This document shows positions 1 to 64,000 of a stretch of 64,000 nt of DNA, piece after piece. Under the pieces are notes generated by a model. The model was given only the letters and a program-made list of their open reading frames with translations. It was not told the origin of the DNA and did no database searches. Within the stretch, counting starts at the first letter, position 1, and every line of letters begins with the position of its first letter. The position numbers and the translations under genes were made by a program. Origin of the DNA: Oscillospiraceae bacterium (GTDB lineage: Bacteria > Bacillota > Clostridia > Oscillospirales > Acutalibacteraceae); NCBI GenBank assembly GCA_012520505.1, contig JAAYOC010000026.1, forward strand, positions 1 to 64,000, read 5' to 3'.

Positions 1-102
1 AAGTATGGTATACATTCCAGAGAGAGATTGGATATGTTCCCGCCTACCGATAGTGCCAAAAACGTAGTGGATATGTTTCCGAGAACGGATACGCTCAAAT
101 GA
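1..102 (+). CDS. 3' end of an upstream gene, possibly an RlmD/TrmA-like RNA methyltransferase
   Basis: The first reading frame is open from base 1 to a TGA at 100-102 and gives 33 residues. It contains the repeated motif LDMFPPT and VDMFPRT. A DMFPxT motif followed by a short VV stretch is typical of the extreme C-terminus of uracil-5-methyltransferases of the RlmD/TrmA family, which is the only family I can connect it to; the HVE that normally follows is not present. Only the tail is in the window, so the assignment is weak. It ends 43 bases before radA and may be part of a rearranged junction. Confidence 0.35.
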   Translation, partial: KYGIHSRERLDMFPPTDSAKNVVDMFPRTDTLK

Positions 103-145
103 CATTCATTCTGTCCTCTCGAGCCAATGTGAAGAGTGGGGAACA

Positions 146-1420
146 ATGGAAGAACATATTGTAAATAACACACCGGCATCTATTGCAAAAGTTACTTCCA
201 GCACCAAAAGGATAGGGGTAGCTCAACAAATTTCTGATATTCAATCTGATGGAGAACATCGGTATAAAACCGGCCTTTCTGAATTCGACCGTGTACTTGG
301 TGGTGGAATTGTTAAAGGCTCTTTAATTTTGCTTTCAGGTGACCCAGGAATTGGTAAAAGTACAATTTTGCTTCAAATATCAGAATATCTAGGTCAAACA
401 CTCAAGATTTTATATGTGTCCGGTGAAGAATCGTCTCATCAAATCAAACTTAGAGCAGATAGGCTTGGAGTTAATTCAAATAATATCTATATAATGACTG
501 AAACCGATGTAGAAATAATCTGTGATTATATGGAAGAAGAAAAACCTGAGCTTGTAATTATTGATTCAATTCAAACAGTTATGCTTTCTGAACTATCTTC
601 TTCTTCCGGAAGTTTAACTCAGGTTAGAGAATCTACAAATTTTATAATGCGTTATGCAAAAGAACTTAATATTCCTGTTATCCTTGTAGGGCATGTGAAC
701 AAGGACGGTAATATTGCCGGACCTAAAGTACTTGAACATGTCGTAGACGCAGTTCTGTATATTGAAGGTGAAAAAAACTTTTCATATAGAATTCTTCGAG
801 CTGTTAAGAATAGATTTGGTTCAACTAATGAAATAGGTGTATTTGAAATGCTTGATACCGGACTCAAACAAGTTGAAAATCCAAGTATGATGATGCTTTC
901 AGGTAGACCTAAAAATTCATCCGGTTCTTGTGTTGCTTGTACAATGGAAGGAACCCGCCCGATTTTAGCTGAAGTTCAAGGTCTGTCTACAATAACAAAC
1001 TTTGGTATTCCACGTCGTATGTCAAATGGTTTTGATTACAACAGACTTAATATGATATTGGCTGTTCTTGAAAAACGAGCAGGCTTTGAATTTTCAAATA
1101 TGGATGTTTATGTAAATGTAGTCGGTGGATTAAAGCTCTTGGAACCGGCAACAGATTTATCAGTGGCTTTAGCTTTAGTTTCAAGCATTCGCGATGTAGT
1201 TGTTCCGGAAGACATTTTAGCTTTTGGTGAAATAGGACTTGCGGGTGAGATACGTTCGGTTTCACATTGTGAGCAGAGAATTAAAGAAGCTGCACGCCTT
1301 GGATTTAGAAAGGTTATTATTCCTGAAGATAATTTAAAAGGACTTTCAAAGAATCTTGATGAAAAAATTGAAATAATCGGTGTAAAATATTTAAGTCAAG
1401 CATTTGAGGTCGCATTATGA
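146..1420 (+). CDS. radA: DNA repair protein RadA lacking most of its N-terminal zinc finger
   Basis: RadA (Sms) is a RecA-like ATPase that helps process branched DNA recombination intermediates. Seen: Walker A GDPGIGKST at residues 65-73, a Walker B-like LVIID, the RadA-specific KNRFG motif near residue 218, and a C-terminal Lon-protease-like domain. The usual family length is about 450-460; here it is 424 because the N-terminal four-cysteine zinc finger is missing. Codons upstream in the same frame read QCEEWGT immediately before the ATG, which is exactly the last part of the zinc finger, but no start codon precedes it in frame and a TAG lies at 65-67. The ATG at 146 is the only usable start. 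The stop overlaps the next start (ATGA). The N-terminal loss may be a real deletion or an assembly junction. Confidence 0.9.
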   Translation: MEEHIVNNTPASIAKVTSSTKRIGVAQQISDIQSDGEHRYKTGLSEFDRVLGGGIVKGSLILLSGDPGIGKSTILLQISEYLGQTLKILYVSGEESSHQIKLRADRLGVNSNNIYIMTETDVEIICDYMEEEKPELVIIDSIQTVMLSELSSSSGSLTQVRESTNFIMRYAKELNIPVILVGHVNKDGNIAGPKVLEHVVDAVLYIEGEKNFSYRILRAVKNRFGSTNEIGVFEMLDTGLKQVENPSMMMLSGRPKNSSGSCVACTMEGTRPILAEVQGLSTITNFGIPRRMSNGFDYNRLNMILAVLEKRAGFEFSNMDVYVNVVGGLKLLEPATDLSVALALVSSIRDVVVPEDILAFGEIGLAGEIRSVSHCEQRIKEAARLGFRKVIIPEDNLKGLSKNLDEKIEIIGVKYLSQAFEVAL

Positions 1421-2088
1421 GTGCTATTAATGCTGCAGCTACTACATTCACTACGATAATTACTATATATCTCGGATTAGCTCCACAATGGCTTAAATCG
1501 GCATTTTCTAATTATGGCATAAAAGTAATTGAAATAGGTGCTTTAGACGTCCTACCGACGCCTGTGGCGCATCATATTGACCTTATGTGTTGTGGTGGAT
1601 ACATCGCAAAAGAAATAGAGGGAAAATTGCCCGGAAAACCAATAAAACAAAATCTTGGTAATGTTTATCCCTTAGATGTTCCGCTCAATGCAGCAATAGT
1701 AGGAGAGTATATCATTTGCAATCCTGATACAGTGGCACCGGAATTGCTTGAATTGGGTCTCAAATTAATTCCCGTAAAACAAGGATATACCAAATGTTCA
1801 ACACTCGTAATAGACGAAACTCACATTATTACCGAAGATGAATCAATATATGAAGCAACAAAAGATATTTTGAACGTTCTTTTTATAGAAAAGGGTCATG
1901 TGTTCCTTGAAGGTTATGATTATGGTTTTATTGGAGGGGCATCAGCTGTAATAGGGGACACTGTGTTTTTCTTTGGAAATATTGAAAAACACCCGGATTT
2001 TAAAAAAATTAAAGCTTTTTCACCAAAAAGGATTATTTCTCTTAGTGAAAAAGAAAAGTTAATTGATATTGGCGGAGTTTGGTATTAA
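1417..2088 (+). CDS. conserved clostridial protein, pentein-like (DUF6873-like)
   Basis: Function unknown. The 223-residue protein has a repeated pattern seen in amidinotransferase-like (pentein) folds, with segments such as VKQGYTKCSTLVID and GFIGGASAVIGD..FFFGN followed by HPD. I associate this with the clostridial DUF6873 family from memory, so the name is tentative. It starts within the radA stop codon (ATGA overlap) behind a GAGGT ribosome binding site inside radA, so it is translationally coupled to radA. No signal peptide or membrane segment is visible. Confidence 0.7.
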   Translation: MSAINAAATTFTTIITIYLGLAPQWLKSAFSNYGIKVIEIGALDVLPTPVAHHIDLMCCGGYIAKEIEGKLPGKPIKQNLGNVYPLDVPLNAAIVGEYIICNPDTVAPELLELGLKLIPVKQGYTKCSTLVIDETHIITEDESIYEATKDILNVLFIEKGHVFLEGYDYGFIGGASAVIGDTVFFFGNIEKHPDFKKIKAFSPKRIISLSEKEKLIDIGGVWY

Positions 2089-2152
2089 TTTGCAGTTTTA
2101 TTTGCTATTGTTGTAAAAAATACTTAAATTAACCAAAAGTGGAGGAAAGATA

Positions 2153-3535
2153 ATGGAAAAGTTATCAAAAGGAAGCAACGATTTAAAAGAAAAAACTAAT
2201 AAACTCGATAAGAAAACCAGCGGCTTTAAAATGTGGCTTCTAGTTTGGGGTCTTGGTCTTGCCGGTCAGCTTTGCTGGAACATGGAAAACCAATGGTTTA
2301 ATACTTTTGTATATGCCAAAATTGGTAAAGATCCATCAATCATTTCCGGTATGATTATTTGTAGTGCTCTTGCTACTACTTTCTCAACTTTTTTCTTTGG
2401 TACTCTTTCTGACAGAATCGGTAAAAGACGTCATTTTATTGCAATTGGTTATATCCTTTGGGGTATATTTACCATCGGTTTTGGTCTTACACAATTTATG
2501 AGCAAAGAAATGTATACACTTGTGGCTTTTACAGTTGTTATGGCCGACGTTGTTATGAGTTTCTTCGGTTCAATGGGTAACGATTCCGGCTTTAATGCAT
2601 GGATTAATGACATAATGACGGATAAAAATAGGGGAGGACTGGGTGCAGCCCTTGCAACACAACCTGTTCTTGGAACAATGATTGGAACGGTAGCAGGTGG
2701 TTTGCTGGTTGGTTCAGAAGATAATTACATGCGCCTTTTTGTAGTAATGGGTTCAATTGTAATTTTGTTTGGTATTATTTCAATCTTTGCTCTAGGTCCG
2801 GAATATGATTTTGAACCTCATAAGAAGGGGACGTTTCTTCAACATTTTTTATCAGTATTTAATTTTAAAGAGTTTTTTAAGCTTAAAGAGTTAGTAATAG
2901 TTCATATAGGTCTTTCACTTTTCTTCATAGGATTTAATGTTTATTTTGCATATATGGGAAACTATATCATCTACTATCTTGGCTATACACCGGATATGAT
3001 GGGAATTATTGAGGCTGTTCCATTGACCCTTGCAATGTTTTTCGCTATTCCTATTGCTAAATTGATTAATAAAAATAAACATCCTTACATTGTTCTCTTT
3101 GCTATATTGATTAACACACTAGGTTGTGCAATTACATATCCGATTAAAAATACAAGTGTGGATCCAACTAAAATCTTTGATTTAAGGCTTTGGCTTGGTG
3201 TTTTTGTTATTGGTATTGGATATATTGCAATTCTTCAGACAACAAAGGTTTGGACGAAGCAACTTTATCCAAAAACCAGTAGGGGACAGTTTGAAGGCAT
3301 TTGGATTCTATTCTTTGTATTAATTCCAATGGCTTTCGGTTCTCTTATTGGAGAAGCAGTCGTAAAAACATCCGGAGAAACATTTATAGATACAATTTCA
3401 GGAAAGATGCAATATGTTCCAAATGGAAACATCTTTTTAGCAGGAGGTGCCATCGTACTAATTTCAATAATTCCATTTTTACTAACCGTCAAATATCATA
3501 AAGAAAGAATTAAAGTAGGTGAAAAACATGAATAA
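2153..3535 (+). CDS. MFS transporter
   Basis: A 460-residue polytopic membrane protein with about twelve hydrophobic segments and the loop 2-3 signature GTLSDRIGKRR near residue 84, typical of the major facilitator superfamily. The N-terminal 25 residues are charged and cytoplasmic. The overall look (SLC45/glycoside-pentoside-hexuronide-like) suggests a sugar or related solute symporter, but the substrate cannot be read from sequence. The start follows a strong GGAGGAA at 2140-2146. The 3' end overlaps the next gene's ribosome binding site and start region, so the two are probably co-transcribed. Confidence 0.85.
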   Translation: MEKLSKGSNDLKEKTNKLDKKTSGFKMWLLVWGLGLAGQLCWNMENQWFNTFVYAKIGKDPSIISGMIICSALATTFSTFFFGTLSDRIGKRRHFIAIGYILWGIFTIGFGLTQFMSKEMYTLVAFTVVMADVVMSFFGSMGNDSGFNAWINDIMTDKNRGGLGAALATQPVLGTMIGTVAGGLLVGSEDNYMRLFVVMGSIVILFGIISIFALGPEYDFEPHKKGTFLQHFLSVFNFKEFFKLKELVIVHIGLSLFFIGFNVYFAYMGNYIIYYLGYTPDMMGIIEAVPLTLAMFFAIPIAKLINKNKHPYIVLFAILINTLGCAITYPIKNTSVDPTKIFDLRLWLGVFVIGIGYIAILQTTKVWTKQLYPKTSRGQFEGIWILFFVLIPMAFGSLIGEAVVKTSGETFIDTISGKMQYVPNGNIFLAGGAIVLISIIPFLLTVKYHKERIKVGEKHE

Positions 3536-4124
3536 AACATTCAAAAATACTTTTAAAATTATTCCATTGATGTTAATTATGGTTTTTCTTTCAGGCTGTA
3601 TTATGTTTAAACCCGAAAAAAACAATGAAACACCAAAAGAACCTGATTCAAAACAACCTATAGAAGCTGAAATTGCACTTGAAGGTCCATATGATGTAAT
3701 TTCTGTTAAATCAGCAGACACTATTGTTATTGAGATTGACAAAAAGGAAGTTGAAGTTCTACTTATTGGTATTTCTGCTCCTGCTACCGATACAATGGAG
3801 GGGAGTATGGCAAAAAACCATGTAGAAGGTCTTATAGCAGAAAAGCCTGTTTACCTGGAATATGACAAAGTAAAGGAATATGCGGACGGAACAATTCTTG
3901 CATATGTTTATCTTAATGATAAAACTACAATGATACAAAAAGAATTACTTAAAGATGGCGCTGTAGAAATTTCCGATGGTAGTAGACATAGTGCTAAAAA
4001 AGATTGTGATAATGTAAAATACGAAGAAGATTTTAAAACTCTTCAAGAAGAAGCTAAGAATAATAAATATGGTATTTGGGAAGTAGGCGCCACTGTAGAG
4101 ATTGAAACCGCTAATAAAAAGTAA
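3528..4124 (+). CDS. lipoprotein with a degenerate thermonuclease (SNase-like) domain
   Basis: The ATG at 3528 follows AGGTG at 3517-3521; an in-frame GTG at 3519 is less likely. The protein begins with a lipoprotein signal peptide ending in the lipobox LSGC (Cys 24 from this start), then a Pro/Glu/Lys-rich linker, then a staphylococcal-nuclease-like OB fold. The family's catalytic residues are mostly absent: the usual VRLIGIDAPE reads VLLIGISAPA, so both the Arg and the Glu are lost, and the DRYGR loop reads YADGT, losing the second Arg. Only the Asp of SADT remains. It is probably a surface-anchored binding domain and not an active nuclease. Confidence 0.75.
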   Translation: MNKTFKNTFKIIPLMLIMVFLSGCIMFKPEKNNETPKEPDSKQPIEAEIALEGPYDVISVKSADTIVIEIDKKEVEVLLIGISAPATDTMEGSMAKNHVEGLIAEKPVYLEYDKVKEYADGTILAYVYLNDKTTMIQKELLKDGAVEISDGSRHSAKKDCDNVKYEEDFKTLQEEAKNNKYGIWEVGATVEIETANKK

Positions 4125-4136
4125 TTGTATGCATAT

Positions 4137-4222
4137 TTGAGTTGTATATATATTGAGGTTATACATGTATTTTGGATTATATATGTATTTAAGGTGCATG
4201 TATATTTAAGTTGTGCACATAT
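4137..4222. repeat. degenerate 17-bp tandem repeat, five units
   Basis: Units start at 4137, 4154, 4171, 4189 and 4206, with lengths 17, 17, 18, 17 and 17. The approximate consensus is TTAAGKTRTAYATRTAT. Each unit has a G-containing left half and an alternating TA right half. The array lies directly after the lipoprotein stop codon. Purpose unknown. Confidence 0.65.
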
Positions 4223-4276
4223 TCAAGGGGATTGTATTTATTGTTTAGTATTTACAATCCCTGTTTGTTGTGATAT

Positions 4277-4306
4277 AATTATACAAAATAAATGTTTTGT
4301 ATAATT
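4277..4306. promoter_or_regulatory. perfect 12-bp inverted repeat, operator- or hairpin-like
   Basis: AATTATACAAAA at 4277-4288 is mirrored exactly by TTTTGTATAATT at 4295-4306 around the 6-base centre TAAATG. A TATAAT occurs at its left edge (4274-4279), so it may be an operator over a promoter. No gene with a good ribosome binding site follows closely, so the role is open. Confidence 0.45.
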
Positions 4307-4712
4307 TAGGGGGCAAAAAATAAGAAATTATGCTAAATAGCACTATTTTTAGTGTTATTCCTACTGTTATGGCTATTTCAGTCCTTGTATTATTCCTAAC
4401 TATTACTTGTTTTGTAATAGTTACTCTACACATTCTGTATACAATATTTATTTTGCAACTTTTCGTACACGGTTTTCATTACATTCTGTCATTAATTTAT
4501 TTTTATCTATATTTACGCTGTTTACACTACTACAGTTTAACTTAAAGTTGTAATTTACAATCTACACCTATATAAATCCTTTAAATATACGGTTTTAAGC
4601 AAATTAGACGTCCGTTCAGTTTTTCTTAAATGACCATTCCATCATTAAGAAATTTTCTATCGTCTCTAAATGAGTTTGTATTTTTAGATATTATTAGATT
4701 TTGGAGGTTTCT

Positions 4713-5717
4713 ATGATTACCCGTGCTGACTACGTAAATTTTCCTGAACTTATGGTAGATTTTTTAAATTACAATGACGCTATTAAAAATCGTTCTAAAC
4801 ATACAATATCTGAATATGCATCCGATCTTAGAACCTTCTTTAGATTTATGAAAGCATATAAAGGTTTGGTTGCTTTCGATTTAGATAACTTTGATAAAGA
4901 AAAATTTAGAGAAATTACAATAATGGATATAAATGATAAGTTTGTGAAAAAAATAACAATTACGGACGTATATGCCTTTTTAGTTTTTTGTAAAGATACT
5001 TTAAATAATTCTGCTAAAACCAGAGCCCGTAAAGTCGTTACTTTAAGAACCTTCTTTAAGTATTGCACTGTTCAAAAACGTCTGTTTACACTGAATCCAA
5101 TGCAGGAACTTGACTCCCCCAGATTTAGGACTACCCTACCGAAATATCTAACTTTAGATCAGGCAAAGGATTTACTTCGAGCAGCTGCTGAAGGACCTTG
5201 TCCGGAACGAGATTTTGCTATAATTACATTATTTTTAAACTGTGGTATGCGGCTATCTGAACTTGTTTCAATTAATATTTCAGACATTAGAAATGATGAA
5301 ACTATCAGAATTGTTGGTAAAGGTGATAAAGAACGTACTATTTATCTAAATAATGCCTGTATTTCAGCTATAAATTCATATATGAGAGTTCGCCCGGTCG
5401 ATGGAGTTGAAGCTAAACACAAGGATGCACTCTTTTTAAGCGCCAGAAACCAAAGGATTAGTCCTAAAACGGTTCAATACTTAGTTAAACAAGCACTTGA
5501 AAGAGCCGGTTTGGACGGCTTTTCAGTACATAAACTAAGACACACTGCTGCAACACTGATGTATCAACATGGAAATGCAGATGTTCTTGTTTTAAAGGAA
5601 ATACTTGGTCATGAAAACATTGGTACCACACAAATCTATACTCACATTGGTAGTGACCAGCTTAAGAAAGCTACTGATTCCAACCCACTTAATCAACCAA
5701 ATGTATTGGATAAATAA
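4713..5717 (+). CDS. Xer-type tyrosine recombinase
   Basis: A 334-residue tyrosine recombinase with an N-terminal SAM-like core-binding domain and a C-terminal catalytic domain. The catalytic set is complete: Arg in CGMRLSEL, Lys in VGKGDKE, HxxR in HKLRHTAA, His in LGHENIGTT and the Tyr nucleophile in IYTHIG. Length and lack of an att site or phage genes nearby fit a housekeeping XerC/XerD that resolves chromosome dimers, but which of the two cannot be told. The start is the ATG at 4713, placed 5 bases after GGAGG (4703-4707); an upstream TTG at 4701 would sit on the ribosome binding site itself. Confidence 0.85.
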   Translation: MITRADYVNFPELMVDFLNYNDAIKNRSKHTISEYASDLRTFFRFMKAYKGLVAFDLDNFDKEKFREITIMDINDKFVKKITITDVYAFLVFCKDTLNNSAKTRARKVVTLRTFFKYCTVQKRLFTLNPMQELDSPRFRTTLPKYLTLDQAKDLLRAAAEGPCPERDFAIITLFLNCGMRLSELVSINISDIRNDETIRIVGKGDKERTIYLNNACISAINSYMRVRPVDGVEAKHKDALFLSARNQRISPKTVQYLVKQALERAGLDGFSVHKLRHTAATLMYQHGNADVLVLKEILGHENIGTTQIYTHIGSDQLKKATDSNPLNQPNVLDK

Positions 5718-5774
5718 TGCAAGGTGGGAAAATTTTCTGATACATATCTAACCATATGAGATTACTAACATAGA

Positions 5775-5800
5775 AAAAGCACCTCAAACGAGGTGCTTTT
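5775..5800. terminator. bidirectional intrinsic terminator
   Basis: Perfect 11-bp stem (5775-5785 with 5790-5800, AAAAGCACCTC on the left) around AAAC. It has A/T runs on both sides and lies between the convergent recombinase gene and yajC, so it can serve both. Confidence 0.85.
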
Positions 5801-5847
5801 CTATAATTATTTCAATATATTTTTCTTTTTACCTTTATTTTTTCTTT

Positions 5848-6300
5848 TTATTTTTGTTTTTTCTTTTTATTTTTATTTTTGTTTGCAGGTTTTTCTGCTT
5901 CATTTTTAGCTGAAACATTTCTTCCGGCTGCTTTTGATTTAGCGGCTTCAAGTTTAGCAGCCTTAATTTCATCAGCTTTTTTGTCTAATGTAATATTCTT
6001 TGCAATAGCTGACTTTGTAAAACGGATTCTGTTTCTATCAGCTCCGGTTTCAATTACTACAGAATCATCTTTAACTGTAATAACACGACCAAGAATACCG
6101 CCGATTGTAAGAACTTCATCGCCAATTTTTAAGTTTTCACGCATTAATTCTTCAGCTTGCTGTCTTTTTTTATCTTTTCTGGTAAGCATATACATATAAA
6201 CTATCATGAAAGCGAGCATAACGAGCATCCATACGCCCATATTACCACCGGTTCCAGCTTGTTGATTTGATGCCATATTTAAAAAGTGTGTAAATAACAT
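5848..6300 (-). CDS. yajC: preprotein translocase subunit YajC
   Basis: YajC is the small single-span accessory subunit of the SecDF-YajC complex. Seen: one membrane helix (about residues 22-40), the family core RENLKIGDEVLTIGGILGRV, and the conserved fold up to about residue 105. The remaining 45 residues form a lysine/alanine-rich tail ending in a run of Lys and Asn, longer than usual. The start has GGAGGAA 5 bases upstream. It is the last gene of queA-tgt-yajC, the common bacterial arrangement. Confidence 0.93.
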   Translation of the reverse strand: MLFTHFLNMASNQQAGTGGNMGVWMLVMLAFMIVYMYMLTRKDKKRQQAEELMRENLKIGDEVLTIGGILGRVITVKDDSVVIETGADRNRIRFTKSAIAKNITLDKKADEIKAAKLEAAKSKAAGRNVSAKNEAEKPANKNKNKKKKQK

Positions 6301-6348
6301 CGTAATTCCTCCAAAATTATCAAAAAAATACTCATTTATTTTAACATA

Positions 6349-8530
<2,182 letters not shown>

Positions 8531-8564
8531 GAGACCTTCCTTGATATATAGTATTTAAAACATT

Positions 8565-8594
8565 TTATCAGACTAAATTTACTTGTCATATTAT
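8565..8594 (+). promoter_or_regulatory. candidate promoter for asd-dapA-dapB
   Basis: TTATCA (8565-8570) and TATTAT (8589-8594) with an 18-base spacer on the plus strand. Its -10 box overlaps the -10 box of the opposite queA promoter, so the two divergent operons may compete for polymerase. No lysine riboswitch fits in the 118-base gap. Confidence 0.4.
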
Positions 8595-8618
8595 ATTGTA
8601 AAGAGTCCCGGTTTTCAA
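8590..8618 (-). promoter_or_regulatory. sigma-A promoter for queA-tgt-yajC
   Basis: On the minus strand TTGAAA (8613-8618) and TATAAT (8590-8595) are spaced by exactly 17 bases, a near-consensus promoter about 60 bases upstream of queA. Confidence 0.75.
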
Positions 8619-8648
8619 TCGGTTTTTATATATTGGAGGTAATTATCT

Positions 8649-9731
8649 ATGAAAAAGTTTAGTGTAGGAATCATTGGTGCTACAGGAATGGTTGGGCAAC
8701 GTTTTGCTTCTATTCTTGAAAATCACCCATGGTTTGATGTAAAAGTTCTTGCAGCAAGCTCAAGATCAGCGGGTAAAACATACAAAGAAGCTATAGGCAC
8801 TAAATGGACAATTACCAAACCAATGCCAAAATCAATGAAAGATATTGTTATTCTTGACGCAGAAACAGATATTGAAAAAATTGGTAAACTTGTTGATTTT
8901 GTGTTTTGCGCTGTAAGTCTTTCAAAAGAAGAGACGAAAGCACTTGAAGATAAATATGCAAAAGCAGAAATCCCGGTTGTATCGAACAACAGTGCACACA
9001 GGCACACACCTGACGTTCCAATGGTAATTCCGGAAATTAATGCTGACCATATTAAAATAATTGAAGCGCAACGAAAACGGCTTGGTACTAAACGTGGCTT
9101 TATTGCAGTTAAATCTAACTGTTCCCTTCAAAGCTATGTTCCGGCACTCTACCCTCTTGATGAAAAATATGGTGTAGAAGATGTTCTTGTTTGTACATAT
9201 CAAGCAATTTCAGGTGCCGGAAAAACCTTTGATACCTGGCCTGAAATGGTAGATAACGTTATTCCTTTTATCGGTGGCGAAGAAGAAAAATCTGAAATCG
9301 AACCACTAAAAATTTGGGGTAAAATCGAAGGCGACAAAATTGTTCCAAATATCAAGCCTAACTTTACAGCTCAATGCATTCGTGTAAGTGTTACAGATGG
9401 TCATATGGCTGCTGTATTTGTTAGATTTAAAGATAAACCTTCAAAAGAAGAAATCCTTGATATTTGGAAAAACTATAAAGGTAGAGCTCAGGAACTGAAA
9501 CTTCCTTCCGCTCCAAAACAATTTTTACACTATTTCGTAGAAGATAACTTACCACAAACAAAACTTCAAAGAGATCTTGAAGGTGGAATGGCTATCTCTT
9601 GCGGTAGACTTAGAGAAGATACACAGTACGACTATAAATTTATATGCCTCTCACACAACACTATTCGTGGTGCTGCAGGTGGTGCAGTAGAACTCGCCGA
9701 GCTTCTTTGTGCTGAAGGCTACATGGATTAA
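8649..9731 (+). CDS. asd: aspartate-semialdehyde dehydrogenase
   Basis: Reduces aspartyl phosphate to aspartate semialdehyde, the branch point to lysine/diaminopimelate, threonine and methionine. Seen: the nucleotide-binding GIIGATGMVGQRF at residues 7-19, the catalytic Cys in VKSNCSLQSY, and the substrate-binding region around GHMAAVFV. At 360 residues with the NCS context it looks like the archaeal/fungal-type ASADH and not the E. coli type. A GGAGG precedes the ATG. It leads the asd-dapA-dapB operon, 18 bases from dapA. Confidence 0.95.
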   Translation: MKKFSVGIIGATGMVGQRFASILENHPWFDVKVLAASSRSAGKTYKEAIGTKWTITKPMPKSMKDIVILDAETDIEKIGKLVDFVFCAVSLSKEETKALEDKYAKAEIPVVSNNSAHRHTPDVPMVIPEINADHIKIIEAQRKRLGTKRGFIAVKSNCSLQSYVPALYPLDEKYGVEDVLVCTYQAISGAGKTFDTWPEMVDNVIPFIGGEEEKSEIEPLKIWGKIEGDKIVPNIKPNFTAQCIRVSVTDGHMAAVFVRFKDKPSKEEILDIWKNYKGRAQELKLPSAPKQFLHYFVEDNLPQTKLQRDLEGGMAISCGRLREDTQYDYKFICLSHNTIRGAAGGAVELAELLCAEGYMD

Positions 9732-9749
9732 TTATAAAGGAGAATCGAT

Positions 9750-10640
9750 ATGTCAATGACACCTATCTTTACCGGTGCCGGTGTTGCTATTGTTACACCA
9801 ATGGATGAAAACGGTAATATAAATTATGATAAGCTTGCTGAGCTTATTGAAAATCAAATAAATCGCGGAACAGATGCAATCATCGTTGCAGGAACAACCG
9901 GTGAAAGTGCTGCTCTCGACCCAATAGAACATGTTCAAGCACTTAAATTTGCAGTAGAAGTAGTAAACAAAAGAGTACCACTGATTGCCGGTACCGGTTC
10001 AAACGATACAGCTTTTGGTGTTCATCTTTCAAACGAAGCGGAAAAAGTTGGTTCAGATGCCCTTCTTATGGTAACTCCTTACTACAACAAAACATCACAA
10101 GCAGGTCTTATTAGACACTACAAATATATTGCCGACAGAGTTTCTATTCCTATTATTCTTTACAACGTACCGGCAAGAACCGGTGTTGATATAAAGCCGG
10201 AAACTTATGCTGAACTTTGCCAACACGAGAGAATCGTTGCTACAAAAGAAGCTAACGGAGATATTGCTGCTCTTGCAAGAACAATAAGTCTTTGTGGCGA
10301 CAAACTTGATATCTATAGCGGTAATGATGACCAAATTACAGCATTTATGGCACTTGGAGCTAAAGGTGTAATCTCAGTTCTTTCAAACATTTGCCCGGAA
10401 GTATCTCACAATATTGTTATGAAAGCATTAAACGGAGATATTAAAGGTTCCGCTAAACTTCAAATTGAATATCTTGATTTAATTAATAAACTCTTTATGG
10501 ATGTAAACCCTATTCCTGTTAAAGAAGCTATGAATATCATGGGCTATGAAGTTGGCGAATGCAGAATGCCTTTGGCTCCTCTTTCAGAAAGAGACCATCA
10601 GATCATGATCGACACTCTAAAGGCATATAACCTCATTTAA
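9750..10640 (+). CDS. dapA: 4-hydroxy-tetrahydrodipicolinate synthase
   Basis: Condenses pyruvate with aspartate semialdehyde in the diaminopimelate/lysine pathway. Seen: the TIM-barrel family signature GTTGESAAL, the catalytic Tyr in LYNVPARTG and the Schiff-base Lys in IVATKEANGD; 296 residues is standard. It has AAGGAGA upstream and sits between asd and dapB, which supply its substrate and consume its product. Confidence 0.96.
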   Translation: MSMTPIFTGAGVAIVTPMDENGNINYDKLAELIENQINRGTDAIIVAGTTGESAALDPIEHVQALKFAVEVVNKRVPLIAGTGSNDTAFGVHLSNEAEKVGSDALLMVTPYYNKTSQAGLIRHYKYIADRVSIPIILYNVPARTGVDIKPETYAELCQHERIVATKEANGDIAALARTISLCGDKLDIYSGNDDQITAFMALGAKGVISVLSNICPEVSHNIVMKALNGDIKGSAKLQIEYLDLINKLFMDVNPIPVKEAMNIMGYEVGECRMPLAPLSERDHQIMIDTLKAYNLI

Positions 10641-10652
10641 GAAGGGATAATA

Positions 10653-11414
10653 ATGATTAATATTTTACTTTCAGGTTATCTTGGCCAAATGGGTCGAGTA
10701 ATCATAAAATCGGTTGCAGAAAGAAATGACTGTACTATTGTTGCGGGTGTTGATATTAACTCTTCCGCTGACTTTTTCCCTTTTTCAACCTACACGAATT
10801 TTGAAAATATTAAAGAAAAAGTAGATGTAATAGTTGATTTTTCAAACCCTGCAACTCTTTTTGGAGAACTTAAGTTTGCCATTGAAAAGAAAATTCCTAT
10901 TGTAATTGCTACAACAGGTTTATCAAACGAGCAAGTTAAATCAATACAGGATGCTTCTAAGCTCGTTCCAATTTTCTATGCTGCTAACATGTCTCTTGGT
11001 GTGAATATTATTTGTGAGCTTGCAAAAAAAGCTGCTTCAATCCTCTACCCTGATTTCAATATCGAAATTGTAGAAACACATCATAACAAAAAGGTTGATG
11101 CACCGTCAGGAACGGCTCTAATGCTTGCAAATGAAATATCAAGTGTTTTACCTCAAAAACCTGAATATGAGTATAACAGACACTCAAAACGCGAAAAGAG
11201 AACAGAAAACGAAATAGGAATCCACTCTATTCGCGCAGGAACTATTCCGGGTGAACATGAAATCATTTTTGCCGGCAAAGATGAAGTGGTTAAAATCTCT
11301 CACACTGCACTTTCCAGAGAAATCTTTGCAACCGGCGGTTTAAACGCAGCATTCTTTATTGTAAATAAGGCACCCGGTCTTTATTCAATGAAAAATTTAC
11401 TAAACTTGAGCTAA
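10653..11414 (+). CDS. dapB: 4-hydroxy-tetrahydrodipicolinate reductase
   Basis: NAD(P)H-dependent reductase that follows DapA. Seen: the dinucleotide-binding start LLSGYLGQMGRVI (GxxGxMG), the catalytic and substrate-binding segment ETHHNKKVDAPSGTALMLA, and a family length of 253. The start has AAGGG 7 bases upstream. Last gene of the asd operon. Confidence 0.95.
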   Translation: MINILLSGYLGQMGRVIIKSVAERNDCTIVAGVDINSSADFFPFSTYTNFENIKEKVDVIVDFSNPATLFGELKFAIEKKIPIVIATTGLSNEQVKSIQDASKLVPIFYAANMSLGVNIICELAKKAASILYPDFNIEIVETHHNKKVDAPSGTALMLANEISSVLPQKPEYEYNRHSKREKRTENEIGIHSIRAGTIPGEHEIIFAGKDEVVKISHTALSREIFATGGLNAAFFIVNKAPGLYSMKNLLNLS

Positions 11415-11425
11415 TAACAAAAATA

Positions 11426-11455
11426 GAAGCGATTAGGTACTTACCTAATCGCTTC
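11426..11455. terminator. hairpin terminator between dapB and the fic gene
   Basis: Arms of 14 bp (11426-11439 with 11442-11455, GAAGCGATTAGGTA) form a strong hairpin 12 bases after dapB. The T-rich run is better on the minus strand (TATTTTTGTT), so it probably also ends the fic transcript arriving from the right. Confidence 0.8.
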
Positions 11456-11524
11456 ACTCTTTCTGTCTCTCCAGCCAAATCATCTTTACTTCCATCATCA
11501 ACAGTTTTTTCCATACCGGTTATC

Positions 11525-12574
11525 TCAACTATTTCTAATATATTTAGTAGATCTAGAAGCACCGGTCTTTCTAATACTTCCGCTCTTCACCATTAAACCT
11601 AAAACAGCTTCAACAGTAGATGGACTAATGTCCGGATGTATATTACAAATATCTCTTTTTGAAATAGGTGTTAGGCTTCCTAATACAGTTGCCTCAATGC
11701 GTGCTGACTTCGTAACCCTCTTACCATGAACAACTGCAAAACGTTTGTCTAACTCCTTGTAACAAAAATATAAAGTAGAAAGAAAGTTATTTATAAACGG
11801 AAAATAATCATTCTCGTTTTCATTCCAACCTTTAGAAGATTGTTTAAGTGCCTCATAATATAAATCCTTGAAACGATTTATCTGCTCTTCAAAAGAAACA
11901 TACTTACCTACATCAAAACCGTTCTTGTATAGAAGCAATAAAGATAACAACCTGGATATTCTACCATTACCATCTTGAAACGGATGTATACATAAAAAAT
12001 CCAATATCACGCATGGAATTAAAAGTAGCTGGTTAATATGAGGGTTAGAACATGCTTCCAAATACGCAAGTTCTAACTGCTCCATAGCAGTAGCTGTTTC
12101 GCTCGCTGGAGTTGGTCTGAATCTAACCCGTCTGGAACCATCGACACCAACTTCTAAAATTACATTATCTGATGTTTTATATTTCCCACCATGCTCATAC
12201 CCAACAAAGCTCATCATCATTTCATGCAACCTAAGAATATCTTGCTCGTTAAACGACAAATGTTCATATTCTGTATGAACAATATTTAACGCATCTCTAT
12301 ATCCTGCAATTTCTTCTTCATCATGATTTAGAGGTGCACTGTTTTTATTTACAATATCTAAAATACGTGAGTCACTGGTAACAATACCTTCAATGGCATT
12401 AGAACATTTAACAGACTGAATCTTTGCAACAGCTTCTAGTTCAGTGAAAACTTTTGCAAAGTCTACTTTACGTATTTCTTGAGCGGTACGTAAGGAATAA
12501 ATGTTACCAGTTATATTAATTAATTTTGCCGGAAGCAGACCATCATCTAAAAATGAATAATCAAATTTTTTCAC
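11525..12574 (-). CDS. Fic family protein, class with N-terminal inhibitory motif
   Basis: Fic proteins transfer AMP or related groups onto protein hydroxyls. Seen: the full catalytic motif HPFQDGNGRISR at residues 197-208, an S-x3-E-G inhibitory-helix motif in SNAIEG at residues 58-63, and a C-terminal winged-helix-like domain (about residues 285-349). The start is taken as the GTG at 12574 because a strong GGGGGAG lies 4 bases upstream; the ATG at 12607 has no such site. Being stand-alone with its own inhibitor motif, it does not need a separate antitoxin. Its promoter is covered by repeats at 12587-12664 suggesting autoregulation, which would fit the C-terminal DNA-binding-like domain. Confidence 0.9.
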   Translation of the reverse strand: MKKFDYSFLDDGLLPAKLINITGNIYSLRTAQEIRKVDFAKVFTELEAVAKIQSVKCSNAIEGIVTSDSRILDIVNKNSAPLNHDEEEIAGYRDALNIVHTEYEHLSFNEQDILRLHEMMMSFVGYEHGGKYKTSDNVILEVGVDGSRRVRFRPTPASETATAMEQLELAYLEACSNPHINQLLLIPCVILDFLCIHPFQDGNGRISRLLSLLLLYKNGFDVGKYVSFEEQINRFKDLYYEALKQSSKGWNENENDYFPFINNFLSTLYFCYKELDKRFAVVHGKRVTKSARIEATVLGSLTPISKRDICNIHPDISPSTVEAVLGLMVKSGSIRKTGASRSTKYIRNS

Positions 12575-12586
12575 AATACTCCCCCG

Positions 12587-12664
12587 TTTCTGCATATAAT
12601 ATAACACTTTTTATGCAGAAAAGCAATATTTAATGCATATAAATCAGCAAAAAATATGCAGAAA
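12587..12664. promoter_or_regulatory. fic promoter overlapped by three TATGCAGAAA operator-like copies
   Basis: On the minus strand TTGCTT (12621-12626) and TATATT (12598-12603) are 17 bases apart. The 10-mer TATGCAGAAA occurs three times: inverted at 12587-12596, and direct at 12612-12621 and 12655-12664. The first two form an inverted repeat flanking the -10 box and touching the -35 box. This is the arrangement expected for a repressor site. Confidence 0.6.
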
Positions 12665-12720
12665 CCTTAAAAGTTTCACTCATAAACGAAACTCCCACCT
12701 ATCAATCATAATATATGGAC

Positions 12721-12749
12721 AAAAAATAGCGGTTAGAAAACCTAACCGC
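12721..12749 (-). terminator. intrinsic terminator of the Spx/ArsC gene
   Basis: Stem GCGGTTAG/CTAACCGC (12729-12736 with 12742-12749) followed on the minus strand by a T run (complement of 12721-12726), 9 bases after the stop codon. Confidence 0.85.
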
Positions 12750-12757
12750 CAACTTAA

Positions 12758-13108
12758 TTATTTCAATTTCTCTTCCCATTCTGCTTCCCTAAACCCTACC
12801 AGTACTACATCGTCATTTACGAGCAAAGGACGCTTTACGAGCATACCATTTGTTGCCAATAGCTGTATTTGTTGATATTCACCCATTGAAGGAAGTTTAT
12901 CCTTAAGTTTCATTTCTTTGTAAATAAGACCACTGGTATTAAAGAAGCTCTTTAAAGGAAATCCACTCTTCTTATACCATTCCTTTAATTCTTCATATGT
13001 TGGATTTTCTTTTACTATATGACGCTCCGTATACTCAATCCCCTGCTCATCTAGCCACTGCTTAGCCTTTTTACAAGTACTACATTTTGGGTAACAGATA
13101 AATAACAT
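12758..13108 (-). CDS. Spx/ArsC family thioredoxin-fold protein
   Basis: A 116-residue ArsC-fold protein with the redox motif CSTC at residues 9-12 in FICYPKCSTCKKAKQWL, and the family end segment LLVNDDVVLVGFREAEWEEKL. Length and sequence match the Spx/MgsR/YffB group. Members are either arsenate-reductase-like enzymes or RNA-polymerase-binding redox regulators; sequence alone does not decide, though the CxxC is as in Spx. It has an AGGAG site 8 bases before the ATG and its own terminator, so it is monocistronic. Confidence 0.88.
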   Translation of the reverse strand: MLFICYPKCSTCKKAKQWLDEQGIEYTERHIVKENPTYEELKEWYKKSGFPLKSFFNTSGLIYKEMKLKDKLPSMGEYQQIQLLATNGMLVKRPLLVNDDVVLVGFREAEWEEKLK

Positions 13109-13280
13109 GGTATCAACTCCTATAAATTTTTTTGTATGAGAAAAAACTAATTTTTGTCAAAATAAATAATAAAATCGATAGCAATTACATAATCTATACT
13201 ACCATGAAAGTAGAACTCTTTAAACTCTATTTTTAATGAGTAGTTTTCAAAATAAAACTTCGTATTTATAAATGATGAAA

Positions 13281-13309
13281 TTTACAAAATAAAATAGTTA
13301 TAGTATTAT
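13281..13309 (+). promoter_or_regulatory. sigma-A promoter for the restriction endonuclease gene
   Basis: TTTACA (13281-13286) and TATTAT (13304-13309) with a 17-base spacer. A small palindrome GTATTA-tgg-TAATAC (13303-13317) overlaps the -10 region and could be a control site; no separate C-protein gene is present. Confidence 0.6.
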
Positions 13310-13405
13310 GGTAATACGTAATTCAAATACATATATTAAAAATTTTGATTGAAGAAATGAATACAAAATCATTTACTAAAAACAGTATTTTATAAGGAGA
13401 AAACC

Positions 13406-13954
13406 ATGCCTATTTATAATGAGTTTGATTTAATTGTTATTGATGATGCACGAATCGATGAAACTTGCAATGCCTATTTTAAATGGAAAGACTTAAATAC
13501 TTATATTTCCAGTAATAGTCGTCGAGGAATGAATATGCCTGATGTTATAAGCGAACCTATGGCTTGTTATTGCTTAGGGTTTTTATGGAACAAAGGAAAA
13601 GAAGCTGGTGATGCAACTGATCCAAAAACTGGTCAAAAAATTGAATTTAAAGCAACGTCACGATTTGAAGGAGATTTATCATCTTTTGGTCCAAAAACTC
13701 AATTTGATAATTTATATTTTTTACGATTTAATCTTGATGAAAATTTACTATACATATATGATTTGAAAATTAATTCTGAAGAATTTGGTGAAATTCAAGC
13801 TAATCAAAAGGAAACCATACAAGATCAAAAAGACCAAGGAAGAAGGCCTCGTATAAGCCTATTAACCCATTTCGTATATAAGTATGATTTACTTCCAGAT
13901 ATTATATTTGACATACGAAAATGTAGAATCATAGAAGACAATAGGCAAAACTAA
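13406..13954 (+). CDS. type II restriction endonuclease, Bsp6I-like
   Basis: A 182-residue protein that I recognise as similar to the Bsp6I restriction endonuclease family (recognition GCNGC in the type enzyme). Seen: a PD-(D/E)xK-type core with Asp 69/Asp 72 in GDATDPKTGQ and Glu 80/Lys 82 in IEFKATS, followed by a conserved block SSFGPKTQFDNLYFLRF. AAGGAG lies 7 bases before the ATG. It converges on a cytosine-5 DNA methyltransferase across a shared terminator, which supports a complete restriction-modification pair. The specificity is inference from family. Confidence 0.82.
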   Translation: MPIYNEFDLIVIDDARIDETCNAYFKWKDLNTYISSNSRRGMNMPDVISEPMACYCLGFLWNKGKEAGDATDPKTGQKIEFKATSRFEGDLSSFGPKTQFDNLYFLRFNLDENLLYIYDLKINSEEFGEIQANQKETIQDQKDQGRRPRISLLTHFVYKYDLLPDIIFDIRKCRIIEDNRQN

Positions 13955-13980
13955 TAAATAAAGAAAGAAGGAAAGAAGAA

Positions 13981-14014
13981 AAGAAAGAGGGTATATCATT
14001 ACCCTCTTTCTTTC
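13981..14014. terminator. shared bidirectional terminator of the restriction-modification pair
   Basis: Perfect 14-bp stem (13981-13994 with 14001-14014) around TATCAT, A-rich on one side and T-rich on the other, placed between the convergent endonuclease and methyltransferase genes and reaching into the methyltransferase 3' end. Confidence 0.85.
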
Positions 14015-14979
14015 TTGGTTTCTTTTATTGCAAGTTCAATTTCTTTCGCTATGCGCTCAATTACTGTCACACAAACAGAATTACCCGCTTGTTTATACAA
14101 TCTAGCATCACTCAGATCTTTTGGGAGCTTAAAATTTTTATCAAAACCCTGAGTATTAAAGCATTCATGTGGAGTCATTTTTCTAATACCGTTTTTTGTA
14201 CTAATTAAACAAACATTATGACCACCTTCGCCCTGATTGGCAGTTAATGTAGGCACTACCCCACTCTTGTTTTTTCTAACATATTTTCTTCTCCATTGGT
14301 AAATGGCGTATGGATCATCCATTTCTTTTACCAATTTTTCATAAATATTACCTTTATATTTTCCTTTTGTATAGTAATACTTGTCATCCAGTTTAGAATC
14401 AAAATCAATTATATCTGTTACTTTCTTTTTTAGCACAATGGGCATTGGAAATTCAAAGTTTTTATAAGTATTTTTATTTTTAAATCCAACTATATATATT
14501 CTTTCCCGATTTTGAGGAATATTACCATATTCCATAGCATTTAAAACAGAATGCTTTATATGATATCCCTCATTTTTTAAAGCTTCAGCTATAACTGCAA
14601 ATGTATTTCCATTATCATGTCCAACTAAATTTTTAACATTTTCTAAAAAAACTATTGATGGGTGCTTATCTTCTATAATTCTAATTAATTCAAAAAACAA
14701 AGTTCCTCTTCCTTTTTCGTCCTCAAAACCTTGTCTATTTCCAGCAACACTAAAAGCTTGACATGGAAATCCTGCTAACAAAACATCAAAATCGGGAATT
14801 TCAGAAGGTAAAACATCATGAATATCTCTACAATCAACTTTTATTTTTGAATTTAGTTCATATGTCTTTACAGGATATGGATCAAACTCGTTAGCGTAAA
14901 CGATATCAAAAAACTTAGTAGCCTCAAACCCTTTATCAATTCCTCCGACACCTGCAAAAAATGATGCACATTTCAACAT
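13999..14979 (-). CDS. DNA (cytosine-5-)-methyltransferase
   Basis: C5-cytosine DNA methyltransferase, 326 residues from the chosen start. Seen in order: motif I FFAGVGG (residues 7-13), motif IV GFPCQAFS with the catalytic Cys 73, motif VI ENVKNL (113-118), motif VIII QNRERIYIVG, a short target-recognition region, and motif X KQAGNSVCVTV near the end. The ATG at 14979 follows TTGGAGG; an upstream in-frame extension to 15051 is improbable. It protects the host against the neighbouring Bsp6I-like enzyme, so the expected target is GCNGC. Confidence 0.93.
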   Translation of the reverse strand: MLKCASFFAGVGGIDKGFEATKFFDIVYANEFDPYPVKTYELNSKIKVDCRDIHDVLPSEIPDFDVLLAGFPCQAFSVAGNRQGFEDEKGRGTLFFELIRIIEDKHPSIVFLENVKNLVGHDNGNTFAVIAEALKNEGYHIKHSVLNAMEYGNIPQNRERIYIVGFKNKNTYKNFEFPMPIVLKKKVTDIIDFDSKLDDKYYYTKGKYKGNIYEKLVKEMDDPYAIYQWRRKYVRKNKSGVVPTLTANQGEGGHNVCLISTKNGIRKMTPHECFNTQGFDKNFKLPKDLSDARLYKQAGNSVCVTVIERIAKEIELAIKETKKERG

Positions 14980-15090
14980 ATCTAAACCTCCAAATATCAA
15001 GCTTAGTATATCATAAATCGCGGCGTGCTGCAATTTTATTTTATGGTACACAACTATAAAAATTTTTTGAAAGATAGATAAAATAAAAGA

Positions 15091-15118
15091 AAGCGATTAT
15101 ATGGTAATATAATCGCTT
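15091..15118. terminator. hairpin terminator between the companion gene and the methyltransferase
   Basis: Perfect 12-bp stem AAGCGATTATAT (15091-15102 with 15107-15118) around GGTA. On the minus strand it lies just after the gene ending at 15140 and is followed by a T-rich run. Confidence 0.75.
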
Positions 15119-15139
15119 CTAAGATTTTTTACATAACTA

Positions 15140-15754
15140 CTATTTATTTGAAAAATATTCCTTTCCAAGTTGCCAAAGATATTGGTCAAGTTGCTTGAAA
15201 TTACATTTGTCTAATTTATGTATTTTACGAAATGCAATTAGTATACTCTTGTACTTCACATAATCTTTTAAATCATCGTTTTTAAATCTCAATTTAACAT
15301 ACCCATTATTATACTTTTCATCATGATTTCTAAAATAGCGAAGCACCTTATCCACGTAGCTATCATAAATTGGAAATTTATCCGGTTTGTGAAAACTACA
15401 ATACTTTGTCGTAAAGGAATAAAAATTTATTATTCCTGTTTTACTGTTTTTAATAGGCACTTGTTTTAACTCTTCAACTAATCTAGGCTCTCCTGATTCT
15501 AATTCGGGATCAATATTTTTATTTTTAATATGTTCAGCTACTTCATAAATTGAAAAAACATTAGTACTGTAAAAACTGTTAATTGCTGCAGCTTTCAAAA
15601 GGATTTCTGAAATATCGTTATTATGTGGATAATTTTTAAATAAGGTATTTAGAGATTTTTCTTTATCGACATATTCGCTTTTTTTACTCCATTTTTCGAT
15701 ATATGATTCTACTTGCTCCCTTGATGGAGATGGTATTTTTAATTCTTTATCCAA
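15140..15754 (-). CDS. uncharacterised protein, possibly HhH-GPD/OGG-like DNA glycosylase fold
   Basis: A 204-residue hydrophilic protein, Lys- and Tyr-rich, without signal or membrane segment. The central segment KYCSFHKPDKFPIYDSYV resembles the region around the catalytic Asp in helix-hairpin-helix DNA glycosylase-like proteins found near phage-defence loci; this is recall, not a demonstrated match. The start is a TTG at 15754, supported by AAAGGGG about 8 bases upstream. It is oriented with the methyltransferase but separated by a terminator. As a neighbour of the restriction-modification pair it may be a defence accessory. Confidence 0.6.
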   Translation of the reverse strand: MDKELKIPSPSREQVESYIEKWSKKSEYVDKEKSLNTLFKNYPHNNDISEILLKAAAINSFYSTNVFSIYEVAEHIKNKNIDPELESGEPRLVEELKQVPIKNSKTGIINFYSFTTKYCSFHKPDKFPIYDSYVDKVLRYFRNHDEKYNNGYVKLRFKNDDLKDYVKYKSILIAFRKIHKLDKCNFKQLDQYLWQLGKEYFSNK

Positions 15755-15870
15755 ATCTATACCCCTTTAAATTTGTGCATCATTATAGCGACACTGAAAA
15801 TATACTCCTTAAAACTTTTTTTAAATAAAACATTTTAAAAATAAACTTATTTTCACTTGTTTTTTTCTTG

Positions 15871-16419
15871 TTAAACCTTTTTCTTCTCTGTTGTACTAAG
15901 GTTTATGTATTCTGATTTAATTCTACTGAATATAGCTTTATCCATTGCCAGGATTATTGGGATTTGAATGATAAATAGCGGAATTACTTGAATAAACCTT
16001 GAGTAGACTATTGACATGTATACTGCATTTCCTGATGTAAAATAAATCCAGTAAGATGTTAAAAGTAAACTTAAGATAAATTCATTGATAAATGCTGCCA
16101 ATAGTACACGTGGAAAAGTTACTTTTTTGTAAAGTAAGATTCCATATACTAAACCTTTAAGTGTACATGTCAACGTATAGCCCGGGAAATATGGACCAAA
16201 CGGAAATAATGTGGCCGCAATAAAGTCCCCTATGCCACCGATTATGGTAGATTTTACCGGTCCCAGTAGTGTTGCAGCTATTACTAATGGTATAAAGCTT
16301 AATGCTATTTTAAGATTCCATGACTTAAATGCAGCAAAACGGTCAAGAACCACATACATTGTGATGAGCATACCCATCATTGCAATGTCGAGTGTTGTAA
16401 ATTTAAATATATTTTTCAT
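15871..16419 (-). CDS. folT: folate ECF transporter S component
   Basis: A 182-residue membrane protein with about six hydrophobic segments, matching the folate-specific S component of energy-coupling-factor transporters (FolT): TTLDIAMMGMLITMYVVLDR at the start and IGGIGDFIAATLFPFGPYFPGYTLT in the middle. It needs a shared EcfAA'T module, not present here. The assignment is strongly supported by the tetrahydrofolate riboswitch directly upstream. It follows a methyl-THF:corrinoid methyltransferase gene, so folate supply is linked to the methyl-transfer pathway. Confidence 0.9.
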   Translation of the reverse strand: MKNIFKFTTLDIAMMGMLITMYVVLDRFAAFKSWNLKIALSFIPLVIAATLLGPVKSTIIGGIGDFIAATLFPFGPYFPGYTLTCTLKGLVYGILLYKKVTFPRVLLAAFINEFILSLLLTSYWIYFTSGNAVYMSIVYSRFIQVIPLFIIQIPIILAMDKAIFSRIKSEYINLSTTEKKKV

Positions 16420-16426
16420 TTTTTCA

Positions 16427-16526
16427 CCTCAGTGGACGCGGAAAATACATCGCAGAGCTTCAGTCTTCGGTCGGCGAACAACTTCCCATTTCACCGCAAC
16501 TTAACGCGTACTTTCCTACTCTGAGT
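16427..16526 (-). ncRNA. tetrahydrofolate (THF-I, folT) riboswitch
   Basis: Read on the minus strand, the 5' untranslated region contains the THF-I landmarks in order: GAGTAGG, GCGTTAAGT, GAAATGGGAAGTTG, CCGACCGAAG and the closing GCGTCCACTGAGG. The last segment includes the folT ribosome binding site (GAGGTG at 16426-16431), so ligand binding should hide it and block translation. No separate terminator is visible. No obvious promoter lies in the 42 bases between the preceding gene and the aptamer, so it may sit inside a longer transcript. Confidence 0.9.
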
Positions 16527-16568
16527 TTACCCAAAATTTGGGAACCCTTGGTTTATATGCGTACAAAA

Positions 16569-17384
16569 TTAATCTTTCTTTATAGGACCTATTTCACCTT
16601 TCCTATAAGCATTTGTATACTTACGGCAATGTTTATCTTTACCTATGAGAATATTAGTTGCCAACATAAGTGCTTTTAGGTCTCTATTAGTTGTATCTCC
16701 AATAAATGAATCAAGTCCTGCATCCATTGCAAGTGTGAGGAAAGCCATATTAAGTGCCTTCTTCACCGGAAGAGTAAATGAAACATTTGAAAGAGCACCG
16801 GTAATAATTGTATTTGGATACCTCTCTTTTATCATTCTAATTGCTTTACAAAATTCAATTGCAGTATCGTTACGAGTTGATGCATCGAAGATGAGTAAAT
16901 CGAGGAAGAGTCTATCTTCTGTTACACCGTATTCTGCAGCTCTTTCAATAATTTTGAATGCAAGTTCAGCTTTTTGTTCTGCCGTGTAAGAAACTCCTAC
17001 ATCGCCACCGGAACAAAGAGCTACAGCCTTCCACTCCGGATTATCTCTAAGGAGAGGAAAAAGAAGTTCGCATTTGTTTCCCTCAAGAGAGATTGAGTTT
17101 ATGAGTCCGGGTTCTTTAACACGTGGAAAAACTTTTAAAATAATTTCCGGATCCGGAGAGTCAACACAAAGTGGTATTGTGTTAACTTCCTGAACTGTAT
17201 CAATAAGCCAACAAAGTGCTTCATATTCAATGTCTGCATCTGTTGAAGCACAAACATCAAGATAAGAAACACCTGCAGTTTCCTGCATTCTAACTAATTC
17301 TTTAATGTATTCTGCATCACGGTTAGCAATTGCAACACCGGTTTTTGGAACTGCACCATTAATTTTTTCACCAATTACAATCAT
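16569..17384 (-). CDS. methyltetrahydrofolate:corrinoid methyltransferase (MeTr/MtrH-like)
   Basis: A 271-residue pterin-binding TIM-barrel protein of the AcsE/MtrH/MtqA-type group, which moves a methyl group between a corrinoid protein and tetrahydrofolate. Seen: the start IVIGEKINGAVPKTG, AGVSYLDVCAST, IPLCVDSPDP, GLINSISLEG and GALSNVSFTLP, all typical of the pterin domain (Asp and Asn contacting the pterin). It begins one base after the stop of the corrinoid protein gene, so the two are coupled. It is most likely the second methyltransferase of a demethylation system. Confidence 0.9.
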   Translation of the reverse strand: MIVIGEKINGAVPKTGVAIANRDAEYIKELVRMQETAGVSYLDVCASTDADIEYEALCWLIDTVQEVNTIPLCVDSPDPEIILKVFPRVKEPGLINSISLEGNKCELLFPLLRDNPEWKAVALCSGGDVGVSYTAEQKAELAFKIIERAAEYGVTEDRLFLDLLIFDASTRNDTAIEFCKAIRMIKERYPNTIITGALSNVSFTLPVKKALNMAFLTLAMDAGLDSFIGDTTNRDLKALMLATNILIGKDKHCRKYTNAYRKGEIGPIKKD

Positions 17385-17385
17385 T

Positions 17386-18024
17386 TTACATACCCGCCCA
17401 TCCCTTACAGATGTTTACAGAATCAGCTGGTGAATGTGCCCAAGCATCCGCTTTCATAGCTTCACAAGCTTCAGCAGAAACAGGGTTTCCACCAATAAGA
17501 ATCTTAACATCATCACGCATACCGGCAGCTGTGAAAGCTTCTACACAAGCCTTCATTGAATCAAGAGCAAGAGTTAAAACACCTGTAAGTGCAATGATTT
17601 TAATTCCCTGCTCTTTTGCCGTGTTAACGATTTTTTCATGTGGTACATCAATACCGAGGTCAACAACTTCAAAGCCGGCAGCTTCAAAGAAAGATTTTAC
17701 GATATTCTTTCCAATATCATGGAGGTCATCTTTAACAGTAGCAAGAAGAATCTTTTCTGAAGAACCTCCTTTTGAATCGCCACCAAGTGCAGAAGAGAGT
17801 GTCTGTACAGCATCTGTCATAATCTCGCCTGCATAAATGAGGTCAGAAACAAAATATTCACCATCAGCAAAACGATCTCCGACAATGTTCATACCTTCTG
17901 AACAAGCATCAACAGCAGCCTGAGCTTCTCCTCCGCCTTCTTCCATAACTTGGTCAATGATTTCTACAACGATATCTTCTTCAAGGTCGCCCATAGCTTC
18001 TGTGAGTTTTTTTAGATCAACCAT
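17386..18024 (-). CDS. corrinoid (cobalamin-binding) methyl-carrier protein
   Basis: A 212-residue MtaC/MtbC-type protein: N-terminal helical cap domain (residues 1-85) and a Rossmann B12-binding domain with the His-on motif DLHDIGKN, then TGVLTLALDSM and GGNPV that hold the lower ligand tail. It carries methyl groups from a substrate methyltransferase to the MeTr partner encoded immediately downstream. The ATG at 18024 follows AGGAGGAA; a longer in-frame start at 18057 is unlikely. Confidence 0.93.
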   Translation of the reverse strand: MVDLKKLTEAMGDLEEDIVVEIIDQVMEEGGGEAQAAVDACSEGMNIVGDRFADGEYFVSDLIYAGEIMTDAVQTLSSALGGDSKGGSSEKILLATVKDDLHDIGKNIVKSFFEAAGFEVVDLGIDVPHEKIVNTAKEQGIKIIALTGVLTLALDSMKACVEAFTAAGMRDDVKILIGGNPVSAEACEAMKADAWAHSPADSVNICKGWAGM

Positions 18025-18167
18025 TTTTACTTTCCTCCTAACACTAATACAAAACAAATTTCAATAAATTTTGCCTCATAATATTTTCCAATAAGCACTA
18101 CATCCTATTAAAACATAAAAAATAATTAATTAAAAGCATAAAAGTATAGCAAATTGATATATTATAT

Positions 18168-18182
18168 GCTACAATTTGTAGC
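18168..18182. promoter_or_regulatory. perfect palindrome between divergent operons, candidate regulator site
   Basis: GCTACAA-T-TTGTAGC is a perfect 7-bp-arm palindrome in the 267-base gap between the corrinoid-protein operon (leftward) and the RACo-PucR operon (rightward). A further CAAATTG lies at 18150-18156. It is a candidate binding site for the PucR-type regulator encoded at 19899, by position only. Confidence 0.45.
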
Positions 18183-18291
18183 GTAATAAATAAGTGCCTG
18201 TACTGATTGATATTACTAGTGTTTTAAAACATTCTGAATTTGTTCATAATGTCCAACGCACAATTTTGAGCGACTAATTAGAGGTGTAAAA

Positions 18292-19887
18292 ATGAATTAC
18301 AATGTTACCTTTATGCCGGCGAATATTACCGTTTCCGTACCCGAAAACACAACCATAATGGATGCTGAAAGAATTGCAAAGCTGGGGTTTGAATACCCTT
18401 GCGGCGGTAATGGAATCTGTAACAAATGTGATGTTCAAATTGCTGTAAACGGCAAAACAACAGTTGTAAAATCATGTTCAACAATCATTTCATCGGATAT
18501 GATTGTAACTCTTAATATTTCTGAAAATACTGAAAAGGTATTAACAGAAAATCTTAATTTTTCTTGTGAAATTAACTCCCCTGTTTCAGTTTTACATGAG
18601 ATGATGCCAAATGCAAAAGCTATCCTTTTCAATGATGAAGTAATAGATGTAAGGAAAGATGATTTTACCCCTTTAGGTGTAGCATTTGATATTGGCACAA
18701 CTACTGTAGCTGCGTATCTTTTAAACCTTTTTACAGGTGAACAAATTGATACAGTCGGCAGTTTGAATAACCAGGTGAAATACGGTAGCGATGTTATATC
18801 TCGTTGTACGTATGTTGTCAAAAATGGCGTAGAAGAAATGCAAAAATGTATTCTCAATCAAGCTGAAAGTATGATTGCTGAACTGCTTAAAAAGAATAAC
18901 AAATCTCCGGGCGATGTATACCTCGTTTCTATTGTAGGAAATACTTGTATGCAACATATTTTTGCAGGACTTGATACAACTTCACTTGTAACTGTACCAT
19001 ATGTGCCGGCAGTTAAAAAAGCTATTACGGATAATGCAAAAAAATATCTTAAATCTGTAAACGAAAATGCACGAATTGTGATTTTACCGGTAATTGCCGG
19101 TTTTATTGGTGCTGACACTGTTGCTGTAGCTCTTGCTACAAGGTTTTATCAAAAAAAAGAGATTTCTCTCCTTCTTGATATCGGTACTAATGGTGAAATA
19201 GTACTTGGAAATTCAGATAGATGGGTTGCTTGTTCAACTGCATCCGGGCCTGCTTTTGAAGGTGCAAAAATTGTAAAAGGAATGCGTGCTGCATCAGGTG
19301 CTATTGACCACGCATACTACGAAAATAGTGAATTTAAATACACAACCATTGACAGTTCCCCTGCTGTTGGTATTTGTGGTTCCGGTCTTATTGATATCGT
19401 TAAGGTTTTACTCGATGAAGGGGTCATTCTGCCGACCGGGCGGTTCAATAAGCGGTATGAACGGTCGTTAAGAGATAGAATGACTACCGTTGATACCGAA
19501 ACTCGCTTTAATATTACTGAAGATGTTTATATAACTCAGAAGGATATTCGAGAAGTACAACTTGCAAAAGGTGCCATTGCTGCCGGAATTGAAATTTTAA
19601 CTCAAGTTTTAGATATTTCTTATACTGACATTGAAAAAGTATACATCGCAGGGGCTTTCGGTAACTTTATGAAACCATCTAGTATGTGTGGAATAAAACT
19701 CGTGCCACCTGAACTTGAAGAAAAAATCGTACCGGTTGGAAATGCTGCCGGAAACGGAGCAAAGCTCGCTCTTTTATCTAAAGAAGAGTTAAAAAATGCA
19801 ACTTTTGTTTCTGAAAAAACTGAATTTATTGAACTTGCTTCACACAAGAATTTCCAGGAAATATTTATTAAAAATCTTGATTTTTAA
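18292..19887 (+). CDS. corrinoid activation protein, RACo type (2Fe-2S and ASKHA domains)
   Basis: Reductive activator that uses ATP to return accidentally oxidised Co(II) corrinoid to Co(I). Seen: an N-terminal plant-type [2Fe-2S] ferredoxin domain with Cys 37, 43, 46 and 62 (CGGNGICNKC pattern), a linker, then an ASKHA ATPase domain with FDIGTTTVAAYLL, LLDIGTNGEIVLG, CSTASGPAFEGA and YIAGAFGNF. Length 531 is slightly shorter than the roughly 600-640 common in the family. AGAGGTG precedes the ATG. It shares an operon with the PucR regulator. Confidence 0.93.
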   Translation: MNYNVTFMPANITVSVPENTTIMDAERIAKLGFEYPCGGNGICNKCDVQIAVNGKTTVVKSCSTIISSDMIVTLNISENTEKVLTENLNFSCEINSPVSVLHEMMPNAKAILFNDEVIDVRKDDFTPLGVAFDIGTTTVAAYLLNLFTGEQIDTVGSLNNQVKYGSDVISRCTYVVKNGVEEMQKCILNQAESMIAELLKKNNKSPGDVYLVSIVGNTCMQHIFAGLDTTSLVTVPYVPAVKKAITDNAKKYLKSVNENARIVILPVIAGFIGADTVAVALATRFYQKKEISLLLDIGTNGEIVLGNSDRWVACSTASGPAFEGAKIVKGMRAASGAIDHAYYENSEFKYTTIDSSPAVGICGSGLIDIVKVLLDEGVILPTGRFNKRYERSLRDRMTTVDTETRFNITEDVYITQKDIREVQLAKGAIAAGIEILTQVLDISYTDIEKVYIAGAFGNFMKPSSMCGIKLVPPELEEKIVPVGNAAGNGAKLALLSKEELKNATFVSEKTEFIELASHKNFQEIFIKNLDF

Positions 19888-19898
19888 GGAGGCCTGTT

Positions 19899-21467
19899 AT
19901 GGTTATTACATCATCTATGTTGTTTTATCAACTTGCGAAAAAATGTGAACTTAAAACTAAAAAGGCCCCTTCGGACAAATTACAAATTAAAAATGTTAGA
20001 GTTTATAGTGGTAAAACCAAAGTAGGTACTCTTTATCTTGTGGACTGTAACACACTAGATATGCCTATATCTTCTAAAAAGCCGGTAACTTTTATTTTCA
20101 TTAATGCTGAATCGCTCGATACTACATATATTCCCAAAAATTGTGACTATGCCATTTTTTCTAATATTAATAACACAGTGGAGCTTTTTGAGGTTGTTTC
20201 TGATTCTATTTCTGAACTCCAAGAATGGGACTGCAAACTAAAAGATGCTTCAGCATTACGTCATTCACTCAATGAGTTTAGCGAGCTTTCAAAAGAAATA
20301 ATTAATGAACCAATATATATTTTGACACGTAATCTTTCACTTCTTCACTTAACAGATACAAATAAAAATTCTGATAACAAAACTGTAGAAATTGATTATG
20401 CAAACGAACTGTTGGCTGATGAAGAGTATCATGAAACTTCAAAAACAATAGATACCTACATTTACACTGACGGTGTTGGGAACAAATATCTCTGTATAAA
20501 TATATTTTCCGGTTCGCGATATATTGCTAGAGTTATGTCTCCCAAAAAGACTTATGCAGATACAATAGATGAAGGTCAAGTTCAGTTGCTACGACATTTC
20601 TTTAAATATTTAAGACAAGTTTATTTAAGATACACAGATGATCCACTTATCAAGAGTTCTTCAGATAAGCTTCATCAATTAATCTATTCTATGCTTTTTA
20701 ATCCCGAAGTTTTTGATGCTACTGAAAGCAGTCTTATTCTCCAAAACTATGGTTGGAATGAGAAACATACTTATTCTGTCATTAAATTCAATTTCTTTAA
20801 AAACGCAGTATGGGATGAAATAACAGAATATATTTGTGTCAAACTTGAAGAAACTTGGTCAAACTCTTGCGCAGTTATGCACAATGAAGAAATTATATGG
20901 GTTTTTAACCACTCAGTTTCTAAACAATCAATTAATGAACGTAAATTTTATCATGTTCTTGCATATTTCGTGCGTGATTTTGTCTGTAAGGCCGGTGTGA
21001 GCGATAAGTTTAACGATTTAAACAATCTCCCTTCTTATCTTTTACAGGCTGAAACGGCACTTAAAATCGGTCAAAAGAGTAGTCCTGATAAATGGTATTT
21101 CAAATTCTCAAATTATGCTCTTGATTATATGTTTGATAGGATTGTCGGAGAATTTAGTTTTGACCAACTTATACATAGAGGTGTTCGTAAACTCATTGAA
21201 TATGATAAAAAAAATGCAACTGAGTATTTAAACACACTCCGTTGCTTCCTATATAACAACTGTAATTCAACTCATACTGCCGATGAACTTTATGTTCATA
21301 GAACAACTCTTATCAGGCGTATTGATAAAATTCAAGAAATTAGTAACATAAATTTCGAAGATAGAGAAACACAAATTTATCTAGTAATTTCCTTCTGGAT
21401 TCTTGAAAATTTAGGATATAAATTTACAGAACTTAATTTAAATCAGATAGAAGATCCTTCGCAATAA
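19899..21467 (+). CDS. PucR/CdaR-family helix-turn-helix regulator
   Basis: A 522-residue cytoplasmic protein with the C-terminal PucR helix-turn-helix: a Cys/Asn-rich helix followed by ELYVHRTTLIRRIDKIQ near residue 465. The N-terminal two thirds look like a sensory region, with a GGDEF-like degenerate middle as in CdaR-type regulators. AAGGAGG precedes the ATG, 11 bases after the RACo gene. It is the obvious candidate activator of the surrounding methyl-transfer operons. Its last 35 bases overlap the 3' end of the convergent corrinoid protein gene. Confidence 0.85.
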   Translation: MVITSSMLFYQLAKKCELKTKKAPSDKLQIKNVRVYSGKTKVGTLYLVDCNTLDMPISSKKPVTFIFINAESLDTTYIPKNCDYAIFSNINNTVELFEVVSDSISELQEWDCKLKDASALRHSLNEFSELSKEIINEPIYILTRNLSLLHLTDTNKNSDNKTVEIDYANELLADEEYHETSKTIDTYIYTDGVGNKYLCINIFSGSRYIARVMSPKKTYADTIDEGQVQLLRHFFKYLRQVYLRYTDDPLIKSSSDKLHQLIYSMLFNPEVFDATESSLILQNYGWNEKHTYSVIKFNFFKNAVWDEITEYICVKLEETWSNSCAVMHNEEIIWVFNHSVSKQSINERKFYHVLAYFVRDFVCKAGVSDKFNDLNNLPSYLLQAETALKIGQKSSPDKWYFKFSNYALDYMFDRIVGEFSFDQLIHRGVRKLIEYDKKNATEYLNTLRCFLYNNCNSTHTADELYVHRTTLIRRIDKIQEISNINFEDRETQIYLVISFWILENLGYKFTELNLNQIEDPSQ

Positions 21468-22071
21468 CAGCAGTAAGAGTAGCAGTTGTTCCAAAAGCAT
21501 CTGCTCCCAGCTCTTTTGCAATTTCAGCACTTATAGCAGCTCCGCCGACAATAATTTTTACTTTGTCGCGGAGCTTCTCTTTTTCAATCAAATCAATCGT
21601 CGCTTTAACATTAGAAACTGTTGAATCAAGTGAAGCTGAAATTGCTACCACCTGAACATTTTCATTTTCTTTAATTGCGTCAACAAAAATTTCAGGTGGA
21701 ACATCTATTCCAAGGTCATGCACTTTAAATCCAACACTTTCAAGCATCAGTATAAGAAGACCTTTTCCAATATCATGAAGGTCACCTTGAGCCATACCTA
21801 CAACAATTTCTCCAATATAAGTTGTATCTTTTCCTTCAATTAAAGGAGTCAAGTACGCAATCCCCTTCTTAATAGTTTGTGCCGAAGAAAACATATCTGA
21901 CACCTGGATTTTGCCACTATGAAACATTTCCCCTACTTTTATCATTGATTCAACCATTTTATCTATAAGACATACAGGACTAGCCCCTTTTGACAGTGCA
22001 TCCACTATTGCAGGGATAATCTCTTTATTTTTTCCATTTTCAATGATTAGTTGCAAGGGCTCTTTTTTCAT
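21433..22071 (-). CDS. second corrinoid methyl-carrier protein
   Basis: A 212-residue MtaC/MtbC-type B12 protein, paralogous to the one at 17386. Seen: the cap domain, DLHDIGKGLL as the His-on motif, ISASLDSTVSN, and GGAAISAE. It starts in a TAATG junction with the stop of the GroEL-like gene, so its translation is coupled to that chaperonin. The 3' end overlaps the convergent regulator gene by 35 bases. It is either an alternative carrier for a second methyl donor or the direct partner of the UroD-type methyltransferase further right. Confidence 0.92.
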   Translation of the reverse strand: MKKEPLQLIIENGKNKEIIPAIVDALSKGASPVCLIDKMVESMIKVGEMFHSGKIQVSDMFSSAQTIKKGIAYLTPLIEGKDTTYIGEIVVGMAQGDLHDIGKGLLILMLESVGFKVHDLGIDVPPEIFVDAIKENENVQVVAISASLDSTVSNVKATIDLIEKEKLRDKVKIIVGGAAISAEIAKELGADAFGTTATLTAVIAKDLLSDLN

Positions 22072-23669
22072 TATTCTTCATCTTTCCCTTCTGATTCAAC
22101 TATTGCGGCACCAGAAGTTATAAAGATGCCTGCAATACTCACAGCATTTACAAAAGAATGAATAATTACGTAGGTTGGATCTATTATTTGAAGTTTAAAT
22201 AAATCGCCATAGGAATCATTTAATGCATCATAACCATAGTTTAAATTTTTGTTTTCTCTAAGTGTGTTCACGATGACACTGCCTTCAACACCGCAGTTTT
22301 TAGCAATTTGTCGGATTGGTTCAGATAGAACTGTAAGAATGATATTCGCACCGGTCTTTTCGTCTCCTGAAAGAGTGTCTACGTACTCAGTTAATACTTT
22401 TTCACAATTTAGAAGTGCTTTCCCGCCACCCGGTACTACACCAAATTTAATAGCATTTGCACAGGCATGCATAGCATCTTCTATTCTATATTTGCGTTCA
22501 AACATCTCAAGTTCAGATGTGCCACCAACTTCTATAACAGCCATGGCAGAGTTCAGCATACCTAAAGTTTGTTCAAGCTTATCTATTTCATACAACTGCT
22601 GTTCAGTTTTAAGTCTTTCTGTAATCTGTGATTTTAAGGTTTCTACTTCCGGTGCATCAGGACAGGCAGGGCCAAAAAGAGTTGTAATATTTTTTTCTAC
22701 AAGGATTTTATCGACCTTACCACAAGCCTCAAGGCCAAAATTAGACATATCATAACCGAGATCCGGATCTATAACTGTTGCTCCACAAAGAGCTGCAATT
22801 GCACGAAGATTCCTATCTCTTGTGTCTCCGTATCCCGGAGCTTTAATTGCAGAAACTTTGAGTATCTTTTGCTCAGCATTTGCAGCAAGGGCTGAAAGAG
22901 CTTCTCCTTTAATGTCTTTTGCAATTATAAATAAAGCTTTATCTTGCTGTACACAATCTTCAAGGAGCTTATAAATCTCTTTAATCTCAGTTATTTCACC
23001 CGTATAAACAAAAACTGCAACATCTGTATATTCTCCAATGTTTTTACCGGGATCAGTCAAAAAATATCTGGATAAATAACCGGAATCAAGCCTACAACCA
23101 TGAGATATAACAAGCTTTGTTTCAGCCATTTGAGTAATTTGTATGTTGACAATAGCTGTATTGCCTAATTCTTCATATATTTGATAAAACAACTCCCCTA
23201 TTTCAGGGTCGTTTCCACCTGAAACAGTTGCAACATTTTTTATAATATCAAGGCTGATATCTGTTTTTGAAAAGCTTTTTAAACTGTCTACCACTACAGC
23301 AGTAGCTTTGTTTAAACCTCTTTTTATAAAAGCTTCATTAGCACCGGCTGCTATATTTTTAACCGCTTCATTTATTATTCCTTTTGCAAGAACTACTGAA
23401 CCGGTTGTTCCATCGCCGGTAGCTTTATTAGATTTAATTGCCGCCTCTCTTAGTATGGTGGCACCTAAATTTTCAAATTTGTCTGAAAGAGTTATCTGTC
23501 TGGCAATTGCATAGCCATCATTAGTAACCAAAGGAACATCGTATTCTTGTGAAAATACAGCATTTCTTCCCTTTGGACCAAATGTAGCACAAACTGCATC
23601 AGCAACTTTGTTCATACCAATCAGCATTTTATTAGTTGCTTCACTTCCAAATAAAATCTCTTTTGCCAT
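22071..23669 (-). CDS. divergent GroEL (Hsp60) paralogue in a corrinoid operon
   Basis: A full-length group I chaperonin, 532 residues from the ATG at 23669 (GGGAG 11 bases upstream; an in-frame TTG at 23687 is unlikely). ATPase residues are kept: GPKGRN, the Asp in TNDG (51), GDGTT with Asp 86, and IEDA. It differs from housekeeping GroEL: there is no GGM-repeat tail (it ends ESEGKDEE), no groES beside it and no CIRCE element in front. In the apical domain the residues matching E. coli Val263 and Val264 are Ala-Ala (GEALSALAANA), Pro202 is Arg (GYLSRYF) and Leu234 is Tyr. It is co-transcribed with a corrinoid protein, suggesting a specialised client. Confidence 0.9.
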   Translation of the reverse strand: MAKEILFGSEATNKMLIGMNKVADAVCATFGPKGRNAVFSQEYDVPLVTNDGYAIARQITLSDKFENLGATILREAAIKSNKATGDGTTGSVVLAKGIINEAVKNIAAGANEAFIKRGLNKATAVVVDSLKSFSKTDISLDIIKNVATVSGGNDPEIGELFYQIYEELGNTAIVNIQITQMAETKLVISHGCRLDSGYLSRYFLTDPGKNIGEYTDVAVFVYTGEITEIKEIYKLLEDCVQQDKALFIIAKDIKGEALSALAANAEQKILKVSAIKAPGYGDTRDRNLRAIAALCGATVIDPDLGYDMSNFGLEACGKVDKILVEKNITTLFGPACPDAPEVETLKSQITERLKTEQQLYEIDKLEQTLGMLNSAMAVIEVGGTSELEMFERKYRIEDAMHACANAIKFGVVPGGGKALLNCEKVLTEYVDTLSGDEKTGANIILTVLSEPIRQIAKNCGVEGSVIVNTLRENKNLNYGYDALNDSYGDLFKLQIIDPTYVIIHSFVNAVSIAGIFITSGAAIVESEGKDEE

Positions 23670-23714
23670 AATAAATATTGCTCCCAAAAATAATGTTTAG
23701 TATTACAGTTTTGT

Positions 23715-23743
23715 ATTATAACATTTTACCAAAATAAATTAAA
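23715..23743 (-). promoter_or_regulatory. sigma-A-like promoter of the groEL-like operon
   Basis: On the minus strand TTTAAT (23738-23743) and TATAAT (23715-23720) are 17 bases apart, just downstream of a strong terminator. No CIRCE inverted repeat (TTAGCACTC-N9-GAGTGCTAA) is present, so HrcA control is not expected. Confidence 0.55.
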
Positions 23744-23774
23744 GAGTAGTTACAGATGCCTGTAACTACTCTTT
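23741..23774. terminator. strong hairpin terminator separating two methyl-transfer operons
   Basis: Perfect 15-bp stem AAAGAGTAGTTACAG (23741-23755 with 23760-23774) around ATGC, followed on the minus strand by TTTAATTTATTTT. It ends the transcript of the UroD-type methyltransferase and the small protein. Confidence 0.85.
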
Positions 23775-23783
23775 TCAACGCAC

Positions 23784-23921
23784 CTAACCGTCAATGAGAA
23801 TCTTTATAAGTAAAGGACCCATTATTTTTTTCATAGGTCTTGCCCATAAGGGCATAATTTTGTTAAGAAGCTTATTAAACCCTTCCGGATAGGATGCATA
23901 TGGCCAAGTATTTTTATCCAT
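23784..23921 (-). CDS. 45-residue basic protein behind the UroD-type methyltransferase
   Basis: A short frame on the minus strand: ATG at 23921, TAG ending at 23784, 45 codons. A strong GGGAGG lies 7 bases before the ATG and overlaps the stop of the preceding methyltransferase gene, which argues for real translation. The product starts MDKNTWPYASYPEGFNKLL, then has several Met, Trp, Pro and Lys residues and a hydrophobic, basic C-terminal half. It is followed by a terminator, so it forms a two-gene operon with the methyltransferase. I recognise no family. Confidence 0.65.
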   Translation of the reverse strand: MDKNTWPYASYPEGFNKLLNKIMPLWARPMKKIMGPLLIKILIDG

Positions 23922-23935
23922 AATCTGTCCTCCCT

Positions 23936-25132
23936 TTATAATTCATAGGTTGAAACAAACTCACAAACAGCCTTAAGGTTTTCAGATTTACAGTCATTTC
24001 TATAAGATAACATTTTATCTTCTGAGAGAATAAAACCGCCATCTGACCCGAGCTCGTCAATAAGTTTTTTCGTATATTCTACACATTCTTCAGGAGAGGC
24101 ATTACCAAGCAGCTGTGTTGTAAGGCCACCAATAATAGCTACATTTGGAAGAGCTTCTCTAATTTCCCAAGGATTATCGTTTTCAAGATGAAATGCAAGT
24201 GAACCTTTCTTGAAATCTGTAAAATGGTCAACAAACGAACCAATTTTACCTTCTGTAAAGATTCGAGGACATTTACCCTTTGTTTCATATGCTTTGAGCA
24301 ATGGTTCAAGATAACACCAATAAAGTTCATCAAACTGTTTTGGATTTAGAATGTTTTGTGAAAGCATTATAAGAGATGCATCAAAACAATACTTCATATC
24401 CGGGCCATAATCGCTTTTAAGCACCTTGTCTATAATTGGCTTTGTCTCTTTTTCATGCCAAGCATCACAAAACTCTTTTAACTCATCAAAATTACGCCGC
24501 AGTGCGATTGAAAGATTTCGGATACCAAGGAGGTTTGTTATAGCTTCTTCAATAGCAAAGTTAATTGTACCTTTCATTGGATTATTTGGCGCGCCGGATG
24601 GAAGCCCATACTTGTTACATACTGAGTTCATCTTAAAGATAAACATTATGTATTTTATGTATTCTTTCCAAACATTTTTCCAAGTATCTACGGATTTTTC
24701 ATAAAAATCAGGAAATTTCTCCGGAAGAGCAACTTCCCAAGCAAATTTTTCTTTGTCTTCAATATATTCAAGAAGTCTGTCTACCGGGCAGTAAGCATGG
24801 TCATTAATGCCGACAACTTCCGCATCGTAGTAGTAATAACCATTTTCACCCATTCCAAAAGCCTCAGTAACATTAAACTGATTTCGAATACCTATATCTA
24901 TTAGCACATCAATTGGATATGTGTCAAGAAACTTTACAACTACTTCTTCCATAACATCAAAGTTTGTCACGGCTTGATCTATTGTATAACCGGCATCAAA
25001 TATTTTCCATGTGACTATATTACCGTAATGTGAAATTCTATCAGGCTTTACCCAAGATTGAGCATCACGAAACAGCTTAACTCTATATTTTCGCAACTCC
25101 TTAGGTTTCATTGCCTTTTCGACTTCTCTCAT
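23936..25132 (-). CDS. uroporphyrinogen-decarboxylase-family methyltransferase
   Basis: A 398-residue UroD-fold protein like the substrate methyltransferases of corrinoid systems (MtaA/CmuA/O-demethylase relatives). Tetrapyrrole synthesis is unlikely, because the gene sits among corrinoid proteins and lacks the UroD N-terminal signature. The segment where MtaA/MtbA carry the zinc ligands HxC reads RIFTEGKIG and the later Cys is also absent (GGFILSEDKM), so it is not a thiol methyltransferase of the MtaA kind. It probably demethylates an unknown methylated donor onto a corrinoid protein. AAAGGAGG precedes the ATG. It has its own promoter with an operator-like palindrome. Confidence 0.85.
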   Translation of the reverse strand: MREVEKAMKPKELRKYRVKLFRDAQSWVKPDRISHYGNIVTWKIFDAGYTIDQAVTNFDVMEEVVVKFLDTYPIDVLIDIGIRNQFNVTEAFGMGENGYYYYDAEVVGINDHAYCPVDRLLEYIEDKEKFAWEVALPEKFPDFYEKSVDTWKNVWKEYIKYIMFIFKMNSVCNKYGLPSGAPNNPMKGTINFAIEEAITNLLGIRNLSIALRRNFDELKEFCDAWHEKETKPIIDKVLKSDYGPDMKYCFDASLIMLSQNILNPKQFDELYWCYLEPLLKAYETKGKCPRIFTEGKIGSFVDHFTDFKKGSLAFHLENDNPWEIREALPNVAIIGGLTTQLLGNASPEECVEYTKKLIDELGSDGGFILSEDKMLSYRNDCKSENLKAVCEFVSTYEL

Positions 25133-25145
25133 ACAAGTCCTCCTT

Positions 25146-25200
25146 TATGAACCGATTCATATACGTACTAATATTACTATAAAAAATGCGTTATTGTCAA
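25146..25200 (-). promoter_or_regulatory. promoter and operator-like palindrome of the UroD-type gene
   Basis: Minus strand: perfect TTGACA (25195-25200), 18-base spacer, TAATAT (25171-25176). Downstream, TATGAA-tcgg-TTCATA (25146-25161) is a perfect 6-bp-arm palindrome directly before the ribosome binding site, where a repressor could block initiation or elongation. Confidence 0.55.
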
Positions 25201-25236
25201 TAAAAGGAAAGGTTAAATCTCTAAATAAACATAATA

Positions 25237-25276
25237 AAAACAAGGTGAACAAATTACTTCTTGTTCACCTTGTTTT
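25237..25276. terminator. terminator overlapping the exonuclease 3' end
   Basis: Perfect 16-bp stem AAAACAAGGTGAACAA (25237-25252 with 25261-25276) around ATTACTTC. The exonuclease stop codon lies in the loop, and a T-rich run follows on the minus strand. Confidence 0.85.
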
Positions 25277-26117
25277 CAATCTTTATTACGCTTTTCTTTA
25301 TGTTAAGTTGTGTATATGCTTTTTTAAATTGGACCTGTACCCGATACCTCACCTTACACGACTTGCAAAAATAAAAGGCTCTAAAATTATTATTAACAAA
25401 CTTCCAGTCAGATGTCTGATTTGCAAGCATGCCACATTCTGTGCAACGGCACGACAAAACTGTCTTATCAACTAAAATGTCGTTGATATCTGTAACAATA
25501 TATGGCTTAAAGAGAATTCTCTCATAAAATTCATCATCACAGGTTAATACATATTTTAAATAATCATTTTCATCGAAAACTGCCCTAAAGCATACAGCTG
25601 CAAGTTCACTATCCCCTAAAGCTCTATGATGTGTATATTTATCAGCATCTACTTCAATTAAAGTCGCTGCATTTGAAAGACTTATTTGCTGTCCTTTAGC
25701 AAGATTTTTCTTTAACATAAAATAACTTTGTAAATCAAAGTATTTAGAAACAAGAGGAATGCGTGGATTGTCATAATAATATACACAATTATCAATAAGA
25801 GTGCGTATATCCATATCTCCCCACGACATAAGCATTATTTCTTCGCCATCATCTAACCACTCTAAAAAGCGCTCAAATACAATTAAAAAACCATCTGCTT
25901 CTGCAACATCTTGATTAGAAATGTTAGTAAGATTTTTTACTCTTGAACGAAGCTTCTTTTCAATTTTAGGCTTAACTAAACTTGAAAATGAGTCAATTAC
26001 ATTTAACTCATCATCAAGTTTAACTGCACCAAATTCAATTATTTCGTTTATAAAACGTTCTTTTGAACGAGAATAAGCAGTATTCCATTCAAGATCTAAA
26101 ATGACAAATTGTGTCAC
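25254..26117 (-). CDS. DnaQ-like DEDDh 3'-5' exonuclease with C-terminal zinc ribbon
   Basis: Exonuclease of the DEDDh superfamily: Exo I DLEW at residues 8-11, a central Asp in SWGDMDIRTL, and Exo III HHRALGDS with the general-base His and last Asp. After about residue 220 comes a C-terminal domain with CRCTECG and FCKSC pairs, likely binding zinc. Length 287. The start is a GTG at 26117 placed 7 bases after GGAGG. The KapD/ERI-like N-terminal domain may act on RNA or DNA; the substrate is unknown. Confidence 0.85.
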   Translation of the reverse strand: MTQFVILDLEWNTAYSRSKERFINEIIEFGAVKLDDELNVIDSFSSLVKPKIEKKLRSRVKNLTNISNQDVAEADGFLIVFERFLEWLDDGEEIMLMSWGDMDIRTLIDNCVYYYDNPRIPLVSKYFDLQSYFMLKKNLAKGQQISLSNAATLIEVDADKYTHHRALGDSELAAVCFRAVFDENDYLKYVLTCDDEFYERILFKPYIVTDINDILVDKTVLSCRCTECGMLANQTSDWKFVNNNFRAFYFCKSCKVRYRVQVQFKKAYTQLNIKKSVIKIENKVNKK

Positions 26118-26150
26118 GTTGTGTCCTCCAATGCTTCGTATAAAATTTTC

Positions 26151-26570
26151 TCAAACAGTTATTAAATCAATCAGTTTCGCTAGAGTTTTTTCACCTATTC
26201 CTGAAACTAAAATAAGGTCATTCGTTGATTTAAAATTCCCATTTTTCTCTCGATAATCAATAATTGCTTGAGCTTTTACAGGACCAATTCCCGGAAGAGT
26301 TTCAAGCTCAATAGCAGAAGCCGTATTGATATTAACAAGTCCTACGATAGTCGAAGTTTCAACAGTTGTTAATGTGTTTGTATCAACATTTGGATTGGTA
26401 TTAATATCACTATTTGAACTAGTGCTAAGTGTATTAGTAAAACCAAAATTTGCACTAGTAAAAACCTCTCCACCATTTTCAGGTTCCGGAAAGGTTAATA
26501 CGTTATAAGTTATGACCCCTGCTAAAAGAATTAGCGCTATGGCTATCAACACGTTATCTTGACGGTTGAT
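26151..26570 (-). CDS. ComEA-like helix-hairpin-helix protein
   Basis: A small membrane-anchored DNA-binding protein: one N-terminal membrane helix ([17 protein letters not shown]), a Ser/Thr/Asn-rich spacer, and a C-terminal ComEA domain [29 protein letters not shown] with a second hairpin [14 protein letters not shown]. ComEA binds incoming DNA at the surface of competent cells. The start is uncertain. The first standard codon is GTG at 26552, but it has no ribosome binding site. AGGAG lies 4 to 7 bases before in-frame ATT (26573) and ATC (26570) codons, and starting there adds the INRQD residues expected before the membrane helix. Confidence 0.8.
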
Positions 26571-26622
26571 AATGCCACTCCTAACGTGTTTTACTATGAA
26601 GATATTCTATCATTTTATATAT

Positions 26623-27672
26623 TCAAAAACAATAATAATTGCTTTCCCAATCTGGAATATATGGATGGTGACGAAGGAAGATTTTATACTCCGGATTTAT
26701 AGAATGAATCTTAATTGGTAGTGTAAATAAATCAAGAGTTTTATGGTATGCGGAAACTGCAAGTTTGGGCTTAAAAATCTTTAATGTTTTTTGAAGTCCG
26801 TCAAGAGTTTCAGTTTCGGCTCCTTCTACATCCATTTTTATATAAGTTACTTTTTCATCTTTTAAAATTGAATCAACATCAATCGCTACTACTATATCTT
26901 TTTTGTTCGTAACATCAAAAAGTGTCGAATTTCTGCCACCGCCACCTGAAAATTCTAAATTTGTTTTATGTGACCAGGAAGCCATATTAAAACATTCTAC
27001 ATTATCTAAAGTACCCACGTTTTCACAAAGTTTTTGATAATTTTTATTATCCGGCTCTAAAGCAAAAATCTTTTTATATAAACCTTTTACAGTTAACAGA
27101 AATTCTTCAACTGTATCTCCTCTATATGCGCCCAAATCAACATAAGTTTCATTGTCTGAGAGTTTGATAATATCTTTAAAAACATCTTCTCTACTTGATT
27201 CAGCATTGAAAAGATATTCAGGTTTTCCCGTGATTCTAAAACTTATCAAATTTTCAAATACATATTTAGATTCGTCATCCGCAAGTAAAAAATAAGCTTT
27301 TTCTATTAAAGCTTTATTTTCCTTTGCGATTTCTAAAGAAAAATAATCGTCACCTATTACTGATACAGATGGCACTAAAACTTCATATTTTGAAGCAATT
27401 TTTTTGATTCTATTTATGTAATCCAGTCTGAATGTAGCAAAAGCGATTACAACTATAAAATCCTCATATTTCTTTTCTATATCTGTAAATTTAACTGTAT
27501 TAAAACCTTGAAAAATTGTGCCCTCTCTGTAAAATTCATCACTCACAAAAATGTCTGATACTTGTATATCATATTTTTTAAAAACATTGAATATTTTATC
27601 AGCCCCATCGCCAGTACCATACATAACAATGGGTTTTTCAGTGCTTTTCAAATAAGTCCAAACATCTAACAT
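26623..27672 (-). CDS. FkbM family methyltransferase
   Basis: A 349-residue protein. Residues 1-110 look like an NAD-binding-like or PglD-like domain (VMYGTGDGADKIFNVF). The second half is the FkbM SAM-methyltransferase domain: YVDLGAYRGDTVEEF (SAM loop), IFALEPDNKNYQKL, and VTYIKMDVEGAETETLDGL. Such proteins methylate sugars or other glycan parts. The ATG at 27672 follows AAAGGGA; the longer frame to 27735 has no ribosome site. Substrate unknown; no glycan genes adjoin. Confidence 0.85.
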   Translation of the reverse strand: MLDVWTYLKSTEKPIVMYGTGDGADKIFNVFKKYDIQVSDIFVSDEFYREGTIFQGFNTVKFTDIEKKYEDFIVVIAFATFRLDYINRIKKIASKYEVLVPSVSVIGDDYFSLEIAKENKALIEKAYFLLADDESKYVFENLISFRITGKPEYLFNAESSREDVFKDIIKLSDNETYVDLGAYRGDTVEEFLLTVKGLYKKIFALEPDNKNYQKLCENVGTLDNVECFNMASWSHKTNLEFSGGGGRNSTLFDVTNKKDIVVAIDVDSILKDEKVTYIKMDVEGAETETLDGLQKTLKIFKPKLAVSAYHKTLDLFTLPIKIHSINPEYKIFLRHHPYIPDWESNYYCF

Positions 27673-27712
27673 AAAAATCCCTTTTAAAAGTGAAATAAAA
27701 CCCTTCTCAAAA

Positions 27713-27744
27713 AAGTGGTAACTGCCAGCGAGCAATTACCACTT
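27713..27744 (-). terminator. terminator of the ispH-rpsA operon
   Basis: A 13-bp stem (27713-27725 with 27732-27744, one G-T type mismatch) just after the ispH-rpsA stop codon, followed on the minus strand by TTTTTTGAG. Confidence 0.75.
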
Positions 27745-27753
27745 TATTCTCAA

Positions 27754-30231
27754 TTATTCAGAAGCTTTTTCTTCTTCAACCGGAGCTGGTTCAGTTGTTT
27801 CTTCAGCCGGTTCTTCCGGAGGTGGTTCATTTGTTTCCTCAGCAGGAATTTCCTCAACTTGAACTTCTGGTTCAGTTGTTTCATTAGCTGGCTCCTCAAC
27901 CGGAGCTGGTTCAGTTACTTCTTCGTCTGATTTAAGTTCCTCTTCAGCAACAACTTTCTCTTCTGGCTTTTCAGCTGGTAGTTCAGTTGTTTCTTCAGCC
28001 GGTTCTTCTATAACTGTTTCTATTTCCCCTTCAGCAGAAGCTTCTACAACAGATTCCTCTAAAACCGCTTCTTCAAGGATAACTTTCTCAACTAAAGCTT
28101 CAGTCTCAACTTCCTTTGCTTTTTCTGCAGATGGTTCTTCAACCGGAACTTCAGCTTCTTCTGCAACAACTGCAGGTTCTTCTAAAGTAGATGCTACTGA
28201 CTCTGTTTCTACAACTGTTTCTTCAGTTTTTTCTTCTAGTGCTGCTTCAACCTCTTCAGTTGATGTTTCTTTTTCAACTACCTTTTCCTTTGGTGGTAAA
28301 AGAGCACGAATTGAAAGACTTACACGGTTCTTATCAAAATCAATTTCAGTAATTTTAACAGTTACTTCTTCTCCCATTGTAAGAACATCCTGTGGCTTTT
28401 CAATATGAGAGTTGGAAATTTGAGAAATATGAATTAATCCATCAATTCCATCGATAACGTTTGCAAAAGCTCCAAATGATGTCATGCCAACAATCTTAGC
28501 CTTGATAATATCACCGACAACATATGTATTTTTCAAAATAACCCATGGATTATCTTCATCTCTTCTATAGCCAAGAGAAATTTTATTATCTTCAAGTGCT
28601 TTGATAAATACTTCTACTGTATCGCCAATAGCAAGTACATCTGATGGATGTTTAATACGTTTCCATGAAAGTTCACTAATGTGAATCATTCCATCAACAC
28701 CACCGATGTCCACAAATACACCATAATTTGTAATTGATTTAACTACACCGGTGTAAAATTGACCAACCTCAGCTGTTGCCCAGAACTTCTCTTGAGCTTC
28801 TTTACGAGCTTTATGATTATGAGCTTTAATTGAGCCAATAGCACGGCGGCGTTGCTTTACAACTTCAATTACCCTAAAGGAAACTTTTGTTTTAAGTAAA
28901 TCAGCCATTTCGTTCTTTGGAGCACCTGTGAGTGAACCAGGAATAAATACGCGAAGCCCTTTTGTTGTTGTAGCAATTAGACCACCTTTAATAACCTGTG
29001 TTATCGTGCCTTCTACAGGTTCGCCGGATTCAACGCATGCTTCTAATTCATCCCAAGCATTAGCACTGTCAAAACGTTTCTTTGAGAGCGAAATTGTACC
29101 TTCGGCATCATTTGTCTTCATAATGACAACATTGATTTCGTCACCCACCTTACAATCAGTAGCCGGATCGATTGAATCATCGTAGCTGTACTCATCGTAA
29201 GAAATGTAACCAGTCTGCTTCCTTCCTATATCAACTTGAATTTCAGTAGGTGTAATACCAACAACGATTCCTTTCACCTTCTGATCAGTAGACATGCTTT
29301 CAAGTGACTCTTCCAGGGCAGCAACAAAATCAAAACCCTCTTCGTCATTAATAATTGTGTTTTTTACTTCAGACATAGCCTCAAGTACCTCCTTTATGAT
29401 TGCAGCCGGCACGGATGCCCCTGCAGTGACACCAATGGTGTCAAAACCGTAAAGATCCTCCTCTTTCAATTCTTTAGCGGTTTCAATGAACAAAGTCTTA
29501 CAATTTTCAGAACAAACCTCGAATAGTTTTACCGAATTTGAAGAATGCTTTGCTCCAATAACTATCATTAAATCACATTGCTTAGATAGTTCTTCAGCTT
29601 CTGTTTGGCGGTCTACGGTAGCTTTACATATTGTATCAAAAACAGTTGCTCTTGTATACAATAATTTTATTAAACTAATGCAGTCATCCCACTCTTTTAA
29701 AGAAAAAGTGGTTTGACTTACCACAAAAATATCAGCCTTTTGTAAAAGTTCACTATTTTCATCCAAGATTTGTTGAAGTTCTTCTACATTTTGAAAAATG
29801 AAGGTTTGACAGTTTGCAAACCCTTTTATGCCTAAAATTTCAGGATGATTGGCAGTTCCCGCTATCAAACATACTGAATTTTCCTTTGGAATCTCCGCAA
29901 CTATATCATGAATTCTCTTAACAAAAGGACATGTAGCATCAACATAATTAATTTTATGCAAATCAAAATGGTCATATGCTGCTTTTGAAACGCCGTGAGC
30001 ACGAATAATTACATTCGCATCATCCGGAATCTTTAGGTAATCATCTTCAATAGTGACACCCAAAGATTTCAAATCATCATTGATTGTATTATTATGAATA
30101 ATTTCGCCGAGAGTATAAACCTTTGCAAGCTTTTGCTCGTGTATACAATCGTAAACAGTTTTAACAGCTCTATCAACACCAAAACAGAAACCCGCTTTAT
30201 CTGCTAGTATTATATGTCGTCCATGTCCCAT
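27754..30231 (-). CDS. ispH-rpsA: bifunctional IspH / ribosomal protein S1 fusion with acidic tail
   Basis: The N-terminal 290 residues are IspH, the [4Fe-4S] enzyme making IPP/DMAPP at the end of the non-mevalonate pathway. Cluster ligands are Cys 16 (AGFCFGV), Cys 101 (DATCPF) and Cys 202 (DTICKAT), and the catalytic Glu 131 is in NHPEI. From about residue 315 there are four S1 RNA-binding domains, the last two being the most canonical (YGVFVDIGGVDGMIHISEL). This fusion is a known clostridial trait. The last 170 residues are an unusual Glu/Pro/Val/Thr-rich tail with repeated EETTEPAPVEEP-like blocks. It overlaps plsC by 22 bases and is last in a seven-gene operon. dxs lies at the right edge of the window. 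Confidence 0.95.
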   Translation of the reverse strand: MGHGRHIILADKAGFCFGVDRAVKTVYDCIHEQKLAKVYTLGEIIHNNTINDDLKSLGVTIEDDYLKIPDDANVIIRAHGVSKAAYDHFDLHKINYVDATCPFVKRIHDIVAEIPKENSVCLIAGTANHPEILGIKGFANCQTFIFQNVEELQQILDENSELLQKADIFVVSQTTFSLKEWDDCISLIKLLYTRATVFDTICKATVDRQTEAEELSKQCDLMIVIGAKHSSNSVKLFEVCSENCKTLFIETAKELKEEDLYGFDTIGVTAGASVPAAIIKEVLEAMSEVKNTIINDEEGFDFVAALEESLESMSTDQKVKGIVVGITPTEIQVDIGRKQTGYISYDEYSYDDSIDPATDCKVGDEINVVIMKTNDAEGTISLSKKRFDSANAWDELEACVESGEPVEGTITQVIKGGLIATTTKGLRVFIPGSLTGAPKNEMADLLKTKVSFRVIEVVKQRRRAIGSIKAHNHKARKEAQEKFWATAEVGQFYTGVVKSITNYGVFVDIGGVDGMIHISELSWKRIKHPSDVLAIGDTVEVFIKALEDNKISLGYRRDEDNPWVILKNTYVVGDIIKAKIVGMTSFGAFANVIDGIDGLIHISQISNSHIEKPQDVLTMGEEVTVKITEIDFDKNRVSLSIRALLPPKEKVVEKETSTEEVEAALEEKTEETVVETESVASTLEEPAVVAEEAEVPVEEPSAEKAKEVETEALVEKVILEEAVLEESVVEASAEGEIETVIEEPAEETTELPAEKPEEKVVAEEELKSDEEVTEPAPVEEPANETTEPEVQVEEIPAEETNEPPPEEPAEETTEPAPVEEEKASE

Positions 30232-30926
30232 AACTCTGTAATCCTGCTCATTATAAACTGTGTAGCTTTTCTAAGTTCTCTAGATTTAACCTCACCTTTG
30301 GTAAATCCCAGATCCTCATAAGGAATCATTTCACCAATTCTAATGATAAGTTTTGGTCTCCTTTTGACTGGGTTTTTTTCGCGATGAATACTGCATGGAA
30401 TAACGCCGGCCTTAGCTTCTCTAGCAATCATTGCCACACCTGATTTACCTTTAGTAGGTCTTTTAAATTTTCTGTCTCTTGTACCTTGTGGAAAAATCAT
30501 AAGACCAAAGCCCTCTTTTACAAGTCGGACAGCAAGATTTATAGAAGAGCGGTCTGAGGTTCCCCTTTTTACCGGAAAACCATTGAAAAAAATTAGCGGG
30601 TATTTAGTGTAAAAGAAATGAAAAAATTCTTCTTTAGCTAAAAAACACAATGTCCTTTTTCCACCGGTTGCATACAAAACAGAAAATGGATCAAAACCAT
30701 GTAAGTGGTTCGCAGCAATAATAAAGCCACCCTTTTTAGGAACATTCTCTTGTCCATAAACTTCTACATCCCTAAAAAAGACTCTGTTTAGCAAAAACTT
30801 AGCAAGAGGCATCAACATGCGATAAATCATCCTCTTATCTTTGAATTTACGATCAAAGTTATAGTTGTATTTTGCTTTGCTGTAAAATGGTAATTTGTCA
30901 ATGTTTGTAATAATTTGTTCAGCCAT
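30210..30926 (-). CDS. plsC: 1-acyl-sn-glycerol-3-phosphate acyltransferase
   Basis: Lysophosphatidic-acid acyltransferase of phospholipid synthesis. Seen: the NHx4D motif as NHLHGFD (about residue 93), the substrate motif FPVKRG, and FPQGTR (block III). Length 238 is normal. It overlaps cmk by 8 bases and ispH-rpsA by 22, the usual clostridial order cmk-plsC-ispH. Confidence 0.94.
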   Translation of the reverse strand: MAEQIITNIDKLPFYSKAKYNYNFDRKFKDKRMIYRMLMPLAKFLLNRVFFRDVEVYGQENVPKKGGFIIAANHLHGFDPFSVLYATGGKRTLCFLAKEEFFHFFYTKYPLIFFNGFPVKRGTSDRSSINLAVRLVKEGFGLMIFPQGTRDRKFKRPTKGKSGVAMIAREAKAGVIPCSIHREKNPVKRRPKLIIRIGEMIPYEDLGFTKGEVKSRELRKATQFIMSRITELWDMDDI

Positions 30927-31587
30927 TATACTTCTCCTTTATCAAAGAGATTACTTTATTTTTAACTTCATCGAAGCTTAAATCCGTAGTGTCTAACATT
31001 ATAGCATCGTTTGCAGGAATCAATGGCGCAATAGTTCTTTGAGTATCTTGACTATCCCTTTCATTAAGCTCCATTAAAATATCCTCATATTTAACATCCT
31101 GACCCTTTGCAATAAGCTCATCATAACGTCGTTTTGCTCTACCTTCTAAAGTAGCTGTCATAAATATTTTTAAATCAGCAAAAGGAAGGACAACCGTACC
31201 AATATCTCTTCCATCCATAAGACAATTATTCCTATGTGCAATATCTTGTTGTAAATCAAAAAGAAACTTTCTTACAGGCTGCATTGCTGAAACATTAGAA
31301 GCTGCCATTGAAACTTCCGGAAGCCGTATTTCCGCTGAAACATCTTCATTATTAAGAAACACACGTTGTTCCCCTTCTTTGAAAGCAAGCTCTACATCAA
31401 TGGTCGTAAGAGTATCGGCTATATCTTCAGCATCTTTCGTATCAATCCCAAGTCTTAGGGCATTTAAAGCAACTGCTCTGTAAAGGGCACCTGTATCTAC
31501 ATAAATAAAACCCAGTTCCTCTGCTACTGCTTTTGCAATCGTGCTTTTTCCAGCGGCACCAGGTCCGTCTATGGCAACATTAAACAT
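30919..31587 (-). CDS. cmk: cytidylate kinase
   Basis: Phosphorylates CMP and dCMP. Seen: the P-loop IDGPGAAGKSTIAK at residues 5-18, GFIYVDTGALYRA, CLMDGRDIGTVVLP and the lid RDSQDTQR. Length 222 is standard. GGAGG precedes the ATG. It is part of the operon with plsC and ispH-rpsA and is distinct from the cytidylate-kinase-like protein at 54173. Confidence 0.96.
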   Translation of the reverse strand: MFNVAIDGPGAAGKSTIAKAVAEELGFIYVDTGALYRAVALNALRLGIDTKDAEDIADTLTTIDVELAFKEGEQRVFLNNEDVSAEIRLPEVSMAASNVSAMQPVRKFLFDLQQDIAHRNNCLMDGRDIGTVVLPFADLKIFMTATLEGRAKRRYDELIAKGQDVKYEDILMELNERDSQDTQRTIAPLIPANDAIMLDTTDLSFDEVKNKVISLIKEKYNG

Positions 31588-31602
31588 AGTTTATATCCTC
31601 CG

Positions 31603-32835
31603 TTATACTGAATTACCGGCAAGATAACCGGTAGAAAATGCAATTTGCAGATTATATCCACCTGTCAAGGCATCTACATCTATAATTTCCCCGGCAAAAT
31701 AAAGTCCGGGAATAAGTTTTGACTCCATTGTCTGGGGTTCTATTTCAAGAACGTTAATACCGCCGGATGTCACGATTGCCTCTTCAATTGGTCTAAACAC
31801 AGTAAGCGGAATACTAAAATTCTTTAGGGTGAAAATAAGAGTTTGTCTCTCTGATTTTGAAAGTTGGTTGACTTTTTTTATAGGGTCAATACCTGTCCTT
31901 TCAACAATGACAGGTATCATTTTTTCCGGCAACAAATTAGAAAGTGAGTTTCTGAAATCTTTATTTTGTTGAGCCAGAAAATCTTTTTGTACTCTAACAT
32001 CCAGCACTTCAAGTGGAAGAGCAGGTTTTAAATCAATAAACAATGTATATTGATCTTTTTTTAACGTTCGTATATGAGAACTTGCAGACAATATCGTAGG
32101 ACCTGAAACACCAAAATGTGTAAACAGCATTTCACCAAAATCTTTATACACGGTTTTACCAGATTTATTATCTACAACTTTAATTTCAACATTTTTTAAG
32201 GATAAGCCTTGCATTTTTTGACAGCAAGGGTCAGAAGATTCAATTGGGACTAATGAAGGTACAAGTTTGGTAACAGTGTGACCGAGTTCTTTTGCCATTA
32301 AAAATCCATCGCCGGTGGAACCGGTAGCCGAATAAGAAACACCACCTGTAGCAAGAATAACTTTATCACAACTAAAAATTTCATCGTTAGATAAAATAAT
32401 ACCACAGACAGAACCTGTTTCGTCTGTTTTAACTCCTCGCACTCTGTCTTTCCAAAATTTAACATTATTTTGCTTCATATACTTACGCAGTGCATCAACA
32501 ATGTCTGTTGATTTGTCCGACTCCGGAAAAACTCTGTTACCGCGTTCAACTTTTAAAGGAACTCCAAGTCCTTCGAATAATTTAATGGTATCATCAGATG
32601 AAAAATTAGCAAGCGCAGAAAATAAAAATCTACCATTTCTTGGAACGTTTTCAATGAAATCCTTAGGATCCGGAGTAGAATTTGTAACATTACAACGACC
32701 CTTACCGGTAATCATTAGTTTTCGACAAATTTTTGAATTACGCTCAAAAACTGTAACACTGTTTCCATTGATTGATGCTGTACAAGCGGCAATTACACCA
32801 GCGGGGCCACCACCAATAACAACAACGTTACTCAT
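31603..32835 (-). CDS. NAD(P)/FAD-dependent oxidoreductase, BaiN/YhiN (HI0933) family
   Basis: A flavoprotein of about 410 residues with an N-terminal FAD-binding motif VVVIGGGPAGVIAA, the family signature KICRKLMITGKGRCNVTNS, ATGGVSYSATGSTGDG in the middle, and the C-terminal PGLYFAGEIIDVDALTGGYNLQIAFSTG region. Relatives include BaiN, implicated in bile-acid dehydroxylation, but most members have no proven substrate. The ATG at 32835 follows GAGG in the 3' end of the RpiR gene; a GTG one codon earlier is possible. It overlaps that gene's stop. Confidence 0.9.
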   Translation of the reverse strand: MSNVVVIGGGPAGVIAACTASINGNSVTVFERNSKICRKLMITGKGRCNVTNSTPDPKDFIENVPRNGRFLFSALANFSSDDTIKLFEGLGVPLKVERGNRVFPESDKSTDIVDALRKYMKQNNVKFWKDRVRGVKTDETGSVCGIILSNDEIFSCDKVILATGGVSYSATGSTGDGFLMAKELGHTVTKLVPSLVPIESSDPCCQKMQGLSLKNVEIKVVDNKSGKTVYKDFGEMLFTHFGVSGPTILSASSHIRTLKKDQYTLFIDLKPALPLEVLDVRVQKDFLAQQNKDFRNSLSNLLPEKMIPVIVERTGIDPIKKVNQLSKSERQTLIFTLKNFSIPLTVFRPIEEAIVTSGGINVLEIEPQTMESKLIPGLYFAGEIIDVDALTGGYNLQIAFSTGYLAGNSV

Positions 32836-33709
32836 CACCGTTTACCTCATAGAGTTCATAAACATTATGTTTTCTCCAAACATTTTCCAGTTCAGAAAAA
32901 TTAGTAAGTACTTTATCCTTACGTTTTAGAGAACCTGCAACAATAAGAGCATTAATAACGCTCAAAGGAGCTACTAGCGAATCAATAAACGAAGCCATAT
33001 TGCTTTTAGCTTCAAGCACATATGTTGCATAACTCGCAAGTGGAGAACTCAATTTACTATCAGTTATAGCAATGATTTTTATACCTTTTTCATAAACAAA
33101 TTTCAAAACATTTATAACTTGTTTTGAATATCTTGGAAAGCTAATTGCAAGACATAAATCATTCTCTGTAATTTTGAATAGTTTTTCAAACATCTCAGCT
33201 TCACTATCAGTATTTACGAGAATAACATTATCGTAAACCATATCAAAATAAAACTTGATAAAATTTGCAAGTGGCGCTGCACTTCTAACACCTAAAATAT
33301 AAATCTTTTTTGATTTATTTAAAGCTTCGGCTGCACCTTCAAAATCTTCACGAGAAATATTTTTAAGAGTTGTCGATATTGCCTTTTTATCAGCAGTTAA
33401 AACTTTAGTTAAGACATCTTCATCCATCATTGTAACACTAGCAACTTCCATACGCTGAAGAGAAGATAATCTATCTTTAATATCTTCCTGTAATGCTTCA
33501 ATAAATTCCGGATATCCATCATATCCAAACACTGTAGCAATGCGCACAACAGTTGATTCACTAACATCAACCGTTGCACCAAGACGAGCAGCAGTATAAT
33601 ATGCCGCCTTTTCATAGTTATTTAAAATAAAATCAGCAACTCGCTTATGTGACTTTGAAAGTTTTGGATAAACAAGCTCAAGTTGAGCTAGCAAAGAATT
33701 ATTTTGCAT
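32828..33709 (-). CDS. MurR/RpiR family transcriptional regulator
   Basis: A 293-residue regulator with an N-terminal RpiR helix-turn-helix domain (residues 1-77, LSKSHKRVADFILNNYEKAAYYTAARLG and SESTVVRIATVFGYDGYPEF) and a C-terminal SIS sugar-phosphate-binding domain (YILGVRSAAPLANF, LCLAISFPRYSKQV). It probably responds to a phosphosugar. AAGGAGA precedes the ATG. It sits inside the operon of membrane protein to ispH, an odd place for a sugar regulator; its target is unknown. Confidence 0.92.
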   Translation of the reverse strand: MQNNSLLAQLELVYPKLSKSHKRVADFILNNYEKAAYYTAARLGATVDVSESTVVRIATVFGYDGYPEFIEALQEDIKDRLSSLQRMEVASVTMMDEDVLTKVLTADKKAISTTLKNISREDFEGAAEALNKSKKIYILGVRSAAPLANFIKFYFDMVYDNVILVNTDSEAEMFEKLFKITENDLCLAISFPRYSKQVINVLKFVYEKGIKIIAITDSKLSSPLASYATYVLEAKSNMASFIDSLVAPLSVINALIVAGSLKRKDKVLTNFSELENVWRKHNVYELYEVNGDE

Positions 33710-33737
33710 TTAATTGTTCTCCTTAGTTATCTTTTCT

Positions 33738-34325
33738 TTAGTCATCCACATCTACAATGTCATCCGTGATGTCTACAACTTTCTCATTATTTTTAAATTT
33801 CTTAAAGTATTTCTTTTTTTCCTGTCCTATAAATTTTTCAGGATTGCGTTTAATATATACTTTCTTACCAACCGTATAAAAAATTGGTCCTACAATAAAT
33901 CCAATAGCATTGCTGCCAAATATTAAGTAACCGAAAATAGCTGATAAAGCCTCTTCAATTGGACTGACTCCCAAAGATTTTCCACGTACAAAAGGTTCAA
34001 GGATTTGTTTTATTACTAAAACAACGATGAATAAACCAAAAATTGAAAGGCTTGCATCAGAATTTCCGGCAAGGGCCAAGATTAAAGCCCAAGGAAGCAT
34101 AGTAATAGAAATACCAAACACAGGTACTGCATCAATTATGGCGATGACTAAGGCAATTAATGGAATCAAAGCTTTCCATGCTATTGGAGTAATCCAAATA
34201 TCAATTATAAACAGACCTACAAGAAGCATGCCGAAAGTAATTGCCGAAAGTTTTGCCTGAGATTTAACCCAATCAAAACCACTAGACTTTATATCTTTGA
34301 TAAATTCAGAGAAAGTTATGTACAT
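33738..34325 (-). CDS. half-length AI-2E/YtvI family membrane protein
   Basis: A 195-residue protein that corresponds only to the C-terminal half of AI-2E family transporters (normally about 350 residues): the conserved segments IAIIDAVPVFGISITMLPWAL, VIKQILEPFVRGKSLGVSPIEEAL and GFIVGPIFYTV are present. The N-terminal membrane helices and the long periplasmic domain are missing. The start is well defined by TAGGAGGAAAG before the ATG, so this is a short gene and not a truncated call. The tail is basic, then acidic. Function is doubtful without the missing half. Confidence 0.75.
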   Translation of the reverse strand: MYITFSEFIKDIKSSGFDWVKSQAKLSAITFGMLLVGLFIIDIWITPIAWKALIPLIALVIAIIDAVPVFGISITMLPWALILALAGNSDASLSIFGLFIVVLVIKQILEPFVRGKSLGVSPIEEALSAIFGYLIFGSNAIGFIVGPIFYTVGKKVYIKRNPEKFIGQEKKKYFKKFKNNEKVVDITDDIVDVDD

Positions 34326-34337
34326 TGAGCTTTCCTC

Positions 34338-34874
34338 CTAAAATTTGAAAATTTTAATGATTTTTTTATGAACAACCTTATCGTATATAACCGAAAGACT
34401 GGAAATAATTGATTCGTAAAAATAGAAAGTGATATTTGCTAAAAACAAAAGTACATATGCCGTGTATTTGCCAAGGATTCCTATTTCCTCTATTGGAATA
34501 CCCAGAACATAAATAACTATTACGTATGCAGTAACTACACAAAAATTAAACCAGATAAATTTCAGTATTGTTTTTAAAAATTTATTTGTTATTTTTCTTT
34601 CAAAAAACTCTCTGGTAAATGTGTAATGCCCAAAGAAAAATACATACATTAATGCAGCTTCTCTATCCGCTAAAATAAATATTGAAAGGATTGAAACAGT
34701 TATATAAATAAAAACAGACCATTTAATGTCCACTTCCTTTACAGTTACAATGAGAATAAGGCCTGCAAATGCCGGAACTATACATGTCATGAAAGGAATT
34801 ATTGAAGTAAACATAAAAACTATTGACAATGCAGCAATAATGCCACCGAGTGCAGTCAATGATGTATTGTTCAA
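34338..34874 (-). CDS. polytopic membrane protein of unknown function
   Basis: About 178 residues with five or six hydrophobic segments, starting TALGGIIAALSIVFMFTSIIPFMTCIVPA, a layout similar to small ECF S-component-like clostridial membrane proteins; no ligand can be inferred. The start is taken as the TTG at 34874 because GGGAGGGAG sits directly before it; an ATG at 34892 has no ribosome site. It is the first gene of the leftward operon ending with ispH-rpsA. The end lies 12 bases before the AI-2E-like gene. Confidence 0.65.
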   Translation of the reverse strand: MNNTSLTALGGIIAALSIVFMFTSIIPFMTCIVPAFAGLILIVTVKEVDIKWSVFIYITVSILSIFILADREAALMYVFFFGHYTFTREFFERKITNKFLKTILKFIWFNFCVVTAYVIVIYVLGIPIEEIGILGKYTAYVLLFLANITFYFYESIISSLSVIYDKVVHKKIIKIFKF

Positions 34875-34887
34875 AGTACTCCCTCCC

Positions 34888-34932
34888 AACATAACATTAT
34901 GTTATTGTACATTGTTTCTGCTCAATTTTCAA
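34888..34932 (-). promoter_or_regulatory. promoter with start-site palindrome for the seven-gene operon
   Basis: Minus strand: TTGAAA (34927-34932), 17-base spacer, TACAAT (34904-34909). A palindrome with 7-bp arms, AACATAA/TTATGTT (34888-34894 with 34897-34903), lies at the likely transcription start. Confidence 0.6.
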
Positions 34933-34991
34933 TTAATTAAATTAAAAATACATAATTTATAAATAAAAATTTAATATTATGAGCGAACAGG

Positions 34992-35020
34992 TTGAATTTT
35001 CTTTGAATAAAAAATATAAT
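34992..35020 (+). promoter_or_regulatory. sigma-A promoter for the coiled-coil membrane protein
   Basis: TTGAAT (34992-34997), 17-base spacer, TATAAT (35015-35020), 33 bases before the ATG of the gene at 35054. Confidence 0.7.
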
Positions 35021-35053
35021 ATTTAGGAACATTAATTTTGCGGAGGAATAACT

Positions 35054-36142
35054 ATGGATGAAATCACAAGAACTGATAATAATATGCCTGAAAACAATGA
35101 TTTTACAGATCAAATCAATAAATATCCGGCGGAAGTCATTGACTTAAAAGCTGAAAATGATAGTTTAAAGGATGAAAATGAGCGTCTAAAAACTAAGAAT
35201 GCTAAACTTTATAATGACTGTGTTTCATTTGCTAAAAAAATTAAAGCAAACGAAGATCATTTTTCTCGTGTTAGTGAACTTGAAGCTGAAGTTGAAAGAT
35301 TAAAAAATGAAGTTGAAGTTCTCCGGATGACTTCTAATGTAGATCCAACCCTTTCTACAGATGCTACATCGCACAGTATTGATTTTAGTAATGTAAAACC
35401 TATGTTTAGCCCTCCTCCACTAGATAAAACTTTTGAACCTACAGAGATGTTTACCGATGGAGCAGAGCTTATTGAAAACGTTACTAAACTCATTTCCGAC
35501 GAAGACAACTTTCTAACAAACCAGGAAAAGGAAACGAAAAAAGGCAAGGAGAAAAAGGCTAAGGTTCCAAAGAATCATGTGATTGAAGAAAAGGGTTCTG
35601 TTTTCCGTAAAATTGTTAAAGGACTTATCTGGGTATTGTTTATTTTTTCCCTTTTGATTTCTCTGGCAAGTGGCATCACCTATCTTTTAACTCATCAATA
35701 TTCTAATTACACGATTGCAGGTTATCGTTTTGCAACAGTTATAAACGATTCTATGCACCCAGACGTTTCAAAAGGTAGTGCAGTACTTGTAAAATATACA
35801 TCGCTTGAAGACAGCATTCCAATTGATAGCCTTGTTATAACGACAAAAGACAAACGTTCTGTTGGTAAAATCATAGCTCTCGATGCATCCGGTTCTGCCA
35901 CAATTGCCGACAAATCCGGTAATTATGAAATTCAAGATACTCAACTCATCGGTTTAGTTGTTTTTGTTGTTCCATATCTTGGCGAAATTGTAGCTTATGC
36001 ATCAACTAATCCTTATCATTATTTAACGATTGTTGCATCGGCGACACTCATTCTTTTGGCACTCTTGATTATCATTCCAACTAAGAAGGTTAAGAAACCT
36101 AAATTTGGCAAAGATTATACCGTTGAAGACTTTACAATTTAA
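35054..36142 (+). CDS. coiled-coil protein with degenerate SipW-type signal-peptidase domain
   Basis: A 362-residue protein. Residues 25-92 form a coiled coil (Leu/Glu/Lys heptads), then a Pro/Thr-rich linker and a Lys-rich patch, a membrane helix at about 189-213, an S26 peptidase-like domain at 222-315, and a second membrane helix at about 322-343. In the S26 domain the nucleophile Ser 233 is present (NDSMHP), and LIGLVVFVVPYLGEIVAY matches the SipW/archaeal type, but the catalytic VTHR is SVGK, so the His is lost. A cytoplasmic coiled coil on a signal peptidase fold is unusual. GGAGGAA precedes the ATG. Monocistronic. Function unknown. Confidence 0.75.
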   Translation: MDEITRTDNNMPENNDFTDQINKYPAEVIDLKAENDSLKDENERLKTKNAKLYNDCVSFAKKIKANEDHFSRVSELEAEVERLKNEVEVLRMTSNVDPTLSTDATSHSIDFSNVKPMFSPPPLDKTFEPTEMFTDGAELIENVTKLISDEDNFLTNQEKETKKGKEKKAKVPKNHVIEEKGSVFRKIVKGLIWVLFIFSLLISLASGITYLLTHQYSNYTIAGYRFATVINDSMHPDVSKGSAVLVKYTSLEDSIPIDSLVITTKDKRSVGKIIALDASGSATIADKSGNYEIQDTQLIGLVVFVVPYLGEIVAYASTNPYHYLTIVASATLILLALLIIIPTKKVKKPKFGKDYTVEDFTI

Positions 36143-36225
36143 AGCTTATTCAATAAATTTTAATGCCAACGTGATGAATTTTTTTGTAAAAATTCATAAT
36201 TATCTATGATTACATAATATTCCTC

Positions 36226-36254
36226 TTGATATCATTTTTCTAAAGTGTTATACT
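36226..36254 (+). promoter_or_regulatory. sigma-A promoter for the SDR gene
   Basis: TTGATA (36226-36231), 17-base spacer, TATACT (36249-36254), 38 bases before the ATG at 36293. Confidence 0.7.
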
Positions 36255-36292
36255 AACGTCGTTTGAAAAAATATTTTTGGAGGAATATTTAA

Positions 36293-37840
36293 ATGGGAAA
36301 CAAAAAAGTATTTATGACCGGTGCTTCCGGTAACATGGGATGGGAATCATTTAAGCGAATTTATGAAAATCGTCCTGACCTTGACATCGCCGTTCTTCTA
36401 CGTGATTCAAAAAAGAACAGAGATTTATTTGCTCCTTATCTTGGCGACAAAAGAGTTCAAATTTGCTGGGGTGACTTTGAACAATATGAACCAATTCTTG
36501 AAGGTATAACAGGTGCATCATATGTGCTTCACATCGGCGGTATGATATCCCCTGCGGCTGACTATTATCCAAAAAAGACCTTTAAAGTAAACCAAGCTGC
36601 TGCTGAAAATATTGTAAGAGCTATCAAAGCTCAACCAAATCCAGATGAAATCACAGCTTGTAACATTGGCACAGTTGCTCAAACTGGTAACCGCCCACCT
36701 GGCATTCACTGGGGACGCACAGGCGACCCATTCAAAATTTCTGTATATGATCACTATGCACAAACAAAGGTTAATGCAGAACGTATATTTGCTGAATCAG
36801 GTCTTAAAAAGTGGGTTTCGTTACGTCAATCAGGTATCCTTTATCCAAACATCTTAAAGAATATGGATCCTATCATGTATCACGTTCCATTAGTAGATGT
36901 ACTTGAATGGTCCACTGTTGATGACTCTGCTATTCTTATGGACCGCGTTTGTAACGATGATATTCCAGACGAGTTCTATAGACGCTTCTACAACATCGGT
37001 TCTGGTCATGAATATAGATTAACTCTCTATGAATTTGAAGACCTTCTTCTCTGGGCTATCGGCATGGGTCGCCATGCACCAAAAAGACTCTTTAAACCAA
37101 CTTGGTTTGTAAATAGAAACTTCCACGGTCAGTGGTATGCTGACTCTGACGTTCTTGAAGATTATTTACATTTCCGTCAGAATATTCCTGCTGAAGAATA
37201 CTTCAGACAAATGTCTAAAAAGGTTTCATGGGTGTACAAGCTTTCAGCTTTCACACGTATTCCTGGTATTTCACATCTTGCCGGTGCGGCTCTTGGTATG
37301 ATTGCTAAAGATAAGCGTTTCGGAACAAGAGCTTGGGCTGAAGCCAGTGATGTAGAGCGTTTATCAGCTTTCTATGGTGACGCGAGTGGTGGCGGTCCAG
37401 AATACTTTAAGACCCTTTCCGACAAATGGGAAGATTGGGATCTTACACCTCCGTCAAACGATATTGCAGAAGCTGACAAATACAAGCTTGACCACGGTTA
37501 TGATGAAACTAAAGACCTTACAGAACTTACAGTTAAAGAACTACAAGATGCTGCTAAATTCCGTGGTGGTGAATATCTTGATTCTAAGAAACCGGCTGAT
37601 ATTTATGCTCCTTCCAAATGGAAATGTGCATTTGGTCATGAATTTGAAATGTCACTAAACACTGTTCTTAAGGGCGGTCACTGGTGTCCGGAATGTGAAC
37701 CAATTCCATGGAACTATGACGCAATTGCTAAGGTTAACCCATTCTTTGCACAAGTTTGGTATGCAGACCACGGCAAAGACGAAGACAATGTTTTCGGCTG
37801 GGAAATCTACAGAGATTACGACGAATTCCAAGAAAAGTAA
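36293..37840 (+). CDS. NAD-dependent epimerase/dehydratase (SDR) with C-terminal zinc ribbon
   Basis: A 515-residue protein. Residues 1-340 form an extended short-chain dehydrogenase: TGASGNMG (9-16) binds NAD(P), and the active-site YxxxK is Tyr 155/Lys 159 (YDHYAQTK). The C-terminal 170 residues carry a treble-clef-like segment with WKCAFGHEF and HWCPEC, probably binding zinc, which is not part of normal epimerases. GGAGGAA precedes the ATG; a good promoter and strong terminator make it a single-gene unit. Substrate unknown. Confidence 0.85.
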   Translation: MGNKKVFMTGASGNMGWESFKRIYENRPDLDIAVLLRDSKKNRDLFAPYLGDKRVQICWGDFEQYEPILEGITGASYVLHIGGMISPAADYYPKKTFKVNQAAAENIVRAIKAQPNPDEITACNIGTVAQTGNRPPGIHWGRTGDPFKISVYDHYAQTKVNAERIFAESGLKKWVSLRQSGILYPNILKNMDPIMYHVPLVDVLEWSTVDDSAILMDRVCNDDIPDEFYRRFYNIGSGHEYRLTLYEFEDLLLWAIGMGRHAPKRLFKPTWFVNRNFHGQWYADSDVLEDYLHFRQNIPAEEYFRQMSKKVSWVYKLSAFTRIPGISHLAGAALGMIAKDKRFGTRAWAEASDVERLSAFYGDASGGGPEYFKTLSDKWEDWDLTPPSNDIAEADKYKLDHGYDETKDLTELTVKELQDAAKFRGGEYLDSKKPADIYAPSKWKCAFGHEFEMSLNTVLKGGHWCPECEPIPWNYDAIAKVNPFFAQVWYADHGKDEDNVFGWEIYRDYDEFQEK

Positions 37841-37876
37841 TTAACTATAATTTTTTAGCGCATATAATAAGTAAAG

Positions 37877-37904
37877 CCGTGCCGGGTTTCCGGCACGGTT
37901 TTTT
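37877..37904 (+). terminator. strong intrinsic terminator after the SDR gene
   Basis: Stem CCGTGCCGG/CCGGCACGG (37877-37885 with 37890-37898), loop GTTT, then six T. It also faces the end of the pyr operon arriving from the right, though the T run on that strand is poor. Confidence 0.92.
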
Positions 37905-37999
37905 GATTCTTTAAAACTTCAAAGCAGTTAAGTTTTTATTAATTTTCAAGTGGAACTTAGTTCTATTATGTAGTTAATTCTCCGCATGTAATTACTTTT

Positions 38000-39076
38000 C
38001 TATCTTGCTTTACAATCACAATAAATACATCTGTAACCGGTTTTAGCTTTGATAAACAGTGGAGTAAGTCCTTGCTCTATTGATGAAATGCAACGTGTGT
38101 TTCTGCATTTGATTACTGTTGGCGCGAATTCAGTGGCGTCGGTAATATATGGTCTTTCAGTGTTAGTGGCTTCAAGAAGCTTAATTATGAGCGCCATACG
38201 GATGAACTTGCCGTTTTTAACCTGACGGAAGTATGCAGCGCGTGGGTCTGCATCCACTTCAACAGCTATTTCATCCACCCTTGGAAGAGGATGCATAATA
38301 CAAAGGTCTTCTTTAGCAAATTCTAATTTTGGGCTATCCAAAATATATGTACCTTTAAGTTTGATGTATTCTGCTTGATTACTAAATCTTTCGCGCTGAA
38401 TACGTGTCATGTATAGTACGTCAAGTTCAGGCATTGCTTCCTCTAAATAAGCGGTTTCAATATGTTCAATATTACAGTTTTCAAGTGCGGTCATTACATG
38501 TTCAGGCATCTTAAGCTTAGTCGGTGAAATAAAATAAAACTTTGTACCTTTATATCTTTTCATAGCAGAAACAAGAGAATGTACTGTTCTACCATATTTT
38601 AAATCACCGCAAAGTCCTATTGTAAGATTCTCAAAAGTTTTCTTTTCTGTGTAAATTGTTAAAAGGTCAGCTAAAGTTTGTGTTGGATGATGATGTCCTC
38701 CATCGCCCGCATTTATTACGGGAATATCAACATTAGTCGCGGCTACATATGCTGCTCCTTCCTTAAAATGACGTATTGCAATTATATCTGCAAAACATTC
38801 TACGGTCCTTGCAGTATCGGCGACGCTTTCACCTTTTGCTACCGAACACTCAGTCGGTGAAGAGAAACCAACAACAGTACCACCAAGATCAAGCATAGCA
38901 GATTCAAAACTAAACCTTGTTCTTGTGGACGGCTCATAAAAAAGTGTTGCAATCTTTTTATTTTTGCAATGTTCTCTATATTTGTCCGGATTTTTAATTA
39001 TATCCTTTGCAAGTGTAATTAAGTCATCGATTTCACTTGTGGATAAATTACAAATTTCAAGCAAGTCTTTTTTCAT
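38000..39076 (-). CDS. pyrB: aspartate carbamoyltransferase fused to a PyrI-type zinc domain
   Basis: Catalyses carbamoyl phosphate plus aspartate to carbamoyl aspartate. The catalytic part is complete: [14 protein letters not shown] (carbamoyl-phosphate site), [29 protein letters not shown] and [10 protein letters not shown]. After residue 310 comes a C-terminal module CRNTRC...CIYC, spacing as in the zinc domain of the regulatory chain PyrI. The nucleotide-binding half of PyrI is not present, so UTP/CTP control is not expected from this chain. The ATG at 39076 overlaps the pyrE stop (ATGA). Last gene of the pyr operon. Confidence 0.95.
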
Positions 39077-39702
39077 AATATCCAACTTTCATCCTGAGGA
39101 TTGTCTCTAAATTTTAATAGTCTTTCAATATCTTTAGGGTCAATATATCCTTCTTCTGCTGCAACTTTTATGATGCAGTCAAAGTTCGTAAGAGAAACGT
39201 TTTTAACATTCGCTTCTGCAAGTCTTTTTAGACCTTTTTCCATACCATAAGTGAAGATACTAACAATACCTAAAACCTCTGCTCCTGCTTCTCTTAAAAC
39301 ATTTACAACCTCAATAACAGAACCACCTGTTGAGATAAGGTCTTCAACTACTACAACCTTTTGTCCTGCTTCAAGTTTCCCTTCAATCCGGTTTTGCCTG
39401 CCATGGTCTTTTGTACCTGAGCGAACATAACCCATTGGTAAGTTCAAAATATGTGCAGTGATTGCAGCATGGGCAATTCCTGCTGTAGAGGTTCCCATAA
39501 GTACTTCTGTTTCAGGGTAGTTTTCTTTTATTACTTTTGCAAGAGATTCTTCAATATGGGTACGAACCTCCGGTGCTGTTAAAGTTAAACGGTTATCACA
39601 GTATATGGGACTTTTAATTCCCGATGCCCAAATAAAAGGCTCATTAGGATTAAAAAACACTGCTTTTATTTTAAGTAAGTCTTTTGCAATTGTATTTTCC
39701 AT
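39073..39702 (-). CDS. pyrE: orotate phosphoribosyltransferase
   Basis: Converts orotate and PRPP to OMP. Seen: the PRPP-binding motif [18 protein letters not shown] near residue 118, the N-terminal [16 protein letters not shown] and [12 protein letters not shown]. 209 residues from the ATG at 39702, which follows AAAAGGAAAG; longer in-frame starts lack a ribosome site. Its stop overlaps pyrB. Confidence 0.95.
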
Positions 39703-39772
39703 TATTCTTTCCTTTTCATGCATAATATGCAACTTTTAGTTTAACTATTTTATCTAATTAGATTAATTTAAG

Positions 39773-40474
39773 TCAATCTACAAATTCTGCTACACAACGA
39801 TTATATACAGAAACCGGATCTTTTGCAGCTGTTATTGGTCTACCAACTACAATGTAGTCTGAACCTATTTTTTTAGCTTCTGTCGGTGTCATAATTCTCT
39901 TTTGGTCACCTGCTTCACTATCAGCAAAACGAATACCCGGAGTTACAGTTAAAAACTCTTTACCACAAAGATTATGAACCTTTTCTGCTTCAAGAGGTGA
40001 ACAAACAACTCCGTCAAGACCTGACCTTTTTGCATTGAGCGCATAGTGTATTACAACTTCATCAATTGATTTATCTATAAGTAAATCTTTTCTCATCGTT
40101 TCTTCATCTGTTGATGTAAGTTGTGTAACTGCAATGAGTATCGGTCTTGTTCCGTCCCGACGTATCAGTCCTTCAAGTGCTGCTTCCATCATTGGTTTTG
40201 TTCCTGCAGCATGAATATTTATCATATCAATATCGAACTGTGATAAAACTGCCATAGATTTTTTTACAGTGTTAGGAATATCGTGTAGCTTTAAATCGAG
40301 AAAAATTTTATGTCCTCTTGCCTTTATATTTTTCACAATTTCCGGACCTTCCGCATAAAAAAGTTCCATTCCTATTTTTACAAAAGGTTTTGTATCTGTG
40401 AAATTATCAAGAAAAGTATAGGTTGCCTTCGCTGATGCAAAATCACATGCAATTATTACATCTTTTCCCATCAA
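39773..40474 (-). CDS. pyrF: orotidine 5'-phosphate decarboxylase
   Basis: Decarboxylates OMP to UMP. Seen: the catalytic DLKLHDIPNTV (Lys-Asp-Asp array), the N-terminal IIACDFASAKAT and the C-terminal phosphate loop DYIVVGRPITAA. 233 residues is normal. Its ATG overlaps the pyrD stop (ATGA). Confidence 0.96.
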   Translation of the reverse strand: MMGKDVIIACDFASAKATYTFLDNFTDTKPFVKIGMELFYAEGPEIVKNIKARGHKIFLDLKLHDIPNTVKKSMAVLSQFDIDMINIHAAGTKPMMEAALEGLIRRDGTRPILIAVTQLTSTDEETMRKDLLIDKSIDEVVIHYALNAKRSGLDGVVCSPLEAEKVHNLCGKEFLTVTPGIRFADSEAGDQKRIMTPTEAKKIGSDYIVVGRPITAAKDPVSVYNRCVAEFVD

Positions 40475-41475
40475 TGTGCACCTCCTATTATTTCCTTTAA
40501 ATCTTTTATTTTATATTTTTCCATTATATTTAGAAGATTTTCTACTATCTCCTTAGAAGCAAACGGGTTTATAAGGTTTGCAGTGCCAATCTGAACCGCA
40601 GTAGCTCCGGCAAGCATCATTTCAATTACATCTTCTGCCCTGCTTACACCACCGATTCCAACAATTGGGATTTTAACTGCTTCGTAAACTTGATATACCA
40701 TACGAAGTGCTATTGGAAAAACTGCCGGGCCTGAAAAGCCACCCATTGTATTTGCAATAATCGGCTGTTTTGTATTCAAATCTATTCTCATACCAATTAA
40801 TGTATTGATGAGGCTTACGCCGTCTGCTCCTGCACCCTCAACTGCTTTTGCAATTTCAGTAATATCTGTAACGTTCGGAGATAACTTTACAATAACCGGC
40901 TTTGTTGTAACTGCTTTAATAGCCTTCGTTACTTTAACTGCAGCCTTAGAGTCCGTTCCGAAAACCATTCCGCCGCCACGCACGTTTGGACAGCTTATAT
41001 TAACCTCCAACCATTCAACTTGTTCCTCTTCATCAAGTCTTTCTGCGATGTATGCATATTCCTCAACAGAAAATCCACTTATATTCGCCATAATTGGCTT
41101 TGAAAACACTTCTCGAAGCTTTGGAAGTTCTGCATTTATAACAGCATCTATTCCGGGATTTTGAAGTCCGATTGCATTTATCATACCACTTTCACATTCA
41201 GCAATTCGAGGTGTTGGGTTACCAAACCTAGCTTCTCTGGTAGTCCCCTTGAAAGAAAGGCTCCCGAGACAATTTATATCGTAAAATTCTGCAAATTCGT
41301 ATCCATAACCAAAGGTTCCGGAAGCAGGAATTATTGGATTGTCAAGTTGCACACCGCAGAGGATAACTTTAGTATTTAATTTAGAATTTGTCTTTTTTCC
41401 TAACTTGACGGCATCTGTTTTAACACGAGTTTTAGTATTTTTATAAACTCCGGCATCTGCCTTAGCATTTACCAT
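40471..41475 (-). CDS. pyrD: dihydroorotate dehydrogenase, catalytic subunit (class IB)
   Basis: FMN enzyme oxidising dihydroorotate; the class IB form works with PyrK and uses NAD+. Seen: NPIIPASGTFGYGYEF, the active-site Cys in EVNISCPNVRGGG, and GVGGVSRAEDVIEMM-like phosphate binding (written IVGIGGVSRAEDV). The ATG at 41475 follows AAAGGAGGAA. It has a Lys-rich N-terminal extension of about 35 residues before the family start. pyrK ends inside its start region, and pyrF starts in its stop. Confidence 0.95.
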   Translation of the reverse strand: MVNAKADAGVYKNTKTRVKTDAVKLGKKTNSKLNTKVILCGVQLDNPIIPASGTFGYGYEFAEFYDINCLGSLSFKGTTREARFGNPTPRIAECESGMINAIGLQNPGIDAVINAELPKLREVFSKPIMANISGFSVEEYAYIAERLDEEEQVEWLEVNISCPNVRGGGMVFGTDSKAAVKVTKAIKAVTTKPVIVKLSPNVTDITEIAKAVEGAGADGVSLINTLIGMRIDLNTKQPIIANTMGGFSGPAVFPIALRMVYQVYEAVKIPIVGIGGVSRAEDVIEMMLAGATAVQIGTANLINPFASKEIVENLLNIMEKYKIKDLKEIIGGAH

Positions 41476-42200
41476 ACCAATTCCTCCTTTACTAAAACCG
41501 GACCCTCCACACAAATACGCTTATAGCCGGTAATTGTTTTACAAGTACAACCCATGCAAGCACCAAAGCCACAACCCATTCTTTCTTCAAAGCTTAGTTG
41601 CCCTGAGGTTTTTGTTTGCTCGTATACTGCTTTAAGCATTGGTTCCGGGCCACATGCAAAGAAATAATCGTAATCAATATCCTTTAAAACGTCTGTTGCA
41701 AGGCCTTTTACACCTTTTGTACCGTCAATAGTTGTAATTATTACATTTGCACCTAATGCCTTAAATTCATCCTCGTAAAAGATTTCAGTAGCTGTATTAA
41801 ATCCTAAAACAACTGTACAGTTACCTTTAAGGTCTTTTGCAAGTTTATACAAAGGCGGAATACCTACACCTCCACCTACTAAAAGATTTTTCTTTCCGGC
41901 AAGTGTTAAGTCATATCCGTTACCAAGACCTGTGAGTAAATCAAGTTTTTCACCGGCTGTCATTTTAGACATTTGCTCTGTACCCTCACCCACTATTTTA
42001 TAAATAATGGTGAGGCTTTTTTTATCTACATCGCAGACAGAAATAGGTCTTCTTAAAAAGAAACCGTCTAACTTTATGTTTACAAACTGGCCTGTACGAA
42101 GATCAGATGTGTCGCCTAAGAGAACCATTTTAAAAATGGAATCTGTCAGTGCAATGTTTTCTTTAATTTTAAAAATTGATTGTTTCATAATTTTAAGCAT
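41469..42200 (-). CDS. pyrK: dihydroorotate dehydrogenase electron transfer subunit
   Basis: FAD and [2Fe-2S] subunit that passes electrons from PyrD to NAD+. Seen: the FAD-binding RRPISVCDVD, the NAD-binding GGGVGIPPLY, and the cluster motif ERMGCGFGACMGCTC with a later ICVEGPV Cys. 243 residues from the ATG at 42200, which overlaps the carB stop by 8 bases; the Met four codons on is an alternative start. Confidence 0.95.
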   Translation of the reverse strand: MLKIMKQSIFKIKENIALTDSIFKMVLLGDTSDLRTGQFVNIKLDGFFLRRPISVCDVDKKSLTIIYKIVGEGTEQMSKMTAGEKLDLLTGLGNGYDLTLAGKKNLLVGGGVGIPPLYKLAKDLKGNCTVVLGFNTATEIFYEDEFKALGANVIITTIDGTKGVKGLATDVLKDIDYDYFFACGPEPMLKAVYEQTKTSGQLSFEERMGCGFGACMGCTCKTITGYKRICVEGPVLVKEELVW

Positions 42201-45200
42201 CTATAGTTGAAATTGTAAGTGTTGTCTCCTCTAAAACATCGAGGAGAATGCGTACTGTGTCAAGACTCGTAAAAAGTGTTACGTTATTTTCTGTAGCATA
42301 TCTACGAATTAAAATTCCGTCATCATAGTGTACTCCGGACATAATTGCACGTGTGTTTATTACATAGGTTACATAACCGGCCTGTATCGATTCAAGAATC
42401 TCATTTGAACCTTCCGATATTTTACCACGAACTCTGGTTCGAATACCATTATCTCGTAGAAAATTTGCTGTACCTATTGTAGCCTCAATATTAAAACCCA
42501 TATCATAAAAACGTCTAATCAGCGGAAGTGATTCTTCTTTGTCCTCATCTGCAAGGGTCACAAAAACCGTACCATAATTTTTAACTTTCATGCCTGAAGC
42601 TTGAAGAGCTTTGAACAATGCTCTGTTCATCTTGTTGTCGTAACCGATAGCTTCACCGGTTGATTTCATTTCAGGTGAAAGATAAGCATCAAGTCCTTTA
42701 ATTTTGTTAAACGAAAATACAGGAACTTTTACGTAAAAACGTTGTTTCTCTTCCGGATAAAGTTCAAAGAATCCCTGTTCCTTTAACGATTTACCTAAAA
42801 TTACTTCAGTTGCAATATCAGCAAGTGAATAACCGGTTGACTTTGATAAAAAAGGAACAGTCCTGGAAGAGCGAGGGTTTACTTCAATTATATAGACATT
42901 TTCATCGTCATCAACAATAAATTGAATGTTAAACAGACCAATAATTCCTATTCCAAGCCCTAAAGCTTTTGTGTATTGAAGAATTATACCTTTTACTTTA
43001 TCAGAGATTGAAAAAGCCGGATAAACACTAATTGAGTCACCGCTATGTACACCGGTTCGTTCAACGAGTTCCATAATTCCCGGAACAAAGACATCTGTAC
43101 CATCACAGATTGCGTCTACTTCAACTTCCCTACCTTCAACATACTTATCTACAAGAACCGGTTTTTCTTCATCAATTTCAACTGCGGTTTTAAGATATTG
43201 ACGAAGGTCCTCATCCTTTGAAACTATCTGCATTGCACGCCCACCAAGAACAAATGAAGGACGCACAAGTACAGGATAACCAATTTCATTTGCAACTTTT
43301 ATTCCGTCTTCAATACTTGTAACTGCTTGTCCTTTTGGTTGTGGAATATTTAAATTCGTTAAAATCTTTTCAAAACTATCTCTGTTTTCTGCACGTTCAA
43401 TTGCAGCGCAATCAGTACCTATAAGTTTTACCCCTCTATCTTTAAGTGGTTCAGCAAGATTTATAGCCGTCTGTCCACCAAGAGTTGCAATAACGCCATC
43501 AGGCTTTTCAAAATCAATTATCGCCATCACATCTTCCGGTGTGAGCGGTTCAAAATAAAGCTTATCAGCAGTTGTATAATCAGTTGAAACAGTTTCAGGG
43601 TTGTTGTTTATAATAATCGACTCATATCCCGCGCGACGGATTGTCTGTACTGCATGAACAGTTGAATAGTCAAATTCTACTCCCTGTCCAATTCTGATTG
43701 GTCCGGCACCAAGAACAACTATCTTTTTGTTATTTGTCAACTTTGAATCATTATTTCCCGTATAAGATGAATAAAAACAAGGAATATATTTACCCTTATT
43801 GAAAGTATCGGCCATCTTAAATACCGGAATAATACCGTTCTTTTTTCTTGTGTTGTAAACTTCAAGTTCGTCCACACCCCAAAGATGAGCGATGTATTTA
43901 TCTGAAAAGCCCATAACCTTCGCTGCTTCTAAAGTTTTAAGATTTTTTGATGATATAATTTTATTTTCCATATCAACAATATTCTTAAATGTTTCGAGAA
44001 AAAGCTTAGTAATCATTGTGACTTTATGAAGTTTATCAATGCTTTCCCCTCTTCGTAAAAGTTCAAATATTGCATAAATATTGTCATCTCTAAACTCTTC
44101 CAGATATTTGTAAAGAGCTTCATTATCGTAACTGTCAAATTTAGCAAGATGAAAATGACATGCTCCTGTTTCAAGTGAACGAACAGATTTTAGACAACAT
44201 TCCTCTAAACTTGAACCAATTCCCATAACCTCTCCGGTAGATTTCATCTGTGTACCAAGAATATTTGGTGCAGAAGAAAACTTATCAAACGGAAATCTTG
44301 GAAATTTAGAAACAATGTAATTGAAAACCGGCTCAATCGCAGCAGTGCCACCGGCGATTGAAATTTCATCAAGAGTCATTCCTATTGCAAGCTTTGCAGT
44401 AACTCTGGCGATTGGATATCCTGAAGCCTTTGATGCAAGTGCTGAAGAACGAGATACCCTTGGATTCATCTCTATTAGATAATATTCTGATTTTGTTGGG
44501 TGAAGTGCAAATTGAACGTTACAACCACCAACAATTTTTAGTTCACGAATAAGTTTAATGGCACTATTTTTGAGCATTTCTGTATCTTCTTTGCTTAAAG
44601 ATAAAATTGGAGCAACAACTATAGAATCCCCTGTGTGAACTCCAACAGGGTCAACATTTTCCATACCACAGATAGTAATCACGGTATCTTTAACATCTCT
44701 CATAACCTCAAATTCAATTTCTTTGTATCCTTTAACACTCTTTTCAATAAGTACTTGGTGCACAGGTGAAAGTTTAAAAGCATTCAAACATATTTCACGA
44801 AGTTCTGCTTCGTTATGAGCAAAACCTCCACCGGTTCCGCCTAGAGTAAATGCAGGTCGCAGAACAATCGGATAACCAATTTCTTCTGCAGCTTTAACAG
44901 CCTCGTCGACGTTATATGTAATTTTAGAAGGAATTGTTGATTCACCGATTTCTTCACACATTTTTTTGAATTTTTCTCTGTCTTCTGCCCTATCGATTGA
45001 AGCAGAAGAAGTTCCAAGAAGCTCTACACCACATTCTTTAAGAATACCCTTCGTTTCAAGTTGCATACAGAGATTAAGACCGGTCTGTCCTCCAATTCCC
45101 GGTAAAATTGCGTCCGGTCTCTCATAACGCAAAATCTTTGCCACATATTCAAGCGTCAAAGGTTCCATATAAACCTTATCTGCAATACTTGTATCTGTCA

Positions 45201-45363
45201 TTATTGTTGCAGGATTTGAATTGCAAAGTATTACTTCATATCCTTCCTCTTTGAGGGCAAGGCATGCCTGTGTACCGGCATAATCAAACTCAGCTGCTTG
45301 ACCTATAACAATTGGTCCTGAGCCAATAATAAGCACCTTTTTAATGTCGGTTCTTTTTCCCAT
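42193..45363 (-). CDS. carB: carbamoyl-phosphate synthase large subunit
   Basis: Makes carbamoyl phosphate for pyrimidines and arginine, using ammonia passed from CarA. 1056 residues with two ATP-grasp halves: [23 protein letters not shown] at the start and [22 protein letters not shown] mid-protein, [20 protein letters not shown]-like and [15 protein letters not shown] loops, and a C-terminal MGS-like allosteric domain. carA, normally adjacent, is not in this cluster. Starts in a TAATG junction with the pyrC stop. Confidence 0.97.
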   Translation of the reverse strand: [1056 protein letters not shown]

Positions 45364-46439
45364 TAAATAATGCCTCCTAAAAGTTCCATACCTTCAAAAG
45401 GAGTTGCCTTTCCTTTTGATATAAATTTGCTTGAATCGACGATAAATCTTTTTTCAAGATCCCAGGTAAAAAATTCGTTCTCTTTAAACGGTATATTAAA
45501 ACGCTTTCTAGGCGCATATGCCATCAAATCTATCAGTTTTTCCAGCGTTATAATTTTCTCTCCAACTAATTTCGTATACATAAGTGGGAATGCAATTTCC
45601 AGTCCCACGACTCCAAAAGCACTTTTTTCAAGACCTTTAGATTTTTCTTCAATTGAATGTGGTGCATGGTCTGTTGCAATCATATCGATTGTACCATCTG
45701 TAATACCTAAAAGAAGTGCTTCTTTATCTTTTTTTGACCTTATAGGTGGGTTCATTTTAAATCTTCCATCATCTATCAAATCGTCTTCACAGAGCAGTAA
45801 ATAATGAGGAGCTGTCTCACAAGTAACATTAACTCCGCTCATTTTAGCATCTTTAATTATCTCAATACTCTCTTTAGTTGAAACATGGCAAACATGATAT
45901 GGACATCCTGTAATATCGGACAGTTTAACATCTCTTTCTACCTGTCGCCATTCGCTTTCTGAGCATATTCCTTTGTGACCGTGGGTCTTTGCATAATTGC
46001 CCTCGTGAATATATCCACCATTTAGTAGCTCGTTTATCTCACAATGTGCCACTATCAGCTTATTTAGAGCTTTTGCTCGTTCCATTGCTTCTTTCATCAT
46101 TCCTTCATCTTGAACACCGTATCCGTCATCTGAGAAAGCAATACAATATGGAGCAAGCTCTTCAAGAGGAGCAATTTTTTGCCCTTTTTGACCCACGGTT
46201 ATGGCAGCATATGGATAGACAGAGATTACTGCATCTCTGTCTATGATATCCTGCTGAATTTTTATGTTTTCAACAGAATCTGAAACCGGATTCAAATTAG
46301 GCATAGTACAAACAGCAGTATATCCGCCGGCTTTCGCCGCCATGCTGCCACTTTTTATAGTTTCTTTGTAAGAAAACCCGGGTTCTCTAAAATGCACATG
46401 GACATCACATAGTCCCGGTATTTTAACTAAATTGCTCAT
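45363..46439 (-). CDS. pyrC: dihydroorotase
   Basis: Closes carbamoyl aspartate to dihydroorotate. Seen: the metal motif DVHVHFREPG, TMPNLNPVSD, the metal-binding His in VAHCE and CHVST, and ATDHAPHS with the catalytic Asp. At 358 residues it is shorter than typical class I enzymes (about 425). The Lys that usually carries the bridging carbamate is not obvious to me. AAGGGTG precedes the ATG. First gene of the pyr operon. Confidence 0.94.
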   Translation of the reverse strand: MSNLVKIPGLCDVHVHFREPGFSYKETIKSGSMAAKAGGYTAVCTMPNLNPVSDSVENIKIQQDIIDRDAVISVYPYAAITVGQKGQKIAPLEELAPYCIAFSDDGYGVQDEGMMKEAMERAKALNKLIVAHCEINELLNGGYIHEGNYAKTHGHKGICSESEWRQVERDVKLSDITGCPYHVCHVSTKESIEIIKDAKMSGVNVTCETAPHYLLLCEDDLIDDGRFKMNPPIRSKKDKEALLLGITDGTIDMIATDHAPHSIEEKSKGLEKSAFGVVGLEIAFPLMYTKLVGEKIITLEKLIDLMAYAPRKRFNIPFKENEFFTWDLEKRFIVDSSKFISKGKATPFEGMELLGGII

Positions 46440-46456
46440 TTTACACCCTTATATTT

Positions 46457-46517
46457 GTTTTAAATCTTTTGTTAAGTTCTACATTCTCTGTTTGGTTTTA
46501 AATCTTTTGTTTAACTT
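46457..46517. repeat. pair of direct repeats in front of pyrC
   Basis: GTTTTAAATCTTTTGTT followed by (T)AA occurs at 46457-46475 and 46495-46514, 38 bases apart, in the untranslated gap between uraA and pyrC; a weaker third copy (ATATCTTTTATTTG) is at 46538-46551. On the minus strand TTAACA-16-TATAAG could be a promoter using the copy nearer pyrC. Confidence 0.5.
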
Positions 46518-46564
46518 TGCAGTAATTTAATTTAACTTTATATCTTTTATTTGTTTTTTTAAAA

Positions 46565-46589
46565 GGAGCACCTCCATTTGAGGTGCTCC
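46565..46589 (-). terminator. hairpin after uraA
   Basis: Perfect 10-bp stem GGAGCACCTC (46565-46574 with 46580-46589) around CATTT, 14 bases after the uraA stop. The T run on the minus strand is short (TTTT), so some read-through into pyrC is possible. Confidence 0.7.
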
Positions 46590-46602
46590 AATAAATATTA
46601 AA

Positions 46603-48018
46603 CTACGCCTTTACTTCCTTTTTATCTTCTGCCTTTTTAGCTGCACTTCTAGCTTTTGCTCTCTTACTCTTCACAACATCCATAACATTCGTTGATGATG
46701 AAAGTGAAGCGCCGGTATCAATTGGCTCATCTTCACTGAATTCGAAATCCTTTCCAGGAAGAATTGCATTAAGTATGATACCTGCAATAGAAGCAACCGC
46801 GAGACCTGAAAGTGTAATTGTTACACTACCAATTGTGAAAGAAGCACCCGCTGTGAGACCAAGTGATGTTACAAGAATAATAGCTGCAATAATGAGGTTT
46901 CTGTTATTTGTAAAGTCAACTTGTGAATCAACAATATTTCTAACACCGGCTGCGGAAATCATTCCGTATAGTATAAATGAAATACCACCGATTGTTGCAG
47001 TTGGGATTGTTTCAATAATTGCCGCAAATTTTGGTGAGAAAGAAAGAACTGTAGCAAAGATTGCCGCAAGTCTTACAACTCTTGGGTCATAAACTTTAGT
47101 AAGCACTAAAACACCGGTGTTTTCACCGTATGTTGTATTTGCAGGACCACCAACAAGTGCTGCGAGTGATGTTGCAAGACCGTCTCCTATGAGTGTTCTA
47201 TGTAGTCCTGGGTCTTTAATGTAGTTTATACCTGTTGTAGCACTGATAGCCGAAATGTCACCGATGTGTTCCATCATTGTTGCAAGAGCAATTGGTGTAA
47301 TTACAATGATTGCACTAAGAATAAGTGATTTATTAGACCAATCAATTGCTAATATTGATTGATCCGCATGAAGCGGAACACCAAACCAGTCAGCCTCTTT
47401 AATTGGAGTAAAATCCACTCCTCCACGGAAAAGAGCAACAATATAAGAAGCAACGATACCTAATATAATTGGGATAATCTTCATCATACCTTTGCCCCAG
47501 ATATTAAATATAATAACAACAGCAAGAGCTACAAGTGCAACAAGCCAATCTGTAGTACAGTTGTTGATAGCCGAACCCGCAAGGCAAAGTCCGATTGCAA
47601 TGATAATAGGACCGGTAACAACCGGTGGGAAGTATCTCATAACTTTATTTACACCAACAAATCTAATAAGTGCTGCCAAAACAAAGTAAACCATACCTGC
47701 ACATGCAACACCGAGACAAGCATAAGGTAAAAGTTCCTTGTTGGAACTACCATCAGCAAGTTTTGGAGCTATTGCTGCATATCCTCCAAGGAATGCAAAA
47801 GACGAACCAAGAAAAGCTGGAACCTTCATTTTTGTAAGAACATGGAATAGAAGTGTACCTAAACCTGCGCATAAAAGTGTAGTTGCAACATCAAGACCGG
47901 TAATAATTGGTACAAGAACTGTTGCACCGAACATGGCAAACATATGTTGAAGTCCAAGAATCAACATTTTTGGAACGCCAAGTTCTCTCGCATCATAAAT
48001 TGCTGAATTTTCTGACAT
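46603..48018 (-). CDS. uraA: uracil permease (NCS2 family)
   Basis: A 471-residue membrane protein of the uracil/xanthine permease family, with about fourteen hydrophobic segments and the family blocks LGLQHMFAMFGATVLVPIITGLDV near the start, LPVVTGPIIIAIGL-like (FPPVVTGPIIIAIGLCLAG) in the middle and ATMMEHIGDISAISATTG. The C-terminal 45 residues are charged and Ala/Lys-rich. AAGGGG precedes the ATG. It is upstream of the pyr operon and preceded by a leader-peptide attenuator. Confidence 0.95.
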   Translation of the reverse strand: MSENSAIYDARELGVPKMLILGLQHMFAMFGATVLVPIITGLDVATTLLCAGLGTLLFHVLTKMKVPAFLGSSFAFLGGYAAIAPKLADGSSNKELLPYACLGVACAGMVYFVLAALIRFVGVNKVMRYFPPVVTGPIIIAIGLCLAGSAINNCTTDWLVALVALAVVIIFNIWGKGMMKIIPIILGIVASYIVALFRGGVDFTPIKEADWFGVPLHADQSILAIDWSNKSLILSAIIVITPIALATMMEHIGDISAISATTGINYIKDPGLHRTLIGDGLATSLAALVGGPANTTYGENTGVLVLTKVYDPRVVRLAAIFATVLSFSPKFAAIIETIPTATIGGISFILYGMISAAGVRNIVDSQVDFTNNRNLIIAAIILVTSLGLTAGASFTIGSVTITLSGLAVASIAGIILNAILPGKDFEFSEDEPIDTGASLSSSTNVMDVVKSKRAKARSAAKKAEDKKEVKA

Positions 48019-48046
48019 TTCAAAAACCCCTTAATTTGAATTTGTT

Positions 48047-48084
48047 TTAAAAAAAAGACAACTTCTCAAACAGAAAAGCTGTCT
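48047..48084 (-). terminator. attenuator hairpin in the uraA leader
   Basis: On the minus strand AGACAGCTT... (48084 downward) pairs with AAGTTGTCT (48064-48056), including one G-T pair, and is followed by eight T. It lies between the leader peptide and uraA; the leader stop codon (48066-48068) is inside the hairpin, so a ribosome reaching it would prevent folding. Confidence 0.75.
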
Positions 48085-48167
48085 ATAAAACCGTTTTCAA
48101 TTTTAATGTTATAAAAAAGAGAACACTTAACCACGGAATTAAATAGTAGCGAATTTAAAACCGGCAT
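48066..48167 (-). CDS. 33-residue leader peptide of uraA (attenuation)
   Basis: A short frame from ATG at 48167 to TGA at 48066. A consensus AAAGGAGG ends 8 bases before the ATG and lies close after a strong promoter. The peptide begins MPVLNSLLFNSVVKCSLFY; the middle is encoded by a U-rich stretch (TTCTCTTTTTTATAAC). The stop codon falls in the terminator hairpin. The arrangement matches the E. coli pyrBI leader, where polymerase pausing at U runs under low UTP lets the ribosome catch up and break the terminator. No PyrR-binding motif is seen. Function is inferred from layout. Confidence 0.7.
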   Translation of the reverse strand: MPVLNSLLFNSVVKCSLFYNIKIENGFIDSFSV

Positions 48168-48197
48168 TACGTGTACCTCCTTTAAATCTTCCTACAC

Positions 48198-48226
48198 ATA
48201 ATACACGATTTATTAATCAGTTTCAA
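48198..48226 (-). promoter_or_regulatory. sigma-A promoter of the uraA leader transcript
   Basis: Minus strand: TTGAAA (48221-48226), 17-base spacer, TATTAT (48198-48203). Transcription should start near 48190, giving a very short 5' end before the leader peptide's ribosome binding site. Confidence 0.8.
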
Positions 48227-48318
48227 GCAAAAATTTAAAGTTTTTTTAATTCGTTAAAAATGCATAAGAACTACTACATTTGGTTGTCTATTTACACATC
48301 ATGTCAAAATATAGTATG

Positions 48319-48406
48319 TGGTGCGGACGATGGGACTTGAACCCACAAGGAAAGAGTATCCACAGGCGTCTGAGACCTGCGCGTCTGCCAATTCCGCCAC
48401 GTCCGC
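48319..48406 (-). tRNA. tRNA-Leu (anticodon CAG)
   Basis: On the minus strand the 88 bases fold as a class II tRNA: 7-bp acceptor stem GCGGACG/CGTCCGC, D-loop AATTGGCAGACGC, anticodon stem CAGGT/GCCTG with loop CTCAGAC (anticodon CAG), a long variable arm, T-loop GGTTCAAGTCC, and an encoded CCA (48319-48321). Confidence 0.95.
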
Positions 48407-48424
48407 AAACTTACATACTCAAAT

Positions 48425-49603
48425 TTATTCAGCTAAAACAAAAGTTAAATATACAGGATTATGATCGGAATACTTAAAGTTTATATCACATACATCGCTT
48501 GCAATAATTGTAACGTTGGGAGAAACAATAAATCCATCCACTGTTACTTTAAATGGATTTTCTGATAAAGGAACGTCGCAGTTTCGACATGAAGGTAGAG
48601 GTTTATCAGCATTAAACGGTGTAACTAATTCAAGTCCTGCATCTTTGATAAGAGTGCGATCAATTTCCTGTGCCCAGGTATAACCATCTTTTGGTTTAAC
48701 ACCGAAAACATTTTCTGAGCCGCCTTCAATAAGGTCTTTATTAAAATCGCCACCTGCAATTACATAATTACCCTTTTCATATTCTTTCTTCATCAATGAA
48801 ACAAGAAGCTTTAATTGTTCATCTGCAATTTTTCCATCTGAAGTATATGCAGACAAATGGTGATTTATAATTACAAGTTCTTTTGAATTGCTGGTTGGAA
48901 TTCTTGAAAGTGTAAGACATCTATCAAGGTCAACAAACTTCATTAAAGTATCTTCAACAGGAAGAGAAAATCTAACAGAGCTATCCATATTAAACCTTGA
49001 AAAAGTTTGCATTCCCGCTAAAGTTTTACCATGGTGGTCAAAGAACGGATATGCAAGATAAGCACTATCCCAGTTAACGGCAAAAACTGAATCATAATCA
49101 GGAAAAGCATCTACAAGTATTTTAGATTCGTCTACATGATATGTACGTGTAGCTTTAACATCTACCTCTTGAATTACTGCAAAATCCGGATTTTGAGCTT
49201 TCAAATAGTTCGTAATATCAGTCATTATACTTAAAACTGATTCTTTTGAAGCAGCTTTGCTTTCTTTTCCTCCGTCCATAAAAAAGGTGAACTCTGGAGT
49301 ATATGCAGCAAAACCTATATTGTAAGAAATGATTTTGTATTCTTCCCCTACCATAGCAGTTGAACCTATTTTGTCATTAATTTCTAAAGAAAGCTCATCT
49401 TCAATTCTATTGTAAGAAAAATAAACATATGCTACATAAATTGCAACAATTAGAATGAATATTAAAAGAATAATAAATATAGTTTTAACAATCTTTTTAG
49501 CCTTTGAGGTTGTTTTCACATCAGCAGTTGCATCGGTCGTTGCATTAACACCTATATTAGTTGTTGTATTAGCATTTGCGTCGACATTTTTATTAACCTT
49601 CAT
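48425..49603 (-). CDS. membrane-anchored endonuclease/exonuclease/phosphatase family protein
   Basis: A 392-residue protein with a cytoplasmic Asn/Thr/Ala-rich start, one membrane helix at about residues 40-65, and an extracellular EEP (DNase I-like) domain. Metal and catalytic motifs are complete: SYNIGF, the Glu in VIQEVD, NHHLSA, GGDFN, and the final SDHNPV. It could be a nuclease or a phosphodiesterase of lipid head groups or inositol phosphates. The ATG at 49603 follows AAGGAGAA; a longer frame to 49627 is unlikely. It lies between two tRNA-Leu genes. Confidence 0.85.
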   Translation of the reverse strand: MKVNKNVDANANTTTNIGVNATTDATADVKTTSKAKKIVKTIFIILLIFILIVAIYVAYVYFSYNRIEDELSLEINDKIGSTAMVGEEYKIISYNIGFAAYTPEFTFFMDGGKESKAASKESVLSIMTDITNYLKAQNPDFAVIQEVDVKATRTYHVDESKILVDAFPDYDSVFAVNWDSAYLAYPFFDHHGKTLAGMQTFSRFNMDSSVRFSLPVEDTLMKFVDLDRCLTLSRIPTSNSKELVIINHHLSAYTSDGKIADEQLKLLVSLMKKEYEKGNYVIAGGDFNKDLIEGGSENVFGVKPKDGYTWAQEIDRTLIKDAGLELVTPFNADKPLPSCRNCDVPLSENPFKVTVDGFIVSPNVTIIASDVCDINFKYSDHNPVYLTFVLAE

Positions 49604-49702
49604 AACAATTCTCCTTCCCTTTACCAATCAGCAACAAACAGCCTTTACATTCAACAGGTAAATTATACCAAATACTAGATTTGAAATCACTATAAAATAA
49701 AA

Positions 49703-49730
49703 AAAGACTACCTCATACGAAGTAGTCTTT
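49703..49730 (-). terminator. terminator of the tRNA-Leu(GAG) transcript
   Basis: A 9-bp stem AAAGACTAC/GTAGTCTTT (49703-49711 with 49722-49730) begins directly after the tRNA CCA end and is followed on the minus strand by seven T. Confidence 0.85.
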
Positions 49731-49815
49731 TGGTGCGAGAGACGGGACTTGAACCCGTACGAGTCGCCCCACACGCCCCTCAAACGTGCGCGTCTGCCGA
49801 TTCCGCCACTCTCGC
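49731..49815 (-). tRNA. tRNA-Leu (anticodon GAG)
   Basis: Class II tRNA on the minus strand: acceptor GCGAGAG pairing with CTCTCGC, anticodon stem CACGT/GCGTG with loop TTGAGGG (anticodon GAG), a long variable arm, T-loop GGTTCAAGTCC and an encoded CCA (49731-49733). Confidence 0.95.
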
Positions 49816-49969
49816 TTGCTACGCATGGGGTACTCCCCTTGCGCAACGGTGATAATTATAACAAAGCAGAATATTCTTGTCAATACGATTTTGACAAATT
49901 ACTTACATAGTTTAATCGTAAATAAAGCATAAATTTACTATTAAATCAAACATGGATTAATCACATAGG

Positions 49970-52081
49970 TTAATCATAAAATTTCTCGCGATGTTTTTTC
50001 TTTAAAAAGGCATAAATCGCATACATTATCATCACAATTGCAAAAACAGCAAGTCCAATATAAGTAGAAATGTTTGATTGGCCATCGACTTTTAAATCGC
50101 CCCAGAGATTTGACATAAGTGCTTGTGTCTCTGCAGGTAAATTGTGAAAATACTGATAATCCTCAGTTACAGACGCGTCCGGATAAAGAATTTCATCACC
50201 TTTAAAAGAATACTTATCCATTTCCAAAACAGCAGTGTTTGGAGTTGCGTAACAAATATATTCTGCGTTTGCAAGTGAGATTTCCGGTTCACACATATAG
50301 TTTATATAAAGTTCAGCTGCTCCTTTGTTTTTAGCAGTTTTGGGGATACACATGCTATCAACAAATATATTTGCTCCTTCTTTTGGAAATGCAACTGCTA
50401 AATCTTCATTGTTTTCTTGCATAGTAAGAAAATCGCCTACGTAATAAGGAGCTAATGCAGCAGCACCACTTTCCATTATATTGTAAATTTCGTCCATTAC
50501 ATATGCACGAACAACCGGTTTTTGTTCAAGCAACTTATCATATGCTCTTTGCCAATCGTCCGGATTGGTAGAATTTAGATCTTGTCCAAGTATCAACTGT
50601 GCAATAGCAAAAGCATCCCTCGGATTGTTAAACATCAGAATATTTCCCGCATAACGTTTATCCCAAAGTGCTGTCCATGAAGTTGGAGCCTCATGTACTA
50701 ACTTTGTGTTGTATATCAATGCAACATAGCCAACAGTATAGGTCACAGAATACTCGTCCTTAGGATCAAAATAAAGGCTTTTATATTCATTTGAAATATA
50801 TTTAAAATTAGGAATATTTGCATAGTCAAGCTTTAAAAGCAAATTTTCATCAATCATACGAGCAATCATATAATCTGAAGGAATTATTAAATCATAATTT
50901 GCTCCACCGCTTTTGATTTTCGCATACATGTCTTCATTGCTATCATAGTTAGTATAGTTAACCTTAATTCCGGTAAGTTCTTCAAAGTATACATTTACAT
51001 TGAGAGAACCTTCTGCTCCATCAGAAATATATTCACCCCAATTATAAACATTGAGAGTAGACCCTCTGTAAGGGCTGTTTTTATAGTATTCTATGTTAAT
51101 AGGATAATCATCTACTGATGATGCAGAAACCGGAATGCTTAATGAAAAAATTAGAAGAACAATGCTTAAAAATGCGCTAATTTTTGTAAAAATTCTTATA
51201 TTATCTTTCATGTTATTTTTCATGTTATTTTTTATATTATTTTTCATGTTATTTTTTATGCTATTTTCATTCATACTCTCTCTCCTTTTCTGCTTATTTT
51301 GAGAGTAATTAGAGAGAACCAGTAAAACAAATACAGTAACAAAAATTAATGTAGATAACGCGTAAATATCCGGTGTTACACGTTTTTTAGTCATTGAATA
51401 AATCCTAATTGGCAAGGTCTGGAATTCTGGTCCGGATACAAAATAGGAAATTACAAAATCATCAATCGATAATGTAAACGCCATTACAAATGCAGCAAAA
51501 ATTTCTGCACTTAAATAAGGAAGTGTTACCTTGAAAAAAGCTTGAACAGGTGTACAACCTAAGTCTTTAGCTGCTTCTACCAAATTTTTATCCATTGACT
51601 TAAAACGAGGTAAAATATTTAAAATTACATACGGAAGTTCAAATGTAATATGTGCGATAAGCATTGTGCCAAAGCCAAGTACACCCGATTGTCTTAAAAT
51701 CGTTCCAACAAATATAAACAGGAGCATCATTGAAATACCGGTAACAATATCCGGGTTAACCATCGGTATATTATTGGCTGTCATAATTGACTTTTTATAC
51801 CACTTTGTTTTTGAGTAATGAAGACCTGTAGCAGTAATTAACCCTAAAACAGTAGAAATTATTGAAGATATAACTGCAAGTAAAAGTGTATTTTTTAAAG
51901 CCTTAATAGTAGCTGTATCATTAAACAATTCAGTATACCAACGAAGTGAAAACTCATTAAATACACTTGTAGAATTGCTTGAATTAAATGAAAAGAATAT
52001 TAACACAGCAATAGGAGCATAAAGAATTATGAAGATAAGTACCGTATAAAGTTTTGCAGGAATAGTGATTTTATTTTTCAT
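49970..52081 (-). CDS. potCD: fused spermidine/putrescine ABC permease and binding protein (PotC-PotD)
   Basis: A 703-residue single frame. Residues 1-265 are the PotC permease (six membrane helices, EAAKDLGCTPVQAFFKVTLP as the ATPase-docking loop). Residues 300-325 form a signal-peptide-like helix ending in SIPVSASS. Residues 335-680 are a PotD-type polyamine-binding protein (LNVYNWGEYISDG, SDYMIARMI), followed by a C-terminal membrane helix. The linker (about 274-297) is a six-fold 4-residue repeat NNMK/NNIK. An AAAAGGAGAGAGAG site followed by ATG lies at the junction, so the binding protein may also be made separately. ATGA overlap with potB. Confidence 0.93.
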   Translation of the reverse strand: MKNKITIPAKLYTVLIFIILYAPIAVLIFFSFNSSNSTSVFNEFSLRWYTELFNDTATIKALKNTLLLAVISSIISTVLGLITATGLHYSKTKWYKKSIMTANNIPMVNPDIVTGISMMLLFIFVGTILRQSGVLGFGTMLIAHITFELPYVILNILPRFKSMDKNLVEAAKDLGCTPVQAFFKVTLPYLSAEIFAAFVMAFTLSIDDFVISYFVSGPEFQTLPIRIYSMTKKRVTPDIYALSTLIFVTVFVLLVLSNYSQNKQKRRESMNENSIKNNMKNNIKNNMKNNMKDNIRIFTKISAFLSIVLLIFSLSIPVSASSVDDYPINIEYYKNSPYRGSTLNVYNWGEYISDGAEGSLNVNVYFEELTGIKVNYTNYDSNEDMYAKIKSGGANYDLIIPSDYMIARMIDENLLLKLDYANIPNFKYISNEYKSLYFDPKDEYSVTYTVGYVALIYNTKLVHEAPTSWTALWDKRYAGNILMFNNPRDAFAIAQLILGQDLNSTNPDDWQRAYDKLLEQKPVVRAYVMDEIYNIMESGAAALAPYYVGDFLTMQENNEDLAVAFPKEGANIFVDSMCIPKTAKNKGAAELYINYMCEPEISLANAEYICYATPNTAVLEMDKYSFKGDEILYPDASVTEDYQYFHNLPAETQALMSNLWGDLKVDGQSNISTYIGLAVFAIVMIMYAIYAFLKKKHREKFYD
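51193..51264. repeat. 12-bp tandem repeat at the PotC-PotD junction
   Basis: Six in-frame 12-bp units (minus strand consensus AATAACATGAAA, variants with ATA for ATG) encode NSIK-NNMK-NNIK-NNMK-NNMK-DNIR. Changes in unit number keep the frame and change only the linker length between permease and binding protein. Confidence 0.75.
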
Positions 52082-52896
52082 ACCAACATACCTCGCTCTT
52101 CCGTATCTTCAAACTTATTCATAACAGCAATACATACAAGAATCAGTACCATTAAAAGTAATGATATTGCTGCTCCCAAGTTATAATTGTATGCCGTTTG
52201 AAATTGCATTTCAATCACGTCACCTATAAGAGTATATTTGCCTCCACCAAGTTTTTGTGAAATATAAAAAGTTGATACTGACGGTACAAAAACCATTGTA
52301 ATGCCTGTAACTATACCTGATTTTGTTAGCGGAATCATAACATCCCTCAAAGTTTGAAATCCGGTCGCTCCAAGGTCATAAGCTGCCTCTATAAGTTTAT
52401 TGTCAAGCTTTGTCATCGATGTATATAGAGGTAGAATCATAAATGGTAAATAGTTATAAACCATACCAAATATAACCGCTCCTGCAGTGTTTATCATATG
52501 AATCGGTGAGAGACCAATTTTTTGAAGAAAATTATTAATTATTCCTGTATCTTCAAAAAGAACCATAATTGCATATGTTCTAAGAAGAAAGTTCATCCAC
52601 ATCGGGACCATAACTAGCATGACCAATATAGTTTGGGTAGATACTTTGGTTTTTGAAAAAATATATGCGAGCGGATAAGAGATTAAAAGACAGACAACAG
52701 TTGCAATAATTCCAAAATAAATTGAACGAGCAATAGTATCTGTGTACATTGAAAGATGTTTTATATTTTCAAAGGTAAAATTACCGGTCTTATCTGTCAA
52801 AGCATAAAATGCAACAATAACAAGTGGTGCGACTATGAAAATTGCACACCATAAAGCATATGGTGAAGAAATAGTATTATATGTTCTATTTTTCAT
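52078..52896 (-). CDS. potB: spermidine/putrescine ABC transporter permease PotB
   Basis: A 272-residue ABC permease with six membrane helices and the EAA loop KLIEAAYDLGATGFQTLRDVMIPLT near residue 180. The ATG at 52896 follows AGGTG; a GTG three codons earlier is possible. It lies between potA and the potCD fusion with a 4-base overlap to the latter, so all polyamine uptake parts come from one transcript. Confidence 0.94.
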   Translation of the reverse strand: MKNRTYNTISSPYALWCAIFIVAPLVIVAFYALTDKTGNFTFENIKHLSMYTDTIARSIYFGIIATVVCLLISYPLAYIFSKTKVSTQTILVMLVMVPMWMNFLLRTYAIMVLFEDTGIINNFLQKIGLSPIHMINTAGAVIFGMVYNYLPFMILPLYTSMTKLDNKLIEAAYDLGATGFQTLRDVMIPLTKSGIVTGITMVFVPSVSTFYISQKLGGGKYTLIGDVIEMQFQTAYNYNLGAAISLLLMVLILVCIAVMNKFEDTEERGMLV

Positions 52897-52914
52897 ACCT
52901 TTCACCTACTTCAA

Positions 52915-54060
52915 CTAATCTATTATCTCTTCTTCTGTGTCAACAAGAACTTCATTAACATCAGAAATGAAATCCATCTCATCAGAAAAGCTTGAATAGT
53001 CACCGTACAAGCCTGAATACTTGGATTTTTTCATAATATGAATTTCATCAGGTGCAATAAGAATACCAATATTGTCACCAACAGCACTATAATCCGTAGT
53101 TTGAATCATCCATTTAAAGCCCTTAATATCTACAATTATTTCATAATGGACACCTTTAAAAACAACTGAAGTAACTACACCGGAAATCATACCTTTTTCC
53201 GGTTCACAAATATCCACATCTTCAGGACGAATTACAACATCAACAAGTTCATTTTCTTGAAACCCTTTATCTACACAATCAAAAACATGACCGGAGAACA
53301 TAACTTTGAAATCTTTTTTCATAACACCGTCTAGAATGTTTGATTCGCCAATAAAGTCAGCAACAAAAGCATTCTTTGGTTCGTTATAAATGTCTAGCGG
53401 AGAACCAATGTGTTGAATTTCACCTTGGTCCATTACTACTATTGTGTCAGACATTGAAAGTGCTTCTTCCTGATCATGTGTAACATAAATAAATGTAATT
53501 TTAAGTCTTTCTTGAATGCTCTTAAGTTCAGCTTGCATATCTTTTCTAAGTTTTAAATCAAGTGCACCCAAAGGCTCATCAAGAAGCAAGACTCTTGGAT
53601 CTACAGCTAACGCTCTGGCAATTGCAACACGTTGTTGTTGACCGCCGGAAAGTGATTCAACTGAACGATGCTCAAAACCTTTTAAATCTACGAGAGCAAG
53701 CATTTCAGTAACCTTTTCTTTTATCTCTTTGTCTTTCATTTTACGAAGGCGAAGACCAAAAGCAATATTTTCATAAACATTGAGATGTGGAAACAGTGCA
53801 TAGCGTTGGAAAATAGTGTTAACCTGTCTTTCGTTTGCAGGTACATCATTTACACATCTGCCATCAAAAATAACTTCTCCGGAATCAGGTTCAAGGAAAC
53901 CTGCAATAATTCTAAGAATTGTAGTTTTACCACAACCGGAAGCACCTAAAAGAGTTATAAATTCTCCATCTCTAATAGAAAGATTTAAATCTTTCAATAT
54001 CTGCTCGCCATCAAAACTGATTGAAATATCTTTTAAACTTATAATGACATTCTTTTCCAA
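52915..54060 (-). CDS. potA: spermidine/putrescine ABC transporter ATP-binding protein
   Basis: ABC ATPase with Walker [11 protein letters not shown]-loop FQRYALFPH, signature [10 protein letters not shown], Walker [12 protein letters not shown] and switch His in VTHDQEEAL; the C-terminal third is a TOBE domain ([10 protein letters not shown]). Start uncertain: GAGGGGGAG lies 7 bases before the TTG at 54060 (4 before the TTG at 54063), whereas the ATGs at 54090 and 54078 have no good site. From 54060 the protein has about 381 residues and begins as PotA homologues do. The acidic C-terminal tail (VDTEEEIID) is longer than usual. Confidence 0.93.
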
Positions 54061-54172
54061 CAATCCACTCCCCCTCATATTTATCCGCATTTATTTTGCC
54101 TATTTATATGTATTTGTTTACTCCATTATTATCTTTTGCTAATAAATTCACCTGTTTAATTATCAATATCTT

Positions 54173-54772
54173 TTATCTGTTTTCCAACAACTTAACATAG
54201 CCGTAAATTAAATCAGCGGTACCTTCAATACCGAGTTTTGAAGAATTTACACATAAATCATATGCATTTGCTTGACGCCATTTTGTTGAAGCATGATAAT
54301 CATGATAATGTCTTCTTCTATTGTCAATCTTTTTCATCTGAGTAAATGCTTCTTTTTCGGACCAATTATATCTTTCCATAAGATGGCGAAGCTTTACATC
54401 TTCATCTCCACTTACAAATACACGGACAAGTCCTTCTCTACCTTTTAAAATTTCATCGCCACAACGGCCAACAAGTACGAAAGATTCGCCAATATCAGCC
54501 AACTCTGTAATGTAATCAAAAACCATTTTTGCAAAAACATCTTCTATTGAGTTTGAGTGACCATAAACACTTCTTGAAAGAAAATAATTTCTACGTTTTT
54601 CATCATATTTTGCAATTGTTGCATGGTCAAACCCATGCCTTTCAACCATTTTGTGCAAAATTTCTCTATCAAGCAAAGGGATGTCTAATTTTCTTGCAAG
54701 TAAATCAGCTACTTTATGACCTTGGCTTCCAAATTCACGACTGATAGTAACTAAAATCTGTTTCTTATTCAT
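54173..54772 (-). CDS. cytidylate kinase-like family protein
   Basis: About 199 residues: nucleotide-kinase fold with the start QILVTISREFGSQGHKVADLLARKL, where the P-loop is replaced by SREFGSQG as in the cytidylate-kinase-like (Pfam Cytidylate_kin2) family, and GESFVLVGRCGDEIL in the middle. True cmk is present elsewhere in the window, so this is a paralogue of unknown substrate. The ATG at 54772 lies 10 bases after GGAG; a TTG two codons earlier is closer to the site and cannot be excluded. Confidence 0.85.
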   Translation of the reverse strand: MNKKQILVTISREFGSQGHKVADLLARKLDIPLLDREILHKMVERHGFDHATIAKYDEKRRNYFLSRSVYGHSNSIEDVFAKMVFDYITELADIGESFVLVGRCGDEILKGREGLVRVFVSGDEDVKLRHLMERYNWSEKEAFTQMKKIDNRRRHYHDYHASTKWRQANAYDLCVNSSKLGIEGTADLIYGYVKLLENR

Positions 54773-54791
54773 TGTCAAACTTCTCCTTTAC

Positions 54792-56153
54792 CTAAAAATA
54801 TTTGATGAAAATAATAACCATTGTCAGCGCCACCACCAAAACAGTAATAGGAGCATTATATTTACAGTATCTACCCCATGTAACCGGATGGCCTGCTTTC
54901 ATTACAATACTTGTTCCTACAACATTTGCAGAAGCCCCAATCGGTGTTGCACTACCACCAATATCGGTGCCCATTGAAAGTGTCCAAGACAATGTTTCAA
55001 GAGACATACCGGTAGTTCCAGCCATAGAAGAAATTACCGGAACCATTGTAGCGGCAAATGGAATATTGTCTATAAAAGCGGATGCAAAGGCGGATATCCA
55101 AAGAACAATTGCCACCATAAGAATTGGGTTATCACCTGAAAGTTTAGCAATGGCATTTGCAAGTAAAGTAAGAACACCTGTTTCTTCAAGACCTGAAACT
55201 ACCATAAACAAACCGATAAAAAATATAAGTGTTTTATAGTCGATTTTCTTTATCAAATCAGTAGTGTCTTTAACTCCATAAGTTACAAGAATACCAAATA
55301 GTGTTATTACTATTGCAATTATACCAATTGTTGCTACTGTTAAATGCGTCATTGCATGTGTTATGAGTAACACCGTAACAACCAAAAAAACTACCCAAAG
55401 AACAACAAAGCCGGCTTTATTTTTTATAGCTTCTTTTGGGTCCGGATATTCAATATCTGCAGGTCTGTTTTTTTCGCTCTCCTTCAGGTTTTTACGCATA
55501 ATAAGATAAAAATAAGGAATTGTCAGTAATAAACAGAAGAAAGAAATAACACCTGTATTCATAATAAAATCATTAAAATTATATCCAAAAGCTGTACCAA
55601 TAATAATGTTCGGTGGATCACCACACATGGTTGCAGAACCACCAAGATTAGCACAGAAAATTTCTGCTAAAACCATAGGAATAGGATCGAATTTTAGTAA
55701 ATGTGCAAGTCTAACTGTTACAACAGCTAGAAACATAATAACGGTAATACTGTCAATAAACATTGAAAGTACAGCTGACATAACCATAAATGTTATAAGC
55801 AGTGGAACGGTCTTGTATTTTACAAGCTTAGCAAGTTCTAAACAAAGCCAGTTAAAGCAACCTGCATGAATAAGTCCCTGAACCATAACTGTCATTCCGG
55901 CGATAAATATGATAGTTGCCCAGTTAATACCACTGTCTTCTCCCCCGCCACCAAACCAGAACTCAGACATTGTAAGTTCATTGAAGCTTAGAGTTCTAAA
56001 GACAGCTTCAGGAGATTTCATTACAAGCAAAAACATCAGCAGTACTGCCGCACCACTAACGAGTGTAATGATATGTTTTTCAATTTTTTCAGCAATAATA
56101 AAACCAAACATCACTAAAAAAATTAATACAGCAATTATTTTTGCTGCGACCAT
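54792..56153 (-). CDS. ArsB/NhaD/SLC13-type ion transporter
   Basis: A 453-residue membrane protein with 11-12 helices and the two inverted-repeat signatures of the ion-transporter superfamily: NLGGSATMCGDPPNIIIGTA and DIGGSATPIGASANVVGTS. It transports anions such as arsenite, or sodium/dicarboxylates; the exact substrate cannot be read. AGAGGG precedes the ATG. It lies upstream of and close to the cytidylate-kinase-like gene (13-20 bases), probably in one transcript. Confidence 0.85.
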   Translation of the reverse strand: MVAAKIIAVLIFLVMFGFIIAEKIEKHIITLVSGAAVLLMFLLVMKSPEAVFRTLSFNELTMSEFWFGGGGEDSGINWATIIFIAGMTVMVQGLIHAGCFNWLCLELAKLVKYKTVPLLITFMVMSAVLSMFIDSITVIMFLAVVTVRLAHLLKFDPIPMVLAEIFCANLGGSATMCGDPPNIIIGTAFGYNFNDFIMNTGVISFFCLLLTIPYFYLIMRKNLKESEKNRPADIEYPDPKEAIKNKAGFVVLWVVFLVVTVLLITHAMTHLTVATIGIIAIVITLFGILVTYGVKDTTDLIKKIDYKTLIFFIGLFMVVSGLEETGVLTLLANAIAKLSGDNPILMVAIVLWISAFASAFIDNIPFAATMVPVISSMAGTTGMSLETLSWTLSMGTDIGGSATPIGASANVVGTSIVMKAGHPVTWGRYCKYNAPITVLVVALTMVIIFIKYF

Positions 56154-56212
56154 TTTGAAAAACCCTCTTTCAAATTTTGATTCTATATTTAATTTTTTCT
56201 ACAATAAATATC

Positions 56213-56241
56213 AAACCGCCAAAGTTATCCCTTGGCGGTTT
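56213..56241. terminator. bidirectional hairpin terminator
   Basis: Perfect 10-bp stem AAACCGCCAA/TTGGCGGTTT (56213-56222 with 56232-56241) right after the small zinc-ribbon gene, with T-rich sequence following on both strands. Confidence 0.8.
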
Positions 56242-56249
56242 TGAATAAA

Positions 56250-56537
56250 TCATTTCAAGTCACGAACAAAGGTGATGTTGCCCTCATTGATCATCGTATA
56301 GTTGTTTGATCTTTCCTTACCTGCCCTTTTAGCGATTTCAGAATCCACAGAATACAAAGCGTTACATTCCGGACAAATAGTAAATAAATCAATTTTAAAA
56401 TCATACAGTTTAAAACCTAAAAATCCAATACCGTTAGATGCTTTAAGTATATTCATATAAACTGTTGCTTTACAGCGCGGGCAAATTATGTCTTCGGTAA
56501 TGCCAAAATCCTTAATGTTATCAGCTAATAAATTCAT
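56250..56537 (-). CDS. small two-CxxC zinc-ribbon protein, unknown function
   Basis: A 95-residue protein with CPRC near residue 19 and CPEC near residue 55, likely one zinc ribbon, and a charged C-terminal tail. The ATG at 56537 follows GAGGGGAA; the longer frame to 56609 has no ribosome site. It lies 99 bases after tyrS with a terminator behind it. No family recognised. Confidence 0.7.
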   Translation of the reverse strand: MNLLADNIKDFGITEDIICPRCKATVYMNILKASNGIGFLGFKLYDFKIDLFTICPECNALYSVDSEIAKRAGKERSNNYTMINEGNITFVRDLK

Positions 56538-56636
56538 AATTATTCCCCTCTTTTGAAGTTTCTTCAATTTTATCAAATGTATTCTACATTCAATGTCTAT
56601 CAATGTCAATTACTTTTAATAGTTAATTTAAATTGT

Positions 56637-57857
56637 TTACAGACTTACCTTATGGAAAACTTTTTTACCTTTTTTTATTACAATTCCGGCAGTTAATTCA
56701 GCAGAACCATATTCCGTTTTTGGATCAGTTATCTTTACATCGTCAACTGCAACTGCACCCTGCTGGACAAGACGTCTTGCATCACCATTTGAAGTACAAA
56801 TGCCTGTTTTAACGAGAAGGGTAAGAATACCTATTCTGCCGTCTTGTAAGTCTTTTGTCAAAAGGATAGTTTCCGGCATATCTTCACTGATACCAACACC
56901 TGAGAAGAGTGCTCTGGCAGTTGCCTGTGCCTTTTCCGCCTCTTCTTTACCATGAACTAAGCTTGTTAACTCATATGCAAGAATCTCCTTTGCCTCATTA
57001 AGCTGTGAACCTTCCCAATCGTTCATGGTTTTAATTTCTTCAATCGGCAGAAAAGTAAGCATTCTAATGCACTTAAGGACATCATCATCAGCAACATTTC
57101 TCCAATATTGATAAAAATCATAGGGCGATGTTTTTTTAGGGTCAAGCCATACTGCATTACCAGCTGTCTTGCCCATCTTATTTCCTTGTGAATCAGTAAG
57201 TAAAGTAATTGTCATAGCATGAGCATCTTTACCAAGTTTTCTTCTAATAAGTTCAGTGCCACCAAGCATATTTGACCATTGGTCATCCCCACCAAACTGC
57301 ATGTTACAGCCATAATGCTGGTAGAGATAGTAGAAATCGTATGATTGCATAATCATATAGTTAAACTCAAGGAATGAAAGTCCCTTTTCCATTCTCTGCT
57401 TATAACAATCTGCACGAAGCATATTGTTTATTGAAAAATGCGGACCTACTTCTCTAAGCATTTCAATATAATTCAACTCAAGAAGCCAATCAGCATTATT
57501 AACCATAATAGCTTTACCTTCACCAAAATCGATGAATTTTTCCATTTGTCGTTTAAAACATTCTGCATTATGGTCAATATCTTCTTTTGTTAGCATTTGT
57601 CTCATATCAGTTCTGCCGGATGGGTCACCAATCATAGTAGTTCCACCACCAATAAGTGCAACCGGTGTATTGCCAGCCATCTGTAGTCTCTTCATAAACG
57701 TTAAAGCCATAAAATGACCTGCTGTAAGGCTATCTGCGGTACAGTCAAAGCCTATGTAAAACTTTGCCTTACCTGCATTAATCATCTTTTTAATTTCTTC
57801 CTCATTTGTCACTTGAGCAATGAGACCACGGGCAATTAATTCATCATAAAGTGTCAT
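56637..57857 (-). CDS. tyrS: tyrosyl-tRNA synthetase
   Basis: Class Ic synthetase charging tRNA-Tyr. Seen: the HIGH-box region as CTADSLTAGHF (only the GH is kept), the tyrosine-binding NYMIMQSYDFYYLYQHYGCNMQFGGDDQWSN, the KMSKS equivalent KMGKT, and a C-terminal S4 domain. 406 residues is normal. GAAGGAG precedes the ATG. The 90-base upstream gap is too short for a T-box leader. Confidence 0.96.
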   Translation of the reverse strand: MTLYDELIARGLIAQVTNEEEIKKMINAGKAKFYIGFDCTADSLTAGHFMALTFMKRLQMAGNTPVALIGGGTTMIGDPSGRTDMRQMLTKEDIDHNAECFKRQMEKFIDFGEGKAIMVNNADWLLELNYIEMLREVGPHFSINNMLRADCYKQRMEKGLSFLEFNYMIMQSYDFYYLYQHYGCNMQFGGDDQWSNMLGGTELIRRKLGKDAHAMTITLLTDSQGNKMGKTAGNAVWLDPKKTSPYDFYQYWRNVADDDVLKCIRMLTFLPIEEIKTMNDWEGSQLNEAKEILAYELTSLVHGKEEAEKAQATARALFSGVGISEDMPETILLTKDLQDGRIGILTLLVKTGICTSNGDARRLVQQGAVAVDDVKITDPKTEYGSAELTAGIVIKKGKKVFHKVSL

Positions 57858-57947
57858 AACTATCTCCTTCTATTTCTAAACATCTCTCCGGATATACAAG
57901 AATTATTGTATATTAAATTATCGCAAATTAATTATCTTATCAACTTT

Positions 57948-59591
57948 TTAGTTTTCTTTAACAATTTTAGCAATTTTAGCATTTTCTAACATTTCTTTTG
58001 CATTAGAAATTTGTAAATCTGTTACATTCACGCCGCCGATAATTCGAGCAACTTCCTCTATTCTGCCACTCTTATCAAGAGGGGTAACTCTTGTATATGT
58101 TTTTCCATTTAGTACTTCCTTAGTAATGAGGAAGTGATGGTCGGCATAGGCGGCAACCTGTGCGCTGTGTGTAATGCAAATTACCTGTCTTGTCTTAGAG
58201 ACATTTTGAAGAGATATTGCAATTTTCTCAGCAGCGCCACCTGAAATACCGGTATCTATTTCATCGAATATCATCGTACTTACATTGTTTTTTGTTTTTG
58301 CGAGCACGTTTTGTATTGCGAGCATAATCCTTGAAAGTTCACCACCGGATGCAATTTTAGCAAGCGGTTTTAACGATTCACCCGGATTTGGTGATATTAA
58401 AAATTCAATTATATCTGAACCTGCAGAGTTTAGCTTACATCTTTCAAATGCGGTTTGTATTTCCACATTCGGCATATCAAGGAAAGTCAGTTCATGTTTT
58501 ACACGAACTTCAAATTCAGAAGCTGTATGTTTTCTTGCAATGGAAAGTTTATCTGCAACTGCAAGTAAGTCTTCTTTATCCTTTTCAAGCTGAAGTATAA
58601 TCTCATCTTGATTTGCACTCATAGTTAGTAAAGTATTTAATTCTTCTTTGGAGTTTTTTAGATACTTAAAAATTTCTTCTTCAGATTCACCATATTTACC
58701 TTTTAACTTAAAAAGGCAATTTATTCGTTCTTCAATTACTTGTAAGTCATCCGGGTTAAATTGAAGATCAAAAATGGCAGCTTCTATTTCATTCTTTTTA
58801 TCAGAAAGTGAATAAGCGAGTTCAAATATTTCAGATGCCATTGTTTTAGCACTGTCATAATACTGAGAAGCACTCTCAAACGATTTAGCCACATCAAATA
58901 AAGCGGTTACTGCACCTGTTTCTTCATCAGAATCAGCCATCATTTTGTATGCATTTTTAAGAGCAGTAGTTACCTTTTCAGCATTTCTAAAGAGAGAACG
59001 TTTTTCACAAAGCTCGTCGTACTCTCCTATTTTAATATCAGCTTCTTCAATTTCGTTTATTTCAAATTGTAAAAACTCAATTCGTTTTTGTTTTTCTTCT
59101 TCATTAGTATTTAATGCCTTGAACTGTCTATACAGTTCAATATACTTTGTATATTTTTCAAGATATTCGCTATAAAGTTCTTCAAGTCCACCTAAAGAGT
59201 CCAAATATTTATAGTGATGTTCTGCATTTAAAAGATTTTGACTATCATGTTGACCATGAATGCTAATTAATTCTTTACCAAGTGTCTTAAGCATTCCAAC
59301 AGTCGCAGGCTCTCCGTTAATTTTACAAATATTTCTACCATCAAGACAAATAATTCTAGAAACTATGGTTTGCTCAACACCATTATCAAAAACCGCTACG
59401 ACCTCGGCACGTTCAGCACCGGTACGAATAAGTTCCTTTGATGTACGCTCGCCAAGCACAGCAGACAGGGCGTCGATAATTATAGATTTACCGGCACCCG
59501 TTTCACCGCTCATGACATTAAGACCGGGCTCAAAGTCAATTTCAGCGGATTCAATTATAGCAATGTTTTCAATTTTTAATGTTGATAACAT
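57948..59591 (-). CDS. recN: DNA repair protein RecN
   Basis: SMC-like ATPase acting at double-strand breaks. Seen: Walker A SGETGAGKSIIIDAL at about residue 31, the long coiled-coil middle, the ABC-type signature LASGGELSRIMLA, and Walker B TMIFDEIDTGISG. 547 residues is slightly short. GGAG precedes the ATG. It is downstream of argR as in other Firmicutes. Confidence 0.96.
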   Translation of the reverse strand: MLSTLKIENIAIIESAEIDFEPGLNVMSGETGAGKSIIIDALSAVLGERTSKELIRTGAERAEVVAVFDNGVEQTIVSRIICLDGRNICKINGEPATVGMLKTLGKELISIHGQHDSQNLLNAEHHYKYLDSLGGLEELYSEYLEKYTKYIELYRQFKALNTNEEEKQKRIEFLQFEINEIEEADIKIGEYDELCEKRSLFRNAEKVTTALKNAYKMMADSDEETGAVTALFDVAKSFESASQYYDSAKTMASEIFELAYSLSDKKNEIEAAIFDLQFNPDDLQVIEERINCLFKLKGKYGESEEEIFKYLKNSKEELNTLLTMSANQDEIILQLEKDKEDLLAVADKLSIARKHTASEFEVRVKHELTFLDMPNVEIQTAFERCKLNSAGSDIIEFLISPNPGESLKPLAKIASGGELSRIMLAIQNVLAKTKNNVSTMIFDEIDTGISGGAAEKIAISLQNVSKTRQVICITHSAQVAAYADHHFLITKEVLNGKTYTRVTPLDKSGRIEEVARIIGGVNVTDLQISNAKEMLENAKIAKIVKEN

Positions 59592-59700
59592 AGTTGCTCC
59601 GTTTTATTCACACTCTAGAATTAAAGCGTAACCTACATATTTGATTTAAGCTATGAATCTACATAGCTATAAACCTACATAAATATAAGCCCGTGTGAAG

Positions 59701-59752
59701 ATTTGTTTTAAAGATTTATTCTAAAAATTTGTTTTAAAGATTCATTCTAGAT
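59701..59752. repeat. 26-bp tandem duplication at the argR stop codon
   Basis: ATTTGTTTTAAAGATT followed by (T/C)ATTCTA occurs at 59701-59726 and again at 59727-59752, differing at about two positions. The second copy contains the argR stop (59742-59744). Confidence 0.75.
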
Positions 59753-60200
59753 ATTTTTCCTTAATTTCGATACAGAAGTTCCTTGCATCTTGTTCGGACC
59801 TACAAAGAACAAATATTGTATCATCACCGGCAAGAGTGCCAACAACACCTTCCCAATTCATAGCATCTATGGATGCACATGCTGCATTTGCCATACCACT
59901 ATGAGTTTTTAATACACTTATATTTGTCGCATAATCAACTGATATTACGGAACCTGAGAGAATTGTATGGTACTTTGTTACGAGTTTCTCATCCTCGTCC
60001 ATATTTAATGAATATACAGATTTTCCAGAGTCACCAATCTTTTTAATGAGTTTTAAGTCTTTAATATCTCTTGATACTGTTGCCTGAGTTACCTTAAAAC
60101 CCTTTACCTTAAGCTTTTGTATCAATTCATCCTGAGTTGAAATTGTCTCGTTACTTATCAGTTCGACAATAGCATTTTGTCTTCTCTTTCTTATATTCAT
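59742..60200 (-). CDS. argR: arginine repressor
   Basis: A 152-residue ArgR/AhrC: N-terminal winged helix (FKVTQATVSRDIKDLKLIK, recognition helix) and a C-terminal oligomerisation/arginine domain (GTLAGDDTIFVLCRSEQDA). It controls arginine genes with arginine as corepressor. The ATG overlaps the nadK stop (ATGA), with GAGGAAAG upstream. Confidence 0.95.
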   Translation of the reverse strand: MNIRKRRQNAIVELISNETISTQDELIQKLKVKGFKVTQATVSRDIKDLKLIKKIGDSGKSVYSLNMDEDEKLVTKYHTILSGSVISVDYATNISVLKTHSGMANAACASIDAMNWEGVVGTLAGDDTIFVLCRSEQDARNFCIEIKEKYLE

Positions 60201-61069
60201 ATGTCTTTCCTCTCTATTCCGGCAAGTTTATTATCAAGAATGTTATAGAAATGATCATGCTTAATTCTTATAAACTTTGCATATTTGTCCGATTTCGTAA
60301 TTAAAATAATATCTCCTTCACCGACATTTTGAGTTTCCTCACCATCAAAAGACAAGTAAAGATCTGTATTTCGAGAATTTTTATTACTATAAATTTCTAT
60401 TTTATTTTCAGCGGAAAATACAATGGACCTGGAAAACATCGATTGTGCCGCAATAGGTGTTACAACTATCGCTTCAATTGAAGGATTAATAATTGGTCCT
60501 CCTGCCGACAGAGAATAAGCTGAAGAGCCTGTAGGAGTCGCAACAATAATACCATCAGCTCTAAATGTTTTAATAAAATTACCGTCACAAATTACATCTA
60601 TATCCGTAATTTTAAGTGTAGCACCACGTGCAAGTACAACATCATTTATACAATAACTTTTTGAAAACAGTTTTCCCTTGCGATGTAGTTCCACATCAAG
60701 AAGCATACGCTTATCAATAACATAATTTCCATTGATAAGTTCCTTTAAAAGTTCAAGTTCCTCTGCTTCAAGGCCGGCCATAAATGCAAGCCTACCGGCA
60801 TTAATACAAAGTATTGGTTTGTCGTAATCAACGGTATTCTTGGCTACATTTAAAAGTGAGCCGTCACCACCTACAGAAATAACTACATCACACCAGTTAA
60901 GAAGTTCAGAATAAGGTTTTAAAAGCATACCATCAATAGCCCCAAAACATTTCTCACTGGTGTCTAAAGCAGCAAATTCTGCCCCGTATTTAGTCAGCCA
61001 TGAGCATATTTCAAAAGTTATATCTATGGCTTTTTGTATTGTTAGGTTAGGAAGCAAAGCAATTTTCAT
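60197..61069 (-). CDS. nadK: NAD kinase
   Basis: Phosphorylates NAD to NADP. Seen: the catalytic GGDGSLL motif (VISVGGDGSLLNVAK), GRLAFMAG in place of the usual GxLGFL, and the NAD-binding TPTGSSAYSLSAGGPI. 290 residues from the ATG at 61069, which follows GGGGAAA. Member of the dxs-tlyA-nadK-argR-recN cluster. Confidence 0.94.
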   Translation of the reverse strand: MKIALLPNLTIQKAIDITFEICSWLTKYGAEFAALDTSEKCFGAIDGMLLKPYSELLNWCDVVISVGGDGSLLNVAKNTVDYDKPILCINAGRLAFMAGLEAEELELLKELINGNYVIDKRMLLDVELHRKGKLFSKSYCINDVVLARGATLKITDIDVICDGNFIKTFRADGIIVATPTGSSAYSLSAGGPIINPSIEAIVVTPIAAQSMFSRSIVFSAENKIEIYSNKNSRNTDLYLSFDGEETQNVGEGDIILITKSDKYAKFIRIKHDHFYNILDNKLAGIERKDI

Positions 61070-61199
61070 ATTATTTCCCCGCAATTAATTGTACTTTTTC
61101 AGTACCATCTATCATATTTTTTATTATGTTCTACATGTTTTACTGTATTTCGTATTACTTTATTTTGTTTTTCTTTTATCATTTTCTTACAAGCAACTA

Positions 61200-62012
61200 T
61201 TAACAAATATTCAAATTTTGATGTGATTTTTTTGCAATTATTTCAGGTGGCACATCAACTTTGTTGATAGGATTTTCTGATTTTTCAACAAACAACAAAT
61301 ATTCTATATTTCCTTCCGGTCCCTTGATAGGTGAATAATCAAGACCCAATAAAGAAAAACCATTTTGAAACGCAAAATCTAAAATTATTTCAAGAACCTC
61401 AATATGAGTAGAAAGTTCTTTAACTACACCTTTTTTACCGACTTTATCACGACCGGCCTCAAATTGTGGTTTGATAAGGCAAACTGCCTGTCCACCTATC
61501 TTTAAAAGATTTCGCATAACCGGAAGGATTATCTTCAAAGATATAAAAGATACATCAACAGATGCAAAATCTATAGGTTCTAAAATTTCAGTTTGAGTCA
61601 CGTACCTAAAATTAGTTCTTTCAAGATTAATCACTCTATCATCTGACCGAAGTTTCCAAGCAAGCTGTCCATAACCTACATCAATTGCATATACTTTCGA
61701 AGCACCATTTTGAAGCATGCAATCCGTAAAACCACCTGTTGAGGCTCCGATATCCATACAAATCTTTTCATCCAAAATTATTGGAAAAACTTCAAGAGCT
61801 TTTTCAAGTTTATATCCACCTCTTGAAACATACGGCATTTTTGAGCCACGCACTTCAATTACATCAGTCGGTTTAATGGTAGTTCCACTTTTAAGTTCCT
61901 TTTGTCCATTGACATACACCTGCCCAGCCATTATTAAGGCTTTCGCTTTTTCGCGGCTTTCTACATGTCCCTGTTCAAAAATGACTACATCTAGCCTCTT
62001 TTTATCACTCAA
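61200..62012 (-). CDS. tlyA: TlyA family rRNA 2'-O-methyltransferase / putative hemolysin
   Basis: A 270-residue protein: N-terminal S4 RNA-binding domain (residues 4-65) and a SAM methyltransferase domain with CMDIGASTGGFTDCMLQNGA and VYAIDVGYGQLAWKLR. It methylates rRNA in studied members. The start is a TTG at 62012, with AGGGGAAG upstream; no better codon is nearby. It begins 3 bases after dxs. Confidence 0.92.
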   Translation of the reverse strand: MSDKKRLDVVIFEQGHVESREKAKALIMAGQVYVNGQKELKSGTTIKPTDVIEVRGSKMPYVSRGGYKLEKALEVFPIILDEKICMDIGASTGGFTDCMLQNGASKVYAIDVGYGQLAWKLRSDDRVINLERTNFRYVTQTEILEPIDFASVDVSFISLKIILPVMRNLLKIGGQAVCLIKPQFEAGRDKVGKKGVVKELSTHIEVLEIILDFAFQNGFSLLGLDYSPIKGPEGNIEYLLFVEKSENPINKVDVPPEIIAKKSHQNLNIC

Positions 62013-62014
62013 AA

Positions 62015-63880
62015 TTACACTTCCCCTAAAATCTTCTCTACCATTCTTTTTGGTGATAAATTAAATTCTTCTTGAAGTTCCTGTATAGTTGCATGATGCA
62101 CAAAGGAATTTTCAACTGCTACATGAACATAACTACCCTTGTAACCTCGTTTTAAAAGTTTATATGCAAATGATTCACCTGCGCCACCACTCTTAGCACC
62201 TTCCTCAAAGAAGAACAATTTTTCGGTCTTCATTCCTTCAATGAGGGCTATGCTTGGAATAGGCCACACACGATTAAGTTTAATAACTTTTATATCTTTT
62301 CCAAGTTTAGCAAGTTCTTCTTTTGCCAAAACTGCATTAGAAAAAAGAGAGCCATAAATTACAATTGCAGTAGTTGCCTTTGGATTACCATAAACAGAAG
62401 CTGTTTCGTTTAAAGGTTTATAATCATCAGGTATATAGCCTTCTTTGCCGCGAGGATAACGAACCGCCGCCACATTTCCAGGTCCATATATTGCATTTTC
62501 GAGCATCATTCCCAATTCTTCATAACAGGAGGGACTATATATTACCGTATCCGGAATAGATTTAAGAAAAGCAACATCTAAAATTCCCTGATGACTTCTT
62601 CCGTCCTCCCCTACAAAGCCTGCTCTATCAACGGCTAAAACAACCTTTTGTTTTTGCATTGCAACGTCATGAACAATTTCATCATATGCACGTTGAAGGA
62701 AAGTTGAATATACAGCAAAAACGGGTATAAGTCCGCCTTTTGCGAGACCTCCCGCAAAAGTTACCGCATGCTCTTCTGCAATACCTACATCGAAAAAGCG
62801 TTCAGGATATTTCTTTGCAAAATTTTGAAGACCTGTTCCCAACGTCATTGCAGCAGTAATTGCACAAATATTCTCATCTTTTGCTGCCAAATTGCAAAGG
62901 TAATCTCCAAAAGTATTTGAATAGTCTTTCTTTATGCCTGAATTATTCATAGGAGCACCGGTAGCAATATCAAAACTACCAATACCATGAAATTTTGCAG
63001 GGTCAATTTCTGCGTGATAATACCCTTTTCCTTTGATTGTCTGAATATGTAAAAGAACCGGTTTGTCAAATTCCTTCGCACCCTCAAGTGCTCTACAAAG
63101 TGACTTTATATTATGACCATTTATAGGCCCCATATATGCAAAGCCCAAATCTTCAAAAAAATTACTTTTATACATATAATTTTTCAGCAGTTTCTTAGCT
63201 TCACTTACTCTATCGTGTATCTTCTTACCGTTTGGTAGCATCTCAACCAATTCTATAATTTCTTCTTTTGCACGATAGTAGATTGGATTTGTTCTGATTG
63301 CAGCCAAATATCTGGCCATTGAACCAACATTTGGAGATATAGACATCTCATTATCATTGAGAATAACAATCAAGTTTGTATTATTTCTACCTGCGTTATT
63401 TAAAGCTTCATATACAAGACCACCTGTAATGGAACCATCGCCAATAACAGCAATTGTGAACGATTTAGTATCTTCTTTCATTGTTTTTGCAACTGAAAGA
63501 CCATAGGCTGCCGAAACAGATGTACCTGAATGACCTGCCGCAAAAATATCGTGATTGCTTTCTTCCGGATTAGGAAAACCGGAAAGTCCACCTTTTTTTC
63601 TAAGAGTAGAAAATTTATCATATCTACCTGTAAAAAGTTTATGTGGATATACCTGATGTCCCACATCCCAAATAATTTGGTCAGATGGTGAATCAAAGAC
63701 TTTATGTAAAGCTATAGTCAGTTCTACTATGCCTAAATTAGATGAGAGATGACCACCATTTTTCGAAATGGTGGTAATTAAAGTTTCTCTAACTTCTTTA
63801 GCAAGAACTGTTAAATCCACGTCTGATAAAATTTTGATGTCGTTTGGACTTTTAATCTTATCTAAAAATCTAATTTCCAT
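62015..63880 (-). CDS. dxs: 1-deoxy-D-xylulose-5-phosphate synthase
   Basis: First enzyme of the non-mevalonate isoprenoid pathway, whose last step IspH is encoded at 27754. Seen: the thiamine-diphosphate motif IGDGSITGGLVYEALNNAG, HLSSNLGIVEL, the catalytic His in AGHSGTSVSAAYG, the Glu in GIAEEHAVTFAGGLA, and DRAGFVGEDGRSHQG. 621 residues is standard. Confidence 0.97.
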   Translation of the reverse strand: MEIRFLDKIKSPNDIKILSDVDLTVLAKEVRETLITTISKNGGHLSSNLGIVELTIALHKVFDSPSDQIIWDVGHQVYPHKLFTGRYDKFSTLRKKGGLSGFPNPEESNHDIFAAGHSGTSVSAAYGLSVAKTMKEDTKSFTIAVIGDGSITGGLVYEALNNAGRNNTNLIVILNDNEMSISPNVGSMARYLAAIRTNPIYYRAKEEIIELVEMLPNGKKIHDRVSEAKKLLKNYMYKSNFFEDLGFAYMGPINGHNIKSLCRALEGAKEFDKPVLLHIQTIKGKGYYHAEIDPAKFHGIGSFDIATGAPMNNSGIKKDYSNTFGDYLCNLAAKDENICAITAAMTLGTGLQNFAKKYPERFFDVGIAEEHAVTFAGGLAKGGLIPVFAVYSTFLQRAYDEIVHDVAMQKQKVVLAVDRAGFVGEDGRSHQGILDVAFLKSIPDTVIYSPSCYEELGMMLENAIYGPGNVAAVRYPRGKEGYIPDDYKPLNETASVYGNPKATTAIVIYGSLFSNAVLAKEELAKLGKDIKVIKLNRVWPIPSIALIEGMKTEKLFFFEEGAKSGGAGESFAYKLLKRGYKGSYVHVAVENSFVHHATIQELQEEFNLSPKRMVEKILGEV

Positions 63881-63954
63881 AACTTAAATCTGTATCCTTA
63901 ATTTGCATTCTTGTCCTTAATTTTGCATCCTTTGCTTACATCATTTTTATTTCC

Positions 63955-63999
63955 TTAAAAAGTTCTGCCGAGCAAATATTTTGTACCTTCAATAGCCAA
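63955..63999 (-). CDS. 3' end of an unidentified gene upstream of dxs
   Basis: On the minus strand a frame open to the window edge ends with TAA at 63955-63957, giving only 14 residues (ending TKYLLGRTF). The position upstream of dxs is usually held by ispA or an exonuclease VII gene, but these residues do not identify either. Weak call. Confidence 0.3.
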   Translation of the reverse strand: MAIEGTKYLLGRTF

Positions 64000-64000
64000 T

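Follow-up and report, generated by a model that had tools for sequence, protein, structure and literature searches.

Methoxylated aromatics and halomethanes are among the substrates that UroD-fold methyltransferases demethylate, and for many copies no substrate is, to our knowledge, known. The locus described here raises the question of what such a protein might be doing together with a 45-residue protein, a GroEL paralogue and a set of corrinoid genes. It lies in the window, i.e. the whole stretch of 64,000 nucleotides that was analysed, from an Oscillospiraceae bacterium; the host is described as a gut bacterium. The features of the locus are as follows.

15871..16419, minus strand: folT, S component of a FolT-family ECF folate transporter (TIGR04518, 111.8 bits, cut-off 60)
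16428..16525, minus strand: tetrahydrofolate (THF) riboswitch before folT (RF01831, 73.3 bits against a gathering score of 36)
16569..17384, minus strand: MT II, methyl-THF:corrinoid methyltransferase (NF005719, 272.5 bits, cut-off 259)
17386..18024, minus strand: corrinoid protein CP1 (PF02607 and PF02310)
18292..19887, plus strand: RACo-type corrinoid activator (PF14574, PF17651 and a weak Fer2 match)
19899..21467, plus strand: PucR-type regulator (HTH_30, PF13556)
21433..22071, minus strand: second corrinoid protein CP2 (PF02607 and PF02310)
22071..23669, minus strand: GroEL paralogue (Cpn60, PF00118)
23741..23774, minus strand: 15-bp terminator-like hairpin separating the small gene from the GroEL paralogue gene (fold z -4.06)
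23784..23921, minus strand: 45-residue YPEG protein, putative small subunit of the UroD enzyme (core kept in 14 loci)
23936..25132, minus strand: UroD-fold methyltransferase, proposed MT I (PF01208)

Pfam and NCBIfam placed all the genes named in the initial annotation where that annotation had put them and in the expected families, and gene order and strand agree with its four operons, although the true start of the unit is folT at 15871, beyond the range 16427-25132 that it had considered. The likelier start codons of CP1 and of the GroEL paralogue are the ATG at 18024 and the ATG at 23669, each with a ribosome-binding site in the sequence, rather than the TTG codons at 18057 and 23687 of the ORF list. 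The start of CP2 overlaps the 3' end of the GroEL paralogue gene, and because the terminator-like hairpin (23774-23741, minus strand) precedes these two genes, they may be transcribed partly or wholly apart from the UroD and small genes. With the exception of CP2, the order UroD-small-GroEL paralogue//PucR-RACo//CP1-MT II-folT is kept in the seven fetched loci of the genus as far as their contigs extend.

Taken together, this gene set probably strips methyl groups off a compound. A B12-binding corrinoid protein, an MT II and a reductive activator are as in the corrinoid MT I-CP-MT II-RACo systems, and homology backs the route drawn in the initial annotation, from a donor through the UroD protein (MT I), the corrinoid protein and MT II to THF, with repair by RACo. 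We assign a probability of about two in three to the whole explanation, a corrinoid demethylation system that includes a UroD-small enzyme and a dedicated chaperonin. The UroD gene and the gene of the 45-residue protein are a conserved pair, and their products would form one two-subunit enzyme that moves a methyl group from a donor, at a guess most likely a plant-derived methoxyl compound, to Co(I) on CP1. By homology, the PF00809 enzyme would hand the methyl group from CP1 to THF, RACo would re-reduce spent cobalt, PucR would sense the substrate and the riboswitch-controlled FolT would bring in folate. The window's genome encodes MetF/MetV, FolD, cyclodeaminase and formyl-THF ligase, a complete formate/methyl-THF branch that, in the direction proposed here, would take methyl-THF to formate; no CODH/ACS domain was found in G000. 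Neither an MttB-like nor an MtaB-like gene was found by Pfam and NCBIfam among the nine genes of the locus, in agreement with the earlier statement that no such donor enzyme is present and that the substrate is therefore open.

The remaining components were followed in related genomes. An MT II orthologue (72% identity or more) is present in 7 of 11 genomes of the genus, the window's included, and in G567, the eighth locus-bearing genome and the one without an MT II match, the contig stops inside PucR. A reading of the second matches of the MT II search, 763-769 residues long, as methionine synthase was dropped; the one examined among them, that of G568, sits in a CdhD protein (PF03599) belonging to a CODH/ACS cluster. 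The CP1 orthologue is the sole CP1 match at E <= 1e-8 in six of the eight locus-bearing genomes, and since one CP1-type protein there coexists with one or more other UroD proteins, CP1, MT II and RACo may also serve other UroD proteins of the same genome; the window locus itself holds one UroD gene. With CP1 as the search query, CP2 was seen in the window's genome and in no other of the genus. The THF riboswitch was found in seven of nine related loci searched (six genomes of the genus), the two without it being the distant loci L064 and L068.

The initial annotation had proposed that the chaperonin is part of the same system and had suggested co-occurrence of its gene with the UroD gene as a check. 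A UroD orthologue is present in 8 of the 11 genomes of the genus, and the GroEL paralogue lies beside it, in the same locus, in the same eight; the three genomes without the orthologue also lack the paralogue. The paralogue also keeps its place, with the small gene on one side and PucR on the other (in the window CP2 comes before PucR). In six more distant loci an orthologous UroD (54-57% identical) is again accompanied by the small protein, and some of these loci also have MT II, corrinoid or RACo genes; the stretches fetched there showed no GroEL paralogue. Because these loci have the core without the chaperonin, the chaperonin is an accessory of the methyl-transfer core: the proposed tie to the system stands within the genus (8/8 against 0/3), but the view that the chaperonin is built into this kind of system is not supported. 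The 45-residue protein accompanies the UroD protein rather than the chaperonin, a point that the initial annotation had missed.

Outside the genus, an eight-sequence profile (E <= 1e-162) matched the window's genome alone in a class-wide sample of 391 genomes. A two-sequence profile (E <= 1e-140) matched 92 of 394 genomes in an order-wide sample, the window's included, but this threshold proved useless, since all the others reached no more than 494.7 bits (against 1103), the level of canonical GroEL; both samples hold few members of the genus, so that rare paralogues elsewhere are possible. The window's genome and at least five of the other seven locus-bearing genomes encode a second GroEL. 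An apparent loss of canonical GroEL in G569 and G570 (one GroEL match each) was dropped, these assemblies being incomplete; one contig of G569 breaks off next to a UroD gene of a type that is found near groESL in other genomes, where GroES was assigned by eye, as were the EtfA, transporter and ligase names outside L117 and L118.

Like GroEL, the paralogue is a whole-length Cpn60 member with key ATPase residues: D52, D87, D398 and GDGTT are retained in 8/8 paralogues. L31 and T91 differ in all eight, the apical face is altered, the GGM tail is lost in 8/8, and the window's protein falls below the cut-off of the equivalog TIGR02348 (487 against 582.1 bits), although it passes NCBIfam PRK12849, PRK00013, PRK12851 and PRK12850 (it fails PRK14104). 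In the Pfam search none of the nine genes of the locus was a Cpn10, and no GroES match was obtained in L056-L075. The paralogue is 37% identical to the other GroEL of the same genome and 54-61% identical to its counterparts in the other species, and dN/dS values of 0.08-0.10 indicate purifying selection. In the GroEL tree, which contains the outlying rows L030, L046, L049 and L052, taken for antisense ORFs, the paralogues of the eight locus-bearing species appear as one group (100/100) joined to E. coli GroEL; because this is another long branch, the tree does not settle their origin. The AlphaFold model was poor (pLDDT 58.6, pTM 0.49), and we therefore make no structural claim on this protein.

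The GroEL paralogue, its key ATPase residues kept but its client-binding face changed, would most likely serve one of the proteins of the locus as its dedicated chaperonin. A general second chaperonin that rides in the locus without a functional tie to methyl transfer is possible but doubtful; the distant loci whose fetched stretches hold the core alone, the unsettled place in the GroEL tree and the hairpin that separates the gene from the UroD-small pair in the window are all consistent with it, but against it stand the co-occurrence of 8/8 against 0/3 and the constant position, although the protein is only 54-61% identical between the window and the other species, and the second GroEL that most of these genomes have.

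The UroD fold of the proposed MT I was seen both by Pfam and by structure matching, and methyl transfer from a donor is its predicted role. The PF01208 match spans residues 241-394 only (35 bits), no NCBIfam match was obtained at E <= 0.001, and relatives are patchy, being present in 13 of 391 genomes of the class. Structure matching with the AlphaFold model (pLDDT 76, the stretches 91-98, 110-114 and 184-205 being of low confidence) gave Z scores of 18-19 for UroD structures and for a Methanosarcina methyltransferase. The zinc motif of MtaA-type enzymes is H-x-C, and a sequence scan did not find it in the window UroD; the MtaA-type zinc motif is therefore missing, as the initial annotation had claimed. 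This bears on the direction of the pathway. A reverse flow, with CP1 and UroD carrying methyl groups from methyl-THF to a thiol or other nucleophile much as MtaA-type enzymes methylate coenzyme M, would fit the fold shared with the Methanosarcina enzyme (4ay7, Z 18.8) and the complete branch from formate to methyl-THF. It is nevertheless unlikely, since thiol-activating MtaA types need H-x-C, and RACo and a PucR-type regulator, both present here, are usual in catabolic systems.

The small gene turned out to be one instance of a trait that is widespread within a clade of UroD-fold proteins and had been overlooked in the initial annotation. A small ORF of about 40-80 residues with a ribosome-binding site starts 7-20 nt after 63 of 69 UroD-family genes with downstream room, and a comparable ORF follows 4 of 306 control genes drawn from the same loci; the count starts from 74 distinct UroD-family ORFs, five of them without room, and leaves out L024, L025, L057 and L068 (L057 and L068 repeat L017 and L021), and the genes in these counts are not independent. 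Three of the six exceptions (L114_10165, L115_1440 and L018_4502, the L018 pair overlapping in the ORF calls) are the first of tandem UroD pairs, two (L163 and L165) have the microprotein fused to the UroD C-terminus, and L023 has no microprotein. For L019 and L159 the script picked the wrong frame, and a fitting small ORF does exist there. A profile built from seven free microproteins and run on about 65 sequences picks up the fused tails at 2.9e-10 and 4.7e-9.

The 45-residue protein has a core conserved across 14 loci, and as a window ORF it matched no family; of ten different small ORFs tested, none of the six compared with Pfam and none of the eight compared with NCBIfam matched a family. 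The motif YP[ED]G occurs in 21/21 microproteins of the subclade of the window UroD and in 0/42 others. Because the microproteins are diverse in type and the window profile, which reaches the YPEG types, extends only weakly beyond them, common descent of them all is not established. The fusions sit in the YY-type subclade, except that of L181, which is on a long branch apart from the main clade; none falls in the window's YPEG subclade. The small protein would belong to a wide set of microproteins, each of which is encoded immediately after its own UroD-fold protein or is joined to it. That the small ORFs are instead regulatory leader or coupling peptides controlling the next gene by translation would suit their shortness, their place just past the UroD stop and the lack of family matches among those tested, but it is improbable in view of the conserved protein core, the fusions and L020, where the small ORF follows UroD though the next gene lies on the opposite strand.

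In a tree of 92 UroD proteins, a 99/98 branch splits 79 rows from 13. Under one uniform rule, the small ORF follows 70 of the 76 genes of the 79-row side that have room (the six others being three tandem, two fused and L184; three had no room), as against 0 of 10 on the 13-row side, CdmB included (three had no room). Two of these ten, L193_1408 and L185_781, precede another UroD gene, as happens in the tandem pairs across the branch, and had been labelled 'none' by hand although a UroD follows each. When the 79-row side was clustered at 50% identity, the trait was present in 27/27 clusters, a count made with hand-set labels (labels were set by hand for the 20 rows that had been added to the tree, and L184, which forms a single-member cluster or groups with other positives, was scored positive at 36 nt). 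The 13-row side has long branches that may be joined falsely, according to a warning of the program. The microprotein-bearing clade spans at least five families of Clostridia, with several copies in some genomes.

In our reading, the small ORF encodes a small subunit of corrinoid methyltransferases that form a clade of their own. With slightly better than even confidence we extend this to the clade as two-subunit UroD-fold enzymes, each copy needing its own microprotein of about 40-80 residues, behind it or fused, that sets its substrate channel or its docking to the corrinoid protein, one gut genus having also recruited a private chaperonin. If members of the clade are indeed active only with their tiny cognate partners, in vitro assays of the large subunit by itself may fail, which could help explain why many UroD proteins have no assigned substrate. 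The locus-bound chaperonin, in turn, offers a clean case for asking which client maintains a second GroEL. In the part of the open-licence literature covered, we found no description of a UroD-paired small protein or of a chaperonin in a corrinoid methyltransferase locus; either could exist.

Among known systems, soluble coenzyme M methyltransferases of the MtaA/MtbA kind have the UroD fold in common with the window protein, which differs in having no H-x-C. MtvB, OdmB, VdmB and MtoB are described in PMC13222342 as MT I proteins of the UroD superfamily that demethylate methoxylated aromatics, and by description only the window UroD resembles them in superfamily and in its proposed MT I role. 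Type 1 mlp gene clusters, according to PMC10418091, likewise combine a UroD fold with a corrinoid protein and activator nearby, but MT II is missing from the three first described, whereas the window locus has one. Such clusters hold the UroD types Mlp2 and Mlp3 side by side; the window locus has a single UroD gene. A further likeness is to the CdmBCA chloromethane system of Acetobacterium dehalogenans, which, according to PMC13222342, comprises a UroD-fold MT I without zinc, a corrinoid protein, an MT II acting on THF and an activator; the window locus also has a UroD-fold MT I candidate, a corrinoid protein, an MT II and an activator, and CdmB is the best PDB match to the window UroD by sequence (E 4.6e-6). 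The main text of that paper mentions no chaperonin or GroEL, whereas the window locus has a GroEL paralogue. Moreover, a protein identical to CdmB over 113 residues falls outside the microprotein clade, CdmB being placed on the 13-row side, opposite the window UroD across the 99/98 branch, with long branches on its side. No small ORF with a ribosome-binding site lies behind it; a 49-codon TTG frame without such a site follows the CdmB gene at 14 nt and is not seen behind the relative L173. The UroD-microprotein gene pair is a simple sequence mark that sorts the clade from CdmB-like UroD proteins.

Each gene of the locus matched the family named for it in the initial annotation, and the locus is laid out as follows, CP1 and CP2 being corrinoid proteins, MT II the methyl-THF:corrinoid methyltransferase, UroD the proposed donor:corrinoid methyltransferase (MT I), RACo the corrinoid activator and PucR a regulator.

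15871-25132, mixed strands: whole locus, with family matches for each gene
Within 15871-25132, minus strand: folT with a THF riboswitch, MT II and CP1
Within 15871-25132, plus strand: RACo and PucR
Within 15871-25132, minus strand: UroD, the 45-aa gene, the GroEL paralogue and CP2

The window belongs to contig C38 of a 1.69-Mb genome that is 95% complete. The start of CP2 and the tail of the GroEL paralogue gene overlap, and a 15-bp hairpin (fold z -4.06) separates the small gene from the GroEL paralogue, so that the latter and CP2 may be transcribed partly on their own. CP2 (21433-22071) is 31% identical to CP1 and, in a search with CP1 as the query, was seen only in the window's genome among 11 genomes of the genus. 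Loci L059 (18044-18646) and L060 (18080-18613) have, behind the THF riboswitch, an S-component that shares only 25-32% identity with the window's FolT, and therefore the transporter under this riboswitch varies strongly or is replaced.

The initial annotation had considered the chaperonin as part of the methyl-transfer system, with its co-occurrence with UroD as the main test. Within the genus sample of 11 genomes, the window's included, a UroD orthologue (≥ 807.9 bits) was found in eight, again counting the window's, and the GroEL paralogue was found in the same eight; the remaining three genomes (77%, 81% and 98% complete) contained neither gene, nor any UroD-family match at E ≤ 1e-5. The expected co-occurrence was thus borne out within the genus (8/8 versus 0/3 genomes). 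The GroEL paralogues of the genus are 54-61% identical to that of the window, the second GroEL of the window's genome is 37% identical to it, and the gene order is common to the genus loci as far as the contigs reach, CP2 excepted. The genome-collection scan for the UroD alignment, based on two short patterns that reach close relatives only, yielded 13 UroD loci, seven at 81-84% identity (the named records including goat, horse and water buffalo gut genomes and two under the name Candidatus Limimonas) and six at 54-57%, one of which (L068, on a contig of genome G166) is from another genus of the same family. The GroEL paralogue adjoins UroD in all seven close loci but is absent from all six distant ones on the stretches fetched (6-19 kb), and these six keep the small gene behind UroD; some of them also have a gene for MT II, RACo or a corrinoid protein in the vicinity. 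The small protein is therefore not tied to the chaperonin. The core system comprises UroD, the small protein, the corrinoid protein, MT II and RACo, to which the chaperonin seems to have been added in one genus. Its proposed link to the system is real at that level and was not seen further away.

All eight GroEL paralogues retain D52, D87, D398 and GDGTT (E. coli numbering), and in all eight the ATP-site positions L31 and T91 are altered; N479 varies among them, as it does among canonical GroELs. When eight apical client-/GroES-binding positions were compared, V263 was alanine in every paralogue, V264 and L234 were altered, and Y199, L237 and F204 were retained. R197 and E255, the salt-bridge pair, are missing from 8/8 paralogues, as is the GGM tail, which is present in some form in 9/9 canonical GroELs compared. 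The dN/dS values of 0.08-0.10 in three close pairs, rough because dS is 1.0-1.25, indicate purifying selection, versus 0.03-0.04 for UroD, and in three comparisons with the window the divergence of the paralogue was similar to that of RACo and PucR and greater than that of UroD, CP1 and MT II. On this evidence the GroEL paralogue probably still works as a chaperonin, one whose clientele has changed, and its client is most likely some protein of the same locus. The second GroEL of the window's genome lies outside this locus and is preceded, as read by eye, by a GroES-like ORF. A UroD-microprotein pair is found about 2.2 kb from these two genes (L016, 7591-9267 and 11466-13417); in genome G565 (L120), a UroD of that type is located about 6.7 kb from groESL.

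The result of widest reach is that a clade of UroD-fold proteins is paired with microproteins encoded directly behind the UroD-family genes. The core of the window's small protein, SYP[ED]G..K......P...RP.KK....L......DG, is kept in 14 loci, with some positions nearly invariant. The pairing was counted over 74 different ORFs of the UroD family. They come from the window and from related loci, among them those of 12 genomes in four other families that a class-wide search for UroD relatives had turned up (13 of 391 genomes matched, the window's own among them). A small ORF was scored when it was 35-90 aa long, had a ribosome-binding site and lay no more than 30 nt behind the gene. Such an ORF was present behind 63 of the 69 genes with room downstream and behind 4 of 306 control genes (≥ 200 aa, same loci; Fisher p 3e-59, the genes not being independent), the gap after UroD being 7-20 nt (median 12). 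The six others were three first genes of tandem UroD pairs, two fusions and one without any. In the two fusions the microprotein sequence forms the UroD C-terminus, and these tails matched at 2.9e-10 and 4.7e-9 when about 65 sequences were searched with a profile built on seven free microproteins. None of six microproteins matched Pfam and none of eight matched NCBIfam (10 different ones in all), no PDB sequence matched the window-type microprotein, and no description of the pairing was found in the papers listed by the literature searches.

Further UroDs were gathered with a piece of CdmB, the MT I of the Acetobacterium dehalogenans chloromethane system, and those scoring low against the window-type profile all lacked a microprotein ORF. 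Among them is a protein that agrees with CdmB at all 113 residues used; behind its gene comes a 49-codon TTG frame that has no ribosome-binding site. The tree, built from 92 UroDs, has a 99/98 branch that separates 79 rows from 13. When every row was judged by the same rule, the ORF was present behind 70 of 76 genes with room on the first side (the exceptions being three tandem-first genes, two fusions and one ORF at 36 nt) and behind 0 of 10 on the second, which include one fusion (L181, on a long branch) and two genes with another UroD behind. Because the tree program warns of long branches there, the second side need not be one group. The first side forms 27 clusters at 50% identity, every one, by our labels, with at least one free microprotein. 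The YP[ED]G motif occurs in 21/21 microproteins of the window UroD's subclade versus 0/42 others, and hence the microprotein type tracks the UroD type. A leader-peptide role for the ORF would leave the UroD-microprotein fusions unexplained, and the simplest reading of the sequences is that the microprotein would be a cognate small subunit of the UroD-fold enzyme. One genome of the class, G823, shows 32 places matching a CdmB piece, a large UroD-fold expansion.

Regarding the fate of the methyl group, one gene run of the window's genome encodes FTHFS, cyclodeaminase, FolD, a MetV-like protein (methylene-THF reductase C-terminal protein), MetF, a Pyr_redox protein taken from its position to be lipoamide dehydrogenase, and GcvH. 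A search for the acetyl-CoA synthase domain matched 3 of the 11 genus genomes, some relatives thus looking acetogenic, and did not match the window's genome (95% complete). The window's organism could thus oxidise methyl-THF to formate, in the way that PMC10284823 reports for an Acetobacterium woodii mutant with glycine betaine. Locus L202 (5040-11974) carries a complete Wood-Ljungdahl methyl branch in a genome where no acetyl-CoA synthase domain was found, and L203 (2255-14211) a CODH/ACS gene cluster in one genus genome.

The CP1 orthologue is the sole match to CP1 in six of the eight locus-bearing genomes; the window's genome matches with CP1 plus CP2, and G567, where the contig is cut, gave no match. 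All eight also carry at least one other UroD elsewhere. Together these counts suggest that the locus may act as a hub for several methyl donors. Some of these other UroDs neighbour acyl-CoA dehydrogenase, ETF, CoA transferase, AMP-ligase and MFS transporter genes (assigned by Pfam for the genes of L117 and L118). In loci L019, L117, L118, L119 and L121, a UroD-microprotein pair is grouped with an AMP-ligase and an MFS transporter, joined within the limits of the contigs by acyl-CoA dehydrogenase, ETF and CoA transferase genes. This gene neighbourhood resembles a caffeyl-CoA reductase cluster, a likeness that points to methoxylated phenylacrylates as a substrate lead.

In structure comparison, the AlphaFold model of the window UroD (pLDDT 76) resembles UroD decarboxylases as well as the Methanosarcina methyltransferase 4ay7 (Z 18-19 and rmsd 4-5 over about 300 residues), and its sequence has no H-x-C motif. 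By analogy, UroD would hold the methyl donor and present it to the Co(I) of CP1, and closing the channel, the dimer contact or docking of CP1 are candidate roles for the microprotein. The best PDB sequence match of the window UroD is CdmB (E 4.6e-6), described in PMC13222342 as an MT I free of zinc, with a network of hydrophobic channels inside which haloalkanes were seen.
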